Positions 1 to 64,000 of a stretch of DNA of 64,000 bases are shown here, piece by piece. The stretch is from Deltaproteobacteria bacterium (lineage in GTDB: Bacteria; Desulfobacterota; Desulfobacteria; Desulfobacterales; SpSt-501). The position numbers and the translations under genes are program-made. The stretch lies in NCBI GenBank assembly GCA_016219005.1, contig JACRCN010000096.1, positions 1 to 64,000 of the forward strand, in the 5' to 3' direction. Positions within the stretch are counted from its first letter, which is position 1. Each line of letters starts with the position of its first letter. The notes under the pieces were generated by a model, which saw only the letters and a program-made list of their open reading frames with translations, was not told where the DNA came from and did no database searches.

Positions 1-232
1 ACTAGAACTTATCTCAAAATAAATTTGATAAGTTTCTCACCCGTAGTCATGGCTTCCTCCTTTCTGGGTTACTTTTTACGAAGTGTTCTCAGATTAAGGA
101 TAGCCGTGACTACCACTCAACTCAACAGCTAAGTGTCAGACCAGATCGTAGCTAAGACAAATAACTTATTGATATCGCTATTTAATGTTGTGTCAGGCCT
201 TGGGTGCCATCCGTATAGTGATATATCGAGTC

Positions 233-263
233 TTGACATCATTAAATGAAAGCAAACTATACT
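233..263 (+). promoter_or_regulatory. Probable sigma-70 promoter of the small-protein gene
   Basis: TTGACA at 233-238 and TATACT at 258-263, separated by 19 bases, lie in an AT-rich stretch. The spacer is longer than the usual 17, so strength is uncertain. Transcription would start near 270 and give a leader of about 200 bases before the next gene. The 230 bases to the left of it show no gene. Confidence 0.4.
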
Positions 264-285
264 ATGCGGACCACGGGAAGCCGTG

Positions 286-419
286 ATCCGAGGAAGAGGA
301 TGAGGGCTGAAGCCGGATGACGCACCATCTTACTTTAAAGGCATGCGGTCGTGTTGATCGTTGTCCCAAGACGGCCATAGGAACACTTTTCTGGCCGGTT
401 ATGGCGCAGGACCTCGGAT
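286..419 (+). ncRNA. Candidate structured 5' leader RNA
   Basis: An 8-base segment ATCCGAGG (286-293) is exactly complementary to CCTCGGAT (412-419) and could close a domain of about 134 bases. Inside are a small hairpin (305-307 with 312-314) and two mutually exclusive stems: CGGCCA 372-377 with TGGCCG 392-397, or GCCATA 374-379 with TATGGC 400-405. A further hairpin, CACGG with CCGTG around 272-285, precedes the domain. It lies between a promoter-like sequence and the ribosome binding site of the 469 gene. I could not match it to a known riboswitch class, so the call rests on pairing alone. Confidence 0.3.
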
Positions 420-468
420 GTAAAGGCTTAACCCTATAACCGTAAGCAGACGGAAAGGAGATAATGAA

Positions 469-675
469 ATGGCAACAAAGCAAAATAGTCTCAGCCTGAA
501 AAAAATTGGCGATCACGAGGAGATTTTCGTTTTAAGGGCCCAAGATGCATCCGCACCGCGGAGCGTGATACTTTGGATCGCCGATAATCTGCATGCTTCG
601 GATGAGAAGCTGAGAGATGCCTTTGAATGCGCCCTGCGAATGCGCAAGCATTCAAAAACCAAGGCCGCGGATTAA
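469..675 (+). CDS. Small hypothetical protein, 68 aa
   Basis: A 68-residue soluble protein with a strong ribosome binding site (AAGGAG around 455-460) just before the ATG. It has no signal peptide or membrane segment. The middle (about residues 20-55) alternates hydrophobic and charged residues as in a small alpha/beta fold, and the C-terminus is basic with several lysines. I do not recognise the family. The long leader suggests regulation before translation. The strong Shine-Dalgarno sequence is the main reason to call it a gene. Confidence 0.6.
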   Translation: MATKQNSLSLKKIGDHEEIFVLRAQDASAPRSVILWIADNLHASDEKLRDAFECALRMRKHSKTKAAD

Positions 676-824
676 TCACCCATAATCTTTCTCCTAAACC
701 TTCGTCGGAGGATTCTCCATCGATTCCGAGCCGCCGAAATCCGTCAACGGTCCGATGCATTCCTCTGATGTTAGGCTCCATTTCAACCTTTTCCGGGTGA
801 GAATTGCATTGCAGGATGCCGGCC

Positions 825-1163
825 ATGCCCGAACGACTCATCAGCGAGGCCATTAAACCCTTAACCGAAACGGCTGACGCCTCGCGCATGGCGATTGGAG
901 AGCCTGGGCTGCCACGAGAATTTGTGTGGCGGGGCCGAACCGTCACCGTTACGTCCGTGTTACGCTCCTGGCGTGAAACCGGGAAGTGTCACCACGGCAG
1001 TGCCGAGATGTATGTTCGCAAGCACTGGTACGAGGTGGTCACAGTCTCAGACGGCACCGTGAAGCTTTATTTCGAAAGACAATCTCGCGGAGGACGGAAG
1101 GCAGCGCGATGGTGGCTGTTCAGCATTCATGCGCCAGAGGAGAGCGCATCAACGAATAAATGA
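825..1163 (+). CDS. Small basic protein, possibly DUF6504-like
   Basis: About 112 residues from the ATG at 825; in-frame starts also exist at 804 (TTG) and 816 (ATG). I prefer 825 because CAGG at 812-815 is well spaced. The core carries aromatic and basic residues in a pattern (FVWRGRTVTVTSVLRSW, then KHWYEVV and LYFERQS) that resembles small DUF6504-type proteins, described as compact beta-rich domains; this assignment is from memory. There is no membrane segment. It sits alone: the next gene to the right is convergent and about 200 bases away. Function unknown. Confidence 0.55.
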   Translation: MPERLISEAIKPLTETADASRMAIGEPGLPREFVWRGRTVTVTSVLRSWRETGKCHHGSAEMYVRKHWYEVVTVSDGTVKLYFERQSRGGRKAARWWLFSIHAPEESASTNK

Positions 1164-1363
1164 TTTCTAAATAATTGATTGCCGGAGTCCGCTACCCCCG
1201 CCTGGCACCCGATGGCGGCCGCAAGCGCCTCTGAACACTGCTCACAACCTGCCCGAGGCGAACCCGCGCGTTCCGGGCTTCGAGCTTGCCGCCCGAACAG
1301 GATACTGTGATGAAACCGGCAGGTTCATGACGCCTTTTTTCCCCGGAAATCGACCGGCGCCCT

Positions 1364-2962
1364 TCAACCCGGCTTCGGTATTGGCGGATGCCTTCGACTG
1401 GTCGTTGAACCCGATAGACCGGCGCCCGGGGATTGGACTCCTGAAGTCGATGATGAACCGGGTGTTTCCGTCTGGCCGCCCGCTTCGGCATCCGTCCGGA
1501 ATATTGCCATGATGGCGGCCAGTTCCTCTGCAGCGGCGGCGTTTTGCTGGGTCACGCTATTCATGTCGGCGACGGCCTGATTGAGCTGATCGACGCCCTG
1601 CGATTGCTCCTGGGATGCGCCGGCCACCTCTCCCAGGAGGTTGACCACCTTTGAGGACCGGTTGGTCACCGTCTGGAAAGCTTCGTAGGTTCTGGAAACC
1701 AGGTTCTCGCCTTTTTGCACTTTGCCGGCGATGTCCCCGATCAAGGCGGAGGTGTTCTTGGCGGATTCCGCGGCGCGCATGGCCAGGTTCCGGACCTCGT
1801 CGGCGACCACCGCAAACCCTGCCCCGGCCTCCCCGGCACGGGCCGCCTCCACGGCGGCATTCAGGGCCAGCAGGTTGGTCTGGAAGGCGATCTCGTCGAT
1901 GGTTTTGATGATCTTGCGGGTCTGCTCGCTGGCGGAGGTGATCTCGTGCATGGCACCGCTGAGGTCGGCCATCGACGTATCGGCACCGCGGATCACCTCT
2001 TCGGCTTCAGCCATGAGCCGATTGGCCTCCGCCGTGTTGGCGGCGTTCCGCCGCGTCATGGAGGCCATCTCCTCCAGGGAAGAAGAGGTTTCCTGCAGCG
2101 AGGCTGCCTGGCGTGAGGATGCTTCGGAAAGACCTCGGGACATTTCCACGGACTGCCCCACGGCCTCGGCCATTTTCACGCGCATGGCGTCGACCGAGCG
2201 GGACAGCACCCCGATCTCGTCCCGGAAGGTTGCGCCGATATCCTGCGTCAGGTCCCCGTCGGCGATCATCTTGATGACGCTCATCGCCCGCTGGATCGGC
2301 GATGTGACCATGCGCGCCATGAAGATGCTGATCGCCAACGAGAGCAGAACCGATACGGCCAGCACCAGGCCGAACGCCTTCAGCACGAATTCGTAGCTCG
2401 CCTGCGACTGTTCGTGTCGTTCCCGGCACAGACCGCCTTCGTAGTCCAGGAGCTCTTTCATTTTCTGGTTCAGCGCCTGAAATCTGTTCTCCAGCGGCAC
2501 CATCATGGTGAGCGCCAGACTCACGTCGGCGGTGGCCATCTGCAAAACCTTCTTCACCGCCGTTTCATATTCCCCGATTTCCTTGAGCGAGGAGAGGAAA
2601 AATTGCTGCTCCTCGGGCCGGAGGGCCTCGGCTTTTCCCGCGGCCGTAACACCCTCCTTCAACTGATCGAGCGCGCGTAGGCATTCCGTCGCAAGCTGCT
2701 GAACCTTGGCCTCGTCGGCTCCGGAGTCTGCGAATCCCAGGATCTTGAAGACGTCCTTGTGGACGATCGCCATCCGATGGATCATCTGCGAGGCGTCCTG
2801 ATAAGTCCGGAACCGGACGCTGGCCAGGTCGTCGATGACGACATACTGCTCCGACAGACCCTTGTAGGAGACCGCCGCGAGAAGCACGAGAAAGAGCGTC
2901 GCGATCAACGGGGCGATCATCAGCTTAAGGCTCATCCTGAGATTTCCGATGAAATGCTTCAT
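1364..2962 (-). CDS. Methyl-accepting chemotaxis protein
   Basis: A 532-residue chemoreceptor. A membrane segment at about residues 11-31 is followed by a periplasmic helical domain of about 160 residues, which looks like a four-helix-bundle ligand domain. A second membrane segment lies near 195-217, then a HAMP linker and the cytoplasmic signalling coiled coil. The hairpin tip that contacts CheA and CheW is conserved ([20 protein letters not shown], then [13 protein letters not shown]). The C-terminal tail is low-complexity Ser/Thr/Gly and Pro. It lies 12 bases downstream of a secreted Cache-domain protein on the same strand, so the two are almost certainly cotranscribed. Confidence 0.93.
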
Positions 2963-2974
2963 TTGAACTCCAGA

Positions 2975-3427
2975 CTACTTGTAGGTGCCGCATCCGATGA
3001 AGATGTCGCCCACCTTTTTTAAATAGGTGGTCTTCTGCTCGACCTTGTTGCTGACGGGGTTCTTGAACTTATAGTCCACGACGGCCGTACCGTCCTTGGT
3101 GGCTTTCTCTATACCCTCTTTCCTGAAGAACTTTCCATCCACGTCCGGTACCTCAATCACGTTGACACCCACCTGTTTTGGGTTCACCGGGTGCGCGATG
3201 ACGGTGCCCCCGGCATCATAGGCGAAAACGTAGATGGCGCCCATCACAAATTCCCCCTTGGGATTGTTGAACTCCTGGAGGGCCTTTTCCTTGCCATTGG
3301 CCTGGTAATAGGCCGCCGCCTTCTCCACCATGGCCTTGGCCTCATCGAGGCTCGCGCTGGCAACACCCGGCAACACGAGCACACCAGCAACCATAACCAC
3401 CGAAACCCAGAACTTTAATTTTCTCAT
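2975..3427 (-). CDS. Secreted single Cache-domain protein
   Basis: A 150-residue protein with an N-terminal signal peptide (basic MRKLK, hydrophobic core, VASA cleavage region near residue 25). The rest is one Cache domain of the sCache_2 type: an amphipathic helix with the EKAAAYYQANGKEKAL pattern, then the GAIYVFAYDAGGTVIAHP strand motif and a C-terminal YKFKNPVS/TTYLKKV region. There is no membrane anchor or kinase domain, so it should be a free periplasmic sensor or binding protein. It is encoded first in an operon with the chemoreceptor 12 bases downstream, and may present a small ligand to it. Confidence 0.85.
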   Translation of the reverse strand: MRKLKFWVSVVMVAGVLVLPGVASASLDEAKAMVEKAAAYYQANGKEKALQEFNNPKGEFVMGAIYVFAYDAGGTVIAHPVNPKQVGVNVIEVPDVDGKFFRKEGIEKATKDGTAVVDYKFKNPVSNKVEQKTTYLKKVGDIFIGCGTYK

Positions 3428-3611
3428 TCCTGTCCTCCATCGTTTTGTGTAATTGCCTACGCATTCCGATATCCGATTGGACCTGCTATCGGCATGCCGG
3501 CCGTAATACTTGAGGAGAATCCGGGATTATTTTTTCAGAAAACGCACCGGCCGGCCTGTCTGCCAGTCCGTATGGAATGAACGGTTGAATTTTACGCGGC
3601 AGGTGGTTATT

Positions 3612-5366
3612 ATGATTTCCATGAGCACAAAAAGCGAAAAAATACCCGATCCAAAGGAACTCGAAAAGGAAATCAGCGAGTTTCTGGCCAAGAAGTTCGG
3701 CGGCCACGTCAAGGTCCTGTCCCCCATGGTCATGACCCAGGAGGCGGTCGCCGGCAAGCCCAAGGAACCGCCTCGGGACAAGAAGAAAATCAATTTCAAC
3801 CTCAAACCCGAGGAACTGATCGCCTACCTGGACCAGTACGTGGTCAAGCAGGACCAGGCCAAGGCGATTCTTGCCACCAAAGTCTGCACGCACTTCAACC
3901 GCATCCGCCGCGCGCAGGAATCCCGGGACGCGGTGGAAACCCTGGCGGGCAGCATCAAGAACAACGTGCTGATGATCGGCCCGACGGGTGTCGGTAAAAC
4001 CTACATCATCAAGCTCATCGCCGCCAAGCTCGGAGTGCCCTTCGTCAAGGGCGACGCCACCAAGTTCAGCGAGACCGGCTACGTCGGCGGCGACGTGGAG
4101 GACCTGGTGCGCGACCTGGTCCGTGAGGCCGACGACGACATCGAGCTCGCGCAGCACGGCATCATCTACATCGACGAGATCGACAAGATCGCCTCCGCGA
4201 GAAACCTCATCGGCGCCGATGTCTCGCGCACCGGCGTGCAGCGGGCGCTGCTCAAACCCATGGAGGAGACCGACGTTGACTTGAAGGTGCCCCACGATCC
4301 GATCGCGATGATGCAGGAAATCGAGCGCTTCCGCAAAACCGGCAAACGCGAGAAACAGTCCATCAACACCAAGAACGTGCTGTTCATCATGAGCGGGGCG
4401 TTCACCGATATGGTGCCGATCATCCAGCGCCGGCTGACCCGGCAGGGCATCGGCTTCGGAGCGCGGATCGTCAGCGCGAAGGAGCAGCTCGACACCCTTG
4501 CGCACGTGAAGGCCGAGGACCTGATCGAATTCGGCTTCGAGAGCGAGTTCGTCGGCCGCCTGCCGGTCAAGGCCGTCTTCGAGCACCTGACCGAGGAAGA
4601 CCTGTACCAGATCCTCAAGAATCCGAACAACCCGATCATGCTCGGCAAGAAACTCGACTTCGCCGCGTACGGCATCGCGGTCAAGTTCGAGGACGCGTAC
4701 CTGCGGCGGATGGCCGAGTTGGCCTTTGCGGAGGGAACCGGCGCGCGCGGGCTTGTCAGCGTCATTGAAAAGGCCCTGCTCGACTTCGAAAAAGCCCTGC
4801 CCTCCTCGGCCGCCGACCAGTTCCCGGTGACACTGGACGTAGTGACATCCCCGCGGCAGGCGCTCGAGCGGCTTCTGGCAACCCCTCAGGACCCGCGGAT
4901 CCGGAACAGCTTCGAGCGTCTGGCGGATGCGGAGCGGGCGGAGATGCGGGATTATCTGCAGGCCAACCGCAAGCAATTCACCGAAAAATACGGTCTGACC
5001 ATGACGCCGGCGCGCATCGACCTGGCGGCGGGCTGCTACGCGAAGAACGTCATGGACAGCGGCAATGCCGTGCGACAGATCAAATCCTACCACGACGACA
5101 TTAAAAACGTCGAGCTCTACTTCTTCAAGAACCACGACATCAACATCGTGATCGAGGAAGACGCCATCGATTTCATCATGGAGATGCTGGTGGAATCCGC
5201 CCTCGCGCCGCGGGATGTCTATCCGAAGCTCAACGGCTATTTCGAGCACGGACTGAAACTCGTGCGGGAAAAGACCGGCCGCAGCCGGTTCCTGATCACC
5301 CGCGCTGCCCTGATAGACCCCGAGGGCTACGTTCGCGACTTGATTACGTCCGCGCAACCCGGATAA
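3612..5366 (+). CDS. ClpX-like AAA+ unfoldase without zinc-finger domain
   Basis: About 584 residues from the ATG at 3612, preceded by AGGTGG five bases upstream. It is a ClpX-family AAA+ ATPase with Walker A GPTGVGKT (123-130), Walker B IIYIDEID (184-191), a GYVG pore loop (156-159), GRLP (315-318) and sensor-2 GARGL (377-381). The N-terminal four-cysteine zinc domain of true ClpX is absent, replaced by about 60 charged residues. The IGF tripeptide that docks ClpX on ClpP is kept (280-282). The region of the ClpX RKH loop is longer and different (about 220-250), and there is a C-terminal extension of about 190 residues. It ends 25 bases before ahbC on the same strand. Its substrate is unknown. 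Confidence 0.85.
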   Translation: MISMSTKSEKIPDPKELEKEISEFLAKKFGGHVKVLSPMVMTQEAVAGKPKEPPRDKKKINFNLKPEELIAYLDQYVVKQDQAKAILATKVCTHFNRIRRAQESRDAVETLAGSIKNNVLMIGPTGVGKTYIIKLIAAKLGVPFVKGDATKFSETGYVGGDVEDLVRDLVREADDDIELAQHGIIYIDEIDKIASARNLIGADVSRTGVQRALLKPMEETDVDLKVPHDPIAMMQEIERFRKTGKREKQSINTKNVLFIMSGAFTDMVPIIQRRLTRQGIGFGARIVSAKEQLDTLAHVKAEDLIEFGFESEFVGRLPVKAVFEHLTEEDLYQILKNPNNPIMLGKKLDFAAYGIAVKFEDAYLRRMAELAFAEGTGARGLVSVIEKALLDFEKALPSSAADQFPVTLDVVTSPRQALERLLATPQDPRIRNSFERLADAERAEMRDYLQANRKQFTEKYGLTMTPARIDLAAGCYAKNVMDSGNAVRQIKSYHDDIKNVELYFFKNHDINIVIEEDAIDFIMEMLVESALAPRDVYPKLNGYFEHGLKLVREKTGRSRFLITRAALIDPEGYVRDLITSAQPG

Positions 5367-5391
5367 TCTTTCAAACAGGAATCAGCGAGCC

Positions 5392-6603
5392 ATGATCGGA
5401 ATATCGAAACTCTACTGCGGCACCGTCGAGCCTTCGGACGCCCTGCGCTACGGGCGCGATTCTTCCCAGCTGCCGTCGCACCTGCTGCAGTTCTCGGCGG
5501 ACAAGAAGCCGGTCGTCGTCTGGAACGTGACCCGCCGGTGCAACCTGAGGTGCGTGCACTGCTATGCCCACGCCCAAGACCAGGCCCAGGCGGACGAGTT
5601 GACGTTTGCGCAGGGCCAGGCGCTGATCGACGACCTGTCCGGGTTCGGTGTGCCCGTCGTGCTGTTTTCGGGCGGAGAGCCCCTCGTGCGCAAGGACCTC
5701 CCCGACCTGGCCGCTTACGCCGTGTCCAAGGGCATGCGCGCCGTGATCTCCACCAACGGCACCCTGATCACCGAGAAGATGGCGCGCAGGCTGAAGGCCA
5801 TCGGTCTGTCCTACGTCGGTATCAGCATCGACGGGATGGAAGCCGTCAACGACCGCTTCCGCGCGGTGCCGGGCGCCTTCCGCGCCGCCCTGGACGGCAT
5901 CCGCAACTGCCAGACGGCGGGCATCAAGGTGGGCCTGCGCTTCACCATCAACCGCTTCAACGTTCAGGAAATCCCCAGCATCTTCCAGCTGATCGAAGAC
6001 ATGGACATCCCGCGCGTATGCTTCTACCACCTCGTGTACGCGGGCCGGGGATCCAAGCTGGTTCAGGAAGATCTCAGCGCTGCGGAGACGCGCCGGGCGG
6101 TGGACCTGATCATCGATCACACCCGGCGGCTGCACGACCAGGGCAAACCCAAAGAGGTGCTCACCGTCGACAACCACGCCGACGGCCCCTATCTCTACCT
6201 GCGCATGCTGAAGGAAAACCCCGAGCGTGCCAAGCAGGTCCTGGAGCTTCTCCAGTGGAACGAGGGCAACAGCTCCGGCCGCGGGATCGGCTGCGTGAGC
6301 TGGGACGGTGCCGTGCACGCCGACCAGTTCTGGCGCCACTACAGCTTCGGCAACGTGAGGCAACGGCCGTTTTCCGAGATCTGGATGGACACCTCCAACC
6401 CGCTCATGGCGCAGCTCAAAGAGAAGAAACAACACGTGAAAGGCCGCTGCGCAGAGTGCCGCTGGCTGGATGTGTGCGCCGGCAACTTCCGGGTGCGGTC
6501 AGAGGCCGTCACCGGCGACATCTGGGCACCGGACCCGGCCTGCTACCTTATGGACGAGGAGATCGCGTTGACGCACACGCCGCCGAATTGCGAGCAAATC
6601 TAG
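5392..6603 (+). CDS. ahbC: 12,18-didecarboxysiroheme deacetylase (AhbC)
   Basis: A 403-residue radical SAM enzyme of the alternative, siroheme-dependent haem pathway. AhbC removes the two acetate side chains of didecarboxysiroheme to give iron-coproporphyrin III. The radical SAM triad is C50-x3-C54-x2-C57, followed by the SAM-binding GGEPL motif. A SPASM-type set of cysteines sits near the C-terminus (CAECRWLDVC and PDPACYL). The N-terminus (MIGISKLYCG) matches the AhbC pattern I know from sulfate reducers. The gene heads ahbC-hemB-ahbD, so the late steps are grouped with an early enzyme of tetrapyrrole synthesis. Confidence 0.92.
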   Translation: MIGISKLYCGTVEPSDALRYGRDSSQLPSHLLQFSADKKPVVVWNVTRRCNLRCVHCYAHAQDQAQADELTFAQGQALIDDLSGFGVPVVLFSGGEPLVRKDLPDLAAYAVSKGMRAVISTNGTLITEKMARRLKAIGLSYVGISIDGMEAVNDRFRAVPGAFRAALDGIRNCQTAGIKVGLRFTINRFNVQEIPSIFQLIEDMDIPRVCFYHLVYAGRGSKLVQEDLSAAETRRAVDLIIDHTRRLHDQGKPKEVLTVDNHADGPYLYLRMLKENPERAKQVLELLQWNEGNSSGRGIGCVSWDGAVHADQFWRHYSFGNVRQRPFSEIWMDTSNPLMAQLKEKKQHVKGRCAECRWLDVCAGNFRVRSEAVTGDIWAPDPACYLMDEEIALTHTPPNCEQI

Positions 6604-6664
6604 CGTCATGTTCGTTTAACTAATGGAATGTTTTTTCCGGCGGAAAAAACAACTGGAGGAAAAA

Positions 6665-7642
6665 ATGTTGTTCCCCGACTACCGTCCGCGCCGCATGCGC
6701 CAGTCCGAGGCCTTCCGCCGCATGATCCGCGAGACGGCCCTGTCCGTCGAAGACTTCATCCTGCCGCTGTTCGCCATCGGCGGCAAGAAGGTGCAGAACC
6801 CCATTGCCTCCATGCCCGGGCACTACCAGCTCTCGGTTGACAACCTGGTGCAGACGGCACGGGAGGCTCATGCACTAGGTATCCCCGCCGTTTTGCTCTT
6901 CGGGGTGCCGGACCGCAAGGACCCGCTGGGAACGGCCGCCTACGCGAAGGACGGGATCGTGCAGCGGGCAACCCGTTCGGTCAAGGATGCCGTGCCGGAG
7001 TTGGCGGTCATCACCGACGTCTGCCTCTGCCAGTACACCGACCACGGGCACTGCGGCTGCGTGGAGGGCGAGTGCATCGACAACGACGCCTCCCTGGATC
7101 TGATCGCGCGCACGGCCCTGTCCCACGCCAAGGCCGGTGCCGATATGGTCGCCCCATCGGACATGATGGACGGCCGGGTGGCGGAGATCCGCGAGACCCT
7201 CGACGAAAACGACTTCAGCCGCATCCCGATCATGGCCTATTCGGCCAAGTACTGCTCGTCCTACTATGGACCCTTCCGCGCCGCGGCCGACTCCGCCCCC
7301 CAGTTCGGGGATCGCCGGACGTATCAGATGGACCCCGCCAACGCTTTAGAGGCCATCCGCGAGGTCTCGATGGACGTGGAGGAAGGGGCCGACATCGTGA
7401 TGGTGAAACCGGCGCTCGCCTACCTCGACGTCATCTACCGGGTCCGGCAGGAATTCGACCTGCCGGTAGCCGCCTACAACGTCAGCGGCGAGTTCTCGAT
7501 GATCAAAGCGGCCGAACAGATGGGCTGGCTCGACGGCCCGCGGGTGATGATGGAAACCCTCACGGCCATCAAACGCGCCGGCGCCGACCTCATCATCACG
7601 TACTTCGCGATGGATGCGGCCCGGCCGCTGCAACGCAAGTAA
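6665..7642 (+). CDS. hemB: Porphobilinogen synthase (HemB)
   Basis: A 325-residue delta-aminolevulinic acid dehydratase that condenses two 5-aminolevulinate molecules to porphobilinogen. The start at 6665 has GGAGG six bases upstream, and the length is normal for the family. The active-site zinc cysteines are present (C120, C122, C130 in DVCLCQYTDHGHCG), so this is a zinc-dependent form. Both active-site lysines are seen (K195 in MAYSAKYCSSYYGPFR and K248 in VMVKPALAYLD). Its position between ahbC and ahbD fits coordinated haem synthesis. Confidence 0.97.
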   Translation: MLFPDYRPRRMRQSEAFRRMIRETALSVEDFILPLFAIGGKKVQNPIASMPGHYQLSVDNLVQTAREAHALGIPAVLLFGVPDRKDPLGTAAYAKDGIVQRATRSVKDAVPELAVITDVCLCQYTDHGHCGCVEGECIDNDASLDLIARTALSHAKAGADMVAPSDMMDGRVAEIRETLDENDFSRIPIMAYSAKYCSSYYGPFRAAADSAPQFGDRRTYQMDPANALEAIREVSMDVEEGADIVMVKPALAYLDVIYRVRQEFDLPVAAYNVSGEFSMIKAAEQMGWLDGPRVMMETLTAIKRAGADLIITYFAMDAARPLQRK

Positions 7643-7684
7643 CTCCGGGAACCCTTTGTCCGGCTTGTCGACTTTGAGTGAATT

Positions 7685-8794
7685 ATGACCGATCACGCTT
7701 CGCAACAACCGCATCCGCCGCACCCCTCCCGGCCGCCCTCGGCCGCACAGGATTCCCTGCGCCTTGTGGCCTGGGAGACCACGCGCAACTGCAACCTGTC
7801 CTGCGTCCACTGCCGGGCCTCGGCCACCCAAGGCCCATACAGCGGCGAGCTCGACACGCCGGAGGCCTACCGCCTGCTCGATCAAATCGCCGAGGTGGCC
7901 AAGCCGATCGTGATCCTCACCGGCGGCGAGCCGCTGCTGCGACCGGATATCTTCGAAGTCGCGGCCTACGGCGACCGGCTGGGGCTGCGCATGGTCATGG
8001 CGCCCAACGGCACCCTCATCACCGACGAGATCGCGCAAAAACTCGCCGCCGTCGGCATCAAGCGCTTGAGCATCAGCCTGGACGGGGCCAGCGCCGAAAC
8101 CCACGACGAGTTCCGCAAAGTGCCGGGGGCCTTCGCCGGCGCCCTGCGCGGCGTCGAGCGCATCAAACGCGCCGGCATTGCCTTCCAGGTGAACACCACC
8201 GTAACCCAGCTCAACCTGGCCCAGATCCCCAAGATTCAGCAACTGGCAGTCGAGCTGGGTGCGGTCGCCCATCACATCTTTCTGCTGGTCCCCACCGGCC
8301 GCGGCAAGTACATCGTCGAACAGGCCATCGACGCCGATGCGTACGAGCGCACCCTGAATTGGTTTTACGAGCAGCGCGGCAAGACCCCGCTTGAGCTCAA
8401 GGCGACCTGCGCGCCGCACTATTACCGTATCCTGCGCCAACGCTCGGCCCAGGAAGGCCGATCGGTGTCGTTCCAGACCCACGGCCTGGACGCCGTTACG
8501 CGCGGCTGCCTGGGCGGCATCGGCTTCTGCTTCATCTCCCACACGGGCGACGTCCAGCCCTGCGGTTTCCTGGGCACCATCTGCGGGAATGTCCGCCAGG
8601 CCTCGTTTGCCGAGATATGGAAGCATTCGGACATCTTCACGGCCCTGCGCGATTACGGCCGTCTGGAAGGCAAGTGCGGCGGCTGCGAGTTCAAACGGGT
8701 CTGCGGCGGCTGCCGGGCGCGGGCCTTCGAGGCCACCGGTAACTACCTCGCCGAGGAACCCCTCTGCAGCTATCTGCCGCATTCACCCTGCTGA
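7685..8794 (+). CDS. ahbD: Haem b synthase (AhbD), radical SAM
   Basis: A 369-residue radical SAM protein that oxidatively decarboxylates the two propionates of iron-coproporphyrin III to the vinyl groups of haem b. The cluster motif is C36-x3-C40-x2-C43, with GGEPLLR as the SAM-binding glycine motif. C-terminal auxiliary-cluster cysteines are present (CGGCEFKRVCGGC and EEPLC). It follows hemB by 42 bases. The first 25 residues are rich in Pro, His and Gln and look disordered. Paralogy with AhbC and the shared operon make AhbD the best call over a peptide-modifying SPASM enzyme. Confidence 0.9.
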   Translation: MTDHASQQPHPPHPSRPPSAAQDSLRLVAWETTRNCNLSCVHCRASATQGPYSGELDTPEAYRLLDQIAEVAKPIVILTGGEPLLRPDIFEVAAYGDRLGLRMVMAPNGTLITDEIAQKLAAVGIKRLSISLDGASAETHDEFRKVPGAFAGALRGVERIKRAGIAFQVNTTVTQLNLAQIPKIQQLAVELGAVAHHIFLLVPTGRGKYIVEQAIDADAYERTLNWFYEQRGKTPLELKATCAPHYYRILRQRSAQEGRSVSFQTHGLDAVTRGCLGGIGFCFISHTGDVQPCGFLGTICGNVRQASFAEIWKHSDIFTALRDYGRLEGKCGGCEFKRVCGGCRARAFEATGNYLAEEPLCSYLPHSPC

Positions 8795-8918
8795 TCACGG
8801 TGCTCTTTTTTATTGCACCGACGCAGCAAACCCGCTAAGATGAAAGCTATCCAGTCGGTTCGACAGCTCCGGGCTGCCCGATTCCCGAAGTATCATCTTG
8901 GCGTGCGAGGGTACGACC

Positions 8919-9524
8919 ATGCAAATCCGAGACCTGATGATCTCCAGCCCCATCACCATCACCGCCAACGCGCCCATCAGCCGCGCAATTGAGCTGATGA
9001 AAGTCAACCACATCCGCCATCTGCCGGTGGTTTCCAAAGGAAAAATGCTGGAGGGGTTGGTGACGCTGGCGGACCTGAAGCAGGGCCTCATCCCCTCCAT
9101 GTTGGGCGACGTGTCGCTGAAGGACCTCATGATTAAGGACCCGATCACGGTCGGTCCGGAGGACGACATCGAAACCGCCGCCCAGATCATCTACAAGCAC
9201 AAGATCGGCGGGCTGCCGGTGACGAAGCGCGGCCGGCTGGTCGGCATCATCACCGAGACCGACCTCCTGCGAGCCTTCATCGACATGATGGGCATCCTCT
9301 CCTCCACATCGCGCATGGATGTCGCCGCCGGGAACAAGCCGGAGCTCCTGAAGAAAGCCCTGCAGATCATCAACGACGCCGGCGGAGACGTCATCAACGT
9401 CAGCATGACCTTGCAGAAGTCCCGTAAGCGGGTCTACCACTTCCGCCTCGCCGCCTGCAAAACGGGGTTGATCAAGAAAGCCCTGGCCAATGGCGGGTTC
9501 GACGTGCTGGCCGCCATCGATTAG
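8919..9524 (+). CDS. CBS-pair and ACT-domain protein
   Basis: 201 residues from the ATG at 8919, which has GAGGG at good spacing; an upstream TTG at 8898 is less likely. Two CBS motifs (about residues 1-55 and 68-122, each with HIRHLPVV or KIGGLPVT and a G-x-ITxxDL ending) form a Bateman module that usually binds adenine nucleotides. The C-terminal 70 residues look like an ACT-type small-molecule domain. There is no catalytic domain, so it is probably a nucleotide-responsive regulator or partner. It lies 124 bases after ahbD and may be the last gene of that transcript. Confidence 0.85.
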   Translation: MQIRDLMISSPITITANAPISRAIELMKVNHIRHLPVVSKGKMLEGLVTLADLKQGLIPSMLGDVSLKDLMIKDPITVGPEDDIETAAQIIYKHKIGGLPVTKRGRLVGIITETDLLRAFIDMMGILSSTSRMDVAAGNKPELLKKALQIINDAGGDVINVSMTLQKSRKRVYHFRLAACKTGLIKKALANGGFDVLAAID

Positions 9525-9661
9525 ACGCCCGGCAGCACCCGTCGCCCCCCGGGGCCGGAAGCATTCCTTCCCGATACCCCCGGCCGGCCGCGCCGGCACC
9601 TGGACCGTTTCGGTACGTGAACTCCAGGGCGGTTGCCGGGCCGCCGATCGCTCCCCTCGAA

Positions 9662-9690
9662 TTTTTCGAAGCCTCGCTCAGGCTCGAAAA
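9662..9690. terminator. Bidirectional terminator between CBS gene and hisD
   Basis: A stem of 11 pairs with one bulged A (9663-9674 with 9680-9690) and a CGCTC loop. It is flanked by T's on the left and A's on the right, so it can serve both converging genes. It directly abuts the hisD stop codon. Confidence 0.65.
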
Positions 9691-11049
9691 TCACTGCCCC
9701 CGCTCGACGGCCTGATCCGATTCCTTCGTGGAACGCCGGCCGCCGCGTCGACGACTCAAGCGGACCCGGATCGAATTGGCGTGGGCGCCCAGACCCTCGA
9801 CCTCCGCCAGCCGAAGGATGTCCGCGGCTTCGCGGCGAAAGGCGTCGGCGGAGTAGTGGATCAGGCTGGTACGCTTGACGAAGTTGTCGACCGAAAGGGC
9901 CGAGGCGAACCTGGCCGTCCCGGCAGTCGGCAGCACGTGGTTGGGCCCCGCCACGTAGTCCCCGACCGGCTCGGGGGAGTATTGCCCGAGGAAGACGGCG
10001 CCGGCGTTGCGAATCGCGCCCAGGTGGGCAAAGGGCTCCCGCAGCTGCAGCTCGAGATGCTCGGGGGCCATGCGGTTGGCGAGATCGATGGCCGCGGCCA
10101 CGTCCCGCACCACGATGGCCGCCCCGAAGCGGCGGATCGATTCCCGGGCGATCTCGGCGCGCGCGAGCTGCGCGAGCTGCCGCCCGAGCGCGGCTTTCAC
10201 CGCTTGCGCCAGTTCCCGGCGCGTCGTCACCAGCACCGCCGAAGCCATGGCATCGTGCTCGGCCTGGGAAAGGAGATCGGCGGCGATGAACTCGGGGTCG
10301 GCCGATTCGTCGGCGATGACCAGAATCTCACTCGGGCCTGCAATGATGTCGATGCCCACCGTGCCGGCTACGATCTTCTTTGCCAGGGTCACGTAAAGGT
10401 TGCCCGGCCCAACGATCACGTCGACCCGGGGGATCGTCTCGGTGCCGTAGGCCAGCGCCGCCACGGCCCAGGCGCTGCCCGCCTTGTAGACCTCGTCCAC
10501 CCCGGCTTTCCGGGCCGCGACAAGCAGGTGGGGATTGACCCGCCCGTCCGCCGTCGGCGGGGTTACCATGACGATCTGCGCAACGCCTGCCACCCGCGCC
10601 GGGATCGCGCCCATGAGCACCGAGGACACCAGCGGCGTCCGGCCACCCTGGCCGCCCGGCACGTAGACGCCCACGCGCTCGACCGGCCGGACGAGCTGCC
10701 CGAGCATCGTCCCCGCCCGCTCGAGACTGATGAAGGAGTTGCGCACCTGCCGGCGGTGGAATGTCTCGATCTGCGTCGCGGCCCGGTGGAGCGCCCGGGT
10801 GAAGCCGCGATCCGCGGCAGCGGCCGCTTGACGGAATTCCATGGGGTCGACCCGCAGGTCCCGCGCGCTGAAACCGGGCGCATCGAAGCGCCGGGTATAC
10901 GCCACGAGGGCCTGGTCGCCCCGCCGCCGCACGTCTGCCAGGATGCGGCTGACCGCGGCGTGATCTTTCTTGGAAAACGAAAGCCCGCGCGATACGATGC
11001 GTGCGACGGCGCTCTCGGCGGCAGCCGACGGATAGTTCAGTATCTTCAT
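9691..11049 (-). CDS. hisD: Histidinol dehydrogenase
   Basis: 452 residues from MKILNYPS at 11049, the start with a GGGAG-type ribosome binding site; an ATG 42 bases upstream lacks support. HisD oxidises L-histidinol to L-histidine in two NAD-dependent steps. Zinc-site residues Q262 and H265 lie in DLLSQAEHDAMASA. The substrate and cofactor motifs GPSEILVIADESADP and GPNHVLPT are also clear. No other his gene is nearby, so it stands apart from an operon. Confidence 0.96.
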   Translation of the reverse strand: MKILNYPSAAAESAVARIVSRGLSFSKKDHAAVSRILADVRRRGDQALVAYTRRFDAPGFSARDLRVDPMEFRQAAAAADRGFTRALHRAATQIETFHRRQVRNSFISLERAGTMLGQLVRPVERVGVYVPGGQGGRTPLVSSVLMGAIPARVAGVAQIVMVTPPTADGRVNPHLLVAARKAGVDEVYKAGSAWAVAALAYGTETIPRVDVIVGPGNLYVTLAKKIVAGTVGIDIIAGPSEILVIADESADPEFIAADLLSQAEHDAMASAVLVTTRRELAQAVKAALGRQLAQLARAEIARESIRRFGAAIVVRDVAAAIDLANRMAPEHLELQLREPFAHLGAIRNAGAVFLGQYSPEPVGDYVAGPNHVLPTAGTARFASALSVDNFVKRTSLIHYSADAFRREAADILRLAEVEGLGAHANSIRVRLSRRRGGRRSTKESDQAVERGQ

Positions 11050-11291
11050 GGTGCGATTCTCCCTGGCCGCCTGTGTATTACGGTCAAGCACAGGTTTTTG
11101 TCAATGCCCCTCAACACACCCGTTGTCGAGTTCCGCGTTGCCGCCGGCCGGACATTTTCCTACCGGCCCGATCGGGATGGTAAAATTGAATTGACTTATC
11201 GGCGCGGACCTGTAGAAATATTGCGGACGCTGCGGGTCGAAAACGCTGCGCCGCAGCGCGGGTCGCGCACTCTCTCGTGGAGGTGAAATTC

Positions 11292-12383
11292 ATGCAAGCC
11301 AATCGGATCTACAACTTCAACCCGGGGCCGGCCGCCCTGCCGCTGGCGGTGCTGGAAGAAATTCAGGGGTCCCTGCTGGACTACAAGGGCTCCGGCATGT
11401 CGGTCATGGAGATGAGTCATCGCTCCAAGGAGTTTGACGCCATCCTGAACGACGCCATCGCCCGCACCCGGCGGCTCCTCCAGCTGGACGAGCGCTTTCA
11501 CGTGATTTTTGTGCAGGGCGGCGCCAGCCTGCAGTTCAGCATGATCCCGATGAATTTTTTGGCGGACGGCCGATCCGCCGACTACGTGAACACGGGCACG
11601 TGGGCCACCAACGCCATCCAGGAGGCCCGGGTGCTCAACAAAACGGTCAACGTGGTGGCCTCCTCCGAGGACCGGCAGTTCACCTACATCCCCCGCGACA
11701 TCGTCTTTAACCCGGATGCGGTCTACGTCCATCTCACCTCCAACAACACCATCCGCGGGACCCAGTGGGCCGCCTTCCCCGACACGCAGGGGGTCCCGAT
11801 TGTGGCGGACATGTCCTCGGACATCATGAGCCGGCCGTTCGACGCCGGCCGGTTCGGCCTCATCTATGCCGGGGCTCAGAAAAACATAGGCCCGGCCGGC
11901 GTCTGCATGGTCATCATCCGCGATGACCTGCTCAAGCGCGTGCCCGCGAATCTTCCCTCCATGCTGAAGTACACCACCTACACATCCAAGAACTCCCTAT
12001 ACAACACGCCGCCGAGCTTCGCCATCTATACCGTTCAGCTCGTTCTCAAATGGATCGAGGAGACCGTGGGCGGGCTCGGTCGGATGGAGGCGTTGAACCG
12101 CAAGAAGGCCGAGGTGGTCTACCGCGGGATCGACGGCAGCGGCGGCTTCTACCGCGGCACGGCCGAGCCCGCGAGCCGCTCCCTGATGAACCTGACCTTC
12201 CGGCTGCCGAGCGAAGAGCTGGAGCAACGCTTCCTCCAGGCGGCGCTGCAAGCCGGGCTCGGCGGCCTCAAGGGCCATCGTTCGGTGGGCGGCTGCCGCG
12301 CATCCCTTTACAATGCTGTGCCTATGGAAGGGGTTGAAGCCCTGGCGGACTTCATGCAAACCTTCGCACGTAAAAACGGATAG
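11292..12383 (+). CDS. serC: Phosphoserine aminotransferase
   Basis: 363 residues from the ATG at 11292, with GGAGGTGA six bases before it. SerC is a class V, PLP-dependent enzyme that transfers an amino group from glutamate to 3-phosphohydroxypyruvate in serine synthesis. The N-terminal YNFNPGPAALP, the VQGGASLQF phosphate-binding loop and the PLP lysine in YAGAQKNIGPAG are typical. It is divergent from hisD with about 240 bases between. A serA partner is not seen in the window. Confidence 0.96.
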   Translation: MQANRIYNFNPGPAALPLAVLEEIQGSLLDYKGSGMSVMEMSHRSKEFDAILNDAIARTRRLLQLDERFHVIFVQGGASLQFSMIPMNFLADGRSADYVNTGTWATNAIQEARVLNKTVNVVASSEDRQFTYIPRDIVFNPDAVYVHLTSNNTIRGTQWAAFPDTQGVPIVADMSSDIMSRPFDAGRFGLIYAGAQKNIGPAGVCMVIIRDDLLKRVPANLPSMLKYTTYTSKNSLYNTPPSFAIYTVQLVLKWIEETVGGLGRMEALNRKKAEVVYRGIDGSGGFYRGTAEPASRSLMNLTFRLPSEELEQRFLQAALQAGLGGLKGHRSVGGCRASLYNAVPMEGVEALADFMQTFARKNG

Positions 12384-12407
12384 CCGCGTTGTTATTTTTG
12401 GTTAAAC

Positions 12408-12436
12408 TTGACTTGACCAGCAAAGACGCGTAATTA
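12408..12436 (+). promoter_or_regulatory. Possible promoter of the AOR gene
   Basis: TTGACT (12408-12413) and TAATTA (12431-12436) are separated by 17 bases in the gap after serC. The AOR gene starts about 90 bases further on. Read by eye only. Confidence 0.4.
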
Positions 12437-12527
12437 CAGTCCATAGGATTTAGGTGCAAAAACTCCTGTCACGGAATGAACGGGTTGGGACGGATCGCCG
12501 AAAACCTTTAGACATCAGGAGGGTGCC

Positions 12528-14270
12528 ATGGACAAAATTCTGAGGATCAACATGGGCGCGGCCGGCGGCCCCCAGGTTAAATCGGAGTCGGTCGGAAGCT
12601 ATGCCGGTTTGGGCGGACGAGCCCTGACCTCGACCATCATCGCCAAAGAGGTCCCGCCGCTCTGCCATCCGTTGGGCGAGGACAACAAGCTCGTCATCGC
12701 GCCGGGGCTTCTCAGCGGGTCCGCGGCGGCGATGTCCGGCCGGATCTCGGTGGGCTGCAAGAGCCCGCTCACCGGCGGCATCAAGGAATCCAACGCGGGC
12801 GGAATGGCGTCGCAGATGCTCGGCCGCCTCGGCGTTGCCGCGATCGTGCTGGAGGGCAAGCCCAAGGAGGGCATGCTCTACAAACTCAGTATCAGCAAGG
12901 ACAAGGTCGAAATTAAACCCGACAACAGCTTGAAGATGCTCGGCAACTACGCAGTTGCGGAAAAGATGAAGGCCGCGCACGGCGACAAGGTCAGCTGCAT
13001 ATCGATCGGCCAAGCCGGTGAAATGAAGCTCACCGGCGCCTCCATCGCCTTCACCGACATGGAGTTCCGTCCTACCCGGCACGCGGGCCGCGGCGGGGTC
13101 GGCGCCGTCATGGGTTCCAAGGGGGTCAAGGTGATCGTGGTGGACGACACCGGCTGCCCGGTCCGCAGCCCCAAGGACCCGGGCAAGTTCAAGGAAGCCA
13201 ACCAGAACTGGGTCGCCGGCCTGCGCAAGCATGCCGTCACCGGGCAGGGCCTGCCGACCTACGGCACCAACGTGCTCACCAACGTCATCAACGAGGCCGG
13301 CGCCTACCCGACGAAGAACTTCATGTGGGGCCGGTTCGACACCTGCTCCAAGATCAGCGGCGAAACCCAGGCCGAGACCGAAAACGCGCGCGGCGGCGAA
13401 GGCTCCGCCACCCATGGCTGCCATCGCGGCTGCGTCATCCGCTGCTCGGGAACCTTCTACGACAAAGACGGCCACTATCTCACCAAGCAGCCGGAGTACG
13501 AAACGGTCTGGGCTCACGGAGGCAACTGCGGCATCGACGACATCGACGCCATCGCCATGCTGGACCGCTTGGACGACGACTTCGGCCTGGACACGATCGA
13601 GATGGGGGCCGCCATCGGGGTCGCCATGGAAGCCGGTTTGATCCAGTTCGGCGACGCCCAGGGCGCCATCAACCTGGTCAAGGAAGTCGGCCAGGGCACC
13701 CCGCTCGGCCGCGTCCTGGGCAGCGGCGCCGGCCTGACCGGTAGAGTCTTCGGCGTCGAACGCGTGCCGGTCGTCAAGAACCAGGCCCTGCCGGCCTACG
13801 ACCCGCGCGGGATCCAGGGCATGGGCGTCACCTACGCCACCAGCACCCAGGGCGCCGACCACACCGCCGGGTATGCGGTGACGGCCAACGTGTTGGGCGT
13901 GGGCGGCAAGGTGAACCCCCTGAAGGCCGAGGGCCAGATCGAGCTGTCCCGCAACCTGCAGATCGCCACCACGGCGATCGACGCGACCGGCATGTGCCTG
14001 TTCATCGCCTTCGCGATCCTGGACCAGCCGGAGACCTTCCAGGCCCTGCTCGACCTCATCAACGCCTTCACCGGCGCCAAGATGACCGGCGACGACGTCA
14101 CGGCGCTGGGCAAGAACATCCTGAAGCTGGAGCGGGAGTTCAATCACAAGGCCGGCTTCACCAAGGAGCAGGACCGGCTGCCGGACTTCTTCAAGAAGGA
14201 GAAGCTCCCGCCCCACAACCTCACCTTCCTGGTGAAGGATTCGGAACTGGACCAGGTTTACAACTGGTAG
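12528..14270 (+). CDS. Aldehyde:ferredoxin oxidoreductase family protein
   Basis: A 580-residue member of the tungsten-pterin AOR family, which interconverts aldehydes and carboxylic acids with ferredoxin. The N-terminal domain has the GLGGRALTSTII and GRISVGCKSPLTGGIKESNAGG pattern that binds the bis-pterin cofactor. The iron-sulfur cysteines C298, C302 and C306 (GCHRGCVIRC) are present, with a fourth probably near residue 490 (GMCLFIAF). The start has a clear AGGAGGG box. Length is slightly below the typical 600-620. The substrate cannot be read from sequence. It is followed by a terminator and then a companion gene. Confidence 0.9.
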   Translation: MDKILRINMGAAGGPQVKSESVGSYAGLGGRALTSTIIAKEVPPLCHPLGEDNKLVIAPGLLSGSAAAMSGRISVGCKSPLTGGIKESNAGGMASQMLGRLGVAAIVLEGKPKEGMLYKLSISKDKVEIKPDNSLKMLGNYAVAEKMKAAHGDKVSCISIGQAGEMKLTGASIAFTDMEFRPTRHAGRGGVGAVMGSKGVKVIVVDDTGCPVRSPKDPGKFKEANQNWVAGLRKHAVTGQGLPTYGTNVLTNVINEAGAYPTKNFMWGRFDTCSKISGETQAETENARGGEGSATHGCHRGCVIRCSGTFYDKDGHYLTKQPEYETVWAHGGNCGIDDIDAIAMLDRLDDDFGLDTIEMGAAIGVAMEAGLIQFGDAQGAINLVKEVGQGTPLGRVLGSGAGLTGRVFGVERVPVVKNQALPAYDPRGIQGMGVTYATSTQGADHTAGYAVTANVLGVGGKVNPLKAEGQIELSRNLQIATTAIDATGMCLFIAFAILDQPETFQALLDLINAFTGAKMTGDDVTALGKNILKLEREFNHKAGFTKEQDRLPDFFKKEKLPPHNLTFLVKDSELDQVYNW

Positions 14271-14297
14271 CCTCGCATACGTTTACATGATGAAAAT

Positions 14298-14328
14298 CGG
14301 GGAGGCTCGCCGCCTCCCCGGTTTTTTT
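14298..14328 (+). terminator. Rho-independent terminator after AOR
   Basis: A perfect 9-bp GC-rich stem (14298-14306 with 14312-14320), a five-base loop and a run of seven T's. It could leave the 14343 gene on a read-through transcript, since that gene starts only 15 bases later. Confidence 0.85.
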
Positions 14329-14342
14329 CGAAGGATCAATCG

Positions 14343-14960
14343 ATGGACGCTGAAACGACTCCCCGGCTGACTCTGACGGTCACTCCGGGCAGCCTGTCGC
14401 GATTTCTGCCGCTGCTGGGTCAGGGCTTCACGGTTCAACGACCGGCCGGGGCATCGGTTGAAGGTTTCCTCTGCCGGGCATGCGGTATAGCCCGGGATTA
14501 CCTGCGCGAACGAGTCCAGACCGTGTTTCTGAACGGCAAAGCGATCGACGACCTCGCCGCCGCCATGGTCAACGACGGTTCGACAATAGCCCTGTCGGCC
14601 GCCATGCCCGGGCTGGCGGGCGCGGTGTTGCGCAAAGGCGGGGCGTATGCCGCCATGCGCCGGCAGATATCCCACGCCGGCCCGGGCGACTCACGCGCCG
14701 GCGGACCCGTCAGCGTCACCATCAAACTCTTCAATCTGGTGGCACGTGAACTTGGTCCGGGCTTTCTGGAGCAAGGGGTGCTGATCCACGGGGCAAGCCT
14801 GCAGGACTTTTTCCGCCGGCAGGACCGGGGGTTCGGGAAGATCGGCAGGGCGGCCGACATCGATGGCCGGCCGGTTGATTTCGAAAAGGTCCCGGAAATC
14901 ATTCCGGGGAACCGTCTGGTCCTGCTGGCGCTGAGGCCGGCAGGCCCTCACCCGGGCTGA
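14343..14960 (+). CDS. AOR-companion protein, possible beta-grasp fold
   Basis: A 205-residue protein of unknown function just after the AOR gene. Residues about 50-85 (TVFLNGKAIDDLAAAMVNDGSTIALS) read like a MoaD/ThiS beta-grasp strand pattern. The protein then has a conserved-looking AAMPGLAGAVLRKGGAYAAMR segment and a second, unrelated C-terminal half rich in hydrophobic and basic residues. It does not end in the GG tail of sulfur carriers. Companions of AOR genes are often MoaD-like, so a role in pterin cofactor assembly is possible, but this is inference. Confidence 0.6.
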   Translation: MDAETTPRLTLTVTPGSLSRFLPLLGQGFTVQRPAGASVEGFLCRACGIARDYLRERVQTVFLNGKAIDDLAAAMVNDGSTIALSAAMPGLAGAVLRKGGAYAAMRRQISHAGPGDSRAGGPVSVTIKLFNLVARELGPGFLEQGVLIHGASLQDFFRRQDRGFGKIGRAADIDGRPVDFEKVPEIIPGNRLVLLALRPAGPHPG

Positions 14961-15009
14961 GCCGGCCGGCGCTCAAAACCCCATCCCGCTCCAAGAAGGG
15001 ACCCAAGCG

Positions 15010-16383
15010 TCAGGAGGCCGCCGCGGTGAGCAGTGCCGACCCCGGGTAGCACTCATCATCGACGGGCGCGATGGTTTTCCGCTCCTGCTTCAGCTTCTCT
15101 TGGCGGATACGGTCAAACTGGCCTTCGATAGCGGAAAACGCATCCACCACCCCCGGATCGAAATGAGTGCCCCTCAAGTTCAGGATGATCTGCCGGGCCT
15201 TGGCGTGGGAAAAGGCTTCCTTGTAAAGCCGCCTAGTGGTGAGGGCATCGTAGACATCGGCCACCGCCACAATGCGCGCCGCCAGGGGGATGGCCTGGCC
15301 CTTGAGGCCGGCCGGGTAGCCGGACCCGTCCCATTTCTCGTGGTGGTTGTAAGCGATTTCCTTGCCGATGTGCAAAAACGAGCGGCCCTCGATCTGGGCT
15401 TCGATGGCGGAGAGGGCGTCTCCCCCGAAGCGGGTGTGGCACTTGATCACCTCGAACTCTTCGTGTGTGAGTTCGCCGGGCTTGAGCAGCACGGCGTCCG
15501 GAATGCCCACCTTGCCGATGTCGTGCAGAATCGCGGAGTTGTAGATGTCGTCGATGTAACGCTGGTCAATAAACTCCGGATGGCCGGGCTGCCGGGCCAT
15601 CTCGGCGGCCAGCAGCCGGGCATACTCCCGGATCCGCTCCAGATGGGTGCCGGTGCCCTCATCGCGGTATTCGGCGAGTTTGGCGAGCCCCAGGATCGTA
15701 GCCGCCCGGGCGTTCTGGACCTTGCGATAGGACTCCAGCAGGTCCATCTCGAGCTTCTTTTTCTCGGTCCGGTCCCGGAGCATGCCGCGGAAGCCGATCG
15801 CCTCCCCGTCCTGGTTTTTACGCAGGCCCGCCGAAGCCTCGATGAAGAGCACGGCGTCCCCGCGCAGCAGCTCGATGTCGAACGCCTTTACGGACCGGCC
15901 GGCGCGCAGGCACTCCTGAAATGCTTCGAACAGCTTGCGGTTGCTTTCCGCGATCAGGAATTGCCGCATGTTCCGGCCGGACAGTTCCGCCTTCGCGACG
16001 CCAAGGATCTGGTGGGTGGCGTCGTTCACGAAGGTGAAGTTGCCGCCATGGTCGACCTCGTAATAGCCTTCCTCGATGCTCTCCAGGATGCGGCGGTACT
16101 TCTCCTCGCTCTCCTTAAGCGCCTGCTCCGCGCGCTTGCGGTTGTTGATGGTAAATTGTACGTGAGAGCCGAAAATCAGAAACAGGCACAACACAATGAC
16201 GCGCATGCCCATCCCGCCGACGTTGGGGCCGAAAATCTCGCGGTAGAAACTGATCTCTCCCGGCGAAAACAGGTTGATCAGAGCCTCGATGCCCCAGTAG
16301 GCCGCTGCCAGGAAGATAGCGGTAAGAACCATGGAGTCGGCCATGTCGTTGCGCGTCAGGAAACGCCGTTGCAGAGCTTGCAT
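15010..16383 (-). CDS. Membrane PAS and HD-GYP domain protein
   Basis: 457 residues from the ATG at 16383, which has a GGGGGAG box; an in-frame ATG at 16449 has no close ribosome binding site. Two membrane segments (about 15-35 and 55-75) are followed by a PAS domain and then an HD-GYP domain. The metal-binding HD (HDIGKVGIP) and the GYP motif (HHEKWDGSGYPAGLKG) are intact, so it is probably an active cyclic-di-GMP phosphodiesterase. No GGDEF domain is present. It lies convergent to the AOR companion gene. Confidence 0.9.
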   Translation of the reverse strand: MQALQRRFLTRNDMADSMVLTAIFLAAAYWGIEALINLFSPGEISFYREIFGPNVGGMGMRVIVLCLFLIFGSHVQFTINNRKRAEQALKESEEKYRRILESIEEGYYEVDHGGNFTFVNDATHQILGVAKAELSGRNMRQFLIAESNRKLFEAFQECLRAGRSVKAFDIELLRGDAVLFIEASAGLRKNQDGEAIGFRGMLRDRTEKKKLEMDLLESYRKVQNARAATILGLAKLAEYRDEGTGTHLERIREYARLLAAEMARQPGHPEFIDQRYIDDIYNSAILHDIGKVGIPDAVLLKPGELTHEEFEVIKCHTRFGGDALSAIEAQIEGRSFLHIGKEIAYNHHEKWDGSGYPAGLKGQAIPLAARIVAVADVYDALTTRRLYKEAFSHAKARQIILNLRGTHFDPGVVDAFSAIEGQFDRIRQEKLKQERKTIAPVDDECYPGSALLTAAAS

Positions 16384-16493
16384 ATACTCCCCCTGGTTGA
16401 AAATTTGACCGCCACGGGAAAACTTGGTAAACTGATACCTATCAAGCATGCAGATAAAGTCTATCAGATTCCTCTTCGGAAGGAAACCGTGTT

Positions 16494-16790
16494 ATGGGGT
16501 CGCGCGTGAAACAGTACCTGCTCATCGGCGCTGTCGGCGCCGCCTTGTATTTTCTGATGAGCACTCATATCATTTTCTACGGCTCGGAAGCCAATTTCGT
16601 CAAGAACGTCTACCTCCTTAAAAAATCCAAACTCAACCTCCACTACACTTTCGTCAGCCTGAACCAACAGAGCCCCGAAAACATCATGAAGATCAAGCCG
16701 CTGAGGCAGGACGGCATAGCTGAACTGCTCGTGGACATCGGGATGATGTCGGCCGCTGAACGCAGCCGACTGGAAAGCAAGTACCGCTGA
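16494..16790 (+). CDS. Small membrane-anchored hypothetical protein
   Basis: A 98-residue protein with one N-terminal hydrophobic segment (about residues 8-24) and a basic n-region, followed by a soluble tail rich in Lys, Leu and Asn. The topology suggests an N-in anchor with the tail outside the membrane. GGAAGGA lies 10 bases before the ATG. It is divergent from the HD-GYP gene with a short shared promoter region. Family not recognised. Confidence 0.65.
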   Translation: MGSRVKQYLLIGAVGAALYFLMSTHIIFYGSEANFVKNVYLLKKSKLNLHYTFVSLNQQSPENIMKIKPLRQDGIAELLVDIGMMSAAERSRLESKYR

Positions 16791-16957
16791 AAGCGGTTCC
16801 CTTCAAGGTTCGAGCGGCCGCGGAGCCACGCTGCAATTTGATGCCTTCGGTATGGTATTAAGACCTGGGCGATGCATTTGCAACGGCGTAAGGGAAAGTT
16901 CAACCTCTTTGCGAACGCTGCCCCTCTGCGGTGAATGCTTGCGTTGAAAGGCCGGAT

Positions 16958-19060
16958 TCAGGATGTCTGGCTGACGATGGCGTTCAATTGAAGGGTCAGC
17001 GGCCGCTCCTCTTCACCCTCACCGCTAAACCGGACGGGGCCGGGCCTGCGGTAGCAGTCCTCGCCCTCGCAGGCCGCCAGCCATTTCTCCTGGTGGGCCT
17101 TGAACACCTGCATGGCGATGGAATCCACGTCCACCAGGGCCTTCTCGATCACCAGGGCGAGCCTGCCCTTGCGCTCCTCAAGGTGCATCAACGGGGCGAT
17201 GGGAATGCCGAGGGGCTCCCAGGCAGCGAACCCCAGCTCCAGGTTCCGGATGGCCGCCATCAAGCCGGTGGCCCCGTTGGCGATCAGGCTGAAGGCGGTC
17301 AGGCCCAGGTTGTAGGTGTAGATGCAGTCAAACCGGGTCGGGTCGTTGCCGCGGCCGTCGTAACCGTAGAAGTGCTCCTGGGTTTTGAAGCTCGGCACGG
17401 TCTTCTTGTAGATCGCCTCGACGGCGGCCGGCACTTTGTCCTCGGGGCCGATCAGCCCCGCCTTTTCCAATTCCTGGCGCAGGGTCTTGGCGGAAATGAT
17501 CGAGACCTTGGTCAGAAGGAATTCGCCCTGGTCGTAATTCTCGAAAACAGCCGGGCCGAAGCGTTCCGGGTCGAGGCCGGCCTTCTGCATGGTTTTGCGG
17601 AAATACCCCCGCGGGATGCCAAGTTTATAGAGGCCCTTCTCCTTCAGGATGTTAAGATAGTCGTGCACCAGACCCATGAGCACTCTCTCGGTGTGGATTT
17701 GAGAGAACTGGAAGTTGCCGTGGCTGTCGCGCTCCGTCAGCAGCCCCTCCTGGAAAAATTCCGGCAGGTCGTTGAACAGGTCCTCGTCCCGGGTGTTCCA
17801 GAGCCGGAAGGCCGAATCGTCCCGGGAGCGCTGGGCCAGCCGGTGCAGGTACTCCAGCTTGCTTTCCAGAGACGGGAAGGCCGAATGGAAATCCCGGTCG
17901 TGCGTGCGGTTGTATTCGGCGATGATGGTGTTCAACTTCATGATGAACACTTCCACCTCGTTGACGAACTCCAGGACACCCTCGGGGATCACGATGATCC
18001 CGTAGTTCTTCCCGGCGCCGGCCCGCTTGACGATCCCTTCGCAGATGATCCGCGACAGGTGCCGCAGTGTCATCCCGTAGGCGGTGTAATCGGTCCGGTG
18101 CTCCTTGGCCGCCTTTTCCAGCCGCTCCTCGTCCACGAAATCCACCAGGTCCTCGCCGATGATGGTGATGTTGGGATGCGACTGTAAGGCCACCTCCAGC
18201 GCCAGGTGGCTCGCTACCCGACCCATCACCTTGCAGACGTGGTAGTACTTGATGTCGGAACTGGCGTCGTTGGCAAGGCCGCTGATGGCATTGGCAAAGG
18301 CCCGGGCCGCGGTGTGAAACCCGAAAGACACGGCGCACAGCACGTGGCCCTGGTCGTCGCACACCTGGATGTCGCCGTCGATGGTCTTGGGCACGCCGAT
18401 CACCTGGATGCCGTCGTCAGCCATCTCCTGAGCCAGGAACGCGGCATTGGTGTTGGAATCGTCGCCGCCCACGATCACCAGGGCATCCAGTCCTAATGCC
18501 TTGCACGTCTGACGCGACAGGTCTATCTTCTGCTTCGAGTCGATCTTGGCGCGGCCGGTCTTGATCATCGTGAACCCGCCCAGGTTGCGGTAGGCATCGA
18601 CGAGCTCGCGGGTGATCTCCACCGTCTCGTTCTCGATGACGCCGTCGGGCCCCACCCTGAACCCGAAGACGCGGTTCTCGGGATTGGCCCGCTTGGCGGC
18701 GTCAAACAGCCCGGCAATCACATTGTGGCCCCCGGGTGCGGGACCGCCGGAAAACACGATGCCGATGTGGCGCCGCTTGGTGTAACGGTCCGCCACCGCT
18801 TGCGGGACCTGGGCTTTACCCGCAACGATCTGGACCTTGTTGTGGATGATGCTCGGAAGCTGACGCTCGGCTTCCGGGTCGATGCTGAAGCGGAAGCGGT
18901 CGGTTTCCTCGAGGAGGGTGTAGGCCTGCGAGAACACCTGGCAGGCGGGCGGACGGAAGGCCCGCCTGAGCCTCAGCTCGTAGCTCACGTCATCGACCGC
19001 CTCCTTGACCGTGGGGTTGTCGAGGATCTGTTGAAGACTGAGCGATTTTATCACGGACAT
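16958..19060 (-). CDS. PPi-dependent 6-phosphofructokinase
   Basis: 700 residues from MSVIKSL at 19060 (GGAGGGAGAG box). It belongs to the long PFK clade, which phosphorylates fructose 6-phosphate reversibly with pyrophosphate. The phosphate-donor signature reads GGDD (VIVGGDDSNTNA) rather than the ATP-type GGDG, and PKTIDGDIQ is the catalytic motif. FSGGPAPGGHNV near residue 115 is the PPi loop. A reversible PPi enzyme fits an anaerobe that runs both glycolysis and gluconeogenesis. It stands alone on the minus strand. Confidence 0.94.
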   Translation of the reverse strand: MSVIKSLSLQQILDNPTVKEAVDDVSYELRLRRAFRPPACQVFSQAYTLLEETDRFRFSIDPEAERQLPSIIHNKVQIVAGKAQVPQAVADRYTKRRHIGIVFSGGPAPGGHNVIAGLFDAAKRANPENRVFGFRVGPDGVIENETVEITRELVDAYRNLGGFTMIKTGRAKIDSKQKIDLSRQTCKALGLDALVIVGGDDSNTNAAFLAQEMADDGIQVIGVPKTIDGDIQVCDDQGHVLCAVSFGFHTAARAFANAISGLANDASSDIKYYHVCKVMGRVASHLALEVALQSHPNITIIGEDLVDFVDEERLEKAAKEHRTDYTAYGMTLRHLSRIICEGIVKRAGAGKNYGIIVIPEGVLEFVNEVEVFIMKLNTIIAEYNRTHDRDFHSAFPSLESKLEYLHRLAQRSRDDSAFRLWNTRDEDLFNDLPEFFQEGLLTERDSHGNFQFSQIHTERVLMGLVHDYLNILKEKGLYKLGIPRGYFRKTMQKAGLDPERFGPAVFENYDQGEFLLTKVSIISAKTLRQELEKAGLIGPEDKVPAAVEAIYKKTVPSFKTQEHFYGYDGRGNDPTRFDCIYTYNLGLTAFSLIANGATGLMAAIRNLELGFAAWEPLGIPIAPLMHLEERKGRLALVIEKALVDVDSIAMQVFKAHQEKWLAACEGEDCYRRPGPVRFSGEGEEERPLTLQLNAIVSQTS

Positions 19061-19212
19061 GGCGCCTCTCCCTCCGGGTCCTGCCGCATGTGGCAAGGTG
19101 GTTATACATGAATTCGGCTGAGTGCGTTATGGGCCGTTTTTCACCATACCGGGCGAGCCGGCCCGGTGTCAAGATGATTCCCGCGTTTACTGCCTGTATA
19201 TATGAGCAATTC

Positions 19213-19341
19213 GTAGCTGCTCAGGCGGATAGACTGAAGACTGAAGGATACTGCTTGGAGGCCTTGAATGGTTTGATTGGCGCCTTGCGAGATGTTATAT
19301 GGCCTTCAGCCTCCAGTCTTCCGCCTCGCCTGAGCAGCTAC
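19213..19341. repeat. Intergenic inverted-repeat element
   Basis: A perfect 15-bp inverted repeat (19213-19227 and 19327-19341) bounds about 100 bases whose inner parts also pair imperfectly (ACTGAAGACTGAAGG near 19233 against CCTTCAGCCTCCAGTC near 19304). The whole could form a long hairpin. It has no convincing coding content and lies between the divergent PPi-PFK and smc genes. It looks like a palindromic, MITE-like intergenic repeat. No second full copy was noticed in the window. Confidence 0.6.
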
Positions 19342-19380
19342 CTCAACAAACCCAATAAACTCAACTAACTCGACAAACTC
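19342..19380. repeat. Degenerate 9-bp tandem repeat
   Basis: Four consecutive 9-mers, CTCAACAAA, CCCAATAAA, CTCAACTAA and CTCGACAAA, directly abut the inverted-repeat element. A related 9-bp repeat occurs in opposite orientation at 38331-38384. Confidence 0.55.
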
Positions 19381-19438
19381 ATGTACCCCACATCTTGTAG
19401 ACTCCGATCGAAAAATATACCGTGAGTTGTGTTTTTTC

Positions 19439-19467
19439 TTTACAACGATCCCCCGCCCTGCTATCAT
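19439..19467 (+). promoter_or_regulatory. Likely smc promoter
   Basis: TTTACA (19439-19444) and TATCAT (19462-19467) with a 17-base spacer, about 170 bases upstream of smc. A 45-codon reading frame without a ribosome binding site runs from 19505 and ends overlapping the smc ATG; I do not call it a gene. Confidence 0.45.
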
Positions 19468-19638
19468 GGGCACACTGATCGGACGGTAAACCCCTTATGA
19501 CCGGATGAAGCGTCACTTAATTTTCCTGCACCGGGCGGAGTTGCTGCGCGATCACACGCAGCCGCCGCCGATTCAGATCGGAATGGGCCGGCTCGGCATC
19601 ATTTCCGGCAGTTACCACGACGGAGGAAATCCAACTCA

Positions 19639-22600
19639 ATGAAGCTTAAAAAGCTGGAAATCACAGGGTTCAAGTCCTTTTTCGAAAAAGCCGTCATCGA
19701 GTTTCCCTCGGGCATCACGGCGGTGGTCGGCCCGAACGGCTGCGGCAAGAGCAACGTCATCGATGCCATCCGCTGGGTGATGGGCGAGCAGAGCGTAAAA
19801 CAGTTGCGCGGCAAGTCCATGGAAGACGTGATTTTCTCCGGCACCAACGGACGGGCGCCGCTCGGCATGGCGGAGGTTTCGCTGACGCTCGCCAACGACA
19901 ACGGCAGCGCCCCGGAGGAGCTCAAGGATTTCACCGAGATCAACATGACCCGCCGCCTTTACCGGTCCGGCGAAAGCGCCTACCTTCTCAACAAGCAGCC
20001 CTGCCGCCTCAAGGACATCCACAACATCTTCCTCGGCAGTGGTCTCGGCTCGCGGTCTTACGCGTTCATCCAGCAGGGCAACATCGGCATCATCACCGAG
20101 GCCGGCCCGGAGGAGCGCCGGTATTTCGTCGAAGAGGCCGCCGGCGTCACCCGCTACAAGCATCACAAGACCGAAGCCTTGCGCAAAATCGACATCACCC
20201 ACCAGAACCTGCTGCGGGTGGCCGACATCATCGTCGAAATCAAGCGCCAAATGAACAGCCTGAAACGGCAGGCCCGCAAGGCAGAGCTCTTCAGCAAATA
20301 CCAGACCCGCGCGAAGGGGCTCGATGTCCGCCTGGGGGTGCACCACTTCGAGGAACTCACCCGTCAGATGGATGGCACCGAGCAGATGCTGCAGGGGCTC
20401 AAGGACGCCGACTTCGGGCACACCACCGAGCTGAAGAAGCTCGATGCGGCCGTCGAGGAAATCAAGCTTGATCGCTGGCAGAAAAACCAGGCGATCGCCG
20501 AGCAGAAGACCGAGAAGTTCAACATCCAGCGTACTATCGACCGCATGGAGAAGGACCTCGAGCACCTGCGCGGCGAGATCGAGCGGCTGGGTCGTGAAAC
20601 CGCCGATCTTCAGAACTCCCGCCAGGGGCTGGAGCAGAAAAACCAGGGCATGCTGGCGGAGATCGAGCAGGGAGAGGCGGAAAACACCCGGCTGCGGGAG
20701 GAGATCGGACGCAGCCGCGCCGGCCTCGAGCAGGAGCGCTCCGCCCTGGAGCAGATGAACGCCGCGCTCGCCGGCATGAACCAGGAGCTGGAGAGCGCCC
20801 GGGCCAGCCTGCTGGACCTCACGGCCCGTGAGGCCCAGTACCGGAACCTCTACCAGAACGCCGCCAACAACCGTGAAAACCTGCAGCGACGGCTCAAACG
20901 CGCGGATGAAGCGGAGGCCCTTCTGCACCAGAAGATCGTCGAGGCGCAGGAGCGTGAGTCCCGCGCCCAGTCGCGGCTCGCGGCGATCAAGAACGCCATC
21001 GCGGAGCTGACCCACGGCATCAACGAAATCCGCGAACGGCTGGATGAAAAATCGCGGGCCCTCGCCGCCCAGGTGAAACTGGCCCAGAGTGTCGAGCTCG
21101 AGCGCAACACCACTCGATCGAAGCATGCCACGCTCAAAAAAATGGAGGACAACTTCGATTGGTACAAGGACGGTGTCAAGGCCGTGATGAAACGCGCCAA
21201 GGAGGCCGACGCCGGCCGCGCGCTGGCGGGTATCGTCGGCTTGGTGGCCGACGTGATCGAGCCGGAAGCCTCGGCAGCCTCCGCCGTGGAGGCCGCGTTG
21301 GGCGAGTCCCTCCAGTACGTCATCGTGGACGACCAGCAGGCGGGACTGGCGGCGATCGGCTACCTCCAGCAGCAGAGTGCCGGCCGCAGCGGGTTCATCC
21401 CCGTCTCCGCGCTGCACGACACGGCGGCGGGCAACGCGGAACGGCCCGATCCGTCCAAGCTGCTCCTGCAGCACGTCGTGGTAAAGCCGGGCTTTGAACC
21501 CATTGCCCAGGCCCTGCTCGGCAACGTGGTGCTGACCGAAACGCTCGCCGAAGCGCTCGCCCTGTTCAACCAGAACGGCAAGATCCAGACCATCGTCACC
21601 CGCAACGGCGACGTGGTGTCGCCCCGGGGGTTTTTGATCGGCGGCAGCAAGGACGCCTCCAGCGGCATCCTGGCAAAGAAGCACGAGCTGCGGGAACTCG
21701 AACGCCAGGGCAAGGCGCTCGAACAGAAGCTGGAAAGCGCCCGTATCGAGCAGCGGTCCATAGAAGCCGAGGTCCGGCACCTCGACGTGGAGCTGCAAAA
21801 ACGGATCGAGCAGAAGAACCAGGGCCGCGAAAACGAAATCGAGGCCGAAAAGGCCATCTACAAAGCGGCCGAGGAGCTGAAGGGTCTGCGCCGGCAACTG
21901 GAGATCTCCCAACTCGAGCAGGAGCAGCTGCTGGGTGAATCGAGCGACCTGGACGACGAGATGAGCAAGACCGAGCGGGCGCTTTCGGGGATCGCCGCCG
22001 AGGTCGAGGCAGCCCAGAAGGTCGTGGCCGAAGGCTCCAACCGGATCGCCGATCTTTCCGCCAGCCTCCAGGAGGTCAACCAGAAGGTTGTCAACCACAA
22101 GCTCGAAATGACCGCCCTCAATGCCAGGCTCGAAAACAGCACCACCAGCCTGCGGCGGCTGCGGGAGTTCCAGACCGACGGCGTCCGGCGCCTGGATCAG
22201 CTTGCGCTGGAGATCGGCCAGAAAATCGAACGGGCCAACGCCTCCCGGAGCCAGGTCCAGGAATGCGAGCAGTCCCTGGCGGGCATGTACACGCAGATCC
22301 GGGAAATCGACCAGACCATCGAGCGCAACGAGGTCGACTACGCGTCCATCGATGCCAAGCTGCAGGAAAGCGACGAGCGCATCTCCGAAATCAAGGACAG
22401 GCACGAGAAGACCCTGGAACAGTTCCGCGTGCTCGAGCTGGAGCAGACCCAGCGCCGGATGAGACGGGAGCACCTCACCAGCCAGATCGAGGAACGCTAC
22501 CAGACGCCGTTCGCCGAGCTGCGCGCACAGCTGGTGCCGGTGGCGGAGGCCGTGCCGGCCGAACCCGCGCCGGACCTCGAGGCCATGGAGGCCGAGCTTA

Positions 22601-23241
22601 CCCGCTACCGCACCAAGATCGCCCGGATCGGCGACGTCAACCTCGGCGCCATCAAGGAATACCAGCAGCTCAAGGAGCGCCACGAGTTCCTATCGGCCCA
22701 GAAAGAGGACCTGGAGAAGGCCATCGAGGACCTGCACAAGGTCATCCACAAGATCAACACGGTCTCCCAGGAGCGCTTCATGCAGACCTTCCAGGCCATC
22801 AACGAAAGGCTGGCGGAAGTCTTCCCGCGCCTGTTCAACGGCGGCACCGCCGAGTTGGTCCTGACCGATCCCGACAAACCCCTCGAGACCGGGGTGGAGT
22901 ACATGATCCACCCGCCGGGCAAGAAGCTGACGCGCATGAGCCTTCTGTCCGGCGGCGAAAAGGCGATGGCCGCCATCGCCTTCATCTTCGCGATTTTTCT
23001 GATCCGGCCGGCCTCGTTCTGCCTACTGGACGAGATCGACGCCCCGCTGGACGACGCCAACGTCTATCGCTTCAACGACCTGCTGCAGCACATCGGCGAG
23101 AAATCCCAGATCGTCATGATCACCCACAACAAGCGCACTATGGAGTTCGCCGACATCCTGTTCGGCATCACCATGGAACAGAAGGGCGTCTCGAAGGTGG
23201 TTTCCGTCAACCTCAAGCGGCCGGAGACCGCCGCGGCGTAA
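19639..23241 (+). CDS. smc: Chromosome segregation protein SMC
   Basis: A 1200-residue condensin subunit. The N-terminal ATPase half has GPNGCGKSNVIDAIRWVMGE (Walker A). Two long coiled coils flank a hinge at about residues 515-640, and the C-terminal half carries the LSGGEKAMAAIAFIFAIF signature and LLDEIDAPLDD (Walker B). Length is standard. GGAGG precedes the ATG. It dimerises at the hinge and loops DNA with ScpA/ScpB, which are not in the window. ftsY follows closely on the same strand, suggesting cotranscription. Confidence 0.97.
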   Translation: MKLKKLEITGFKSFFEKAVIEFPSGITAVVGPNGCGKSNVIDAIRWVMGEQSVKQLRGKSMEDVIFSGTNGRAPLGMAEVSLTLANDNGSAPEELKDFTEINMTRRLYRSGESAYLLNKQPCRLKDIHNIFLGSGLGSRSYAFIQQGNIGIITEAGPEERRYFVEEAAGVTRYKHHKTEALRKIDITHQNLLRVADIIVEIKRQMNSLKRQARKAELFSKYQTRAKGLDVRLGVHHFEELTRQMDGTEQMLQGLKDADFGHTTELKKLDAAVEEIKLDRWQKNQAIAEQKTEKFNIQRTIDRMEKDLEHLRGEIERLGRETADLQNSRQGLEQKNQGMLAEIEQGEAENTRLREEIGRSRAGLEQERSALEQMNAALAGMNQELESARASLLDLTAREAQYRNLYQNAANNRENLQRRLKRADEAEALLHQKIVEAQERESRAQSRLAAIKNAIAELTHGINEIRERLDEKSRALAAQVKLAQSVELERNTTRSKHATLKKMEDNFDWYKDGVKAVMKRAKEADAGRALAGIVGLVADVIEPEASAASAVEAALGESLQYVIVDDQQAGLAAIGYLQQQSAGRSGFIPVSALHDTAAGNAERPDPSKLLLQHVVVKPGFEPIAQALLGNVVLTETLAEALALFNQNGKIQTIVTRNGDVVSPRGFLIGGSKDASSGILAKKHELRELERQGKALEQKLESARIEQRSIEAEVRHLDVELQKRIEQKNQGRENEIEAEKAIYKAAEELKGLRRQLEISQLEQEQLLGESSDLDDEMSKTERALSGIAAEVEAAQKVVAEGSNRIADLSASLQEVNQKVVNHKLEMTALNARLENSTTSLRRLREFQTDGVRRLDQLALEIGQKIERANASRSQVQECEQSLAGMYTQIREIDQTIERNEVDYASIDAKLQESDERISEIKDRHEKTLEQFRVLELEQTQRRMRREHLTSQIEERYQTPFAELRAQLVPVAEAVPAEPAPDLEAMEAELTRYRTKIARIGDVNLGAIKEYQQLKERHEFLSAQKEDLEKAIEDLHKVIHKINTVSQERFMQTFQAINERLAEVFPRLFNGGTAELVLTDPDKPLETGVEYMIHPPGKKLTRMSLLSGGEKAMAAIAFIFAIFLIRPASFCLLDEIDAPLDDANVYRFNDLLQHIGEKSQIVMITHNKRTMEFADILFGITMEQKGVSKVVSVNLKRPETAAA

Positions 23242-23281
23242 GGGCCCGCGTTGGGGCCGGATGTCCGAAGGAGCGCAAGCG

Positions 23282-24259
23282 GTGGGTTGGTTCAAACCAA
23301 AAGACGATGCCCCGGCCCGCAAGCCCGAAGGCGAGGCCGCGGATGAAGCGCCGCCGAGACGCAGGGTTTTCGCCCGCCTGCGGGAGCGGCTGTCCCGGAC
23401 ACGCCGCAGCCTTTCCGACGGCCTGGCACGGGTGCTTACCGGCAAGAAAATCGACGCGGGGGTTCTCGATCAGATCGAGGAGCTGCTGATTACCTCCGAC
23501 ATCGGGGTCCAGACGGCCACCGCACTCATCGGGCGCATCTCGGCCGCCGGGGCCTCCACGGCCGAGGATCTGCGGTCCGTCCTGCGTGAGGAGATCCTGT
23601 CCATCCTGACCCGCCATGCCCGCCCGGCGCGCGCGCCCGGAGGGCCGCCCCACGTGATCCTGGTGGTGGGGGTCAACGGCGTCGGCAAGACCACCACCAT
23701 CGGCAAGCTCGCCGCGCGGCTTGCGGCCAACGGCCAGAAAGTGTTGATCGCGGCGGCGGACACCTTCCGCGCCGCCGCAGTGGAGCAGCTCACCATCTGG
23801 GCCGAGCGGGCCGGCGCCGACATCGTCCGGCATCCGAACGGGGCGGACCCGGCGGCGGTCGCTTTCGACGCCGTCGATACGGCCCTCGCCCGGGGTGCGG
23901 ATGTGGTGATCGTGGACACCGCCGGCCGGCTTCACACCAAAGTCAACCTGATGGAGGAGATCAAGAAAGTCAAACGCTCCATCGCCAAGAAGCTGCCGGA
24001 GGCACCGCACGACATCCTGCTGGTCCTGGACGCGACCACAGGCCAGAACGCCATTTCCCAGGTCCGGCTGTTTCACGAAGCGCTGGAACTGACCGGGATT
24101 GCGCTGACGAAGCTCGACGGCACGGCCAAGGGCGGGATCGTCATCGCCATCTGCCAGGCCTTCGACATCCCGCTGCGGTACATCGGGATCGGCGAGTCTA
24201 TCGAGGACCTGCAGGACTTCGACCCGCAGCAGTTCGTCGACGCGCTGTTCGCGTCCTAA
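23282..24259 (+). CDS. ftsY: Signal recognition particle receptor FtsY
   Basis: 325 residues if the GTG at 23282 is used; AAGGAG sits nine bases before it and the resulting N-terminus (MGWFKPK) is typical. An ATG at 23261 has no good ribosome binding site. The NG domain carries the G1 loop GVNGVGKTTTIGKLAARL, the DTAGRLHTK G3 motif and TKLDGTAKGG. There is only a short charged N-terminal tail, no long acidic A domain. FtsY docks ribosome-SRP complexes at the membrane through GTP hydrolysis with Ffh. Confidence 0.95.
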   Translation: MGWFKPKDDAPARKPEGEAADEAPPRRRVFARLRERLSRTRRSLSDGLARVLTGKKIDAGVLDQIEELLITSDIGVQTATALIGRISAAGASTAEDLRSVLREEILSILTRHARPARAPGGPPHVILVVGVNGVGKTTTIGKLAARLAANGQKVLIAAADTFRAAAVEQLTIWAERAGADIVRHPNGADPAAVAFDAVDTALARGADVVIVDTAGRLHTKVNLMEEIKKVKRSIAKKLPEAPHDILLVLDATTGQNAISQVRLFHEALELTGIALTKLDGTAKGGIVIAICQAFDIPLRYIGIGESIEDLQDFDPQQFVDALFAS

Positions 24260-24345
24260 CGGCGGGGTTGCGCTGCGCGCAGGTCCGAACTGCGAAAACG
24301 CAGGCGGGCCAAGGCTTCGGAACCGACACCGGCTGCAGAATTGTG

Positions 24346-24374
24346 TTGACAGCCTTTTTAACTTTCGATAAGAA
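24346..24374 (+). promoter_or_regulatory. Sigma-70 promoter of the HU gene
   Basis: A perfect TTGACA (24346-24351), a 17-base spacer and TAAGAA (24369-24374), about 70 bases before the HU start codon. Strong match, fitting an abundant protein. Confidence 0.7.
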
Positions 24375-24440
24375 TCATCGATCATTATTTTCACGGTGGG
24401 CTCGCATGAGCCTGGAACATCACACACAGAGGAGAACACC

Positions 24441-24713
24441 ATGACCAAAGCAGATCTTATCGAAAAAATCGCGAAAGATGCTGGTATTTCCAAAGTGGCC
24501 GCGGGCTCGGCGCTCCAGTCCTTCATGGACAATGTGAGCAAGACTCTCAAGAAGCCGGAAGGCAAAGTCACCCTGGTGGGGTTCGGCACCTTCAGCATCT
24601 CCAAGCGCAAGGCCCGCAAAGGCCGCAACCCTCAGACCGGCGCCCCCATCAAGATCAAGGCCGCCCGGGTCGTGAAGTTCAAGGCCGGCAAGGGCCTGAA
24701 GGAACTCGTATAG
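24441..24713 (+). CDS. HU-family DNA-binding protein
   Basis: A 90-residue histone-like protein; AGAGGAGA supports the ATG at 24441. It has the HU fold: N-terminal helices (MTKADLIEKIAKDAGIS), then the GFGTFSISKRKARKGRNPQTGAPIKI region that forms the DNA-bending beta arms. GRNPQTG contains the arm-tip proline that intercalates into DNA. It acts as a homo- or heterodimer to compact DNA. A second family member, IHF-like, is at 51143. Confidence 0.95.
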   Translation: MTKADLIEKIAKDAGISKVAAGSALQSFMDNVSKTLKKPEGKVTLVGFGTFSISKRKARKGRNPQTGAPIKIKAARVVKFKAGKGLKELV

Positions 24714-24729
24714 TTCTCGGCCGGATCCA

Positions 24730-24777
24730 GAATCGCAAAAGGCGAATCCGTAACAACGGATTCGCCTTTTGCGATTC
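24730..24777. terminator. Perfect bidirectional terminator, 22-bp stem
   Basis: A perfect 22-bp inverted repeat (24730-24751 and 24756-24777) with an AACA loop. The stem contains AAAA on the left and TTTT on the right outside an inner GC-rich stem, the usual form of a terminator that works in both directions. It sits between the converging HU and acylphosphatase genes. Confidence 0.85.
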
Positions 24778-24782
24778 AGGCA

Positions 24783-25064
24783 TCAATGCACAATGTTGAA
24801 GGCCGTGTATTCGCCGTTGAAAGGCTCCCACTCGAGGCTCACCTGGTCCACCCGCGCCAATGCCGAGCCGCGCTGACACCAGTCGAGCATGCGATTCACG
24901 CGCTCCTTCTCACCCTCGAACACGCCCTCCACGGACCCGTCCCGGCGGTTGCGCACCCAGCCGTGAACCCCGATCCGCTGGGCCGCCCACTGGGTGTCGT
25001 AGCGAAAGCCAACCCCCTGGACGCGACCGGTGATGATGACATGCGCCCTGACGTTGTCTGCCAT
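24783..25064 (-). CDS. Acylphosphatase
   Basis: A 93-residue enzyme from MADNVRAH at 25064 (GAGGTGG box). It hydrolyses acyl phosphates. The signature GRVQGVGFRYDTQWAA holds the phosphate-binding loop and catalytic arginine, and GWVRNRRDGSVEGVFEGE holds the catalytic asparagine (WVRN). The length is right for the family. It lies just downstream of ligA on the same strand. Confidence 0.93.
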   Translation of the reverse strand: MADNVRAHVIITGRVQGVGFRYDTQWAAQRIGVHGWVRNRRDGSVEGVFEGEKERVNRMLDWCQRGSALARVDQVSLEWEPFNGEYTAFNIVH

Positions 25065-25181
25065 GTGCCACCTCAATTTCCTTGATTGCGGCTTTGATGG
25101 CACAGCCGCTGTTCCTGCAAAGAACTGAAACACCTGACGGGTGAAATGGAAATCCGATTTTTTCCCTCAGGACAACCCGGC

Positions 25182-27473
<2,292 letters not shown>

Positions 27474-27582
27474 CTATCACGCCATTTTATTGTATCCGTC
27501 GTCCGGAGTGGATGAATTTTTAAACCGCGGAAGAGAGCTCCAGACCGCAGGTGTTCTCTCTGCCGAAAGGGAGGTAAGACCG

Positions 27583-28752
27583 ATGGCAATACGCTGGGCG
27601 AAGAAGATTGACTCCTTGAGTGAGTCGATGACCGTTGCCGTCTCTGACCGGGCGCGCGAACTGCAGCAGCGCGGCGTCAAGGTCGTCAACCTGGGTGGCG
27701 GGGATCCTGATTTCGACACGCCGCCCCACATTGTCGAAGCGGCCGTCAGCGCGCTGAACCAAGGCCTTACCCACTACGTCGCCAGCAAGGGGATCCCCGA
27801 GCTTCGCAAGGCGATCACGGCCAAGTTCCAGCGCGAGAACCACGTGGCGTATGACCCCGACACCGAGGTCATCGTCACCGCCAGCGGGAAGCTGGCACTC
27901 TACATGAGCCTGGCAGCCATTATCGAGCCGGGCGACGAAGTTCTGTATTTCGATCCTGCCTGGGTGAGCTACGAACCCATGATTCGAATGCTGGACGGGA
28001 TACCGGCGGGCGTGCCCCTGCGTCCGGAGGACAACTTCACCTTGCACGGCGATGTGTTGAAGAGCCGGATCACTCCGCGCACCAAGGCGATGATCCTGAA
28101 TTCGCCGAACAACCCGACCGGGCGGGTCCTGACGCGGGACGAACTCAACGTCGTCGCCCGCTCAGCGCAAGAGCACGGCTACTGGGTGCTGAGCGACGAG
28201 ATCTACGAACACATCATTTACGACAACCGGCAGCACATCAGTCTCGCCTCGCTGCCGGGAATGCACGATCTCACGGTGACCCTCAACGGCATGTCCAAGG
28301 CCTATGCCATGACCGGATGGCGCCTGGGCTACCTCGGGGCGCCGGCTTCGCTGTGCGAGCAGATCCTCAAGGTCCAGCAGCACGTGGTCACCTGTGCCCC
28401 ATCGTTCGTCCAGGCAGCCGGTGTGGCTGCGCTGCAGGGCCCTCAGAACTGTGTCGCCGAAATGGTGGCGGAATACGACCGCCGGCGCCGGTTCATGACG
28501 GAGGCCCTTAACGCCCTTCCCGGAGTGCACTGCCCGCTGCCGGAGGGCGCCTTCTACCTGTTTCCCCAGGTCAGGCATCGCGGGATGGATTCGAACGCGC
28601 TCGCCAAATTCATGATCGAGGAAGCGCATGTGGCCGTAACGCCGGGTGCGGCGTTCGGTAAAACAGGAACGCAAAACATCAGGCTCACTTTCGCCACCTC
28701 AATGGCAAACCTGCGGCAGGCCGCCGGGCAGCTGAAAGCCGCGATGGGTTGA
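27583..28752 (+). CDS. Class I PLP-dependent aminotransferase
   Basis: 389 residues from the ATG at 27583, which has GGGAGGTAAG seven bases upstream; 90 codons of open frame before it lack support. Fold-type I aminotransferase of the aspartate/aromatic group. SPNNPTGRV, SDEIYEHIIYD and the PLP lysine K239 in NGMSKAYAMTGWRLGY are intact. The glycine-rich VVNLGGGDPDFDTP start is typical of aspartate aminotransferases. The exact substrate is not decided by sequence. It is divergent from ligA and shares the 250-base gap with it. Confidence 0.92.
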   Translation: MAIRWAKKIDSLSESMTVAVSDRARELQQRGVKVVNLGGGDPDFDTPPHIVEAAVSALNQGLTHYVASKGIPELRKAITAKFQRENHVAYDPDTEVIVTASGKLALYMSLAAIIEPGDEVLYFDPAWVSYEPMIRMLDGIPAGVPLRPEDNFTLHGDVLKSRITPRTKAMILNSPNNPTGRVLTRDELNVVARSAQEHGYWVLSDEIYEHIIYDNRQHISLASLPGMHDLTVTLNGMSKAYAMTGWRLGYLGAPASLCEQILKVQQHVVTCAPSFVQAAGVAALQGPQNCVAEMVAEYDRRRRFMTEALNALPGVHCPLPEGAFYLFPQVRHRGMDSNALAKFMIEEAHVAVTPGAAFGKTGTQNIRLTFATSMANLRQAAGQLKAAMG

Positions 28753-29226
28753 GCAAAGCGGCAACTAAAGCAGAGTTTCCAGACCGGTTGTTTCTTTTTG
28801 ATTAGCAGGAGAAAGCTGTCAAAACGACAATAATTGGATATATCGCCGCATTCGCAACTCGCAAAATGAGCTGTATTATGGTGACCCTCCGGCCACCATT
28901 TTCATGAAGCCCTGTTCAATCCCAAAACACTTACGGGGCGAAGCGGCAGGGGGGATACGCGCATCGCCTCCTATGTGGGCCCCAGGCTCAGCGCGCCACC
29001 GCACAAAGCGGTGATTTAGGCGGCCACCCTGACCAGACTGCAATTGCGTGCGGAAGGCCTCTTCCGGCGGGACATCGGCGACATGGCGGCCCTGATCTGG
29101 AGAAAATACGGCGCTCCCTCCACCCAGCCTGCCGCGGCAACCTTGTCCTCACGCCGTGATCCTGAAGAAACGAGCTGATTGCCGAACGCAACGCCTTGGT
29201 AAGCAACCCCAGCGGGGCAAAGGTTC
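28753..29226. other. 474-base gap without a supported gene
   Basis: No ORF with a ribosome binding site is seen. Around 29020-29170 one plus-strand frame reads like a protein fragment (LTRLQLRAEGLFRRDIGDMA, continuing with ALIWRKYGAPS) but has a stop just upstream and no start, so it may be a decayed gene. A small GGTG/CACC hairpin lies near 28880-28900. Confidence 0.3.
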
Positions 29227-30240
29227 CTACAGCAAAGCAACCACTTTTAAGAATTTTTCGGGATACGCCGCAATCTCCCGTACGGCAGCGGGGGCCTCTT
29301 CGAATGATATCGTACGCGTCACCAGGGAAGCCACATCTATTTTGTCGCCTGCGACCAGGTCGATGCTTTCGGCAAAGGCTTGACGACTGTTGCGCGAACC
29401 CACCACATCGAGCTCTTTCTTCGTAAACATGGCCGTCGGGAGCGAAACGTCCCCCTTCGGCCAGCCGACCAGTGCGATCCTGCCCGAGTAGGCCACATAA
29501 TCAATACTGCTCCGAACCGCCGCCTCGCTGCCTGAAGCCTCAATCACCGCTTCAGCCATTCTTCCGCCGGTGATTTCCCTGATGCGGTCAACAGCGTTTT
29601 CCCCGACCGGATTAATACCGAAGGGGATGCCCAGTGAGCGTGCGAATGCCAGGCGCTCATCGATCGGGTCAATCACGATCGGAACAGCTCCGATCACCAG
29701 CGCATACTGCGCGGCAAGAAGTCCGATGGGACCCGCTCCGGTTACAGCAAGATGTTCCCCCTTGGCAAGACGGGCACGTTTAACGGCATGGACCGATATG
29801 GTCAGAGGCTCAACCATTGCAAGACGCTTCCACGATACACCGGCTGGCACCTTGTGGACCAGGTGAAGCGGATGGGAACAGAATTCGGCCATCGCGCCAT
29901 CGATATGCACGCCCCGCACCTTCAGATTTTCACAACAGTTCGTTCTCTTGTTCATGCAGGGATAACATTTGCCGCAATAGACATACGGCTCGATGACAAC
30001 CCGGTCGCCGGGCATCAGGGTCGTGTCGACCAGAGGCGCTTCAAGTACCTCCCCGGCAATTTCGTGCCCGATGATCCGCGGGTATGTCACCAGTGGGTTG
30101 ACTCCCCTGAAAGCCCCTATGTCCGATCCGCAGATTCCCATTCCGTGGACCTTGATTGAAACGTCACCGGCCGTTTTCTCGGGAGTGGGTACTTCCCTCA
30201 AAGAGACTTCCTTCGGGGCATTGATCAGGATCGCTTTCAT
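29227..30240 (-). CDS. Zinc-dependent sugar-acid/alcohol dehydrogenase
   Basis: 337 residues from MKAILINAP at 30240 (CGGAGAA box). It is a medium-chain dehydrogenase with catalytic zinc ligands C37, H59 and E60 and structural zinc cysteines C89, C92, C95 and C103. The NAD-binding loop reads VTGAGPIGLLAAQYA. The overall pattern is closest to the RspB/LgoD type, which includes L-galactonate 5-dehydrogenase. It is the last gene of the TRAP-SDR-altronate dehydratase operon, so it probably oxidises a sugar acid or polyol. The precise substrate is not certain. Confidence 0.87.
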   Translation of the reverse strand: MKAILINAPKEVSLREVPTPEKTAGDVSIKVHGMGICGSDIGAFRGVNPLVTYPRIIGHEIAGEVLEAPLVDTTLMPGDRVVIEPYVYCGKCYPCMNKRTNCCENLKVRGVHIDGAMAEFCSHPLHLVHKVPAGVSWKRLAMVEPLTISVHAVKRARLAKGEHLAVTGAGPIGLLAAQYALVIGAVPIVIDPIDERLAFARSLGIPFGINPVGENAVDRIREITGGRMAEAVIEASGSEAAVRSSIDYVAYSGRIALVGWPKGDVSLPTAMFTKKELDVVGSRNSRQAFAESIDLVAGDKIDVASLVTRTISFEEAPAAVREIAAYPEKFLKVVALL

Positions 30241-30374
30241 CACATTCTCCGTTTCTCGGCCATCTGCCTCCGACACAAACGGCACGGATGGTCGATCAGG
30301 GGCTTGTCCGCTGCGCAAACACCTATGGGGCCACAAAGGGCGCTCAGAAAGCATGCGTCGGCGCATCAAAGAAA

Positions 30375-32018
30375 CTACAGGCTGACCCCCCGTTTCCAGG
30401 GTATGAAGTCGTCCTGGTTCAGCAGAACGGCTTTGGGAGTCACCTCGCCGCTGGCCGCTTGGATGCAGTATTCCAGTATGAGTTCACCCATTTCTTCAAT
30501 GGTTTTACCGCCATCAATGATGGGGCCGGTGTCGATGTCGATGATGTCGGCCATGCGGCTGGCCAGAGCACTGTTGGTTGCCAGCTTGATAACCGGACAA
30601 ACGGGGTTGCCGGTGGGCGTGCCTAGGCCGGTGGTAAAGAGAATAAGTGTTGCGCCGCTGGCCGCTTGGCCCGTGGTCGCTTCCACATCGTTGCCGGGGG
30701 TACACACCAGGTTCAGCCCCGATTGGGTCGCCGGTTCGGTGTAATCCAGCACGTCCTCCACGGGCGAAGTGCCACCCTTCTTGGCCGCACCCGCGCTTTT
30801 GATGGCATCGGTAATCAGGCCGTCTTTGATGTTTCCGGGCGACGGGTTCATGTGCAAGCCCGACCCCGCCTTATGAGCGGCCTCGCTGTAGGCCGTCATC
30901 AGGTGAATGAATTTTTTTGCGGCGGCTTCTCCGCGGGTCCGGTCAATCAGTTCTTGTTCGGCCCCACACAGTTCCGGAAACTCAGCCAAGAGAACTTTAC
31001 CCTTCAGGGCGACCAGCAGGTCGCTGCAATAGCCCACGGCCGGGTTGGCACTGATGCCGCTGAAGCCATCGCTGCCGCCGCACTTTACCCCCACGCATAA
31101 TTGGCAAAGCGGCGCCGGCCTGCGTTTCATTTTGTTGAGTTCAATCAGCCCTGCGAACGTTTGTTGAATGGCTGTGGTAACCAGTTGTTCTTCGCTGCGG
31201 CTTTGCTGCTGTTCGAAAATATACAGGGGTTTGTCGAAACTGGGATTTCGCGCGTTTAAGTCGTTCACAAAATCCTGCACCTGCAGGTTCTGGCAACCCA
31301 GGCTCAGGACGGTCACGCCGCCCACATTTGGGTGGTCGGCATAGGCCGCGAGCAGCTTGCTCAGCACGGCGGCATCCTGGCGGGTTCCCCCGCAGCCTCC
31401 CTGGTGGTTGAGGAACTTGATGCCATCCACATTCTTGAATAGGCGGTTCGCTTCCACCACCGATTCCGGTATGCTCAGATCCGCTTGGCTGACGTCCGTA
31501 CCCCGGTCATACTCATCCACCAACCGTTGCACTTTTTTTATGTATTTGTCCGTAACGGCATAGCCCAGGCCACGATGCAGCGCCTCGCGAATGACATCCA
31601 GATTACGGTTCTCACAGAACACGGTGGGGATAAACAGCCAGTAATTGGCGGTACCCACGCGGCCGTCGCTGCGGTGGTACCCATTGAAGGTTCGACCGGC
31701 AAATCGGCTGACGTCCGGGGGTGTCCATTGGCAGTTGCCGGGCCGGTAGACAAACGGGTCGGCGGCATGCGCCACGTTGTCGGTGGTCATTAGACCGCCT
31801 TTGGGAATGGGTCTTCGGACCGTGCCGACCAGCACCCCGTACATGATCACCTTTTCACCGGGCTGCATTTCGTTTTCAAAAAATTTGTGTTTGGCGCCTA
31901 TGTCTTCTGCCGGCACGTGGTCTTTTCCCAGGTAATGGACGGTCTCGCCCTCGTGCAAGTCTTGCAAGGCCACGATGACATTATCCGCAGGATGTATTTT
32001 CAGGACGCGTTGTTTCAT
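30375..32018 (-). CDS. uxaA: Altronate dehydratase family protein (UxaA)
   Basis: 547 residues. An N-terminal SAF-like domain (about 1-85) precedes the large UxaA domain, in which PLCQLCVGVKCGGSDGFSGI contains the metal-site cysteines. The family dehydrates aldonates such as D-altronate to 2-keto-3-deoxy-gluconate; galactarate dehydratase is a relative. Both halves are in one chain, unlike the split sulfolactate lyase members. It starts 18 bases after the SDR stop. The substrate is inferred only at the level of a hexonate or related sugar acid. Confidence 0.88.
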   Translation of the reverse strand: MKQRVLKIHPADNVIVALQDLHEGETVHYLGKDHVPAEDIGAKHKFFENEMQPGEKVIMYGVLVGTVRRPIPKGGLMTTDNVAHAADPFVYRPGNCQWTPPDVSRFAGRTFNGYHRSDGRVGTANYWLFIPTVFCENRNLDVIREALHRGLGYAVTDKYIKKVQRLVDEYDRGTDVSQADLSIPESVVEANRLFKNVDGIKFLNHQGGCGGTRQDAAVLSKLLAAYADHPNVGGVTVLSLGCQNLQVQDFVNDLNARNPSFDKPLYIFEQQQSRSEEQLVTTAIQQTFAGLIELNKMKRRPAPLCQLCVGVKCGGSDGFSGISANPAVGYCSDLLVALKGKVLLAEFPELCGAEQELIDRTRGEAAAKKFIHLMTAYSEAAHKAGSGLHMNPSPGNIKDGLITDAIKSAGAAKKGGTSPVEDVLDYTEPATQSGLNLVCTPGNDVEATTGQAASGATLILFTTGLGTPTGNPVCPVIKLATNSALASRMADIIDIDTGPIIDGGKTIEEMGELILEYCIQAASGEVTPKAVLLNQDDFIPWKRGVSL

Positions 32019-32036
32019 GTTGTTGAGACGGACCTG

Positions 32037-32810
32037 CTAACTGTTCAAAGTCATAAAACCGCCATCGATCGGGTAGTCGCAACCGGTGATAAAAGATGCT
32101 TCGTCACTGCTTAAGTACAAGGCAAGGTGTGCAATCTCTTCCGGGGTTCCCATCCGGCCGATGGGTTGGGTTTTGGCAAGCTTTTCAAACATCTCCTTTT
32201 CACGACCCAGATAATTCTTGGCGAGAAATCCGTCGACAAACGGGGTGTGCACCCTGCCGGGTGAAATGCAATTGCAGCGGATGTTGAACCGAATGAAATC
32301 CTTTGCAACGGACATGGTCATGGCCGCTATGGCCCCCTTGGTGGTGGAATAGGCGAAGCGGTCGGCGATGCCCACGGATGCCGCCACCGAGGCCATATTG
32401 ATGATAACTCCCCCTTTGAGTTTCATGCGGGGGATGGCTGCGTGGAGGCAATTGTAAACACCTTTTACATTGACCTGCATCAGGCGGTCAAAATCGCTTT
32501 CCTCGGTGTTTTCGGCATCGCCCACGTGCGCGATACCGGCATTGTTCACAAGAATATCCAAGGAGTCCCATTCCTGGTCCACGGCATCGAAAACTTTCTT
32601 GACCGCCTCCTGGCTGGCCACATTGCAGGGGTAAAACGCCGCTTTGCCGCCTGCCGTTGTGATGGCGGAAGCTGTGCTGCTGCCTCCGGTTTCATCGATA
32701 TCCAGAATGGAGACCGTGGCTCCCTGCCGGGCAAACAGCAAGGCAATGGCTCTACCGATACCGCTTCCGGCACCGGTGATGATCGCTGTTTTTTGATCCA
32801 ATCGAAACAT
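32037..32810 (-). CDS. Short-chain dehydrogenase, sugar-acid operon
   Basis: 257 residues from MFRLDQKTA at 32810, with AAGGA six bases upstream and only eight bases after the dctM stop. A classical SDR: TGAGSGIGR cofactor loop (12-20), NNAG (89-92), and catalytic Y154 and K158 with the serine near 141. The preference is probably NAD, from the Asp after the second strand (ILDIDE). In comparable loci such SDRs oxidise 2-keto-3-deoxy-aldonates or hexuronate intermediates. That would suit the UxaA and FAH neighbours, but it is inference. Confidence 0.9.
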   Translation of the reverse strand: MFRLDQKTAIITGAGSGIGRAIALLFARQGATVSILDIDETGGSSTASAITTAGGKAAFYPCNVASQEAVKKVFDAVDQEWDSLDILVNNAGIAHVGDAENTEESDFDRLMQVNVKGVYNCLHAAIPRMKLKGGVIINMASVAASVGIADRFAYSTTKGAIAAMTMSVAKDFIRFNIRCNCISPGRVHTPFVDGFLAKNYLGREKEMFEKLAKTQPIGRMGTPEEIAHLALYLSSDEASFITGCDYPIDGGFMTLNS

Positions 32811-32818
32811 GGGATTCC

Positions 32819-34099
32819 TTACTTGTAGAAAAGATTCGGCAGGAACATGACCATGCTGGGCCAAAAGGTGACCAGGGCCAGGCTGACCAAAAGCGGGATC
32901 AGGAAGGGCAGGCACGCTTTGGTCGTCCGTTCGAAGGAGATTCCAGCCACCCGGGCCAGGATGTAGAGGACCATCCCCACTGGAGGCGTGAGCAGGCCGA
33001 TCATCAGGTTCAGCACCATGATCAGGCCGAAGTGGACCGGGTCCACCCCGATTTTGTCCATCAGCGGCAGGAGCACCGGGACCAGGATGGTGATGGCGGC
33101 GATCGTCTCCATGAAGCAGCCGACGATGAGCAGGAAAACGTTGACCAGCAGCAGGATGATCCACGGCTCCTCGGTGATGGAGAGGACGAACGTGGACACG
33201 TTGTCGGTGACCTTCGTCAGCGTGACCAGATAACCGAAAATTGAGGCCCCGGCGACGATCAAAAGGATGATGGCCGTGGTCTCGGCCGTTTCCAGGCTCA
33301 CCTTGGCGAGTTTCTTGATGGAGAGCGTCCGGTAGACCACCACACCCAGGAAAATGGCATAGGCGGTTGCGGCGATGGCGGCTTCAGTCGGCGTGAAGAC
33401 GCCTGTAGTCATTCCACCGATCAGGATGATGGGCGTGAGCAGCGGCAGAAAGGCCTGCTTGAACGTCCGCCAGAGATTGACAATGGAAAACTTTGCATCC
33501 CGGTGCCAGCCGCGGGTATGGGCATAGTAGGTGACCATGATCATCATGGTGACCGCCATCACCAGCCCCGGAATGAGTCCGGCGGCGAACAGCTTGCCGA
33601 TGGAGGCGTTGGCCATTACCCCGTAAATTACGAAAGGCAGCGACGGAGGGATGATGGGCCCGATGGTCGAGGAGGCGCCCGTGATTCCCACCGAGAAGTC
33701 CACACTGTAGCCGTGGTCTCGCATCGCTTTGATCTCGATGTTCCCAAGCCCCCCAGCGTCTGCCACCGCCGTCCCCGACATGCCTGCGAAGATTACCGAG
33801 CCCACCACGTTCACGTGGCCCAGTCCGCCCTTGAGCCAGCCCACCAGCGCCAGTGCGAAGTCATAGATGCGGTTCGTGATGCCCGCTGAGTTCATCAGGC
33901 TCCCGGCCATGATGAAGAAGGGGATGGCAAGCAGGGGAAACGAGTCGATGCCTCCGATCATCCGGTGCAGGACCACCAGGTGGGGCTGCACCCCCTCCAT
34001 CATGACGAAGATGAGCGAGGAGCCTGCCAGGGAGATGGCCACCGGCACTCCGACGATCAAAAGGCACAGGAAGCCGGTGATGAGCACGAGAGAGATCAT
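32819..34099 (-). CDS. dctM: TRAP transporter large permease DctM
   Basis: A 426-residue integral membrane protein with 11-12 hydrophobic segments, the DctM subunit of a tripartite ATP-independent periplasmic transporter. Conserved motifs include the N-terminal GVPVAISLAGSS region, MSGTAVADAGGLG and GASSTIGPIIPPSLPF. It uses an ion gradient to drive uptake of organic acids. Its start overlaps the dctQ stop by four bases (ATGA), the usual translational coupling. Confidence 0.95.
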   Translation of the reverse strand: MISLVLITGFLCLLIVGVPVAISLAGSSLIFVMMEGVQPHLVVLHRMIGGIDSFPLLAIPFFIMAGSLMNSAGITNRIYDFALALVGWLKGGLGHVNVVGSVIFAGMSGTAVADAGGLGNIEIKAMRDHGYSVDFSVGITGASSTIGPIIPPSLPFVIYGVMANASIGKLFAAGLIPGLVMAVTMMIMVTYYAHTRGWHRDAKFSIVNLWRTFKQAFLPLLTPIILIGGMTTGVFTPTEAAIAATAYAIFLGVVVYRTLSIKKLAKVSLETAETTAIILLIVAGASIFGYLVTLTKVTDNVSTFVLSITEEPWIILLLVNVFLLIVGCFMETIAAITILVPVLLPLMDKIGVDPVHFGLIMVLNLMIGLLTPPVGMVLYILARVAGISFERTTKACLPFLIPLLVSLALVTFWPSMVMFLPNLFYK

Positions 34100-34665
34100 T
34101 GGTGCCTTCCCTCCTCCCGCACCTTAAGAAGAGGGCTGGACCCCGTCCGCCAGTTCTTCAGCGCCACTTGGATCGACCGGAAGGTCATGATAGCCAGGCC
34201 CAGAGTACAGATCCCGTAGACGATGCTCATGGGCCAGTCGATGACCACCATGGGCTGGGTCTGCATGATCCGGGTCACCTGCCAGCACAGGATGGTCGCA
34301 TAGGCGAAGAACACCACCCGGATCACGTCCGCGGCTGGGGAGAGCATTCGCGCCATCCAGCCTGGCATGTACAGGTACATGAACTCCACGTGGATGTGGC
34401 TGTAACGCCGGACCGCCAAGCCGCCGCCGAGGAACCCCACGCATATCAGGAGGTACCGGGCGATCTCCTCGGTCCAGGCCAGAGAATCGTTGAGGACGTA
34501 ACGGGTGAAGAACTGGAGAAAGACGATGATGGCCATGGCCCAGAAAAAAGCCAGGGTCACCCAGTCCTCGATTCGGTAGTCCGAAAGGTCCGGCTCGGCT
34601 TCGTCATCCACTGCGCCGATGGCGACCTCTCCGAGTTGCGGACCGGTATAGTCGTCATCCTTCAT
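34096..34665 (-). CDS. dctQ: TRAP transporter small permease DctQ
   Basis: A 189-residue protein with four membrane segments (about 38-58, 75-95, 112-135 and 150-172) and a charged N-terminal tail. The conserved TEEIARYLLICVGFLGGGLA motif is typical of DctQ. It pairs with DctM, whose start codon overlaps its stop. The first 35 residues are acidic and probably cytoplasmic. Confidence 0.92.
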   Translation of the reverse strand: MKDDDYTGPQLGEVAIGAVDDEAEPDLSDYRIEDWVTLAFFWAMAIIVFLQFFTRYVLNDSLAWTEEIARYLLICVGFLGGGLAVRRYSHIHVEFMYLYMPGWMARMLSPAADVIRVVFFAYATILCWQVTRIMQTQPMVVIDWPMSIVYGICTLGLAIMTFRSIQVALKNWRTGSSPLLKVREEGRHQ

Positions 34666-34788
34666 GGGGCGTGTCCCAGGGCGGCCCTATCCGCCCGTCT
34701 GATCCATCCGATTACGGAAATGAACGCGGCTCGCCAGCCGACCTTCGGGGGTTGCGTGCGAGCCGCGTGACCTTGTGCGGGATCCGTC

Positions 34789-35766
34789 CTACTTCAACGC
34801 CTGCAGTTGGTCGTACAATTCCTTGGTCCAGACGGCGCCAGCGGAGGCGTCGTTGTGGATCTTTACCGCCGCCTCGCGGAAAGCTTTGAGATCCGGGGTT
34901 ACGACCGTCTTGTTTTGCTGCTTGAACCAGTCCACCAGCTTGCCCTCGGATCCGCGGATGCTTGCGCCGGCCCGTGCGGCTGCCTCCTTGTATACGGAAT
35001 CGAAAATCTCGCGCTCCGGCGGGGTCAGCTTATTCCAGAGACCGGAGGAGATCGTCGTGGTCAGGTTGTCCAGGATGTGTCCGGTCAAATTGATGTGCGA
35101 CTGCACCTCGTAGAACTTCTTGGCCTGAATGGTCGGCAGCGGGTTCTCCTGCCCATCCACGGTCCCGTTCTGAAGGGCCAGGTACACTTCGGCGAAGGCG
35201 ATGGGTGTAGGGTTGGCGCCGACCGCCTTGGCGAACATCATGTACATGGGGGCCTGTGGGACGCGCAGCTTCATCCCCTTCATGTCCGCCGGTGTGTTGA
35301 GGGCCTTGTTGGCCGTGGTGTGACGCGCGCCGTAGTAGGTGATGGCCACGATCTTGTTGCCGGTCTGCTTGAAATAGCCGTCGGTCAGCTCGGTCAGGAG
35401 TGGGCTCTTGCTGAAAGCCGTGTGGTGATCGATGTCGCGCCAGATATAGGGGGCATTCACGATCGAGATGGGCTTGTAGATAGCCCCCACGAAAGACGCG
35501 CCGAGGTAGGCCATGTCGATGGTGCCGAGCGGCAACGCCTGGGAGATCTGCTGCTCGTTGCCCAGTGCGGAGGCCGGGAAGACATCGACCTGGTACTTGT
35601 TGTTGGTCCGCTTGGCGATCTCGCTTGCCGCCCAGAGCGCCTCGGTGTGGAATGCCTCGGACGTTTCATACACGTGGGCGAACTTCAGTTTGGTTTGGGC
35701 TGCGACCGGCATGGCTACCGTCAGGACCAGCAGGGCTACCAACGCTCCAAGTACACGTGTTCGCAT
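34789..35766 (-). CDS. dctP: TRAP solute-binding protein DctP
   Basis: 325 residues from MRTRVLG at 35766 with AAGGAGAAG before it. A signal peptide (about 1-24, ending AQT) leads into a DctP-type binding protein: KLKFAHVYETSEAFH near the N-terminus, then MKGMKLRVPQAPMYM, where the family's carboxylate-binding arginine lies (KLRVP), and the AEVYLALQNGTVDGQENP motif. It brings a carboxylate substrate, probably an aldonate or uronate, to the DctQM permease. First gene of the operon. Confidence 0.93.
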   Translation of the reverse strand: MRTRVLGALVALLVLTVAMPVAAQTKLKFAHVYETSEAFHTEALWAASEIAKRTNNKYQVDVFPASALGNEQQISQALPLGTIDMAYLGASFVGAIYKPISIVNAPYIWRDIDHHTAFSKSPLLTELTDGYFKQTGNKIVAITYYGARHTTANKALNTPADMKGMKLRVPQAPMYMMFAKAVGANPTPIAFAEVYLALQNGTVDGQENPLPTIQAKKFYEVQSHINLTGHILDNLTTTISSGLWNKLTPPEREIFDSVYKEAAARAGASIRGSEGKLVDWFKQQNKTVVTPDLKAFREAAVKIHNDASAGAVWTKELYDQLQALK

Positions 35767-36228
35767 GTTCTTCTCCTTTTTGTCTGATGTTGGTAGTGTT
35801 TTGAAAGGAGTGATAAGAATCCGCTTTTGGGGGCCAGCGGTTGCCTGAGGGTGTGATTGCGGTCCGGCCGCCCGTCTGCCCCGGAAAATGGGAACACAGC
35901 TTTGCCACGAGCCACGGTCAGGCCAGTAACACCACCTTCTGTGGTTGTCAACAACGAAGTCCATCCGTTGCGCCCTGTTTTCGCCTATTTTCAGGCAGAC
36001 CCCGGCACATCGGGCCGAAGGGCCTTTCAATTACCATCTTCCAAGTAACTTCACGTTACTTTCTGATAAATCCCCGCCGCGGGCGGGGTACGTCGCTAAT
36101 CACCGATTGCATTGCGGCTTCCGTCAATGGTAAGTAGGCCCAGCACTGCCCGGGCCATTATCGGGTCTTTGCTCCACACGATGTGCCACTCAGGTGGCCG
36201 ATGAACACATCTATATAAGGACACGCAA
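35767..36228. promoter_or_regulatory. Divergent control region of the sugar-acid locus
   Basis: A 462-base gap between divergent dctP and the FAH gene. It holds several palindromes: GTTGTCAACAAC (35944-35955), which fits the T-GT-N-AC-A style of FadR-type GntR operators; AAGTAAC/GTTACTT (36043-36061); and a GC-rich hairpin CCCCGCC/GGCGGGG (36072-36088). No regulator gene is encoded nearby. No confident -35/-10 pair was assigned. Confidence 0.4.
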
Positions 36229-37050
36229 ATGCTGCTAACTCGACATCTCACCGACAACGGCGTCCGTTGGGCTTCCAACGGGATGTTCCTGACACCATTT
36301 TTCTCGATTTCGGCTTTTTTAGGGGTATCACGAGAGAATGGCATTCGGCTGATTGAAGTTCACTTAACAGACCGGCCCGCCGTGGGCTCTCTGCTTGCTC
36401 CCATTGATGATTCGCAAGAAGTGTGGGCCAGCGGGGTCACTTATCTTCGCAGCCGGGAAGCTCGCAAGGAAGAATCCGAATCTGCCGATATTTACCAAAA
36501 AGTGTATGACGCTGATCGCCCGGAGCTTTTTTTCAAGGCTTGCGGGTGGCGGGTGGTCGGACACGGCGGCGCTATCCGAGTTCGAAGAGACAGTGCATGG
36601 AACGTTCCTGAGCCTGAAATGACACTTGTCGTCAACTCACAGCGCGAAATCATCGGCTATTGCACCGGCAACGATGTTTCTTCGCGAAGCATCGAGGGCG
36701 AAAACCCGCTTTATCTCCCTCAAGCCAAAATATTCAACGGATGCTGCGCACTGGGCCCTGCTATCAAGTTGGTTTACCCGGAAGAAATCAGGGATATGCC
36801 CATTCACATGGGAATCATGCGCGGGGGATCATCTGTGTTCAAGGGAAAAACACGAACCTCCAAGATTAATCGGCCGCTTGAAAGTTTGATTGAATTTCTA
36901 TTTCTGGAGACGGACTTCCCAAACGGTGTATTCCTGATGACTGGGACCGGTATCGTGCCTCCAGAAGGCTTTTCACTATCAGTTGGAGACAGAGTTGTCA
37001 TTACTATAGGTGAGCTAAACATGGAAAACGTAGTTACCAGCGATCACTAA
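36229..37050 (+). CDS. Fumarylacetoacetate hydrolase family protein
   Basis: A 273-residue FAH-fold enzyme. Metal-binding and active-site motifs are visible: [30 protein letters not shown], and [21 protein letters not shown]. The last segment and overall pattern resemble 2-keto-3-deoxy-D-arabinonate dehydratase and related sugar-acid enzymes more than true fumarylacetoacetase. It is divergent from the TRAP operon, suggesting a role in the same catabolism. Base composition is clearly AT-richer than its neighbours (under 40% GC in places, against about 60% or more), a sign of separate acquisition. Confidence 0.82.
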
Positions 37051-37292
37051 TTCTGTTTTCCGCTTGGCCCCTTAAAAGGCCTCAGTGGTCATTGCTTAAG
37101 GTAATCTGCAGTTTTTTGCGGTCGGTCATGCATTAGCCTTAAGGTGAAAGACGGCAGACTTTCAATAATTGCCGATATCAAGACGCAACATGCACTTTCG
37201 GGGATCTCAGAAGACGGGTCGTAAGGTGGAAGCTTGTTATCGATATCAGACCGCCGGCATGCATAGCGGCGTCTCACCGGAGGACATGCCGC

Positions 37293-38033
37293 TCAGGCAG
37301 CCGGCAGTGTCGAGCATAGTCGGCCGATGACGTTGCAGGCGGCCTCGCGGCCGCGGATGAAGCGCGGGTCCTTGAATCCGGGGCGCCAGGTGAGGGAGGA
37401 GAGGTCGTCGGAAACCACGAGCAGGGCGGCCACTTCGACGCCGCGGAAGCCTCCGACGGTGAAAAGCGCCGAGCATTCCATCTCCACCGCCAGCACGCCG
37501 TCTTGCCGATGGCGGGTAACCGCGTCGCGGGTCTCGCGGAAAACGGCATCCGTCGTCCAGACGGTCCCCGGGCGAGCGCAAACCCCTGCGGCCGCGCAGG
37601 CCTCGGCCACCTGGTGCATCAACTGCTCGGACGGGCACGCGGCGGAGACCCCGGCGGCGTAGTGCGGGGATGTCCCTTCGTCGATGACGGCCGCGCTCGG
37701 GACCACGAGATCGCCTATGCTCAGCGCGGGCGACACGGCGCCGCACCAGCCGATAAACAGGATCCTCCGGGCGCCCCAGGCGATGAGGGTTTCGGCAACC
37801 ATGGCGGCGTAAGGCGCGCCGACCACCGGCCCGGCAAGGCAGACATCGGATTCGCGGCCGGCGGCGGTGTATAGGCGGCTGATGTAAAGCCGCCGGTGCT
37901 CCGACGCATTAAAACCCAGCCCGCGCCGGAGCGCATCCAGGTCCGGCTCCGTTGCCGCCAGCACCGCCACGGAGGATAGGTGCGGGGAATTCTTGCCCCG
38001 CATGGGCTGGATGATGGCATCCCGGGTATCCAC
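37293..38033 (-). CDS. Nucleoside phosphorylase (PNP/UDP family)
   Basis: About 246 residues if the GTG at 38033 is used; an ATG at 38003 is the alternative and the true start is unclear, as neither has a good ribosome binding site. The fold motifs are those of the uridine/purine phosphorylase family: an N-terminal RGKNSPHLSSVAVLAATEPD-like stretch, the GARRILFIGWCGAVSP phosphate and base region, and VLAVEMECSALFTVG, with the glutamate and methionine that bind ribose. It would release a base from a nucleoside by phosphorolysis. It follows the 38066 gene by 32 bases. Confidence 0.82.
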   Translation of the reverse strand: MDTRDAIIQPMRGKNSPHLSSVAVLAATEPDLDALRRGLGFNASEHRRLYISRLYTAAGRESDVCLAGPVVGAPYAAMVAETLIAWGARRILFIGWCGAVSPALSIGDLVVPSAAVIDEGTSPHYAAGVSAACPSEQLMHQVAEACAAAGVCARPGTVWTTDAVFRETRDAVTRHRQDGVLAVEMECSALFTVGGFRGVEVAALLVVSDDLSSLTWRPGFKDPRFIRGREAACNVIGRLCSTLPAA

Positions 38034-38065
38034 GACGCTGTCGAGGTTGCGGTAGCGCGCCGAGG

Positions 38066-38320
38066 CTATTGCGGCGTGGCCAGCCGGGCCAGGTCGTCCT
38101 TGATCTCGTCCAGCAGGTCGTATAACCACATGACGTCCTCGACCGAAAGCCGGCCGGCTTTCACCGGGGCGCCGTCGGTGCCGTCCTTCTTCTTAAGAAT
38201 GCGCGGGCCGATCTGCAGCTTGGCCTCGCCGTCGCCGTACTGGTTGATGGAAAGCACCAGGCCGGTGTTTTCGCTTCTCCATTTTTTCAGGACCTTGTCC
38301 TTTTCGGGCTCGTATGCCAT
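38066..38320 (-). CDS. Small hypothetical protein, 84 aa
   Basis: An 84-residue soluble protein with a strong GGGGAGG ribosome binding site. It reads as a beta-rich N-terminal half (TGLVLSINQYGDGEAKLQIGP) followed by a helical C-terminus rich in Asp and Leu. The LQIGPR motif with a KKKDG turn looks conserved, and a PUR-alpha-like single-stranded nucleic-acid-binding fold is a weak possibility. I do not assign a function. Confidence 0.65.
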   Translation of the reverse strand: MAYEPEKDKVLKKWRSENTGLVLSINQYGDGEAKLQIGPRILKKKDGTDGAPVKAGRLSVEDVMWLYDLLDEIKDDLARLATPQ

Positions 38321-38330
38321 GCCAACCTCC

Positions 38331-38384
38331 CCAGTTCAGTCCGTTGAGTCTTCCGTGTTCGTTGAATCTGTTGAGCCGATTGAG
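38331..38384. repeat. Degenerate 9-bp tandem repeat, second locus
   Basis: Six consecutive 9-mers; on the minus strand the units read CTCAATCGG, CTCAACAGA, TTCAACGAA, CACGGAAGA, CTCAACGGA and CTGAACTGG. The common core CTCAAC with period 9 matches the array at 19342-19380. Confidence 0.5.
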
Positions 38385-38480
38385 TCATCGGGGTGGGCCT
38401 GTCCGCGGTGCTAAGGCAACCTTGATGAACCGGATTGATGCAAGGGACGCCACAGACTCAATGGACCCCATGACTCATGA

Positions 38481-40556
38481 TCAGGCGGATAGTTTCGAAA
38501 AATCGGCGAAGGTGTCGAAGAGCCCGGCCACCTGCGCGAGAAGCGACAGCCGATTGCGACGAACGTTCATGTCTTCCGCCATGACCATGACGTCGTCGAA
38601 GAATGCATCCACCGGAGCGCGCAGCGTGGCTACCCGGGCGAGGGCCTGGTCGTAAAGATCTAAGTGCAGGTCCTCCTGCACCTGGGATCGAACGGTGCGA
38701 AAGGCCCCCAGCAGTGCGGCTTCCGACGGATGGGCGAACAACCCCTCGTCGACCGCCCCCGCTGTGAAGTCCTCTGCCCGGCGGATGATGTTGACCACCC
38801 GCTTGAAGGACACCGCGATAGGCTCGAAATCCGAATGGCTCTTGAGCTGCTGCAACGCCCGAGCCCGGCTCCAGACGGCGGGAACGCTTTCGGCCGGCAC
38901 GCCGAGCACCGCGGCGACCGTGTCCTTGGCGAAGCCCTCCTCCACCAGGATGGACGTCATCCGGCCTGCCAGGAACCCCTGGATCTTGGCGGCGGTCTCC
39001 GATGGCGTGCCCGCCTCGCCGTCGAAAAGGCTCAGGCTTTTCTGTACCACAGCTTCCAGGGGGAATGCCAGCCTGCGGCTGCGCATGATCTGGATCACGC
39101 CGATGCCCTGGCGACGGAGGGCATAGGGGTCGGCAGCACCCGTGGGGGCCAACCCGGACCGGAAGCAGCCGCAGATGGTGTCCATCTTGTCGGCGATGGC
39201 GACCACCGCCCCGACCGCGGTCTCCGGCAGCGCCCCGCCGGAATAGGTCGGCCGGTAATGCTCTTCGATGGCGCTCGCCACCGCTTCGGGTTCCCCTTGG
39301 GCCTTGGCATAGACCCGCCCCATGATGCCCTGCAGTTTGGGAAACTCGCCCACCATCTGGCTGACCAGGTCAGCCTTGCAGAGCCAGGCCGCCCGTTCCA
39401 CCTGCACGCCGAGCTCCGGGTCGCCGCCGAGTTGGTCGGCCACGAAACGGGCCAGCCCCTGCACGCGCCGGACCTTGTCATAAACCGACCCCATCTGGGC
39501 CTGGAAGAGGACGCTTTTCAGCTTCTCCGCCATGGTGTCCAGCGACGTTTCCCGGTCGCTCTGAAAGAAAAATTTCGCATCCTCCAACCGGGCCCTCAAC
39601 ACCCGCTCGTGGCCCCGGACCACCACCGCCATGTCCTGGACGGGTGTGTTATTGACGGCAATGAAATGCGGCAGCAGTCTGCCGCCGGCGTCCACCACGG
39701 CGAAATATTTCTGGTGCTCGCGCATGGCGGTGATGAGCACCTCGGCGGGAAGATCCAGAAAGGCATCGGCAAACCTTCCGACGGCGACGGTCGGATACTC
39801 CACCAGTTGGGTCACGGTCCCGAGCAGTTCCTCGTCCGGCAGGACCCGCCCGCCCACCGAGGCGGCCGCCTGGGCAGCGCCCTCGGCGATCAAGCGCCGG
39901 CGCTCGACCGGGTCCACAATCACGAACCCCGAACGCAGGGCCTCCACGTACGCGGCGGGCTCGGCGACCTTGATCCGGCGCGGATGCATGAAGCGGTGCC
40001 CGAACGTCGTGCGCCCGCTGCGGATGCGGCCCAACGTAAAACCGATCAGGCCGCCGCCGTAGAGGGCAAGCAGGGAGCGAATCGGCCGCGCAAAGGAAAT
40101 GGTCGAATCCGCCCAGCGCATGCGCTTGGGAAACGGGATGGCCAGGATGATGTCCGGCAGGACCGTTTTAAGCAGGGCGGTGGTGGCCAGTCCCGGGTCG
40201 GTCACGGTGGCGCTGAGGTACTCCCCCTTCGGGGTCGAGGCGACGCCGAGCCGATTCACGGAAAGACCCACCTTCTCGGCGAACTTGACGGCGGCCGTGG
40301 TGGGTCGGCCGTCGCTGTCGTAGCCCACCTTCCGCGGCGGCCCGAGCACCTCGCTGGTCAGGCGCTCCTGCCGGGCCGCCAGCTCCGCCACGGTGACCGA
40401 CAACCGGCGCGGGGTGCCGAAGGTCTGGATACGGCCGTGCGCAATCCGGGCATCGGCCAGCTTCTGCGCCAGCATCGATTCCAGGGCTGCCAGTGCCGGA
40501 TCGATGTACCCGGCGGGAATTTCCTCGGTTCCGATTTCAAGCAACAACGTTTTCAT
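38481..40556 (-). CDS. glyS: Glycyl-tRNA synthetase beta subunit
   Basis: A 691-residue beta subunit of the bacterial alpha2-beta2 type enzyme. The N-terminus (MKTLLLEIGTEEIPAGYI) and ELLGTVTQLVEYPTVAVG are family signatures, AIADKMDTICGCFRSGLAPTGAADPYALRRQ lies in the HD-like part, and a C-terminal anticodon-binding DALR-type domain follows. It binds the tRNA while the alpha subunit activates glycine. It lies 41 bases downstream of glyQ. Confidence 0.97.
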   Translation of the reverse strand: MKTLLLEIGTEEIPAGYIDPALAALESMLAQKLADARIAHGRIQTFGTPRRLSVTVAELAARQERLTSEVLGPPRKVGYDSDGRPTTAAVKFAEKVGLSVNRLGVASTPKGEYLSATVTDPGLATTALLKTVLPDIILAIPFPKRMRWADSTISFARPIRSLLALYGGGLIGFTLGRIRSGRTTFGHRFMHPRRIKVAEPAAYVEALRSGFVIVDPVERRRLIAEGAAQAAASVGGRVLPDEELLGTVTQLVEYPTVAVGRFADAFLDLPAEVLITAMREHQKYFAVVDAGGRLLPHFIAVNNTPVQDMAVVVRGHERVLRARLEDAKFFFQSDRETSLDTMAEKLKSVLFQAQMGSVYDKVRRVQGLARFVADQLGGDPELGVQVERAAWLCKADLVSQMVGEFPKLQGIMGRVYAKAQGEPEAVASAIEEHYRPTYSGGALPETAVGAVVAIADKMDTICGCFRSGLAPTGAADPYALRRQGIGVIQIMRSRRLAFPLEAVVQKSLSLFDGEAGTPSETAAKIQGFLAGRMTSILVEEGFAKDTVAAVLGVPAESVPAVWSRARALQQLKSHSDFEPIAVSFKRVVNIIRRAEDFTAGAVDEGLFAHPSEAALLGAFRTVRSQVQEDLHLDLYDQALARVATLRAPVDAFFDDVMVMAEDMNVRRNRLSLLAQVAGLFDTFADFSKLSA

Positions 40557-40597
40557 TCGTATTCCTCATTGAAGCGGCACGGATGGTTCCACCGCCT

Positions 40598-41470
40598 TCA
40601 GTTCTTCTTGACCAGCGGAAAGCCCATGCCCTCCCGCTGCGCCAGGTAAGCCTCCGCGCAGGCCCGGGCCAGGTTGCGGATGCGCGCGATGTAGCCGGTG
40701 CGCTCGGTGACGCTGATGGCCCCGCGGGCATCCAGAAGGTTGAAGGTGTGGGAGCACTTCAGGCAGAACTCGTAGGCCGGCAGCACGAGCCCTTTCGGGA
40801 TGACCCGCTGGGACTCCGCCTCGTAGCGGGCGAACAGATCAAACAACATGGAAACGTCGGCCTGCTCGAAATTGTAGGTGGACTGCTCGACCTCCTGCCG
40901 GTGGTGCACATCGCCGTAGCGCAGATCTCGGTTCCATTGCAGGTCATAGACGTTGTCGACCTGCTGCAGGTACATGGCGATCCGCTCGAGGCCGTAGGTG
41001 AGTTCGACGGAGACCGGCGTGAGCTCCATACTGCCGGCCATCTGGAAATAGGTGAACTGAGTGATTTCCATGCCGTCCAGCCAGACTTCCCACCCGAGGC
41101 CGGAGGCTCCCAGGGTGGGCGATTCCCAGTCGTCCTCCACAAAGCGGATGTCGTGCTGGAGGAGATTCACGCCGAGAGTGGATAGACTCTGGAGATACAG
41201 CTGCTGCACATCCGCCGGAGAGGGTTTCAGCAGGACTTGATATTGGTAGTAGTGCTGCAGCCGGTTGGGGTTCTCTCCGTAGCGGCCGTCCGTGGGACGC
41301 CGTGAAGGCTGGACATAGGCGACCCTCCAGGGCTCCGGTCCGAGCGCCTTCAGAAGGGTCGCATGATGGAAAGTCCCGGCGCCGACCTCCAGGTCGTAGG
41401 GCTGAATGACCAAGCAGCCTTTGCTCGCCCAAAACGCCTGGAGGGACATAATGAGATCCTGAAAATTCAT
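40598..41470 (-). CDS. glyQ: Glycyl-tRNA synthetase alpha subunit
   Basis: A 290-residue catalytic subunit from [11 protein letters not shown] at 41470 (GAAGGAGC box). Class II motifs are visible: [39 protein letters not shown] (motif 2) and [15 protein letters not shown] (motif 3). With glyS it makes the tetrameric enzyme of most bacteria. A hairpin with a 6-bp stem (41557-41576) lies upstream. Confidence 0.98.
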
Positions 41471-41699
41471 AACGGTGCTCCTTCGGCAGGCAGGGGATTC
41501 ACTGAAATTCAAGGCTTACGTGAATAAAGCATTTTCGCGCAAATGCCAAGCGAAAAGTGCCGAGCGCCTGCGGCACCCGGAGTGCCGCTCCAAGCGTGAA
41601 AGTTGAAAGGCCAAAACGATAGCGCCCATCATCGAGCGCTCATACCGTATTCCGGCAACCCCGGCTCCGCGCTTTCACCCTTTCGCTTGCTTTAAGCTT

Positions 41700-42809
41700 T
41701 CAGCTTCGAGCTGGCTTTTCGATCCTCAGTCCTTGCCTCGCCACGCGTGCGTCCAGCAGGCGGGCCCCGTGCCGCTGGCCGAGAATCTCCTGCCAGCGCG
41801 GCCGCAGGCGCTCGACGGCATCGGCCTCGCCGAGGGCCCAGAGACAGCCCCCACCGCCGGCGCCGGTGAACCGCGCCCCGCACCCGCCGCGGCGGGCGGC
41901 CGCGACCAGCCTGCGGCCGGTGTCGTCCAGCACCTCCGGCGTCAGGCGACACCGCACGGCCGTCTCCCGGTTCATGCCATCGGCGGCCGCGACGTAGTCC
42001 CGGCGCTTCAATGCGTCCACGAACCGGTGCGTCCAGAGCACGATTTCCTTCCAGGGCTGCCGGGTTCGGCCGGAGACGAACTGCCGCACCCAGCGGCCGT
42101 TGATGTCGCGGGATTCGTGGGGGATCCCGCAGTAGGCCACCAGCAGGCGCTCTTCGAGCTCGGCGTAGCGGCGGCGGGGCACGACGCTCTGCCGCTGGAA
42201 GACCGACTTGCGCGGCAGCGCGATCCACAGCCAGGCGTTGACGCCCCCGTAAACAGCGGCCAGCTGGTCCTGGTAACCGCAGGGAACGCCGGCGACACTT
42301 TCCTCGACCGCATGGGCCAGCAACCCGATGGAGCGGGCGCTGATCACGGCACACGCACTCTGGCGCCGCCGAGCTTCCGACAGCGCGGCCGCCAGGGTGA
42401 CGGCGGCAACCGACGAGCCGCCCAGGGCGCTGCGGGGCGGGGATTCGGAATCAATGCCGATCTGCACCCCCGAGACCCGGAAAAAGTCTGCCATGGCGAA
42501 CATCAAGCCCATCGGATGATCATAGGGGGCCTGTCCCGCGGCGTAGTCGGCCTCCTTGAACCCGCGCGAGCTGATCCGGATGCGGCCCCGGGCGTAAGGC
42601 TTGAGACTGACGGTCGTGCGCATCTCCAGGGCGATGCTCAGCGTGCACGGGGCCAGATGCTGCAGCGGGTAGGAAAAGGTTCGGATGTCGAGAGTCCCGC
42701 CCATGTCGACCCGGCACGGCGCGGAGGCGGTCACCGGCCGGGATTCGAGCGCCTTCTGCCAGTTGAACGGCTCCCGATGACAATCTGATGAAAGCGCACC
42801 CGACCTCAT
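41700..42809 (-). CDS. GHMP-family sugar kinase
   Basis: 369 residues from the ATG at 42809, which has GGGAGA upstream. The GHMP ATP-binding motif is PPRSALGGSSVAAVTLAAA (about residues 125-145), and the C-terminal motif 3 is GARFTGAGGGGCLWAL. N-terminal SAPCRVDMGGTLD is the substrate-side motif of sugar kinases. Relatives phosphorylate heptose or fucose derivatives (HddA or fucokinase type). It sits between recO and glyQ on the same strand, an unusual place. Substrate unknown. Confidence 0.85.
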   Translation of the reverse strand: MRSGALSSDCHREPFNWQKALESRPVTASAPCRVDMGGTLDIRTFSYPLQHLAPCTLSIALEMRTTVSLKPYARGRIRISSRGFKEADYAAGQAPYDHPMGLMFAMADFFRVSGVQIGIDSESPPRSALGGSSVAAVTLAAALSEARRRQSACAVISARSIGLLAHAVEESVAGVPCGYQDQLAAVYGGVNAWLWIALPRKSVFQRQSVVPRRRYAELEERLLVAYCGIPHESRDINGRWVRQFVSGRTRQPWKEIVLWTHRFVDALKRRDYVAAADGMNRETAVRCRLTPEVLDDTGRRLVAAARRGGCGARFTGAGGGGCLWALGEADAVERLRPRWQEILGQRHGARLLDARVARQGLRIEKPARS

Positions 42810-42988
42810 CACTCTTTTCTCCCGCCTTCCGCATCTTGATCGAAGCGCGACACAACCTGCATCCAGGAAAGTTGTATGTTTTTCCGTGGGAGCCGCATCC
42901 GGCCGTGATCGATCGTGGCTGCAAGCCACTCCCGCACGAAAACCGCGCTCGTTATCGATGGGATGGCACAATGCGCCGCGCCCGACTT

Positions 42989-43768
42989 CTACGAAAGCGC
43001 CGGCTCCCCGCGCAGCTGGCGCAGTACCCTCAGGCTGCGCGGCTGCCGGCCGAGGTGGTAGGGCACGAAGCTCTCCAGAAACTCCTGGCTTTCGCGAAGA
43101 GCCCGGGGGCTGAACTTGATCCGGGCCGCCCGAGCCAGGTCCCCGCCGGCAACCCACAGCAACTGCTTGATGGTACCCTTGGAAAGGCGATGCGGCTCCG
43201 CGGTCGATGGAAGGCAACCGGGGCAGGCGATGCCGCCCTGGGCGATCTCGATCCCCAACGCCTCCGGGCGGATGCTGTCCAGATCGAGCCGGCAGACGAC
43301 ACACCGCGTCAGGTTGGGGCTGTGCCCGGAGATCCTCAGCAATCGCATCTGGAACAGGACGCTCAAGGCGGCCTCGGGCGGGCCGCTTCCCGCCAGGGCG
43401 TCGAGCACATGCCGCAGCAGCAAAAACAGCTCGGCACTTTCGACGCGGTCCTCCATCCAGTCGTTCACGAGCTCCGACCAGTAGCTGGCGTAAGCCGTCT
43501 TGGTCGCAGCCTCCCGTATTTCCGGGTGGGGGTGTCGCAGCGTTGCCTCCTGCAGCACCGGCAGGCCGCTCTTGCGGCCGATGCTGCCGACGATGTCCAG
43601 TTCCGTGAAGAGTTCCAGCAGGCCGGCAAACCGCCGGGTGCTTTTCTTGGCGGCCTTGGCCATCAGGGAGACCTTGCCGAGGGTGAGCGAGAAGAAGGTC
43701 ACAATGAGGTCATAATCGCCGTATTCCGTGCGTCGGATCAGGATGGCAGGGGTCGAAAATTGCAGCAT
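42989..43768 (-). CDS. recO: DNA repair protein RecO
   Basis: 259 residues from MLQFSTPAIL at 43768. An N-terminal OB fold (RRTEYGDYDLIVTFFSLTLGKVSLMAKAAKK) is followed by a helical domain and a zinc-finger region (CVVCRLDLD, then GIACPGC). RecO loads RecA with RecR by displacing SSB. It lies 57 bases after rodZ on the same strand. A good ribosome binding site is not evident. Confidence 0.92.
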   Translation of the reverse strand: MLQFSTPAILIRRTEYGDYDLIVTFFSLTLGKVSLMAKAAKKSTRRFAGLLELFTELDIVGSIGRKSGLPVLQEATLRHPHPEIREAATKTAYASYWSELVNDWMEDRVESAELFLLLRHVLDALAGSGPPEAALSVLFQMRLLRISGHSPNLTRCVVCRLDLDSIRPEALGIEIAQGGIACPGCLPSTAEPHRLSKGTIKQLLWVAGGDLARAARIKFSPRALRESQEFLESFVPYHLGRQPRSLRVLRQLRGEPALS

Positions 43769-43825
43769 GGAACCACACGACCGGGCAGGCCGCCAGGCAC
43801 CGCAGGAAACCCACCGCGGCATTTG

Positions 43826-44572
43826 TCACGGCAGGTGGAGATTCACCACTTCGCCGCGTTTGCCCGGCACGTTGACCGGCTTGTTGTTGAGGTTGAGTTT
43901 AACCCCGCCGGCGTTTCCGATCAAAAGATTGAACGTGGAGCGGGCTTCAAGTTTCAGATGCTCTCCGGCCTTGAGGTTGTATTCGGCCGGGATCCCCTGG
44001 TCGGTCACGACCTTGATCCAGGTGTTCTCCGTGGCGGACACCGTCAGGATGTGCTGCAGGGCGGCCGGCGGCGCCGGTTTCAGGGTCGGCGGCGCCGCCC
44101 GCCGAGTTTGGGCGCTGTCGGCCGGCGGTGGTTCCGGGGAAACGGCGCCGGGGCCGTCAGCGGTCGCTGCGGTTTCGATATGCGGCGGGCTCAACCACTG
44201 CCAGGCGACGATCGACCCGACAATCAGAGTCAGCAGCAGCGCCAGGGCGGCGACCAGTTTCCACCGCATGCCGGAGCGGGCCTGCTCCGGTTGCCGCCCG
44301 ATATCCTCCGCCTCCCGGCTCATTCTCCGGTGCGCGTCGTAGCGCCGCACCGCTTCGTCGCCGTCCGCACCCACGGCCTTGGCGTAAGCGCGCAGGAATC
44401 CTCTGAAAAAAGCATCCGGCGGGTACCCCTGCGGGTCTTCCCGGTCGATGGCCTCCAGGTGCCGGACCGCAATCCGGGTTTCCTCCGCAACCTGATCCAG
44501 GCTGATCCGTTTCTCAACACGGATCGCCTGCAGATACCGGCCGAAAGATGCCTGCTCCGATGAAGATTCCAT
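43826..44572 (-). CDS. rodZ: Cytoskeletal HTH protein RodZ
   Basis: A 248-residue RodZ-type protein. A cytoplasmic Cro/C1-like helix-turn-helix (about 12-75; FGRYLQAIRVEKRISLDQVA) is followed by a basic linker, one membrane segment (about 103-125), a Pro/Ala-rich periplasmic linker and a C-terminal beta domain (about 170-248). RodZ links MreB to the cell-wall machinery. The HTH binds MreB rather than DNA in model species. It is part of the mfd-surA-rodZ-recO run. Confidence 0.9.
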   Translation of the reverse strand: MESSSEQASFGRYLQAIRVEKRISLDQVAEETRIAVRHLEAIDREDPQGYPPDAFFRGFLRAYAKAVGADGDEAVRRYDAHRRMSREAEDIGRQPEQARSGMRWKLVAALALLLTLIVGSIVAWQWLSPPHIETAATADGPGAVSPEPPPADSAQTRRAAPPTLKPAPPAALQHILTVSATENTWIKVVTDQGIPAEYNLKAGEHLKLEARSTFNLLIGNAGGVKLNLNNKPVNVPGKRGEVVNLHLP

Positions 44573-44649
44573 TACCGTGTCACCATTCCGTCATGCCCGG
44601 TGGCCGTAGCCGCAACGATCCCCCGCCCGCGGCAGTCGCGCGAGGCAGC

Positions 44650-45675
44650 CTATTTGGCTTCCATGATCTTGATGTGCGAGCGCCGGCGCAGCTCCGTGAT
44701 CCAGGTCTTGATTTTGCCGTCGACCCGTTCCCGATACAGGATTTCCTGGATCTCCGGTTCCACCTCGGCCAGCGGCCGCCCCGCAGTTTCCGCGATTTGC
44801 TGCACGAAGACGACCTGGAAGCCGAACTCCGACTCCACGATCGGCGAGACGGCGCCGGCCGACATGGTTTTCACCACCTCCCGCAATTGAGGGGTGAGTT
44901 CCTCGGCGCGGAATAAGCCCAGGTCGGACCCTTGCAGGCCGCCGGTCCCGGCGCCACTCGAGCTGGCAACGTCTTCAAACGCCCGGCCCTCCTTTATTTC
45001 GGCCAGCGCTGCCTGCAGGCGCGCCTGGGCTTCCTGCCGCTCGGCCGAGTCCGCGTTGCGCGGCAACTTCGCAAACAGGTTCCACAAATGGTATTTCCTG
45101 CTCCCGCCGTACTTGGCGAGGTTCTTCTCATAGTAAGCCTTGATCTCATCCTTCGTGATCACCACCCGGGAAGTCACCTCGCGATTGACCAGCTTGGTCC
45201 GTTGCAGCATCCCCTTGATGTCTTTGCGGTAATCCGCCCAGTTCATTCCCCGGCCGGAGAGCATGGCACGGATGTCTTCGTCCGTCACGGAGTTCATCCG
45301 CTTGATCTGCGCAATCTGCTGGTCGATCTCCTCTTCGCTGACGGTGATGTTGTAGCGCTTGACCTCCTGATCGGTGAGCTTGTTTTCGATGAGGGTATCC
45401 ATCACGTCTTTGCGCAGCCGGGCGATGGCCTGGCGCTGCATCTCCGGGGAGAACCCTTGCGCCTTGGTGTTTTCCAGGTAAGGCCGCAGGGTCGTCTCGA
45501 CGTCGTGCTGGGTGATGATGTCGTCGTTCACCACCGCCACGATGCGGTCGACAATAATAGTCTCCGCCGCCGGGGCCGGCAACGGCGCGAACAGGCCGCC
45601 GAACAGCGCACCGAACAGAATGATCATGAAAAACCGCTGATACCGTTCACATGGCATATGTCGATGTCGAAGCAT
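44650..45675 (-). CDS. SurA-type periplasmic peptidyl-prolyl isomerase
   Basis: A 341-residue exported chaperone. A signal peptide (about 1-37, ending APAAE) leads into a SurA N-terminal domain (IVDRIVAVVNDDIITQHDV) and one parvulin domain (about 195-300; RKYHLWNLFAKLP and GSDLGLFRAEELTPQ). E. coli SurA has two parvulin domains, so this is the shorter form. It helps outer-membrane proteins fold. GAGG at seven bases supports the start at 45675. The second, lipoprotein-like SurA homologue lies just upstream. Confidence 0.9.
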   Translation of the reverse strand: MLRHRHMPCERYQRFFMIILFGALFGGLFAPLPAPAAETIIVDRIVAVVNDDIITQHDVETTLRPYLENTKAQGFSPEMQRQAIARLRKDVMDTLIENKLTDQEVKRYNITVSEEEIDQQIAQIKRMNSVTDEDIRAMLSGRGMNWADYRKDIKGMLQRTKLVNREVTSRVVITKDEIKAYYEKNLAKYGGSRKYHLWNLFAKLPRNADSAERQEAQARLQAALAEIKEGRAFEDVASSSGAGTGGLQGSDLGLFRAEELTPQLREVVKTMSAGAVSPIVESEFGFQVVFVQQIAETAGRPLAEVEPEIQEILYRERVDGKIKTWITELRRRSHIKIMEAK

Positions 45676-45781
45676 GGCGAACCTCGTCTTACGGGACAGA
45701 TCGCGACCTCTGATTCGACCGATTGCGAGTCCCCTCTGCGCGGGCGAACGCCCGGATCAAACAAACCGCGACCGGCACGCC

Positions 45782-46568
45782 TCACCTGCCGTCGCCGGGC
45801 GCAGCGCCCGGTTCAGACCCCTCCAGCCGGCCCCATGCCTCCCGGTTGACCTCCACCGGATATTTTTCTTTCAGCCGGGCAATCCAGGCGCCGAAGGCAT
45901 CCTCGATCTTCTGTCGCTGCAGGTCGGCGACGATCGTCTCCTTCAATCTCTGGAACTTCTCGTCCGAGTCGGCACCTGCCACCTTGCCGCGGAGGTGCTG
46001 ATCGTAGTAGCCCGCCACATCCTCAGGGCTGATGGCGATCTGCCCCCGCAATTCCGCGTCCACGAGTTTATCCATGAGGAGCCTCGCCCGGAGGCGAAGC
46101 TTCCACGCATCGAAGCTCACGGCGGATTCGATGAGGGTCTGTTCAAACACCCCGGGCGGGTAGTCTGAGCTGACGGCGGCGACGGCGGCCTCGAATTCGG
46201 CATCAGAGACGGAGAGGCCCAACTCCCCCGCGCGCTTGAACATCACCAACTCCGTGGCCATCTCGTTCAGCAGTTGCGTGCGGGCTTCTTTCAGCCCGGT
46301 CGGGTTCTGCGCAAAGCTGCCGGGATAGGCGGTCTGGGCCAACTCAAAGGCCTGCAGGAACTCCCGGACGGTGACCTTGCGCTCGCCGACCCGGATCAGG
46401 TAGTCCTCGGCGGGCTCAGAACCGGACGGTTCGCATCCCCACAGGCTGAACAGTCCTAAAATCAGCCCGACCCAGCCCACGGCCCGATGGATGACTCTCG
46501 CCCTATCCCCCTGGCCCCGAGGTGCAGGGCAAAAGCTCGGCCGGCCAGTGGCAATCCCGTATAAGATT

Positions 46569-46591
<23 letters not shown>
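45782..46591 (-). CDS. SurA-like lipoprotein chaperone
   Basis: Up to 269 residues. A lipobox (LFSLWGC) lies at about residue 53, so the mature form is probably an acylated lipoprotein. The C-terminal part is a SurA-N-like helical domain (VGERKVTVREFLQAFELAQ, then LLNEMATELVMFKRAGELGL) without a clear parvulin domain. The start is uncertain: a GTG at 46591 overlaps the last 23 bases of mfd but gives a very long n-region, and another GTG at 46480 lacks basic residues. It is coupled to mfd upstream and to surA downstream. Confidence 0.75.
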
Positions 46592-50096
<3,505 letters not shown>

Positions 50097-50154
50097 AAAC
50101 GCAGTAAATACCGACGCAGCTTAATCGGCCGGGCAGTGGATTCGTCAGCAACAA

Positions 50155-50231
50155 GCCACCCTAGCTCAACCAGGCAGAGCAACGCATTCGTAATGCGTAG
50201 GTTATCGGTTCGATTCCGATGGGTGGCTCCA
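50155..50231 (+). tRNA. tRNA-Thr, anticodon CGU
   Basis: Acceptor stem GCCACCC (50155-50161) pairs with GGGTGGC (50221-50227), followed by T and an encoded CCA (50229-50231). The D arm has GCTC/GAGC; the anticodon arm is ACGCA-TTCGTAA-TGCGT with anticodon CGT; the T arm is ATCGG-TTCGATT-CCGAT. It is divergent from mfd. The CGU anticodon reads the ACG codon, common in a high-GC genome. Confidence 0.95.
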
Positions 50232-50333
50232 AACTTTAACAGGGTCTTGAAAAACAAGCATCGGACCATCTGCCAAGGGGTGCGGTGCTTTGGAAAACGG
50301 AGCATATTCGACCCCATGCGATAATCTACAAAC

Positions 50334-50372
50334 GCCGCGCCATGCCGTATCATGGCATGAGGCGCCGTTTTT
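50334..50372 (+). terminator. Terminator after tRNA-Thr
   Basis: A GC-rich hairpin (GCGCC-ATGCC with GGCAT-GA-GGCGC, a two-base bulge) followed by GTTTTT. It ends about 140 bases after the tRNA. Confidence 0.65.
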
Positions 50373-50385
50373 CAACACCCTGTGG

Positions 50386-50423
50386 AAGGCCGACTTTTCA
50401 AAGATCAGTCGGCCTTCTTGTTT
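50386..50423 (+). terminator. Second hairpin terminator
   Basis: A perfect 10-bp stem AAGGCCGACT/AGTCGGCCTT (50386-50395, 50407-50416), an 11-base loop and CTTGTTT after it. It backs up the tRNA terminator. Confidence 0.6.
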
Positions 50424-50783
50424 GCTCGGGCGGGTGAAGTTGCTCTATCGCGTCAGGTCGATTTGGGTTGAGTCCACCTGATCGGCTGCGGTCCGCCGCG
50501 GCCTTCACAGTCTGGCGACCTGAACCGTCATCCCGTGCGCCGCAAAAAGAAGCCCACGTGCGGCGGTCCACTCGCAAAAGATCAGAATAAGCCGAAACCG
50601 GCTGCAAAGCAACCCTGTTGTCTGTCATCGGGCAGCAACCCCGGCGACGGGGTGCCCGGGGTCGGAGACCCTGCGCCAACCGGCGCGGCCTCGCGGCCCG
50701 GAGCACTCGCTGCGCGGATATATTTCGTCTCGCCGTCTTCAGGAGTAATCAGTTGAAAAATCAATAAAAACTTTGCATCAGAC
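50424..50783. other. 360-base gap, no supported gene
   Basis: Between the second terminator and the next promoter I see no gene with a ribosome binding site. A 73-codon plus-strand frame from a GTG at 50535 starts with RRKKKPTCGGP and has two adjacent cysteines, but it has no Shine-Dalgarno sequence and becomes Gly/Pro/Ala-rich, so I do not call it. Confidence 0.35.
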
Positions 50784-50812
50784 TTGACATGCCCACCGTT
50801 TCCCGATAGGCT
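50784..50812 (+). promoter_or_regulatory. Possible promoter of the IHF-like transcript
   Basis: A perfect TTGACA (50784-50789) and a weak TAGGCT (50807-50812) with a 17-base spacer, upstream of two possible small ORFs and the IHF-like gene. Confidence 0.4.
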
Positions 50813-50877
50813 AATCCCATCGTCAAACGCCATGGACGGCGATCTTCTTTATAAAGGAGGCGAATCGGTAACACATC

Positions 50878-51012
50878 ATGAGAGATATGGAAGACGTGGA
50901 ACTGAAGAAGGAGATGGACGAGATCATGCGCAGTGTCGAAAGCGTGATGAAACGAATCGAGGCTGTCCTCCCATCCCAGAAAAAAGACCCCCCCGACCAC
51001 GCGGAAGAATGA
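50878..51012 (+). CDS. Possible 44-aa helical protein
   Basis: A 44-codon ORF starting MRDMEDVELKKEMDEIMR and running as one charged, heptad-like amphipathic helix, ending in a Pro/Asp/Glu tail. AAAGGAGG lies 17 bases before the ATG, too far for a normal start, and a stop codon sits just upstream in frame. Its stop overlaps the start of the next small ORF (ATGA). The composition looks like real protein but translation is unproven. Confidence 0.4.
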   Translation: MRDMEDVELKKEMDEIMRSVESVMKRIEAVLPSQKKDPPDHAEE

Positions 51013-51152
51013 ACGGATTCACCTCACCCCCGGATCAGCCGGCCCCTGCGGAGAGGCCGGACGGTTTTCGACCGCACCGTGTTCCGGTCAGCGGGCAGAC
51101 CGGTGACGAGCGGTTTCAGGATCTCGGCCTTCAGGAGGCGCTATGGCAGTGA
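51009..51152 (+). CDS. Possible 47-aa overlapping small ORF
   Basis: It starts on the ATGA that ends the 44-aa ORF and stops ten bases inside the IHF-like gene. The sequence (MNGFTSPPDQPAPAERPDG...) is rich in Pro, Gly and Arg without hydrophobic core, so it may be untranslated. The nested overlaps are what make it worth noting. Confidence 0.25.
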   Translation: MNGFTSPPDQPAPAERPDGFRPHRVPVSGQTGDERFQDLGLQEALWQ

Positions 51153-51430
51153 CCAAGGACGATATCGTCGCACGGATCCATGAAATGGGTTTTACCAAGA
51201 AGCAGTCCGTGGACCTCGTTGAAACCATGATCGAAATCATCAAAAGCAATCTGGAAAAAGGCGAAGACGTCCTTGTTTCCGGGTTCGGCAAGTTCTGCGT
51301 GAAGGCGAAAAAAGAGCGGCGGGGCCGCAACCCCGCCACCGGTGACGACCTGATCCTGCGCGGCCGGCGGGTGATCACGTTCAAGTGCTCCGGCAAACTG
51401 CGCAACAGAATCAACGGCGCAACAGCGTGA
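51143..51430 (+). CDS. IHF alpha-like DNA-bending protein
   Basis: A 95-residue member of the HU/IHF family with GGAGG four bases before the ATG. Features are the N-terminal TKDDIVARIHEMGFTKKQSVDLVETM, the SGFGKFCVKAKKERRGRNPATGDDL arm region with the intercalating proline (GRNPATG), and a basic C-terminus. The pattern is closer to IhfA than to HU. IHF bends DNA, for example between an enhancer and a sigma-54 promoter, which fits the sigma-54 regulators nearby. Confidence 0.9.
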   Translation: MAVTKDDIVARIHEMGFTKKQSVDLVETMIEIIKSNLEKGEDVLVSGFGKFCVKAKKERRGRNPATGDDLILRGRRVITFKCSGKLRNRINGATA

Positions 51431-51529
51431 AGTCCCGCGGGCCTGGGGGCGGTGGCCCGGGAGACCGGATGGTGAGCGGCGACCCGGGGCGAGCCCCCTC
51501 TAACCCGGATATTTCACGATTCATCCGGC

Positions 51530-52918
51530 CTAAAGCGGGATTCCGTACTCTTTGATTTTGCTCAGCAGCGACGGATGGCTGATCTCGAGCAAACGCGCGG
51601 CCTGGGTGCGGTTGCTGCCGGTCTTCTGAAGCGCACGTGTGATCAGTCGCCGTTCGATCTCGCGCTGGGCAATTTTCAAGGAAAACCCGTCGAACACTTC
51701 CCCCTGGTTGCCCCCTTTCACCTGCGCGCCGATCTCCGCCGGCAGATGCTCAGGCATGAGGACGGGCTCATCTGTCAGGAGTACCGCGCGTTCGATCACA
51801 TTTTCGAGCTCCCGCACGTTCCCCGGCCATCCGTAACCGAGCAGACGTCCCATGGCGGACGGACTGAGGTCCGTCACCTCCTTGTCCATCTTCGCGTTGA
51901 AGCGCGCGAGGAAATGCCGGCAGAGGTGGGGAATGTCTTCCAGCCGTTCCCGGAGCGGGGGCAGCGAGATGGTGAGCACGTTCAGTCGGTAGAACAGGTC
52001 CTCGCGGAACAGACCCTTTTTCACCTCTTCCTCGAGATTTTTCGCCGTGGCGGCGATGATCCGCACGTTGACCCGCGTGGCCTTGGAATCGCCCACCGGG
52101 CGGATCTCGCTCTCCTGAAGTACCCGCAGCAGCTTGACCTGCAGGGGCAGGGGCAACTCCCCTATTTCATCCAGGAATATCGTGCCGCCGTCCGCCTCCT
52201 TGAAGAGGCCTTTCTTGTTGCGGTCAGCGCCCGTGAAGGCCCCCTTTTTGTAGCCGAACAGCTCGCTTTCGAGCAGATTTTCAGGGATCCCCCCGCAGTT
52301 GATCGGCACCAGCGGCATCCGGGACCGCTCGCCCTCATGGTGAATTCCCCGAGCGATCAGCTCCTTGCCGGTACCGCTTTCCCCCAGGATGAGAACCGTG
52401 GTCGAATAGCGGGCCGCTTTTTGCGCCAACTGGAACACCGGGGCCATGGCGCTGCTCCGGGCGACCATGTTTCCGAACCGGAAATCCTTCTCGATCTCCT
52501 GAATGCGGGCCTTGAGCAACCGGTTCTCCTGCTTCAGGCTTTCCCGTTCCTCGGCCTTCCTGAGGGTCAACAGCACCTCGTCGGGCTTGAACGGTTTGGA
52601 GATGTAATCGTAGGCCCCCAGCTTCATGGCCTCGATGGCGGCGTCGATGCTGCCGTAAGCGGACATCATGATGACGGTGCTCTGACCGACCCGCGCTCCC
52701 GCTGCTCGCAAAAAGTCCATGCCGCTCATTACCGGCATCTTAATGTCGCAGAGAACGAAATCGTAGTGCTCCCGCCCGATCTGATGCAGCCCTGCCTGGC
52801 CGTCGGTCGCCGTGTCCACGCTGTAGCCGGCCCTTTTCAGGACGGCCGACAGCATGTGGCACATGTTGGCTTCGTCGTCGATGACCAGGACCTTTTGCCG
52901 GCCGTTGTCGGTTTCCAT
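51530..52918 (-). CDS. Sigma-54 response regulator, NtrC/AtoC type
   Basis: 462 residues: a receiver domain (about 9-120) with phospho-acceptor D58 ([11 protein letters not shown]), an AAA+ domain with [15 protein letters not shown] (Walker A), KKGAFTGAD (sigma-54 contact loop) and [13 protein letters not shown] (Walker B), and a C-terminal Fis-type helix-turn-helix. All motifs needed to activate sigma-54 promoters are present. It is encoded 136 bases downstream of a histidine kinase on the same strand, its likely partner. Targets are not evident. Confidence 0.95.
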
Positions 52919-53054
52919 CGTGTCTGAATTCCTCTGGCGTGCGTTAATGATTTCGGTAGGACGCCTCTTTCTCTGACCGTTCGTTCACTCCGGGTGCGCC
53001 CGTGGACCCTGTCAAACCGCCGCCATGAGAACAGGCGAGTGGGAGGTGCACGGC

Positions 53055-54602
53055 TTACCCGTTCGTTTCTTCTATCACCGGGAGCGACACCGTCATGACC
53101 GTCCCCTGGCCGGTGTTGCTCTCAACCCGCATTCGGCCCCCGACGCTTTCGACAATCATGAAGCTCACCGAAAGGCCCAACCCCGTTCCTTTACCCGGCT
53201 CCTTGGTGGTGAAAAAGGGGTCAAAAACGTTGGGCAGGTTCTCTTCGGCAATGCCCGGCCCGTTGTCGCTGAAGCAGATATGGAGCCAGGTCTTGCCCTT
53301 TTCCGCGGCGGGCAGTTCCTCGCGTGAATTTTCAGTGGTGACGATCAGCTCTCCAGGGCTTCCGGCTTCTTTGGATGCGATGGCGTCCACCGCGTTGATG
53401 ATCAGGTTCAGGAACACCTGTCGCAGCTGACTGGGGTCCACGACGATCTTCTCCTGCACTGCATCGAGCGTCATGGCAAACCGAACATGGAACATGAACG
53501 GCTGGACTTTCAGGACCTGTGCCATGTCGTCCAGCAGGGCATGGACCGAAACCGTCTGCAGCCCGTCGTGGGAAGGCCGCGAAATTTCGAGCAACTGGTG
53601 AATGATGGTGCTGATGCGCCCGATTTCTTTTTGAGCCCGGTCCAGATACTCGACCCGCTCGTCCACCGGTAGATCCGGCTTCAGCAGTTCGAGATAGCCG
53701 GCCACGATGCCGATTGGGTTTCCGATTTCGTGCGCTATGCCGGCCGACAGGCGCCCCACCGAGGCCAGCTTCTCCGCCCGGATGATCTCCGTCTGGGCCT
53801 TTTTCAATTCAGCGTTGGCCGTCTCCAGTGAAGCCACCGTCGCGCGCAGTTTTTCTTTTTCTGCTGAAAGTCGTCGCATGAGGCTGTTCAGGGCGGTCGA
53901 GAGCCGCTGCAGCTCGTTGTCCTCCTTGCGGACCGCAAAGTTGATCCCGTCGTCCTCCTTGTAGTCTTCGGCGCGCTGGGCCAGACGCGAAAGCGGCTGG
54001 AGATACAGCTTGAACACGCGGTAGATGCCGAGAAAGGCCAGGATGGCGGTGTTGAGAAAGATGTAGAGAAATAATATCTGCTGGGAGCTTCGCAGGGACT
54101 GGTAGATGCCCTCCAGCGGAAGCACTATGCTGTAGGCGGCCAGCACATCCCCTTTCGCCTTAAGGGGGGCGGAGATGACCAGTTGCTTTTTCTGCCACCA
54201 GAAAAAGCCGAAGGTGCTGCCCATGAAATTGACACTACCCTGCCCGTTCGCTAACGCCTGCTGCGTGATGTCGACAAGCTCATCCTGGAGCGCACAGCGC
54301 TTGATGCCGAAACTGGTCTGCTGCGCGTTGAAGCCCAGGAGCAAAAAGCACTCTACCCCGGCCTCCTTTAGGGTTTCGGCGAGCTTGGCCCGGGCGAACG
54401 GTGCGCTGCCGTCCTCCGCGAACAGGTTGAGCAAAGTGTGGTCGCCGAGTACGCGCGAAATGGTCTGCCCCTTGGAGATTTCGGCCCGGATGAGATTGCG
54501 CTGGGCCGTCATCATCGTGACGAGGTTGATCGAAAACATCCCGATGAACAGGTACAGGGTGATGCTGATCGCAATCTTGGCTTTTAGGCCCCGGGCGCCC
54601 AT
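53055..54602 (-). CDS. Sensor histidine kinase
   Basis: A 515-residue membrane kinase: a membrane segment (about 10-32), a periplasmic region of about 140 residues, a second segment near 175-197, a HAMP-like linker, a coiled coil, and the HisKA/HATPase core. The H-box is LSAGIAHEIGNPIGIVAGY (phosphorylated histidine in AHEIGNP), and NLIINAVDAI, DNGPGIAEENLPNVFDPF and GTGLGLSVSF are the N, G1 and G2 boxes. It probably phosphorylates the adjacent NtrC-type regulator. The input signal is unknown. Confidence 0.94.
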   Translation of the reverse strand: MGARGLKAKIAISITLYLFIGMFSINLVTMMTAQRNLIRAEISKGQTISRVLGDHTLLNLFAEDGSAPFARAKLAETLKEAGVECFLLLGFNAQQTSFGIKRCALQDELVDITQQALANGQGSVNFMGSTFGFFWWQKKQLVISAPLKAKGDVLAAYSIVLPLEGIYQSLRSSQQILFLYIFLNTAILAFLGIYRVFKLYLQPLSRLAQRAEDYKEDDGINFAVRKEDNELQRLSTALNSLMRRLSAEKEKLRATVASLETANAELKKAQTEIIRAEKLASVGRLSAGIAHEIGNPIGIVAGYLELLKPDLPVDERVEYLDRAQKEIGRISTIIHQLLEISRPSHDGLQTVSVHALLDDMAQVLKVQPFMFHVRFAMTLDAVQEKIVVDPSQLRQVFLNLIINAVDAIASKEAGSPGELIVTTENSREELPAAEKGKTWLHICFSDNGPGIAEENLPNVFDPFFTTKEPGKGTGLGLSVSFMIVESVGGRMRVESNTGQGTVMTVSLPVIEETNG

Positions 54603-55184
54603 CTCAGTGTAAAATCACCTATCAGGTTGAAATAATTTAATAATTTATTGGAATCGATCCGCCTCTAATAATTACCCGGGCGTCCGCCGTCTCGGTTCGG
54701 CCGCCGGAGGCAGTCGAGAGTGACAAACGGATCTTTAATACAGCAATTCTGATGCCAGATTATCTTATTACCCCCCTGCTCTATTACTATTCGAGATCGA
54801 AGGATTTTAGCCCTCCCACCCTGCCTGGGATGTCGCCATTTGTCGATGAAGATGGGCCACTACCCTGCGCTCGTCCCTGCGAGCATCCAACCCGTTCGAG
54901 AGGACCGTAGGCCAGGACATCTCGGATGCTCAGGCGCGTAGCCAAATCCACGGTCAAGTTGTGTCGTTAAGGTGCCACTCAATTCGCGCTCAAGATCCGG
55001 TTGTATGCCGCCTGGTTTTGCGATATGGGTAGGGGTGTGCCGCGTCTGATCTCGTTTCTGCGATTCGTGACTGCGTGTTGCGGCAGTGAAAGAGTCGCGG
55101 CATGCAAGCAGCGCACTTGGCCGGTTTTTCAGAAACTGGATCTGCATGGGATCACCAAGCTCACATGGGGCCGGGGGTGATTGA
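54603..55184. other. 582-base gap, possibly decayed sequence
   Basis: The left 150 bases are AT-rich and may hold the kinase promoter. From about 54800 to 55150 the minus strand shows protein-like stretches broken by stops (for example GYAPEHPRCPGLRSSRTGW and WPIFIDKWRHPRQGGRAKIL in the same frame after a stop), which could be a decayed gene. No start, ribosome binding site or family could be assigned. Confidence 0.3.
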
Positions 55185-55586
55185 ATGGAAGCCGCCCAAA
55201 AGATCCGCATCGTCGTTGCGGATGACAGCACGATCTATCGCAATAATGTCTGCCTGATGCTCAGACTTCAAAAGGACATGGAAGTCGTTGCCGAAGCCGA
55301 GAACGGGTGGTCGGCCATCGAGCAGGTTCAAGCGCACCAACCGGACATTCTGCTGATCGACATTAGAATGCCTTTTATAGATGGCATCGAAGCTACAAGG
55401 GCAATTGCTTCAAGGTTCCCGGATGTGAAGGTTATTGGAATGTCCGCCCATGCCGACTGCGATTATGGCGATAAGCTGAGGCAAACCGGTGCCTGGGGTT
55501 ATCTTGACAAAGCCTGTGTGTTAGGAGACCTGCTGTCGACTATTCGGAAAGCGTACTTTGATTCCCATCGTTCATCCTCCCGATAA
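55185..55586 (+). CDS. Orphan single-domain response regulator
   Basis: A 133-residue receiver domain and nothing else. It has the acidic pocket (VVADDS), the phospho-acceptor aspartate in LLIDIRMPFIDG, the serine switch in VIGMSAHA and the conserved lysine in YLDKA. The sequence is like the receiver of NarL-type regulators, so it may be one that lost its DNA-binding domain, or a true stand-alone receiver. The start has GGGGGTGA upstream. It lies ahead of a GluR0-like channel gene, 178 bases away. Confidence 0.85.
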   Translation: MEAAQKIRIVVADDSTIYRNNVCLMLRLQKDMEVVAEAENGWSAIEQVQAHQPDILLIDIRMPFIDGIEATRAIASRFPDVKVIGMSAHADCDYGDKLRQTGAWGYLDKACVLGDLLSTIRKAYFDSHRSSSR

Positions 55587-55763
55587 ATCCATCAAAAGAT
55601 GATTTGCGCGCAACAAATGCTGACAGCCTGGAAAATACGACTTCGTTGAAGTCGCGGGAAATCGCCAGAATTCTGAGCCTAACCGTTCCCGGCCTGATTT
55701 AATAAACTGGCGAGTAGTGTTCTGGCTTTTGCTTCCTCTTACCCAAACTTCTAACAAAGCGGT

Positions 55764-56885
55764 ATGAAAATCATGCAATCGAATCAAAAAGCTACCCATG
55801 TAATAGCTTGCGGAATGATTTGGCTCTGGCTTCTTTTGGTTTTACCCGAGAGCGCATTTCCTCAAGTTGAACGTGCAACTCCACCCACGCTGCTGGTAGG
55901 GGTTATGGTGGCTCCGCCGTTATACATGAAAACGGCTGATGGCCAATGGGGGGGCTTCGGCGTTGAAGTTTGGCAAGCCGTAGCAAGGCAGATGGGCGCT
56001 TTATTCGAATATCGGGAATACAACAGCCTCGGGCTTTTGCTGGATGCGATCAAAAACGGCGACATAGATGTCATTCCTTCCGTGCCTGTCGAAGAGAGAT
56101 ATGAATCTGCCATGGATTTTAGTCAATCATACTTGAAATCGGGATTAGCCATTGCGGTACCGGCGGAAGGCGTCGGTGACAGATGGATGAGTGTTATCGC
56201 CAGTATATTTTCAAAAGATATCTTGGGAGCCGTCGGATTGCTGGTGTTGATGTCTCTTACAGCCGGGATAATCGTGTGGTCATTTGAAAGACGCCGGAAC
56301 AGCGAAATGTTCGGCGATGGGGCATTGAGGGGGATCGGTCATGGACTCTGGTGGTCCATGGTGACAATGACCACTGTGGGATATGGAGATAAGGCACCAA
56401 AAACAATTGGCGGGCGAATCGTTGCGCTCATTTGGATGATTTTTTCAATTGTTTTTATCGCCAGCTTTACAGCCAACATCACGGCATCGCTGACCATTGG
56501 TGAACTAAGAGGCAAGGTTCGCGGCTTTAATGATCTCCACAATGCGCGAGTCGGATCTATATCCCGATCCGAAGGTTTCGACTTTCTGGCTAAACGGGGA
56601 ATAGCCGTGATTCCCATTGAAAATTATCAGGAAGGGTTGCTGGCGGTTGATAGCAAAAAGATCGATGCGTTTGTCCAAGATGAATACATATTGCACCATC
56701 TGGTAAAAAGTGAGTTCCCCGGTCGAGTGCAGGTTTTGCCTGGAACCTTCGACGAATATTTCGTCAGCATTGCGTTACAGGAAAAAGGGCCGCTCCGCAA
56801 ACCGATAAACAATGCGCTGCTGAAATTCATGCGAACGCAAAATTGGACTGAGTTGCTGAATCGGTACATAAAAATGGGGGGTTAA
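55764..56885 (+). CDS. GluR0-like ligand-gated potassium channel
   Basis: A 373-residue protein with a signal peptide (about 1-34) and a periplasmic-binding-protein type 3 domain split by an ion-channel pore. S1 is at about 40-135, M1 at about 152-173, the pore loop with the K+ selectivity filter TTVGYGD at 203-209, M2 at about 217-240, and S2 at about 250-368. M2 ends in SFTANITASLT (234-244), which resembles the SYTANLAAF gating motif of animal glutamate receptors. R112 (EERYESAMDFS) sits where amino-acid carboxylates bind. It should be an amino-acid-gated K+ channel. Composition is AT-richer than neighbours. The start at 55764 has no strong ribosome binding site; 55773 is possible. Confidence 0.9.
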   Translation: MKIMQSNQKATHVIACGMIWLWLLLVLPESAFPQVERATPPTLLVGVMVAPPLYMKTADGQWGGFGVEVWQAVARQMGALFEYREYNSLGLLLDAIKNGDIDVIPSVPVEERYESAMDFSQSYLKSGLAIAVPAEGVGDRWMSVIASIFSKDILGAVGLLVLMSLTAGIIVWSFERRRNSEMFGDGALRGIGHGLWWSMVTMTTVGYGDKAPKTIGGRIVALIWMIFSIVFIASFTANITASLTIGELRGKVRGFNDLHNARVGSISRSEGFDFLAKRGIAVIPIENYQEGLLAVDSKKIDAFVQDEYILHHLVKSEFPGRVQVLPGTFDEYFVSIALQEKGPLRKPINNALLKFMRTQNWTELLNRYIKMGG

Positions 56886-56900
56886 GACTGTTTTCGAAAA

Positions 56901-58319
56901 TCAGGGAAGCTCATCAGCAGTCAGTGGGACGGGTTGGCCGACATTCGGCTTGCGCTCCATCTGAACGCCGTAGCGCTTCATCTGGTTCCAGACCGTCACC
57001 CGCGAAACCCCCAGTATCCGCGCCGCTTGCATCAAACGGCCGTTGGATTTTTCCAGAGCTTCCACCAGCCGACTCCTTTTCAAGGCGTCACGGTCGCCTG
57101 TGGAGCTCCTGGCAGCTCTCGGGGGCCTCTCGCCGTAGAGAACGTTCGGGGGGAGATGATGGGCCCGGATCAGGGCTTCGTGGCAATTAACGAACGCATA
57201 CTCGAAGGCGCTCTTCAACTCCCGGATATTGCCCGGCCATGGGTAATTCATCAGGATTTCGATGGCGTCGTTGCCGATGCCTTCGATCGTTTTTCCGCTT
57301 TTCAACTTGATCCTTCTGAAAAACGATCGGGCCAAGAGCGGGATGTCCTCGGCCCGTTCCCGAAGCGGGGGCAAATGGATAGGGATGACGTTGATTCTGA
57401 AAAACAAGTCTTTCCGGAGCAGCCCGCGGGCGACGAGCTGCTTGAGGTTGCGGTGAGTGGCCGAGATGATGCGAACGTCGACCTGGATGGGCTGGTTGGC
57501 ACCGACCCGCTCGATGACTTTTTCCTCCAGCACTCGCAGCAGCTTCACCTGGGTGCCGATCGGCAGGTCACCGATTTCGTCCAGGAAGAGGTCCCCTTGG
57601 TGCGCACTTTCAAACCGGCCTTCCCGGTCCCGCCAAGCGCCCGTGAACGCCCCCCTGACGTGGCCGAAGAGCTCGCTTTCCAAGAGTGAGTCCGTGAGGG
57701 CTGCGCAATTGACCTTGACGAGAGGTTTACGCTTGCGCTGGCTGATGGCGTGAACCGCCTTGCAGACGAGCTCCTTTCCCGTGCCGCTCTCGCCCGTGAT
57801 GATGACGGGCGCATCCGATTGGGAGGCGTTGGTGATGAGGTCGAAGACATGCTGCATGGCCGCGGAGTTGCCGATGATTCCGTGAAAACCGTCCTCCGCC
57901 TGCAATTCCCGGCGGAACTGGGCGATCTGGTTTTCCTTCTCGACCACCTCGGTCAGGTCCGTGATCGTCTCGACGGCGCCGATGGTTTCTCCCCCGTCGT
58001 CGTGCAGCAGCGAGGCGTTCTTAAGGACGTGGATCAGCTTCCCGTCTTTCCTCATGATGGTGCATTTGCGCTCGGCGAGGGAGCCCGTTTTGAACAAGCT
58101 GCACCAGCGCCCCCCGTTGTCTTGGCGGGCTTTATCGCACACATTGCAGTTCAAGACCGCGCAGGATTTCCCGATCAGCTCGTCGCGGGAGAAGGCAATC
58201 ATGTTTTCAAGTGCATTGTTGACCGAAACAATGATGCCGCGCCGGTCCACGATCATCAGCCCGTCCTGGATGCTATTGACTACCGTCTTCCAGTACCGAT
58301 CCAATTCATGTTCAAACAT
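56901..58319 (-). CDS. PAS sigma-54 activator with cysteine-rich sensor
   Basis: 472 residues: an N-terminal PAS domain (about 5-130), an AAA+ sigma-54 activator domain with [15 protein letters not shown] (Walker A), RGAFTGAWRD (contact loop) and GDLFLDEIGDLP (Walker B), and a Fis-type helix-turn-helix. The PAS domain has C53, C58, C61 and C73 (C-x4-C-x2-C-x11-C), a possible metal or iron-sulfur site for redox sensing. It is divergent from the TusA-MetF-HdrA operon, which has a sigma-54 promoter, so it is the likely activator of that operon. Confidence 0.93.
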   Translation of the reverse strand: MFEHELDRYWKTVVNSIQDGLMIVDRRGIIVSVNNALENMIAFSRDELIGKSCAVLNCNVCDKARQDNGGRWCSLFKTGSLAERKCTIMRKDGKLIHVLKNASLLHDDGGETIGAVETITDLTEVVEKENQIAQFRRELQAEDGFHGIIGNSAAMQHVFDLITNASQSDAPVIITGESGTGKELVCKAVHAISQRKRKPLVKVNCAALTDSLLESELFGHVRGAFTGAWRDREGRFESAHQGDLFLDEIGDLPIGTQVKLLRVLEEKVIERVGANQPIQVDVRIISATHRNLKQLVARGLLRKDLFFRINVIPIHLPPLRERAEDIPLLARSFFRRIKLKSGKTIEGIGNDAIEILMNYPWPGNIRELKSAFEYAFVNCHEALIRAHHLPPNVLYGERPPRAARSSTGDRDALKRSRLVEALEKSNGRLMQAARILGVSRVTVWNQMKRYGVQMERKPNVGQPVPLTADELP

Positions 58320-58341
58320 GTTTCATTTCCAAACCTAATTA

Positions 58342-58377
58342 TTTAACAATCGTTAAATTGTTTTTTAACATTTTAAC
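58342..58377. promoter_or_regulatory. Candidate activator binding sites (TTTAAC repeats)
   Basis: TTTAAC occurs at 58342-58347, 58364-58369 and 58372-58377, and the inverted GTTAAA at 58352-58357 makes a palindrome with the first copy. The cluster is 100-140 bases upstream of the sigma-54 promoter, the normal place for enhancer sites of the divergent activator. Confidence 0.5.
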
Positions 58378-58477
58378 ACTTTATTTTCAAACAGAATTTT
58401 GCGCCGGTCGACATAAAATTATATATGTATTTGTAATTAAACAGTATAAAAACATTGTACAAACCAATTTTAAATTC

Positions 58478-58492
58478 TGGCACAATCCATGC
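58478..58492 (+). promoter_or_regulatory. Sigma-54 (-24/-12) promoter
   Basis: TGGCAC (58478-58483) and ATGC (58489-58492) with exactly ten bases between the GG and GC dinucleotides, the defining spacing of RpoN promoters. It is 43 bases before the first gene of the operon. Confidence 0.8.
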
Positions 58493-58534
58493 GTAAAGCC
58501 CCACCTCGTACCAACATTATGAGGAGTTGGCGGA

Positions 58535-58777
58535 TTGGAGCAGAAGGCTGATTATCGCTTGGACTTGCGCGGTGCAATCACCCCCATCACACTGTTGAAG
58601 GCGACGGAGGTGTTCCGACAGATGAAATGCAACCAGGTCCTGGAAGTCGTCGGCCGCGATTCCGACACCCGGAATGATTTGTTGAAAGTGCTGCCGCCGC
58701 TTTCATTCGATTTGATCTCAAGCGAGGAGATCGCAGAGGACATGTCCTATCGAATTCAGCTGAAAAAGAGGCGCTGA
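58535..58777 (+). CDS. TusA-like protein lacking the catalytic cysteine
   Basis: An 80-residue protein from a TTG start supported by GAGGAG eight bases upstream. It has the TusA/SirA fold pattern: LDLRGAITPITLLKATEVFRQM corresponds to the TusA helix, but the CPxP motif reads T16-P17-I18, so the sulfur-carrying cysteine is replaced by threonine. The rest (VLEVVGRDSDTRNDLLKVL) follows the family. It cannot act as a persulfide carrier in the usual way; a regulatory or scaffold role is possible. First gene after the sigma-54 promoter. Confidence 0.8.
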   Translation: MEQKADYRLDLRGAITPITLLKATEVFRQMKCNQVLEVVGRDSDTRNDLLKVLPPLSFDLISSEEIAEDMSYRIQLKKRR

Positions 58778-58887
58778 GACACATGCCGCACGGCGGCAAC
58801 GCGCCGCACGCGCCTGGGATTGAAGACATCAGCAGAAGACACTCTTGCACCGTCCGGTCGGCACCCGGACAAAAGGGAGAAGATACG

Positions 58888-59760
58888 ATGAACCTCAAAA
58901 AGAAGTTGAAATCTGGCGAGTTCGTCGTCCTCGCGGAAATGGAGACTCCTCGCGGAGTCGACATTTCAGAACTGGTCGGCAATGCGCAGCGGCTCAAAGG
59001 ACGCGTTGACGCCGTCGTCGTCCCTGACATGGACTGCGGGGCCATGCGGCTGAGCGCACTGGCGGGTGCTGCGCTGATGCAGCAGCAGGGGATCGAGTCT
59101 GTCATTCACGTGTACGGCCGGGACCGCAACCAGATGGCCCTGCAGAGCGATCTGTTGGGCGCCTACGTCCTGGGGGTGCGCAACTTGGTCGTCGTCTCCG
59201 GCGAAGGAATCAGCCAATGCGATCACCGCAAGGCCAAGGCGGTCGACGATCTGGACGAAATGTCGATCCTGCAAATGATTCGGTGCCTGCAGCAGGGACT
59301 GGACCTTGCCGGCTTTGAGCTGAAGGGGACCCCGGCGTTCACGACGGGATGCACCCTGCCGGCATGCGCTGACGAAAAAGCGTTCGAGGCGGCGATCGAG
59401 CAGGTTCGCCGAAAGATTGCAGCAGGCGCCGAATATGTCGTCACCGCCCCCATTTTCAACTTTGAGCACAGCATTTCCTGCCTGAAGCGGGCCATGAGCC
59501 TCGGGGTCCCCGTGATCCCAACAGTTCTGCTGCTGAAATCAGTAGGTATGGCGAGGTACATCGCTGTGAACGAACCTGGCTCGATGTTATCGGAAGCTCT
59601 GATCGCCCGCATACGCAAGGCACCTGACCGTGAGGAGGAGTGCCTGCGCATTGCAGCGGAAATCGTTGCCGGTTTGAAAGGGGTGGCCCAGGGGATCAAA
59701 ATTCAGGCCCTGGGCTGGGAGCATCGCCTTCCGGCCGTCCTCGATCTGGCTGGCATTTAA
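58888..59760 (+). CDS. metF: Methylenetetrahydrofolate reductase (MetF family)
   Basis: 290 residues from MNLKKKLKSG at 58888 (GGGAGAAG box). An FAD-binding TIM barrel of the MetF family that interconverts methylene- and methyl-tetrahydrofolate. Visible motifs are VVLAEMETPRGVDI (the acidic residue near the N-terminus), HVYGRDRN and the NLVVVSGEG strand. It lacks the long NADH-binding additions, consistent with using electrons from partner proteins. Neighbours HdrA, MvhD and MetV support a multi-subunit complex. Confidence 0.88.
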   Translation: MNLKKKLKSGEFVVLAEMETPRGVDISELVGNAQRLKGRVDAVVVPDMDCGAMRLSALAGAALMQQQGIESVIHVYGRDRNQMALQSDLLGAYVLGVRNLVVVSGEGISQCDHRKAKAVDDLDEMSILQMIRCLQQGLDLAGFELKGTPAFTTGCTLPACADEKAFEAAIEQVRRKIAAGAEYVVTAPIFNFEHSISCLKRAMSLGVPVIPTVLLLKSVGMARYIAVNEPGSMLSEALIARIRKAPDREEECLRIAAEIVAGLKGVAQGIKIQALGWEHRLPAVLDLAGI

Positions 59761-59827
59761 TGCGGGCCTGCGCGACGCTGTCCATCGATGTGTCTATTCA
59801 AAACACCCTATGTGGATGAACCTGATC

Positions 59828-62800
59828 ATGGCAACTGAGAAACAGACGGAGCCTTGCAGTGACATTCTGGTAGTAGGGGCCGGGATCGGCGGCTTGAAAG
59901 CCGCCATGGACCTCTCCGAAGCCAGCCGCCGGGTGGTGCTGATCGACAAGGCTTTTTCTATCGGCGGCCTGATGGCCCGGCTGGACAGAACTTTTCCAAC
60001 CAACAACTGCGATCTGTGCACGCTCTCGCCCCAGTTGTCGGAAACCGGGCGCCGGCAGCATATCGAGCTGATGTCCGGCACTCAACTGTCAGCCGTCCAG
60101 GGAGAAGTCGGCCGATTCAGCGCCAGCCTGACCATTGCACCTCGGTTCATCGACTTGAATCTGTGCACCGCCTGCGGCGAGTGTTACAAACGCTTCCCGC
60201 AATGGGTGCGTTTCACTCCCGGCCTGGATCACCGGGCCCCCACCTGCATGCGCTACCCCCAGGCCACTCCGTACGCCTTCTCCGTTTACCCGGAGGCCTC
60301 TTGCCACAAGGACGAGCTGGTCCGGGTGTGCCCGGCCGGCGCTATTTTGACAGAAGATCGCGAACGGGTGGAAACCCGGCTGTTTGGGGCCATCATCCTG
60401 GCGGCAGGCGCCGAGCTCTTCGCCCCCGCCCACCTGGATTACCTGTCCCGGGGCCTCTCGGTCGATGTCCTGACCGGTCTCGAGTACGAGCGGATTTTGT
60501 CCGCTTCCGGCCCGACGCACGGCGAGCTCATCCGGCCCTCCGACGGAAAGCCGCCGCAGCGAATCGCCTGGATCCAGTGCGTGGGTTCCCGCGGGATCAA
60601 CACCGCCGACGTTTCCTATTGCTCGAGCGTATGCTGCATGGCCGCTATCAAGGAAGCGATCGTCACGCGCGAGCGATTTGGAAACGATATTGAAACCACG
60701 ATTTTTTACATGGACATCCGGACGGGGGGAAAGGACTACGAGCTCTATTACCAGCGCGCCCTCAAGGAGTATGGGGTACGCTTCGTACGTTGTCGGCCGC
60801 ACAGCGTGGTGGTTGGCGATGCCGGGCAGCTCCAGATCGCATACCTCCGCGAAGAAAACGGCCGGTTGGAGACGGAACGATTCGACATGGTGGTGCTCTC
60901 CTCGGGTTTCCGCGCTTCGCAGGAGACCGAAGACCTAGGGCGGAGGTTGGGGATCGAGCTGAACCGGCACCACTTCGCCGAAGCCGGGGGATTCAGCCCG
61001 GTCTCAACCTCGCGGCCGGGAATATATGTCTGCGGAACCTTTGAAAGCCCAAAAGACATACCCGAAACCATCGTTCAATCCAGTGCGGCTGCTTGCCTGG
61101 CCATGGAGACCGCAGGGCGGCTCGACCCAGGTGCGGGGCAAGTGGAAGCAGTGCCACCGGAACGGGATGTTGCCGGAGAACCTCCTCGCATCGGAGTCTT
61201 TGTCTGCGACTGCGGGTTTAACATCGGCGGCGTCATCGACGTCGAAGCCGTGGTTGCCCACGTCGCGACGCTTCCTGAAGTCCTCGTGTCGGAAATAGCC
61301 GGTCATGGTTGCTCCAGTGCCGCCATGGAGCGCATCGAGAGCGCCATTCGGGAGAAAGGGCTGAACCGCATCGTGATCGGCGGTTGTTCTCCCCGAACCC
61401 GCGAGACGCTGTTTCAGAACACCCTGCGGAAGGCCGGCCTGAACAAGTATCTGGTGGAGATTGTTAACATCCGCGATCAGGTCACCTGGGTCCACGCCCA
61501 CCTGGCCGACCAAGCGACCGAAAAGGCCAAAGACTTGCTGCGCATGGCGGTCGGCAGCGTTCGCTACCGTCGGCCTCACACCGACTTGGTTCTCCCGATG
61601 AACAAGGACGTGCTGGTCGTAGGTGGGGGAGTCAGCGGCATGACCGCTGCATTGAGCCTGGCCAGTCAAGGTTTCAAGGTAATCTTGGTCGAACGGATGC
61701 GCGAACTAGGCGGCCTGGCCGGGCAGCTTCGCAAAAGTTTGGAAGGGGATGACATCGGGGCCCATGTTCGTTCGCTGGTCGATAGCACCTTGAGCCACAA
61801 GCGCATCGAGGTGTTGACCCAAACGATCATCGTCGACCATTCCGGCATGCCGGGGGCGTTTTCGACCGGCTTGCAGGCCGGGCCCCGGATGCTCTACCGC
61901 CAAATCCGGCACGGCGCCACAATTCTCGCCACCGGTGCGCTTCCCCTGCGGCCGGCGGAGCACCTGCTGGGGGAGCACGGCGCCGTCGTGACTCAACTCG
62001 ACCTGGACGGTATCATCGAGGACCACCCGGACCGGGTGGCCTCGTGGAACACGGTGGTCATGATCCAATGCGTGGGCTCGCGGACGCCGGAAAACCCGAA
62101 CTGCTCCAAGATATGCTGCCAAAGCGCGGTCAAGAACATCTTGCGGATAGGCCGCCTCAACCCCGATGCCCGAATTTTTGTTCTCTACCGCGATATGCGG
62201 ACCACCGGCTTCCAAGAAGATTACGCCATCGAGGCACGCAAAATGGGAGCAGTCTTTGTCCGGTACGAGGAAAATGCCAAACCTGACGTGAGGATCGTCG
62301 GAGACAAGCTGACGGTAGCTTTCGAGGACCGAATTCTGGGAAGGCGGTTGCAGGTCGAGACAGACTGCCTGGCGTTAAGCACCGGCTTCGTGGCCGACGA
62401 CGAAGGGACCGAGGACCTGGCTGCCATATTTCACCTCAGCCGCACCGCGGACGGATTCTTCCGGGAGGACCATGTCAAGCTCAGACCGGTAGAGCTTTCA
62501 GTGCCGGGTTTCACAGTGGCAGGCACGGCTCTCGGGCCCAAGAGTGTCCGGGAGAGTATCACGCAGGCCCTGGCGGCATCGGCGAGGACCCAGGCGCTGC
62601 TATCCAGGGACACGATCAACCTCGGCGCCGTTGCAGCGCGAGTAGACCGCAAGCGGTGCGCCGCTTGTCTGTTGTGCGTCCGGGCCTGCCCGTATCACAT
62701 TCCGTTCATCAATGCGGACGGTGTCTCTGAAATAGATGCGACGCGCTGCCATGGCTGCGGGACCTGCGCGGCCGAATGTCCCGCAAAGGCCATCGAACTG

Positions 62801-62863
62801 GTCCAGTTCGAGGACGACGTGATCACGGCCCAGTTGAATGGGCTGTTGGAAAGGTTGAACTGA
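59828..62863 (+). CDS. Double-module HdrA-type flavoprotein
   Basis: About 1011 residues from the ATG at 59828 (alternatives 59810 and 59816; all have weak ribosome sites). The N-terminal half is an HdrA-like FAD module (VVGAGIGGLKAAMDL) with a ferredoxin insert, followed by a complete HdrA (about 460-1011): CDCGFNIGG, GGCSPRTRETLFQNT, a second FAD site (VVGGGVSGMTAALSL) and two full [4Fe-4S] motifs (C944-C954 and C974-C984). In the N-terminal insert the first cluster has C113, C116, C119 but F123 instead of the fourth cysteine, and the second keeps only C159 and C168. HdrA bifurcates electrons at FAD in heterodisulfide reductase complexes. Confidence 0.9.
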   Translation: MATEKQTEPCSDILVVGAGIGGLKAAMDLSEASRRVVLIDKAFSIGGLMARLDRTFPTNNCDLCTLSPQLSETGRRQHIELMSGTQLSAVQGEVGRFSASLTIAPRFIDLNLCTACGECYKRFPQWVRFTPGLDHRAPTCMRYPQATPYAFSVYPEASCHKDELVRVCPAGAILTEDRERVETRLFGAIILAAGAELFAPAHLDYLSRGLSVDVLTGLEYERILSASGPTHGELIRPSDGKPPQRIAWIQCVGSRGINTADVSYCSSVCCMAAIKEAIVTRERFGNDIETTIFYMDIRTGGKDYELYYQRALKEYGVRFVRCRPHSVVVGDAGQLQIAYLREENGRLETERFDMVVLSSGFRASQETEDLGRRLGIELNRHHFAEAGGFSPVSTSRPGIYVCGTFESPKDIPETIVQSSAAACLAMETAGRLDPGAGQVEAVPPERDVAGEPPRIGVFVCDCGFNIGGVIDVEAVVAHVATLPEVLVSEIAGHGCSSAAMERIESAIREKGLNRIVIGGCSPRTRETLFQNTLRKAGLNKYLVEIVNIRDQVTWVHAHLADQATEKAKDLLRMAVGSVRYRRPHTDLVLPMNKDVLVVGGGVSGMTAALSLASQGFKVILVERMRELGGLAGQLRKSLEGDDIGAHVRSLVDSTLSHKRIEVLTQTIIVDHSGMPGAFSTGLQAGPRMLYRQIRHGATILATGALPLRPAEHLLGEHGAVVTQLDLDGIIEDHPDRVASWNTVVMIQCVGSRTPENPNCSKICCQSAVKNILRIGRLNPDARIFVLYRDMRTTGFQEDYAIEARKMGAVFVRYEENAKPDVRIVGDKLTVAFEDRILGRRLQVETDCLALSTGFVADDEGTEDLAAIFHLSRTADGFFREDHVKLRPVELSVPGFTVAGTALGPKSVRESITQALAASARTQALLSRDTINLGAVAARVDRKRCAACLLCVRACPYHIPFINADGVSEIDATRCHGCGTCAAECPAKAIELVQFEDDVITAQLNGLLERLN

Positions 62864-63339
62864 TGGAGGATTTTGAACCCGTCATCGTGGCCTTCTGCTG
62901 CCACTACTGTGCCTACACGGCGGCGGACATGGCAGGCAGCCTGCGGCTGTGCTACCCACCCAACGTCAAAATCATCCGGGTGCCGTGCAGCGGCAAGGTG
63001 GACACCATTCACCTCATGCAGGCGATCAAGGGCGGGGCGGACGGAGTTTACGTGGCCGGCTGCCTGGAAGGAGACTGCCACTTCAAAAGCGGCAATGCCA
63101 AAGCCGCCCGGAGGGTGGTTTACGCGAAGCGGCTTCTGAACGACGTCGGCATTGAGCCGGAGCGCATCGAAATGATCATGATGTCGGCCGGCATGGGAGA
63201 GCGCTTTGCGGCGACAGCTGAGGAGTTCACGGCCAAAATCCGCGGGATGGGCCCCAACCCAGTCAAACTCATGCGGGCAACCGCGATCCGCGATCCCCAC
63301 AACGTTTCACCGGCCCACAAGGAGAGTGCCGCAGTATGA
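62863..63339 (+). CDS. mvhD: MvhD-type [2Fe-2S] electron-transfer subunit
   Basis: 158 residues from the ATG at 62863, which overlaps the HdrA stop (TGATG). The N-terminal FCCHYCAYTAADMAG, GCLEGDCHFKSGN and VPCSGKVDTIHL motifs are those of MvhD, the protein that passes electrons between HdrA and a partner dehydrogenase or hydrogenase. The stop overlaps the next start by ATGA, so HdrA, MvhD and MetV are translationally coupled. Confidence 0.93.
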   Translation: MEDFEPVIVAFCCHYCAYTAADMAGSLRLCYPPNVKIIRVPCSGKVDTIHLMQAIKGGADGVYVAGCLEGDCHFKSGNAKAARRVVYAKRLLNDVGIEPERIEMIMMSAGMGERFAATAEEFTAKIRGMGPNPVKLMRATAIRDPHNVSPAHKESAAV

Positions 63340-64000
63340 TCACCGCCGAACGTAAACCTATTCAGGAAATCATGAACCTTGTCTCGCCGTACAAGAACCT
63401 CCTGCTGGTCGGGTGCAATGAATGCGTAACCGTCTGCTCTGCCGGAGGCCGTAAAGAGGTGGCGCTGTTGTCCTCCGCCCTGCAGGTTGCCTTCATGAAG
63501 TCGGGCCGGATCGTCCACATCCAGGAAATGACACTGGAACGCCAGTGCGATCCCGAATACATCGAGCAGCTTGTTCCGCACATCGACTCGGTCGATGCGG
63601 TGCTGTCGCTGGCATGCGGCTGCGGGGTCCAGGAGATCGCCCGTCGCTTCAAGGAAAAGATGGTCTTCCCCGGGGTAAACACGAAGTTCATGGGGGCCTC
63701 CGAACGCCCGGGCGTGTGGGCCGAGAGATGCCAGGGCTGCGGGGATTGCCTTCTCGGGGTCACCGGCGGCATCTGCCCCATCGCGCGGTGCTCCAAGCGG
63801 CTTCAGAACGGGCCCTGCGGCGGCTCGAGCAAGGGCAAATGTGAAATCGGCCCGGATGTCGACTGCGCCTGGCAGCTGATCTGGGACCGGCTGAAGGCCT
63901 TGGGACTGCAAGAGCGTTACGAGACCCTATTGCCGGCTAAAAACTGGCGCAACGGCCGTGGCGGCGGCCCCCGCAAAATCGTCAGAGAGGACTTGATGTG
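63336..64000 (+). CDS. metV: MetV-type protein, cut by the window edge
   Basis: At least 221 residues, no stop before the right end. It overlaps the MvhD stop (ATGA). The C-terminal part has the cysteine-rich MetV (methylenetetrahydrofolate reductase C-terminal) pattern: CQGCGDC (132-138), ICPIARCSKRLQNGPCGG and KCEIGPDVDCAWQLIWDRL. N-terminal cysteines C27, C30 and C34 may bind another cluster. MetV passes electrons to MetF in acetogen-type reductases. The next gene cannot be seen. Confidence 0.88.
   Translation, partial: MITAERKPIQEIMNLVSPYKNLLLVGCNECVTVCSAGGRKEVALLSSALQVAFMKSGRIVHIQEMTLERQCDPEYIEQLVPHIDSVDAVLSLACGCGVQEIARRFKEKMVFPGVNTKFMGASERPGVWAERCQGCGDCLLGVTGGICPIARCSKRLQNGPCGGSSKGKCEIGPDVDCAWQLIWDRLKALGLQERYETLLPAKNWRNGRGGGPRKIVREDLM

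Follow-up and report, generated by a model that had tools for sequence, protein, structure and literature searches.

Background

To our knowledge, it is not settled where the electrons of methyl-tetrahydrofolate (methyl-THF) go in acetate-oxidising sulfate reducers, which run the acetyl-CoA pathway in reverse. The locus described here raises this question for a deltaproteobacterial genome. The window, which is the whole stretch of 64,000 nucleotides that was analysed, ends within a set of genes that the initial annotation read as TusA-like, MetF, double HdrA, MvhD and MetV behind an RpoN promoter. It was proposed that these encode one complex coupling the conversion of methylene- and methyl-THF to flavin-based bifurcation or confurcation. 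Here we ask whether the genes form such a unit, which protein carries out the folate chemistry, and in which direction the enzyme would run. The reading that we favour, with somewhat better than even confidence, is a GltD-free Hdr-type methylene-THF reductase with a MetF2-MetV catalytic pair, coupling by HdrA and a non-catalytic MetF1, most likely oxidising methyl-THF. The operon is a specific and conserved candidate, present in cultured genera, for the handling of methyl-THF electrons.

Organization of the operon

The gene families and coordinates of the described order are borne out, and the operon runs on past the window to a second metF gene (MetF2), a receiver-domain gene and a gene for a 207-aa protein (Table 1). 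From HdrA onward the stop and start codons do overlap: TGATG at HdrA/MvhD, ATGA at MvhD/MetV, and a further overlap of MetV and MetF2 at the window edge. The likely start of MetF1 (ATG 58888) lies within a longer reading frame that opens at 58783, and the conserved start of HdrA is possibly 59828. A phmmer search (E up to 0.001) gave no solved structural relative of MetV.

Table 1. Position of the operon features and of the divergent activator gene
Feature	Position	Strand	Description
Sigma-54 activator, divergent	56901..58319	-	472 aa; PAS, AAA+ Sigma54_activat, Fis HTH
Sigma-54 promoter TGGCACAATCCATGCG	58478..58493	+	41 nt upstream of TusA-like start
TusA-fold protein	58535..58777	+	80 aa, TTG start; Pfam TusA 35.5 bits (cut-off 28.6)
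MetF1 (MTHFR-fold paralogue)	58888..59760	+	290 aa; MTHFR 69 bits
Double HdrA	59810..62863	+	1017 aa; two HdrA-type FAD modules
MvhD/FlpD	62863..63339	+	158 aa; 165.6 bits; Cys form (FCCHYCAY)
MetV (DUF5981)	63336..64001	+	221 aa; 124.5 bits; last base 1 nt beyond window
MetF2	63998..64924	+	308 aa; only first bases 63998..64000 inside window
Receiver-domain gene	64967..65356	+	beyond window, after MetF2
Gene for unknown 207-aa protein	65343..65966	+	beyond window, after receiver gene

The promoter is not significant on its own, as the window holds 25 matches with up to two mismatches and 30.9 are expected in shuffles. We nevertheless accept the RpoN assignment because the site recurs in relatives. 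With a score of 9 or more out of 12 as the threshold, 28 of 30 activator-to-TusA-fold stretches (29 of the 80 related loci described below, plus the window) contain a site, against 1.2 of 30 on average and 5 of 30 at most in 200 first-order Markov shuffles; the threshold is the score of the window's own site and was chosen after the relatives' loci had been looked at. The two remaining stretches reach 8 (L103) and 6 (L160) at best. Measured to the beginning of the TusA-fold BLAST match rather than to a mapped start, the distance upstream is 37-53 nt for 23 of the 28 sites and 67-153 nt for the other five. Cysteines 53, 58, 73 and 86 of the activator PAS domain are kept in 26 to 29 of 29 sequences, our own included. 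From the conserved -24/-12 site and the linked activator gene we infer that expression would depend on sigma-54 and on a PAS-type activator with conserved cysteines.

Conservation among related loci

A scan of genome contigs with two peptide patterns kept 80 of 116 relatives, so that the sample leans to close relatives. Wherever they are covered (63 to 76 of the 80 loci), the core genes, HdrA through the receiver gene, are present: HdrA in 76/76, MvhD in 67/67, MetV in 65/65, and MetF2 and the receiver gene each in 63/63. The proposed MetF-HdrA-MvhD-MetV unit of the acetogen kind is therefore a conserved core, and this part of the predicted association holds. The upstream part, promoter included, is not universal: among the 57 loci whose upstream sequence extends for 2.5 kb or more, the TusA-fold gene occurs in 27, the divergent activator (>400 bits) in 26 and neither in 29. 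The 207-aa gene is found in 39 of 58 covered loci. The carriers include the cultured genera Desulfatitalea, Desulforhabdus, Desulfoferrobacter and Desulfospira. Of two cultured carriers, Desulfatitalea alkaliphila and Desulfospira joergensenii, the TusA-fold gene was detected in Desulfatitalea but not at the Desulfospira locus (L153).

Proposed reaction and its direction

By its gene content the operon belongs with the Hdr-type methylene-THF reductase known from Moorella and Sporomusa, of which it encodes a variant. MetF adjoins MetV, and HdrA and MvhD belong to the same unit. HdrB and HdrC are missing from it, which is why we class it as a variant and not as a plain member; close homologues are encoded in trans on two other contigs (C74 and C73). 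Judging from the protein families and the conserved residues, MetF2 and MetV would interconvert 5,10-methylene-THF and 5-methyl-THF. MetV and MvhD would relay the electrons to the two-flavin HdrA, which would couple them to a second carrier. This carrier may be a disulfide or quinone-level acceptor reached through an HdrC-HdrB protein, or ferredoxin; NAD(P)H appears less likely because the window HdrA lacks the GltD module of its paralogues.

We infer both electron bifurcation by the complex and the direction of its reaction. The host is a probable sulfate-reducing bacterium, whose genome encodes DsrA and CODH/ACS (CdhC match). Of the nine genomes with a window-type operon among the matches listed, all of them incomplete, CdhC was matched in seven and DsrA in eight. 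When the contig was followed rightwards, as the initial annotation had advised, the second metF was found, but neither the operon nor the rest of the contig, whose last genes were judged by eye, showed a recognisable methyltransferase. The MttB-type genes and corrinoid protein sought there lie elsewhere in the genome, in a betaine-type cluster with a dimethylglycine-dehydrogenase-like gene. Because the genome has DsrA, CODH/ACS and this methyltransferase cluster, oxidation of methyl-THF is plausible and would be the likeliest direction, with the methyl groups coming from acetate or methylated amines. The same complex could be used mainly reductively, for CO2 fixation in autotrophic growth or assimilation. 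The Hdr-type reductases of acetogens and the metF-HdrABC genes of Seep-SRB1g are discussed in that direction in the passages cited (PMC9430772, PMC10553843) and CdhC is in the genome, but DsrA and a betaine-type cluster that would feed methyl groups to oxidation leave reductive use a possible but clearly less probable alternative.

MetF1 and MetF2

The initial annotation took the MetF within the window, MetF1, as the folate-converting subunit, which it probably is not. Its predicted structure (pLDDT 89.8) keeps the MTHFR barrel, and the best 50 PDB matches listed are all MTHFRs. However, Asp120 and Gln183 (E. coli MetF numbering), which we take to be folate-site, and thus active-site, residues of MetF, are replaced by Glu and Ala. 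Among 88 window-type MetF1 rows (84 distinct, four duplicates; the other group of 18 rows includes the host's own GltD-type MetF1), position 120 is Glu in 83 and position 183 is Pro in 82; Gln183 is kept in four and Asp120 in three. In MetF2, which has its coding region almost wholly outside the window, Glu28, Asp120 and Gln183 are all kept in 74/74 sequences, 69 of them of the window type. MetF2 and MetV are thus the likely catalytic pair, as judged from these residues, and the MetF paralogue MetF1 is probably not the folate-reducing subunit. The loss of two folate-site residues makes a non-catalytic role in flavin binding or docking probable for it. The operon in this way predicts which MetF is catalytic.

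MetF1 could itself be active on some other substrate, a C1 compound or a pterin, and the operon would then combine two distinct C1 redox activities. In favour of this, 85 of the 88 window-type MetF1s retain Glu28, the RDRN..A.Q residues are invariant among 25 aligned MetF1s, and one MetF1-like relative, which lies close to an HdrL gene (L189), retains Asp120 and Gln183. Yet nearly all members linked to HdrA have other residues at both of these positions and the genomic context points to no alternative substrate, which makes such an activity rather unlikely. Within the favoured reading of a non-catalytic MetF1, we tentatively raise a more specific possibility: MetF1 may have started out as a methylene-THF reductase and become a subunit dedicated to electron handling. 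Such a complex would have two MetF barrels, one folate-catalytic with MetV and the other passing flavin electrons to or from the extra FAD module of HdrA, as a confurcating enzyme that can run methyl-THF oxidation without NAD(P)H in Desulfobacterota.

HdrA, MvhD and selenocysteine

The window HdrA has no GltD-type domain of the kind that defines HdrL, and its inserted ferredoxin is partly degenerate; the GltD insert is absent from all nine aligned window-type HdrAs. Both HdrA and MvhD have Cys at the CxxU sites, with no in-frame UGA, and across the 80 loci the window type has Cys in 79/79 HdrA and 69/69 MvhD motifs found. Paralogous operons on another contig of the same genome (C61) encode an HdrA with a GltD (NAD(P)H) domain and have in-frame UGA in HdrA and MvhD. 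One genome thus contrasts a GltD-bearing UGA form with a GltD-free Cys form. UGA is present at FPTNDC.MU in 22 of 24 distinct non-window HdrA copies and at FCC..U of the adjoining MvhD; two GltD-type copies carry Cys, and two of the 24, both in L060, lack GltD. This motif count covers 29 fetched loci and leaves out L070, L072, L075-L080 and L086; L068, L181, L182, L184 and L185 are outside the analysis, and L183 entered as an ORF list only.

These UGA sites first led us to favour a selenium-sparing isoform, in which the Cys operon would replace the UGA-containing complexes of its own genome under selenium scarcity. A precedent is found in Methanococcus, where Vhc replaces Vhu at low selenium (cited in PMC2702500). 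The host has SelB and a tRNA-Sec, the latter assigned by its ARAGORN call beside SelB only, because Rfam, with its permissive default setting, gave hits in 14/14 control genomes as well (5 above the cut-off). SelB was matched in 57 of 58 relatives (50 above the cut-off), and absence of the machinery is thus no discriminator. Among the matches listed, a second MetF1 locus (43-47% identical) exists in seven of nine genomes of the window type, with GltD seen at six; in G043 the contig ends before reaching it. We now consider this role distinctly unlikely. An HdrC-HdrB fusion gene lies inside the operon in 15 of 57 covered relatives, and of 22 such genes the 19 in which the site could be read all have UGA there. 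In the tree, window-type HdrA forms a separate clade beside other Cys, GltD-free HdrAs rather than being a recent Cys derivative of HdrL. It also differs from its paralogues in domain make-up, and the two GltD-type Cys copies argue in the same direction.

The TusA-fold protein

Pfam and Foldseek agree on a TusA fold for the first gene product. The CPxP cysteine, the catalytic residue of TusA sulfurtransferases, is absent in 36/36 sequences, so the label 'TusA-like' is right for the fold only. Because of this loss, a structural or regulatory role as a small subunit is more probable for the protein than sulfur transfer. TusA-like and Hdr proteins also occur together in sHdr, a sulfur-oxidation system. 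The TusA fold and the presence of HdrA speak for a sulfur-transfer system of this kind with incidental MetF genes, but we give it almost no credence: the cysteine is missing throughout, and MetV and MetF2 are in every covered locus and TusA in only 27 of 57.

Relation to known systems

The double HdrA had been regarded as less familiar; it is already known from Sporomusa ovata, whose Hdr-type reductase is HdrCBA-MvhD-MetVF (PMC9430772), and is not new in a variant of the Moorella and Sporomusa enzyme. MetV, MetF, MvhD and a GltD-free HdrA with an additional TrxR-like domain are common to the Sporomusa system and the window. Beyond what is described there, the window operon has MetF1, a TusA-fold protein, a receiver gene and control by sigma-54; it lacks HdrCB, and its HdrA partly keeps the inserted ferredoxin described as missing in Sporomusa HdrA (PMC9430772). 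In Sporomusa, MetF and MetV each separately pulled down HdrA, and MetVF and the Hdr proteins did not purify together (PMC9430772). The GltD-free Sporomusa HdrA has a weak NADH activity of 0.5 U/mg (PMC9430772), so that the missing GltD is no proof against NADH use.

Moorella thermoacetica likewise has MetF, MetV, HdrA and MvhD as one unit; its HdrA contains GltD, like the C61 paralogues and unlike the window HdrA, and no MetF1 figures in the descriptions cited, by which it is set apart (PMC9430772, PMC6085437). The HdrL of Desulfobacterium autotrophicum is a sulfate-reducer HdrA relative beside MvhD, with Sec and Cys forms in one genome, but it has a glutamate-synthase-type (GltD) domain and is described, in the passages cited, with no link to metF (PMC2702500). 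Seep-SRB1g metF-HdrABC also places metF beside Hdr genes in Desulfobacterota and is proposed to be bifurcating; it is set apart by a description that, in the part cited, includes no MetF1, TusA or sigma-54 (PMC10553843). The DscP3 Chloroflexi hdrABC-mvhD-metVF cluster resembles the operon in an HdrB-HdrC fusion, two metVF sets and two-component genes flanking metF_1, but its second MetF is closest to Acetobacterium MetF and, unlike in the window, is part of a second metV-metF set (PMC5736913).

What is new is a MetF1 paralogue without Asp120 and Gln183 beside a MetF2 that keeps both, a TusA-like protein without the catalytic cysteine, and a GltD-free Cys form alongside GltD/UGA paralogues. A search of open-licence papers found none that combines methylene-tetrahydrofolate reductase, heterodisulfide reductase and TusA. 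One paper in the same body of text mentions MetF2 along with HdrA and methylenetetrahydrofolate, and one, about Geobacter, contains HdrA, sigma-54 and the reductase name.

Organization of the operon

The operon described here is a new form of Hdr-type MTHFR that is conserved among relatives. All genes named in the initial annotation were recovered in place by gene and family searches, and the gene overlaps reported from HdrA through MvhD to MetV extend further into MetF2, a second MetF of 308 aa. MetF2 came to light when the contig (73,518 bases, the window being bases 1-64000; genome 5.24 Mb) was followed rightwards, as had been proposed. Next come a protein with a receiver domain and one of 207 aa that had no match in a Pfam search. 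Further downstream lie two histidine kinases with PAS domains, one of them also bearing a receiver domain, together with a transporter-like protein and another reading frame on the opposite strand (both judged by eye).

Features of the window, the genome carrying it and one homologous locus
Feature	Sequence	Coordinates
Operon, running beyond the window end	window	from 58478
373-aa protein with channel domain	window	55764-56885
SelB adjoining tRNA-Sec (UCA)	own genome, contig C100	12719-14739
Second SelB	own genome, contig C89	33315-35207
Probable betaine or methylamine catabolic cluster	own genome, contig C68	1-20011
Shikimate-dehydrogenase-like gene (Pfam)	homologous locus L010	7080-7892

Distribution among relatives

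The window type, defined by a MetF1 53-61% identical and an HdrA without GltD, is present in 9 of 58 same-order genomes, the window's own among them, going by the matches listed. With the threshold set by us at 390 bits or more, MetF1 is matched in 39 of 297 phylum genomes among the matches listed. A scan of named species genomes with two peptide patterns, and hence biased to close relatives, gave 80 loci (MetF1 54-62% identical) spanning Desulfobacterales, Desulfobacteraceae, Desulfobulbaceae, Desulfocapsaceae, Syntrophobacteraceae, several genera, Deltaproteobacteria and one 'uncultured proteobacterium'. The association of MetF with HdrA, MvhD and MetV, predicted to persist in related genomes, does so in every locus long enough to judge: HdrA (76/76), MvhD (67/67), MetV (65/65), MetF2 (63/63) and the receiver (63/63) are retained, and the 207-aa gene is found in 39 of 58. 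Three loci outside the order have the same gene order, with a Cys, GltD-free HdrA that is more distant. In L060 the gene set is arranged in yet another way, with two GltD-free, UGA-containing HdrA copies flanked by MetF1 and MetF2.

Divergence of MetF1 from MetF2

The best structure matches of the MetF1 AlphaFold model (pLDDT 89.8, 25 sequences) are MTHFR. When both paralogues were aligned to E. coli MetF, all 74 MetF2 sequences retained Glu28, Asp120 and Gln183; we take the last two to be folate-site residues. E. coli MetF mutated at Glu28 or at Asp120 has been studied (PDB entry titles). Glu28 is kept in 85 of the 88 window-type MetF1s. Their Asp120 position is occupied by Glu (83), Val (2) or Asp (3) and their Gln183 position by Pro (82), Gln (4), Ser (1) or Ala (1, the window protein). 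Eighteen other MetF1s have Glu (16), Ser (1) or Gln (1) at the former and Pro (13), Thr (3), Ser (1) or Gln (1) at the latter. Both residues persist in a MetF1-like protein encoded close to an HdrL gene in another group, and Asp120 alone in those of L187, L188 and L195, so the loss may have been gradual.

HdrA, HdrC-HdrB and selenocysteine

Each half of the window HdrA carries a CVGSR...CxxxCC cluster motif. All eight complete window-type sequences have an intact two-cluster ferredoxin at the C-terminus. The inserted ferredoxin keeps three first-cluster cysteines, has gained one other conserved cysteine and has lost most later cysteines found in other HdrAs. No GltD domain is present in nine aligned window-type HdrAs, and a tree of 43 HdrAs (quick method) places all 16 window-type sequences together (SH-aLRT 100). 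The paralogous operons of the same genome at C61 have an HdrA of the GltD (HdrL) form, with in-frame UGA in HdrA (FPTNDCAMU) and MvhD (FCCNFU or FCCEYU). Of 24 distinct non-window HdrA copies, 22 carry UGA and the other 2 Cys. The copies of L081 and L082 combine GltD with Cys, so selenocysteine and GltD do not always occur together. A shikimate-dehydrogenase-like gene lies 3' of GltD-type operons in L010 and, by eye, in L051, L054, L056, L057 and L062.

In 15 of the 57 covered loci, HdrC and HdrB are fused in one gene, which stands between those for the TusA-fold protein and MetF1. Counting partly covered loci, 22 have it upstream (L094, L097 and L102, for example, with in-frame UGA at F.NTE(U)GH); the site was readable by script in 19 and is UGA in all 19. 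The window operon lacks the fusion; close homologues are encoded at C74 (71% identical, one UGA) and C73 (69%, no UGA), the latter adjoining MvhD-like and HdrA-like sequence. These findings argue against a wholly selenium-free purpose.

The genome encodes two SelB genes, one adjoining a tRNA-Sec (UCA). That tRNA is lower-scoring (55.5 bits), no higher-scoring tRNA-Sec was found in the genome, and in several relatives, too, a second SelB is accompanied by a tRNA of this kind.

TusA-fold protein, promoter and activator

The TusA-fold model (pLDDT 83.1) has YeeD and TusA among its best PDB matches. The CPxP cysteine position is never Cys in 36 sequences (13 matched by script, 23 read by eye).

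The sigma-54-like site is unremarkable judged on the window sequence alone. The stretch separating activator from TusA-fold gene was compared in 29 loci and the window: 28 of the 30 contain a site scoring at least 9/12 with both invariant dinucleotides; in first-order Markov shuffles this number averaged 1.2 and never exceeded 5. Twenty-three of the 28 sites lie 37-53 nt upstream of the TusA-fold match. The proposed RpoN control recurs but is not universal, since the TusA-fold gene and divergent activator are both missing from 29 of 57 covered loci, about half. The activator is 57-67% identical across the loci carrying it (51% in truncated L106), and its four PAS cysteines, conserved in 26 to 29 of 29, suggest that it may sense a redox or metal signal.

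Comparison with known systems

MTHFRs fall into four classes, the Hdr type comprising MetVF, HdrCBA and MvhD; the Moorella HdrA has GltD and that of Sporomusa only an added TrxR-like domain (PMC9430772, available part). By the presence or absence of GltD, the C61 operons resemble Moorella, whereas the window operon resembles Sporomusa. Sporomusa MetVF was purified without its Hdr proteins, yet pulldowns showed that they interact (PMC9430772). The accessible text of PMC2702500 describes HdrL and UGA-containing HdrA and MvhD in Desulfobacterium autotrophicum and suggests replacement under selenium limitation, and that of PMC10553843 notes metF-HdrABC in Seep-SRB1g. In the partially covered literature, MetF1 was not found described as a degenerate subunit in its own right, nor was a TusA-fold protein or sigma-54 found linked to Hdr-type MTHFR. 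Comparison among relatives gives good support to the extra subunits, to the Cys GltD-free form and to the promoter; the enzyme activity, direction, partner and complex formation we infer.

Physiological context

The methyltransferases sought near the operon were recognised neither within it nor from there to the contig end (last genes judged by eye), but MttB-type genes are present elsewhere in the genome. It encodes DsrA, CdhC of CODH/ACS and three MttB-family genes, two of which lie at C68 near a B12-binding corrinoid protein, a DAO/GCV_T dimethylglycine dehydrogenase-like protein and an HdrD-like protein. Given these genes, acetate or methylated amines could be sources of methyl-THF. Of the nine genomes with the window type, seven gave a CdhC match and eight a DsrA match.

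Elsewhere in the window, the 373-aa protein has a solute-binding domain and, along with a TVGYGD filter, a ligand-gated channel domain; it resembles bacterial potassium channels of the glutamate-receptor type.
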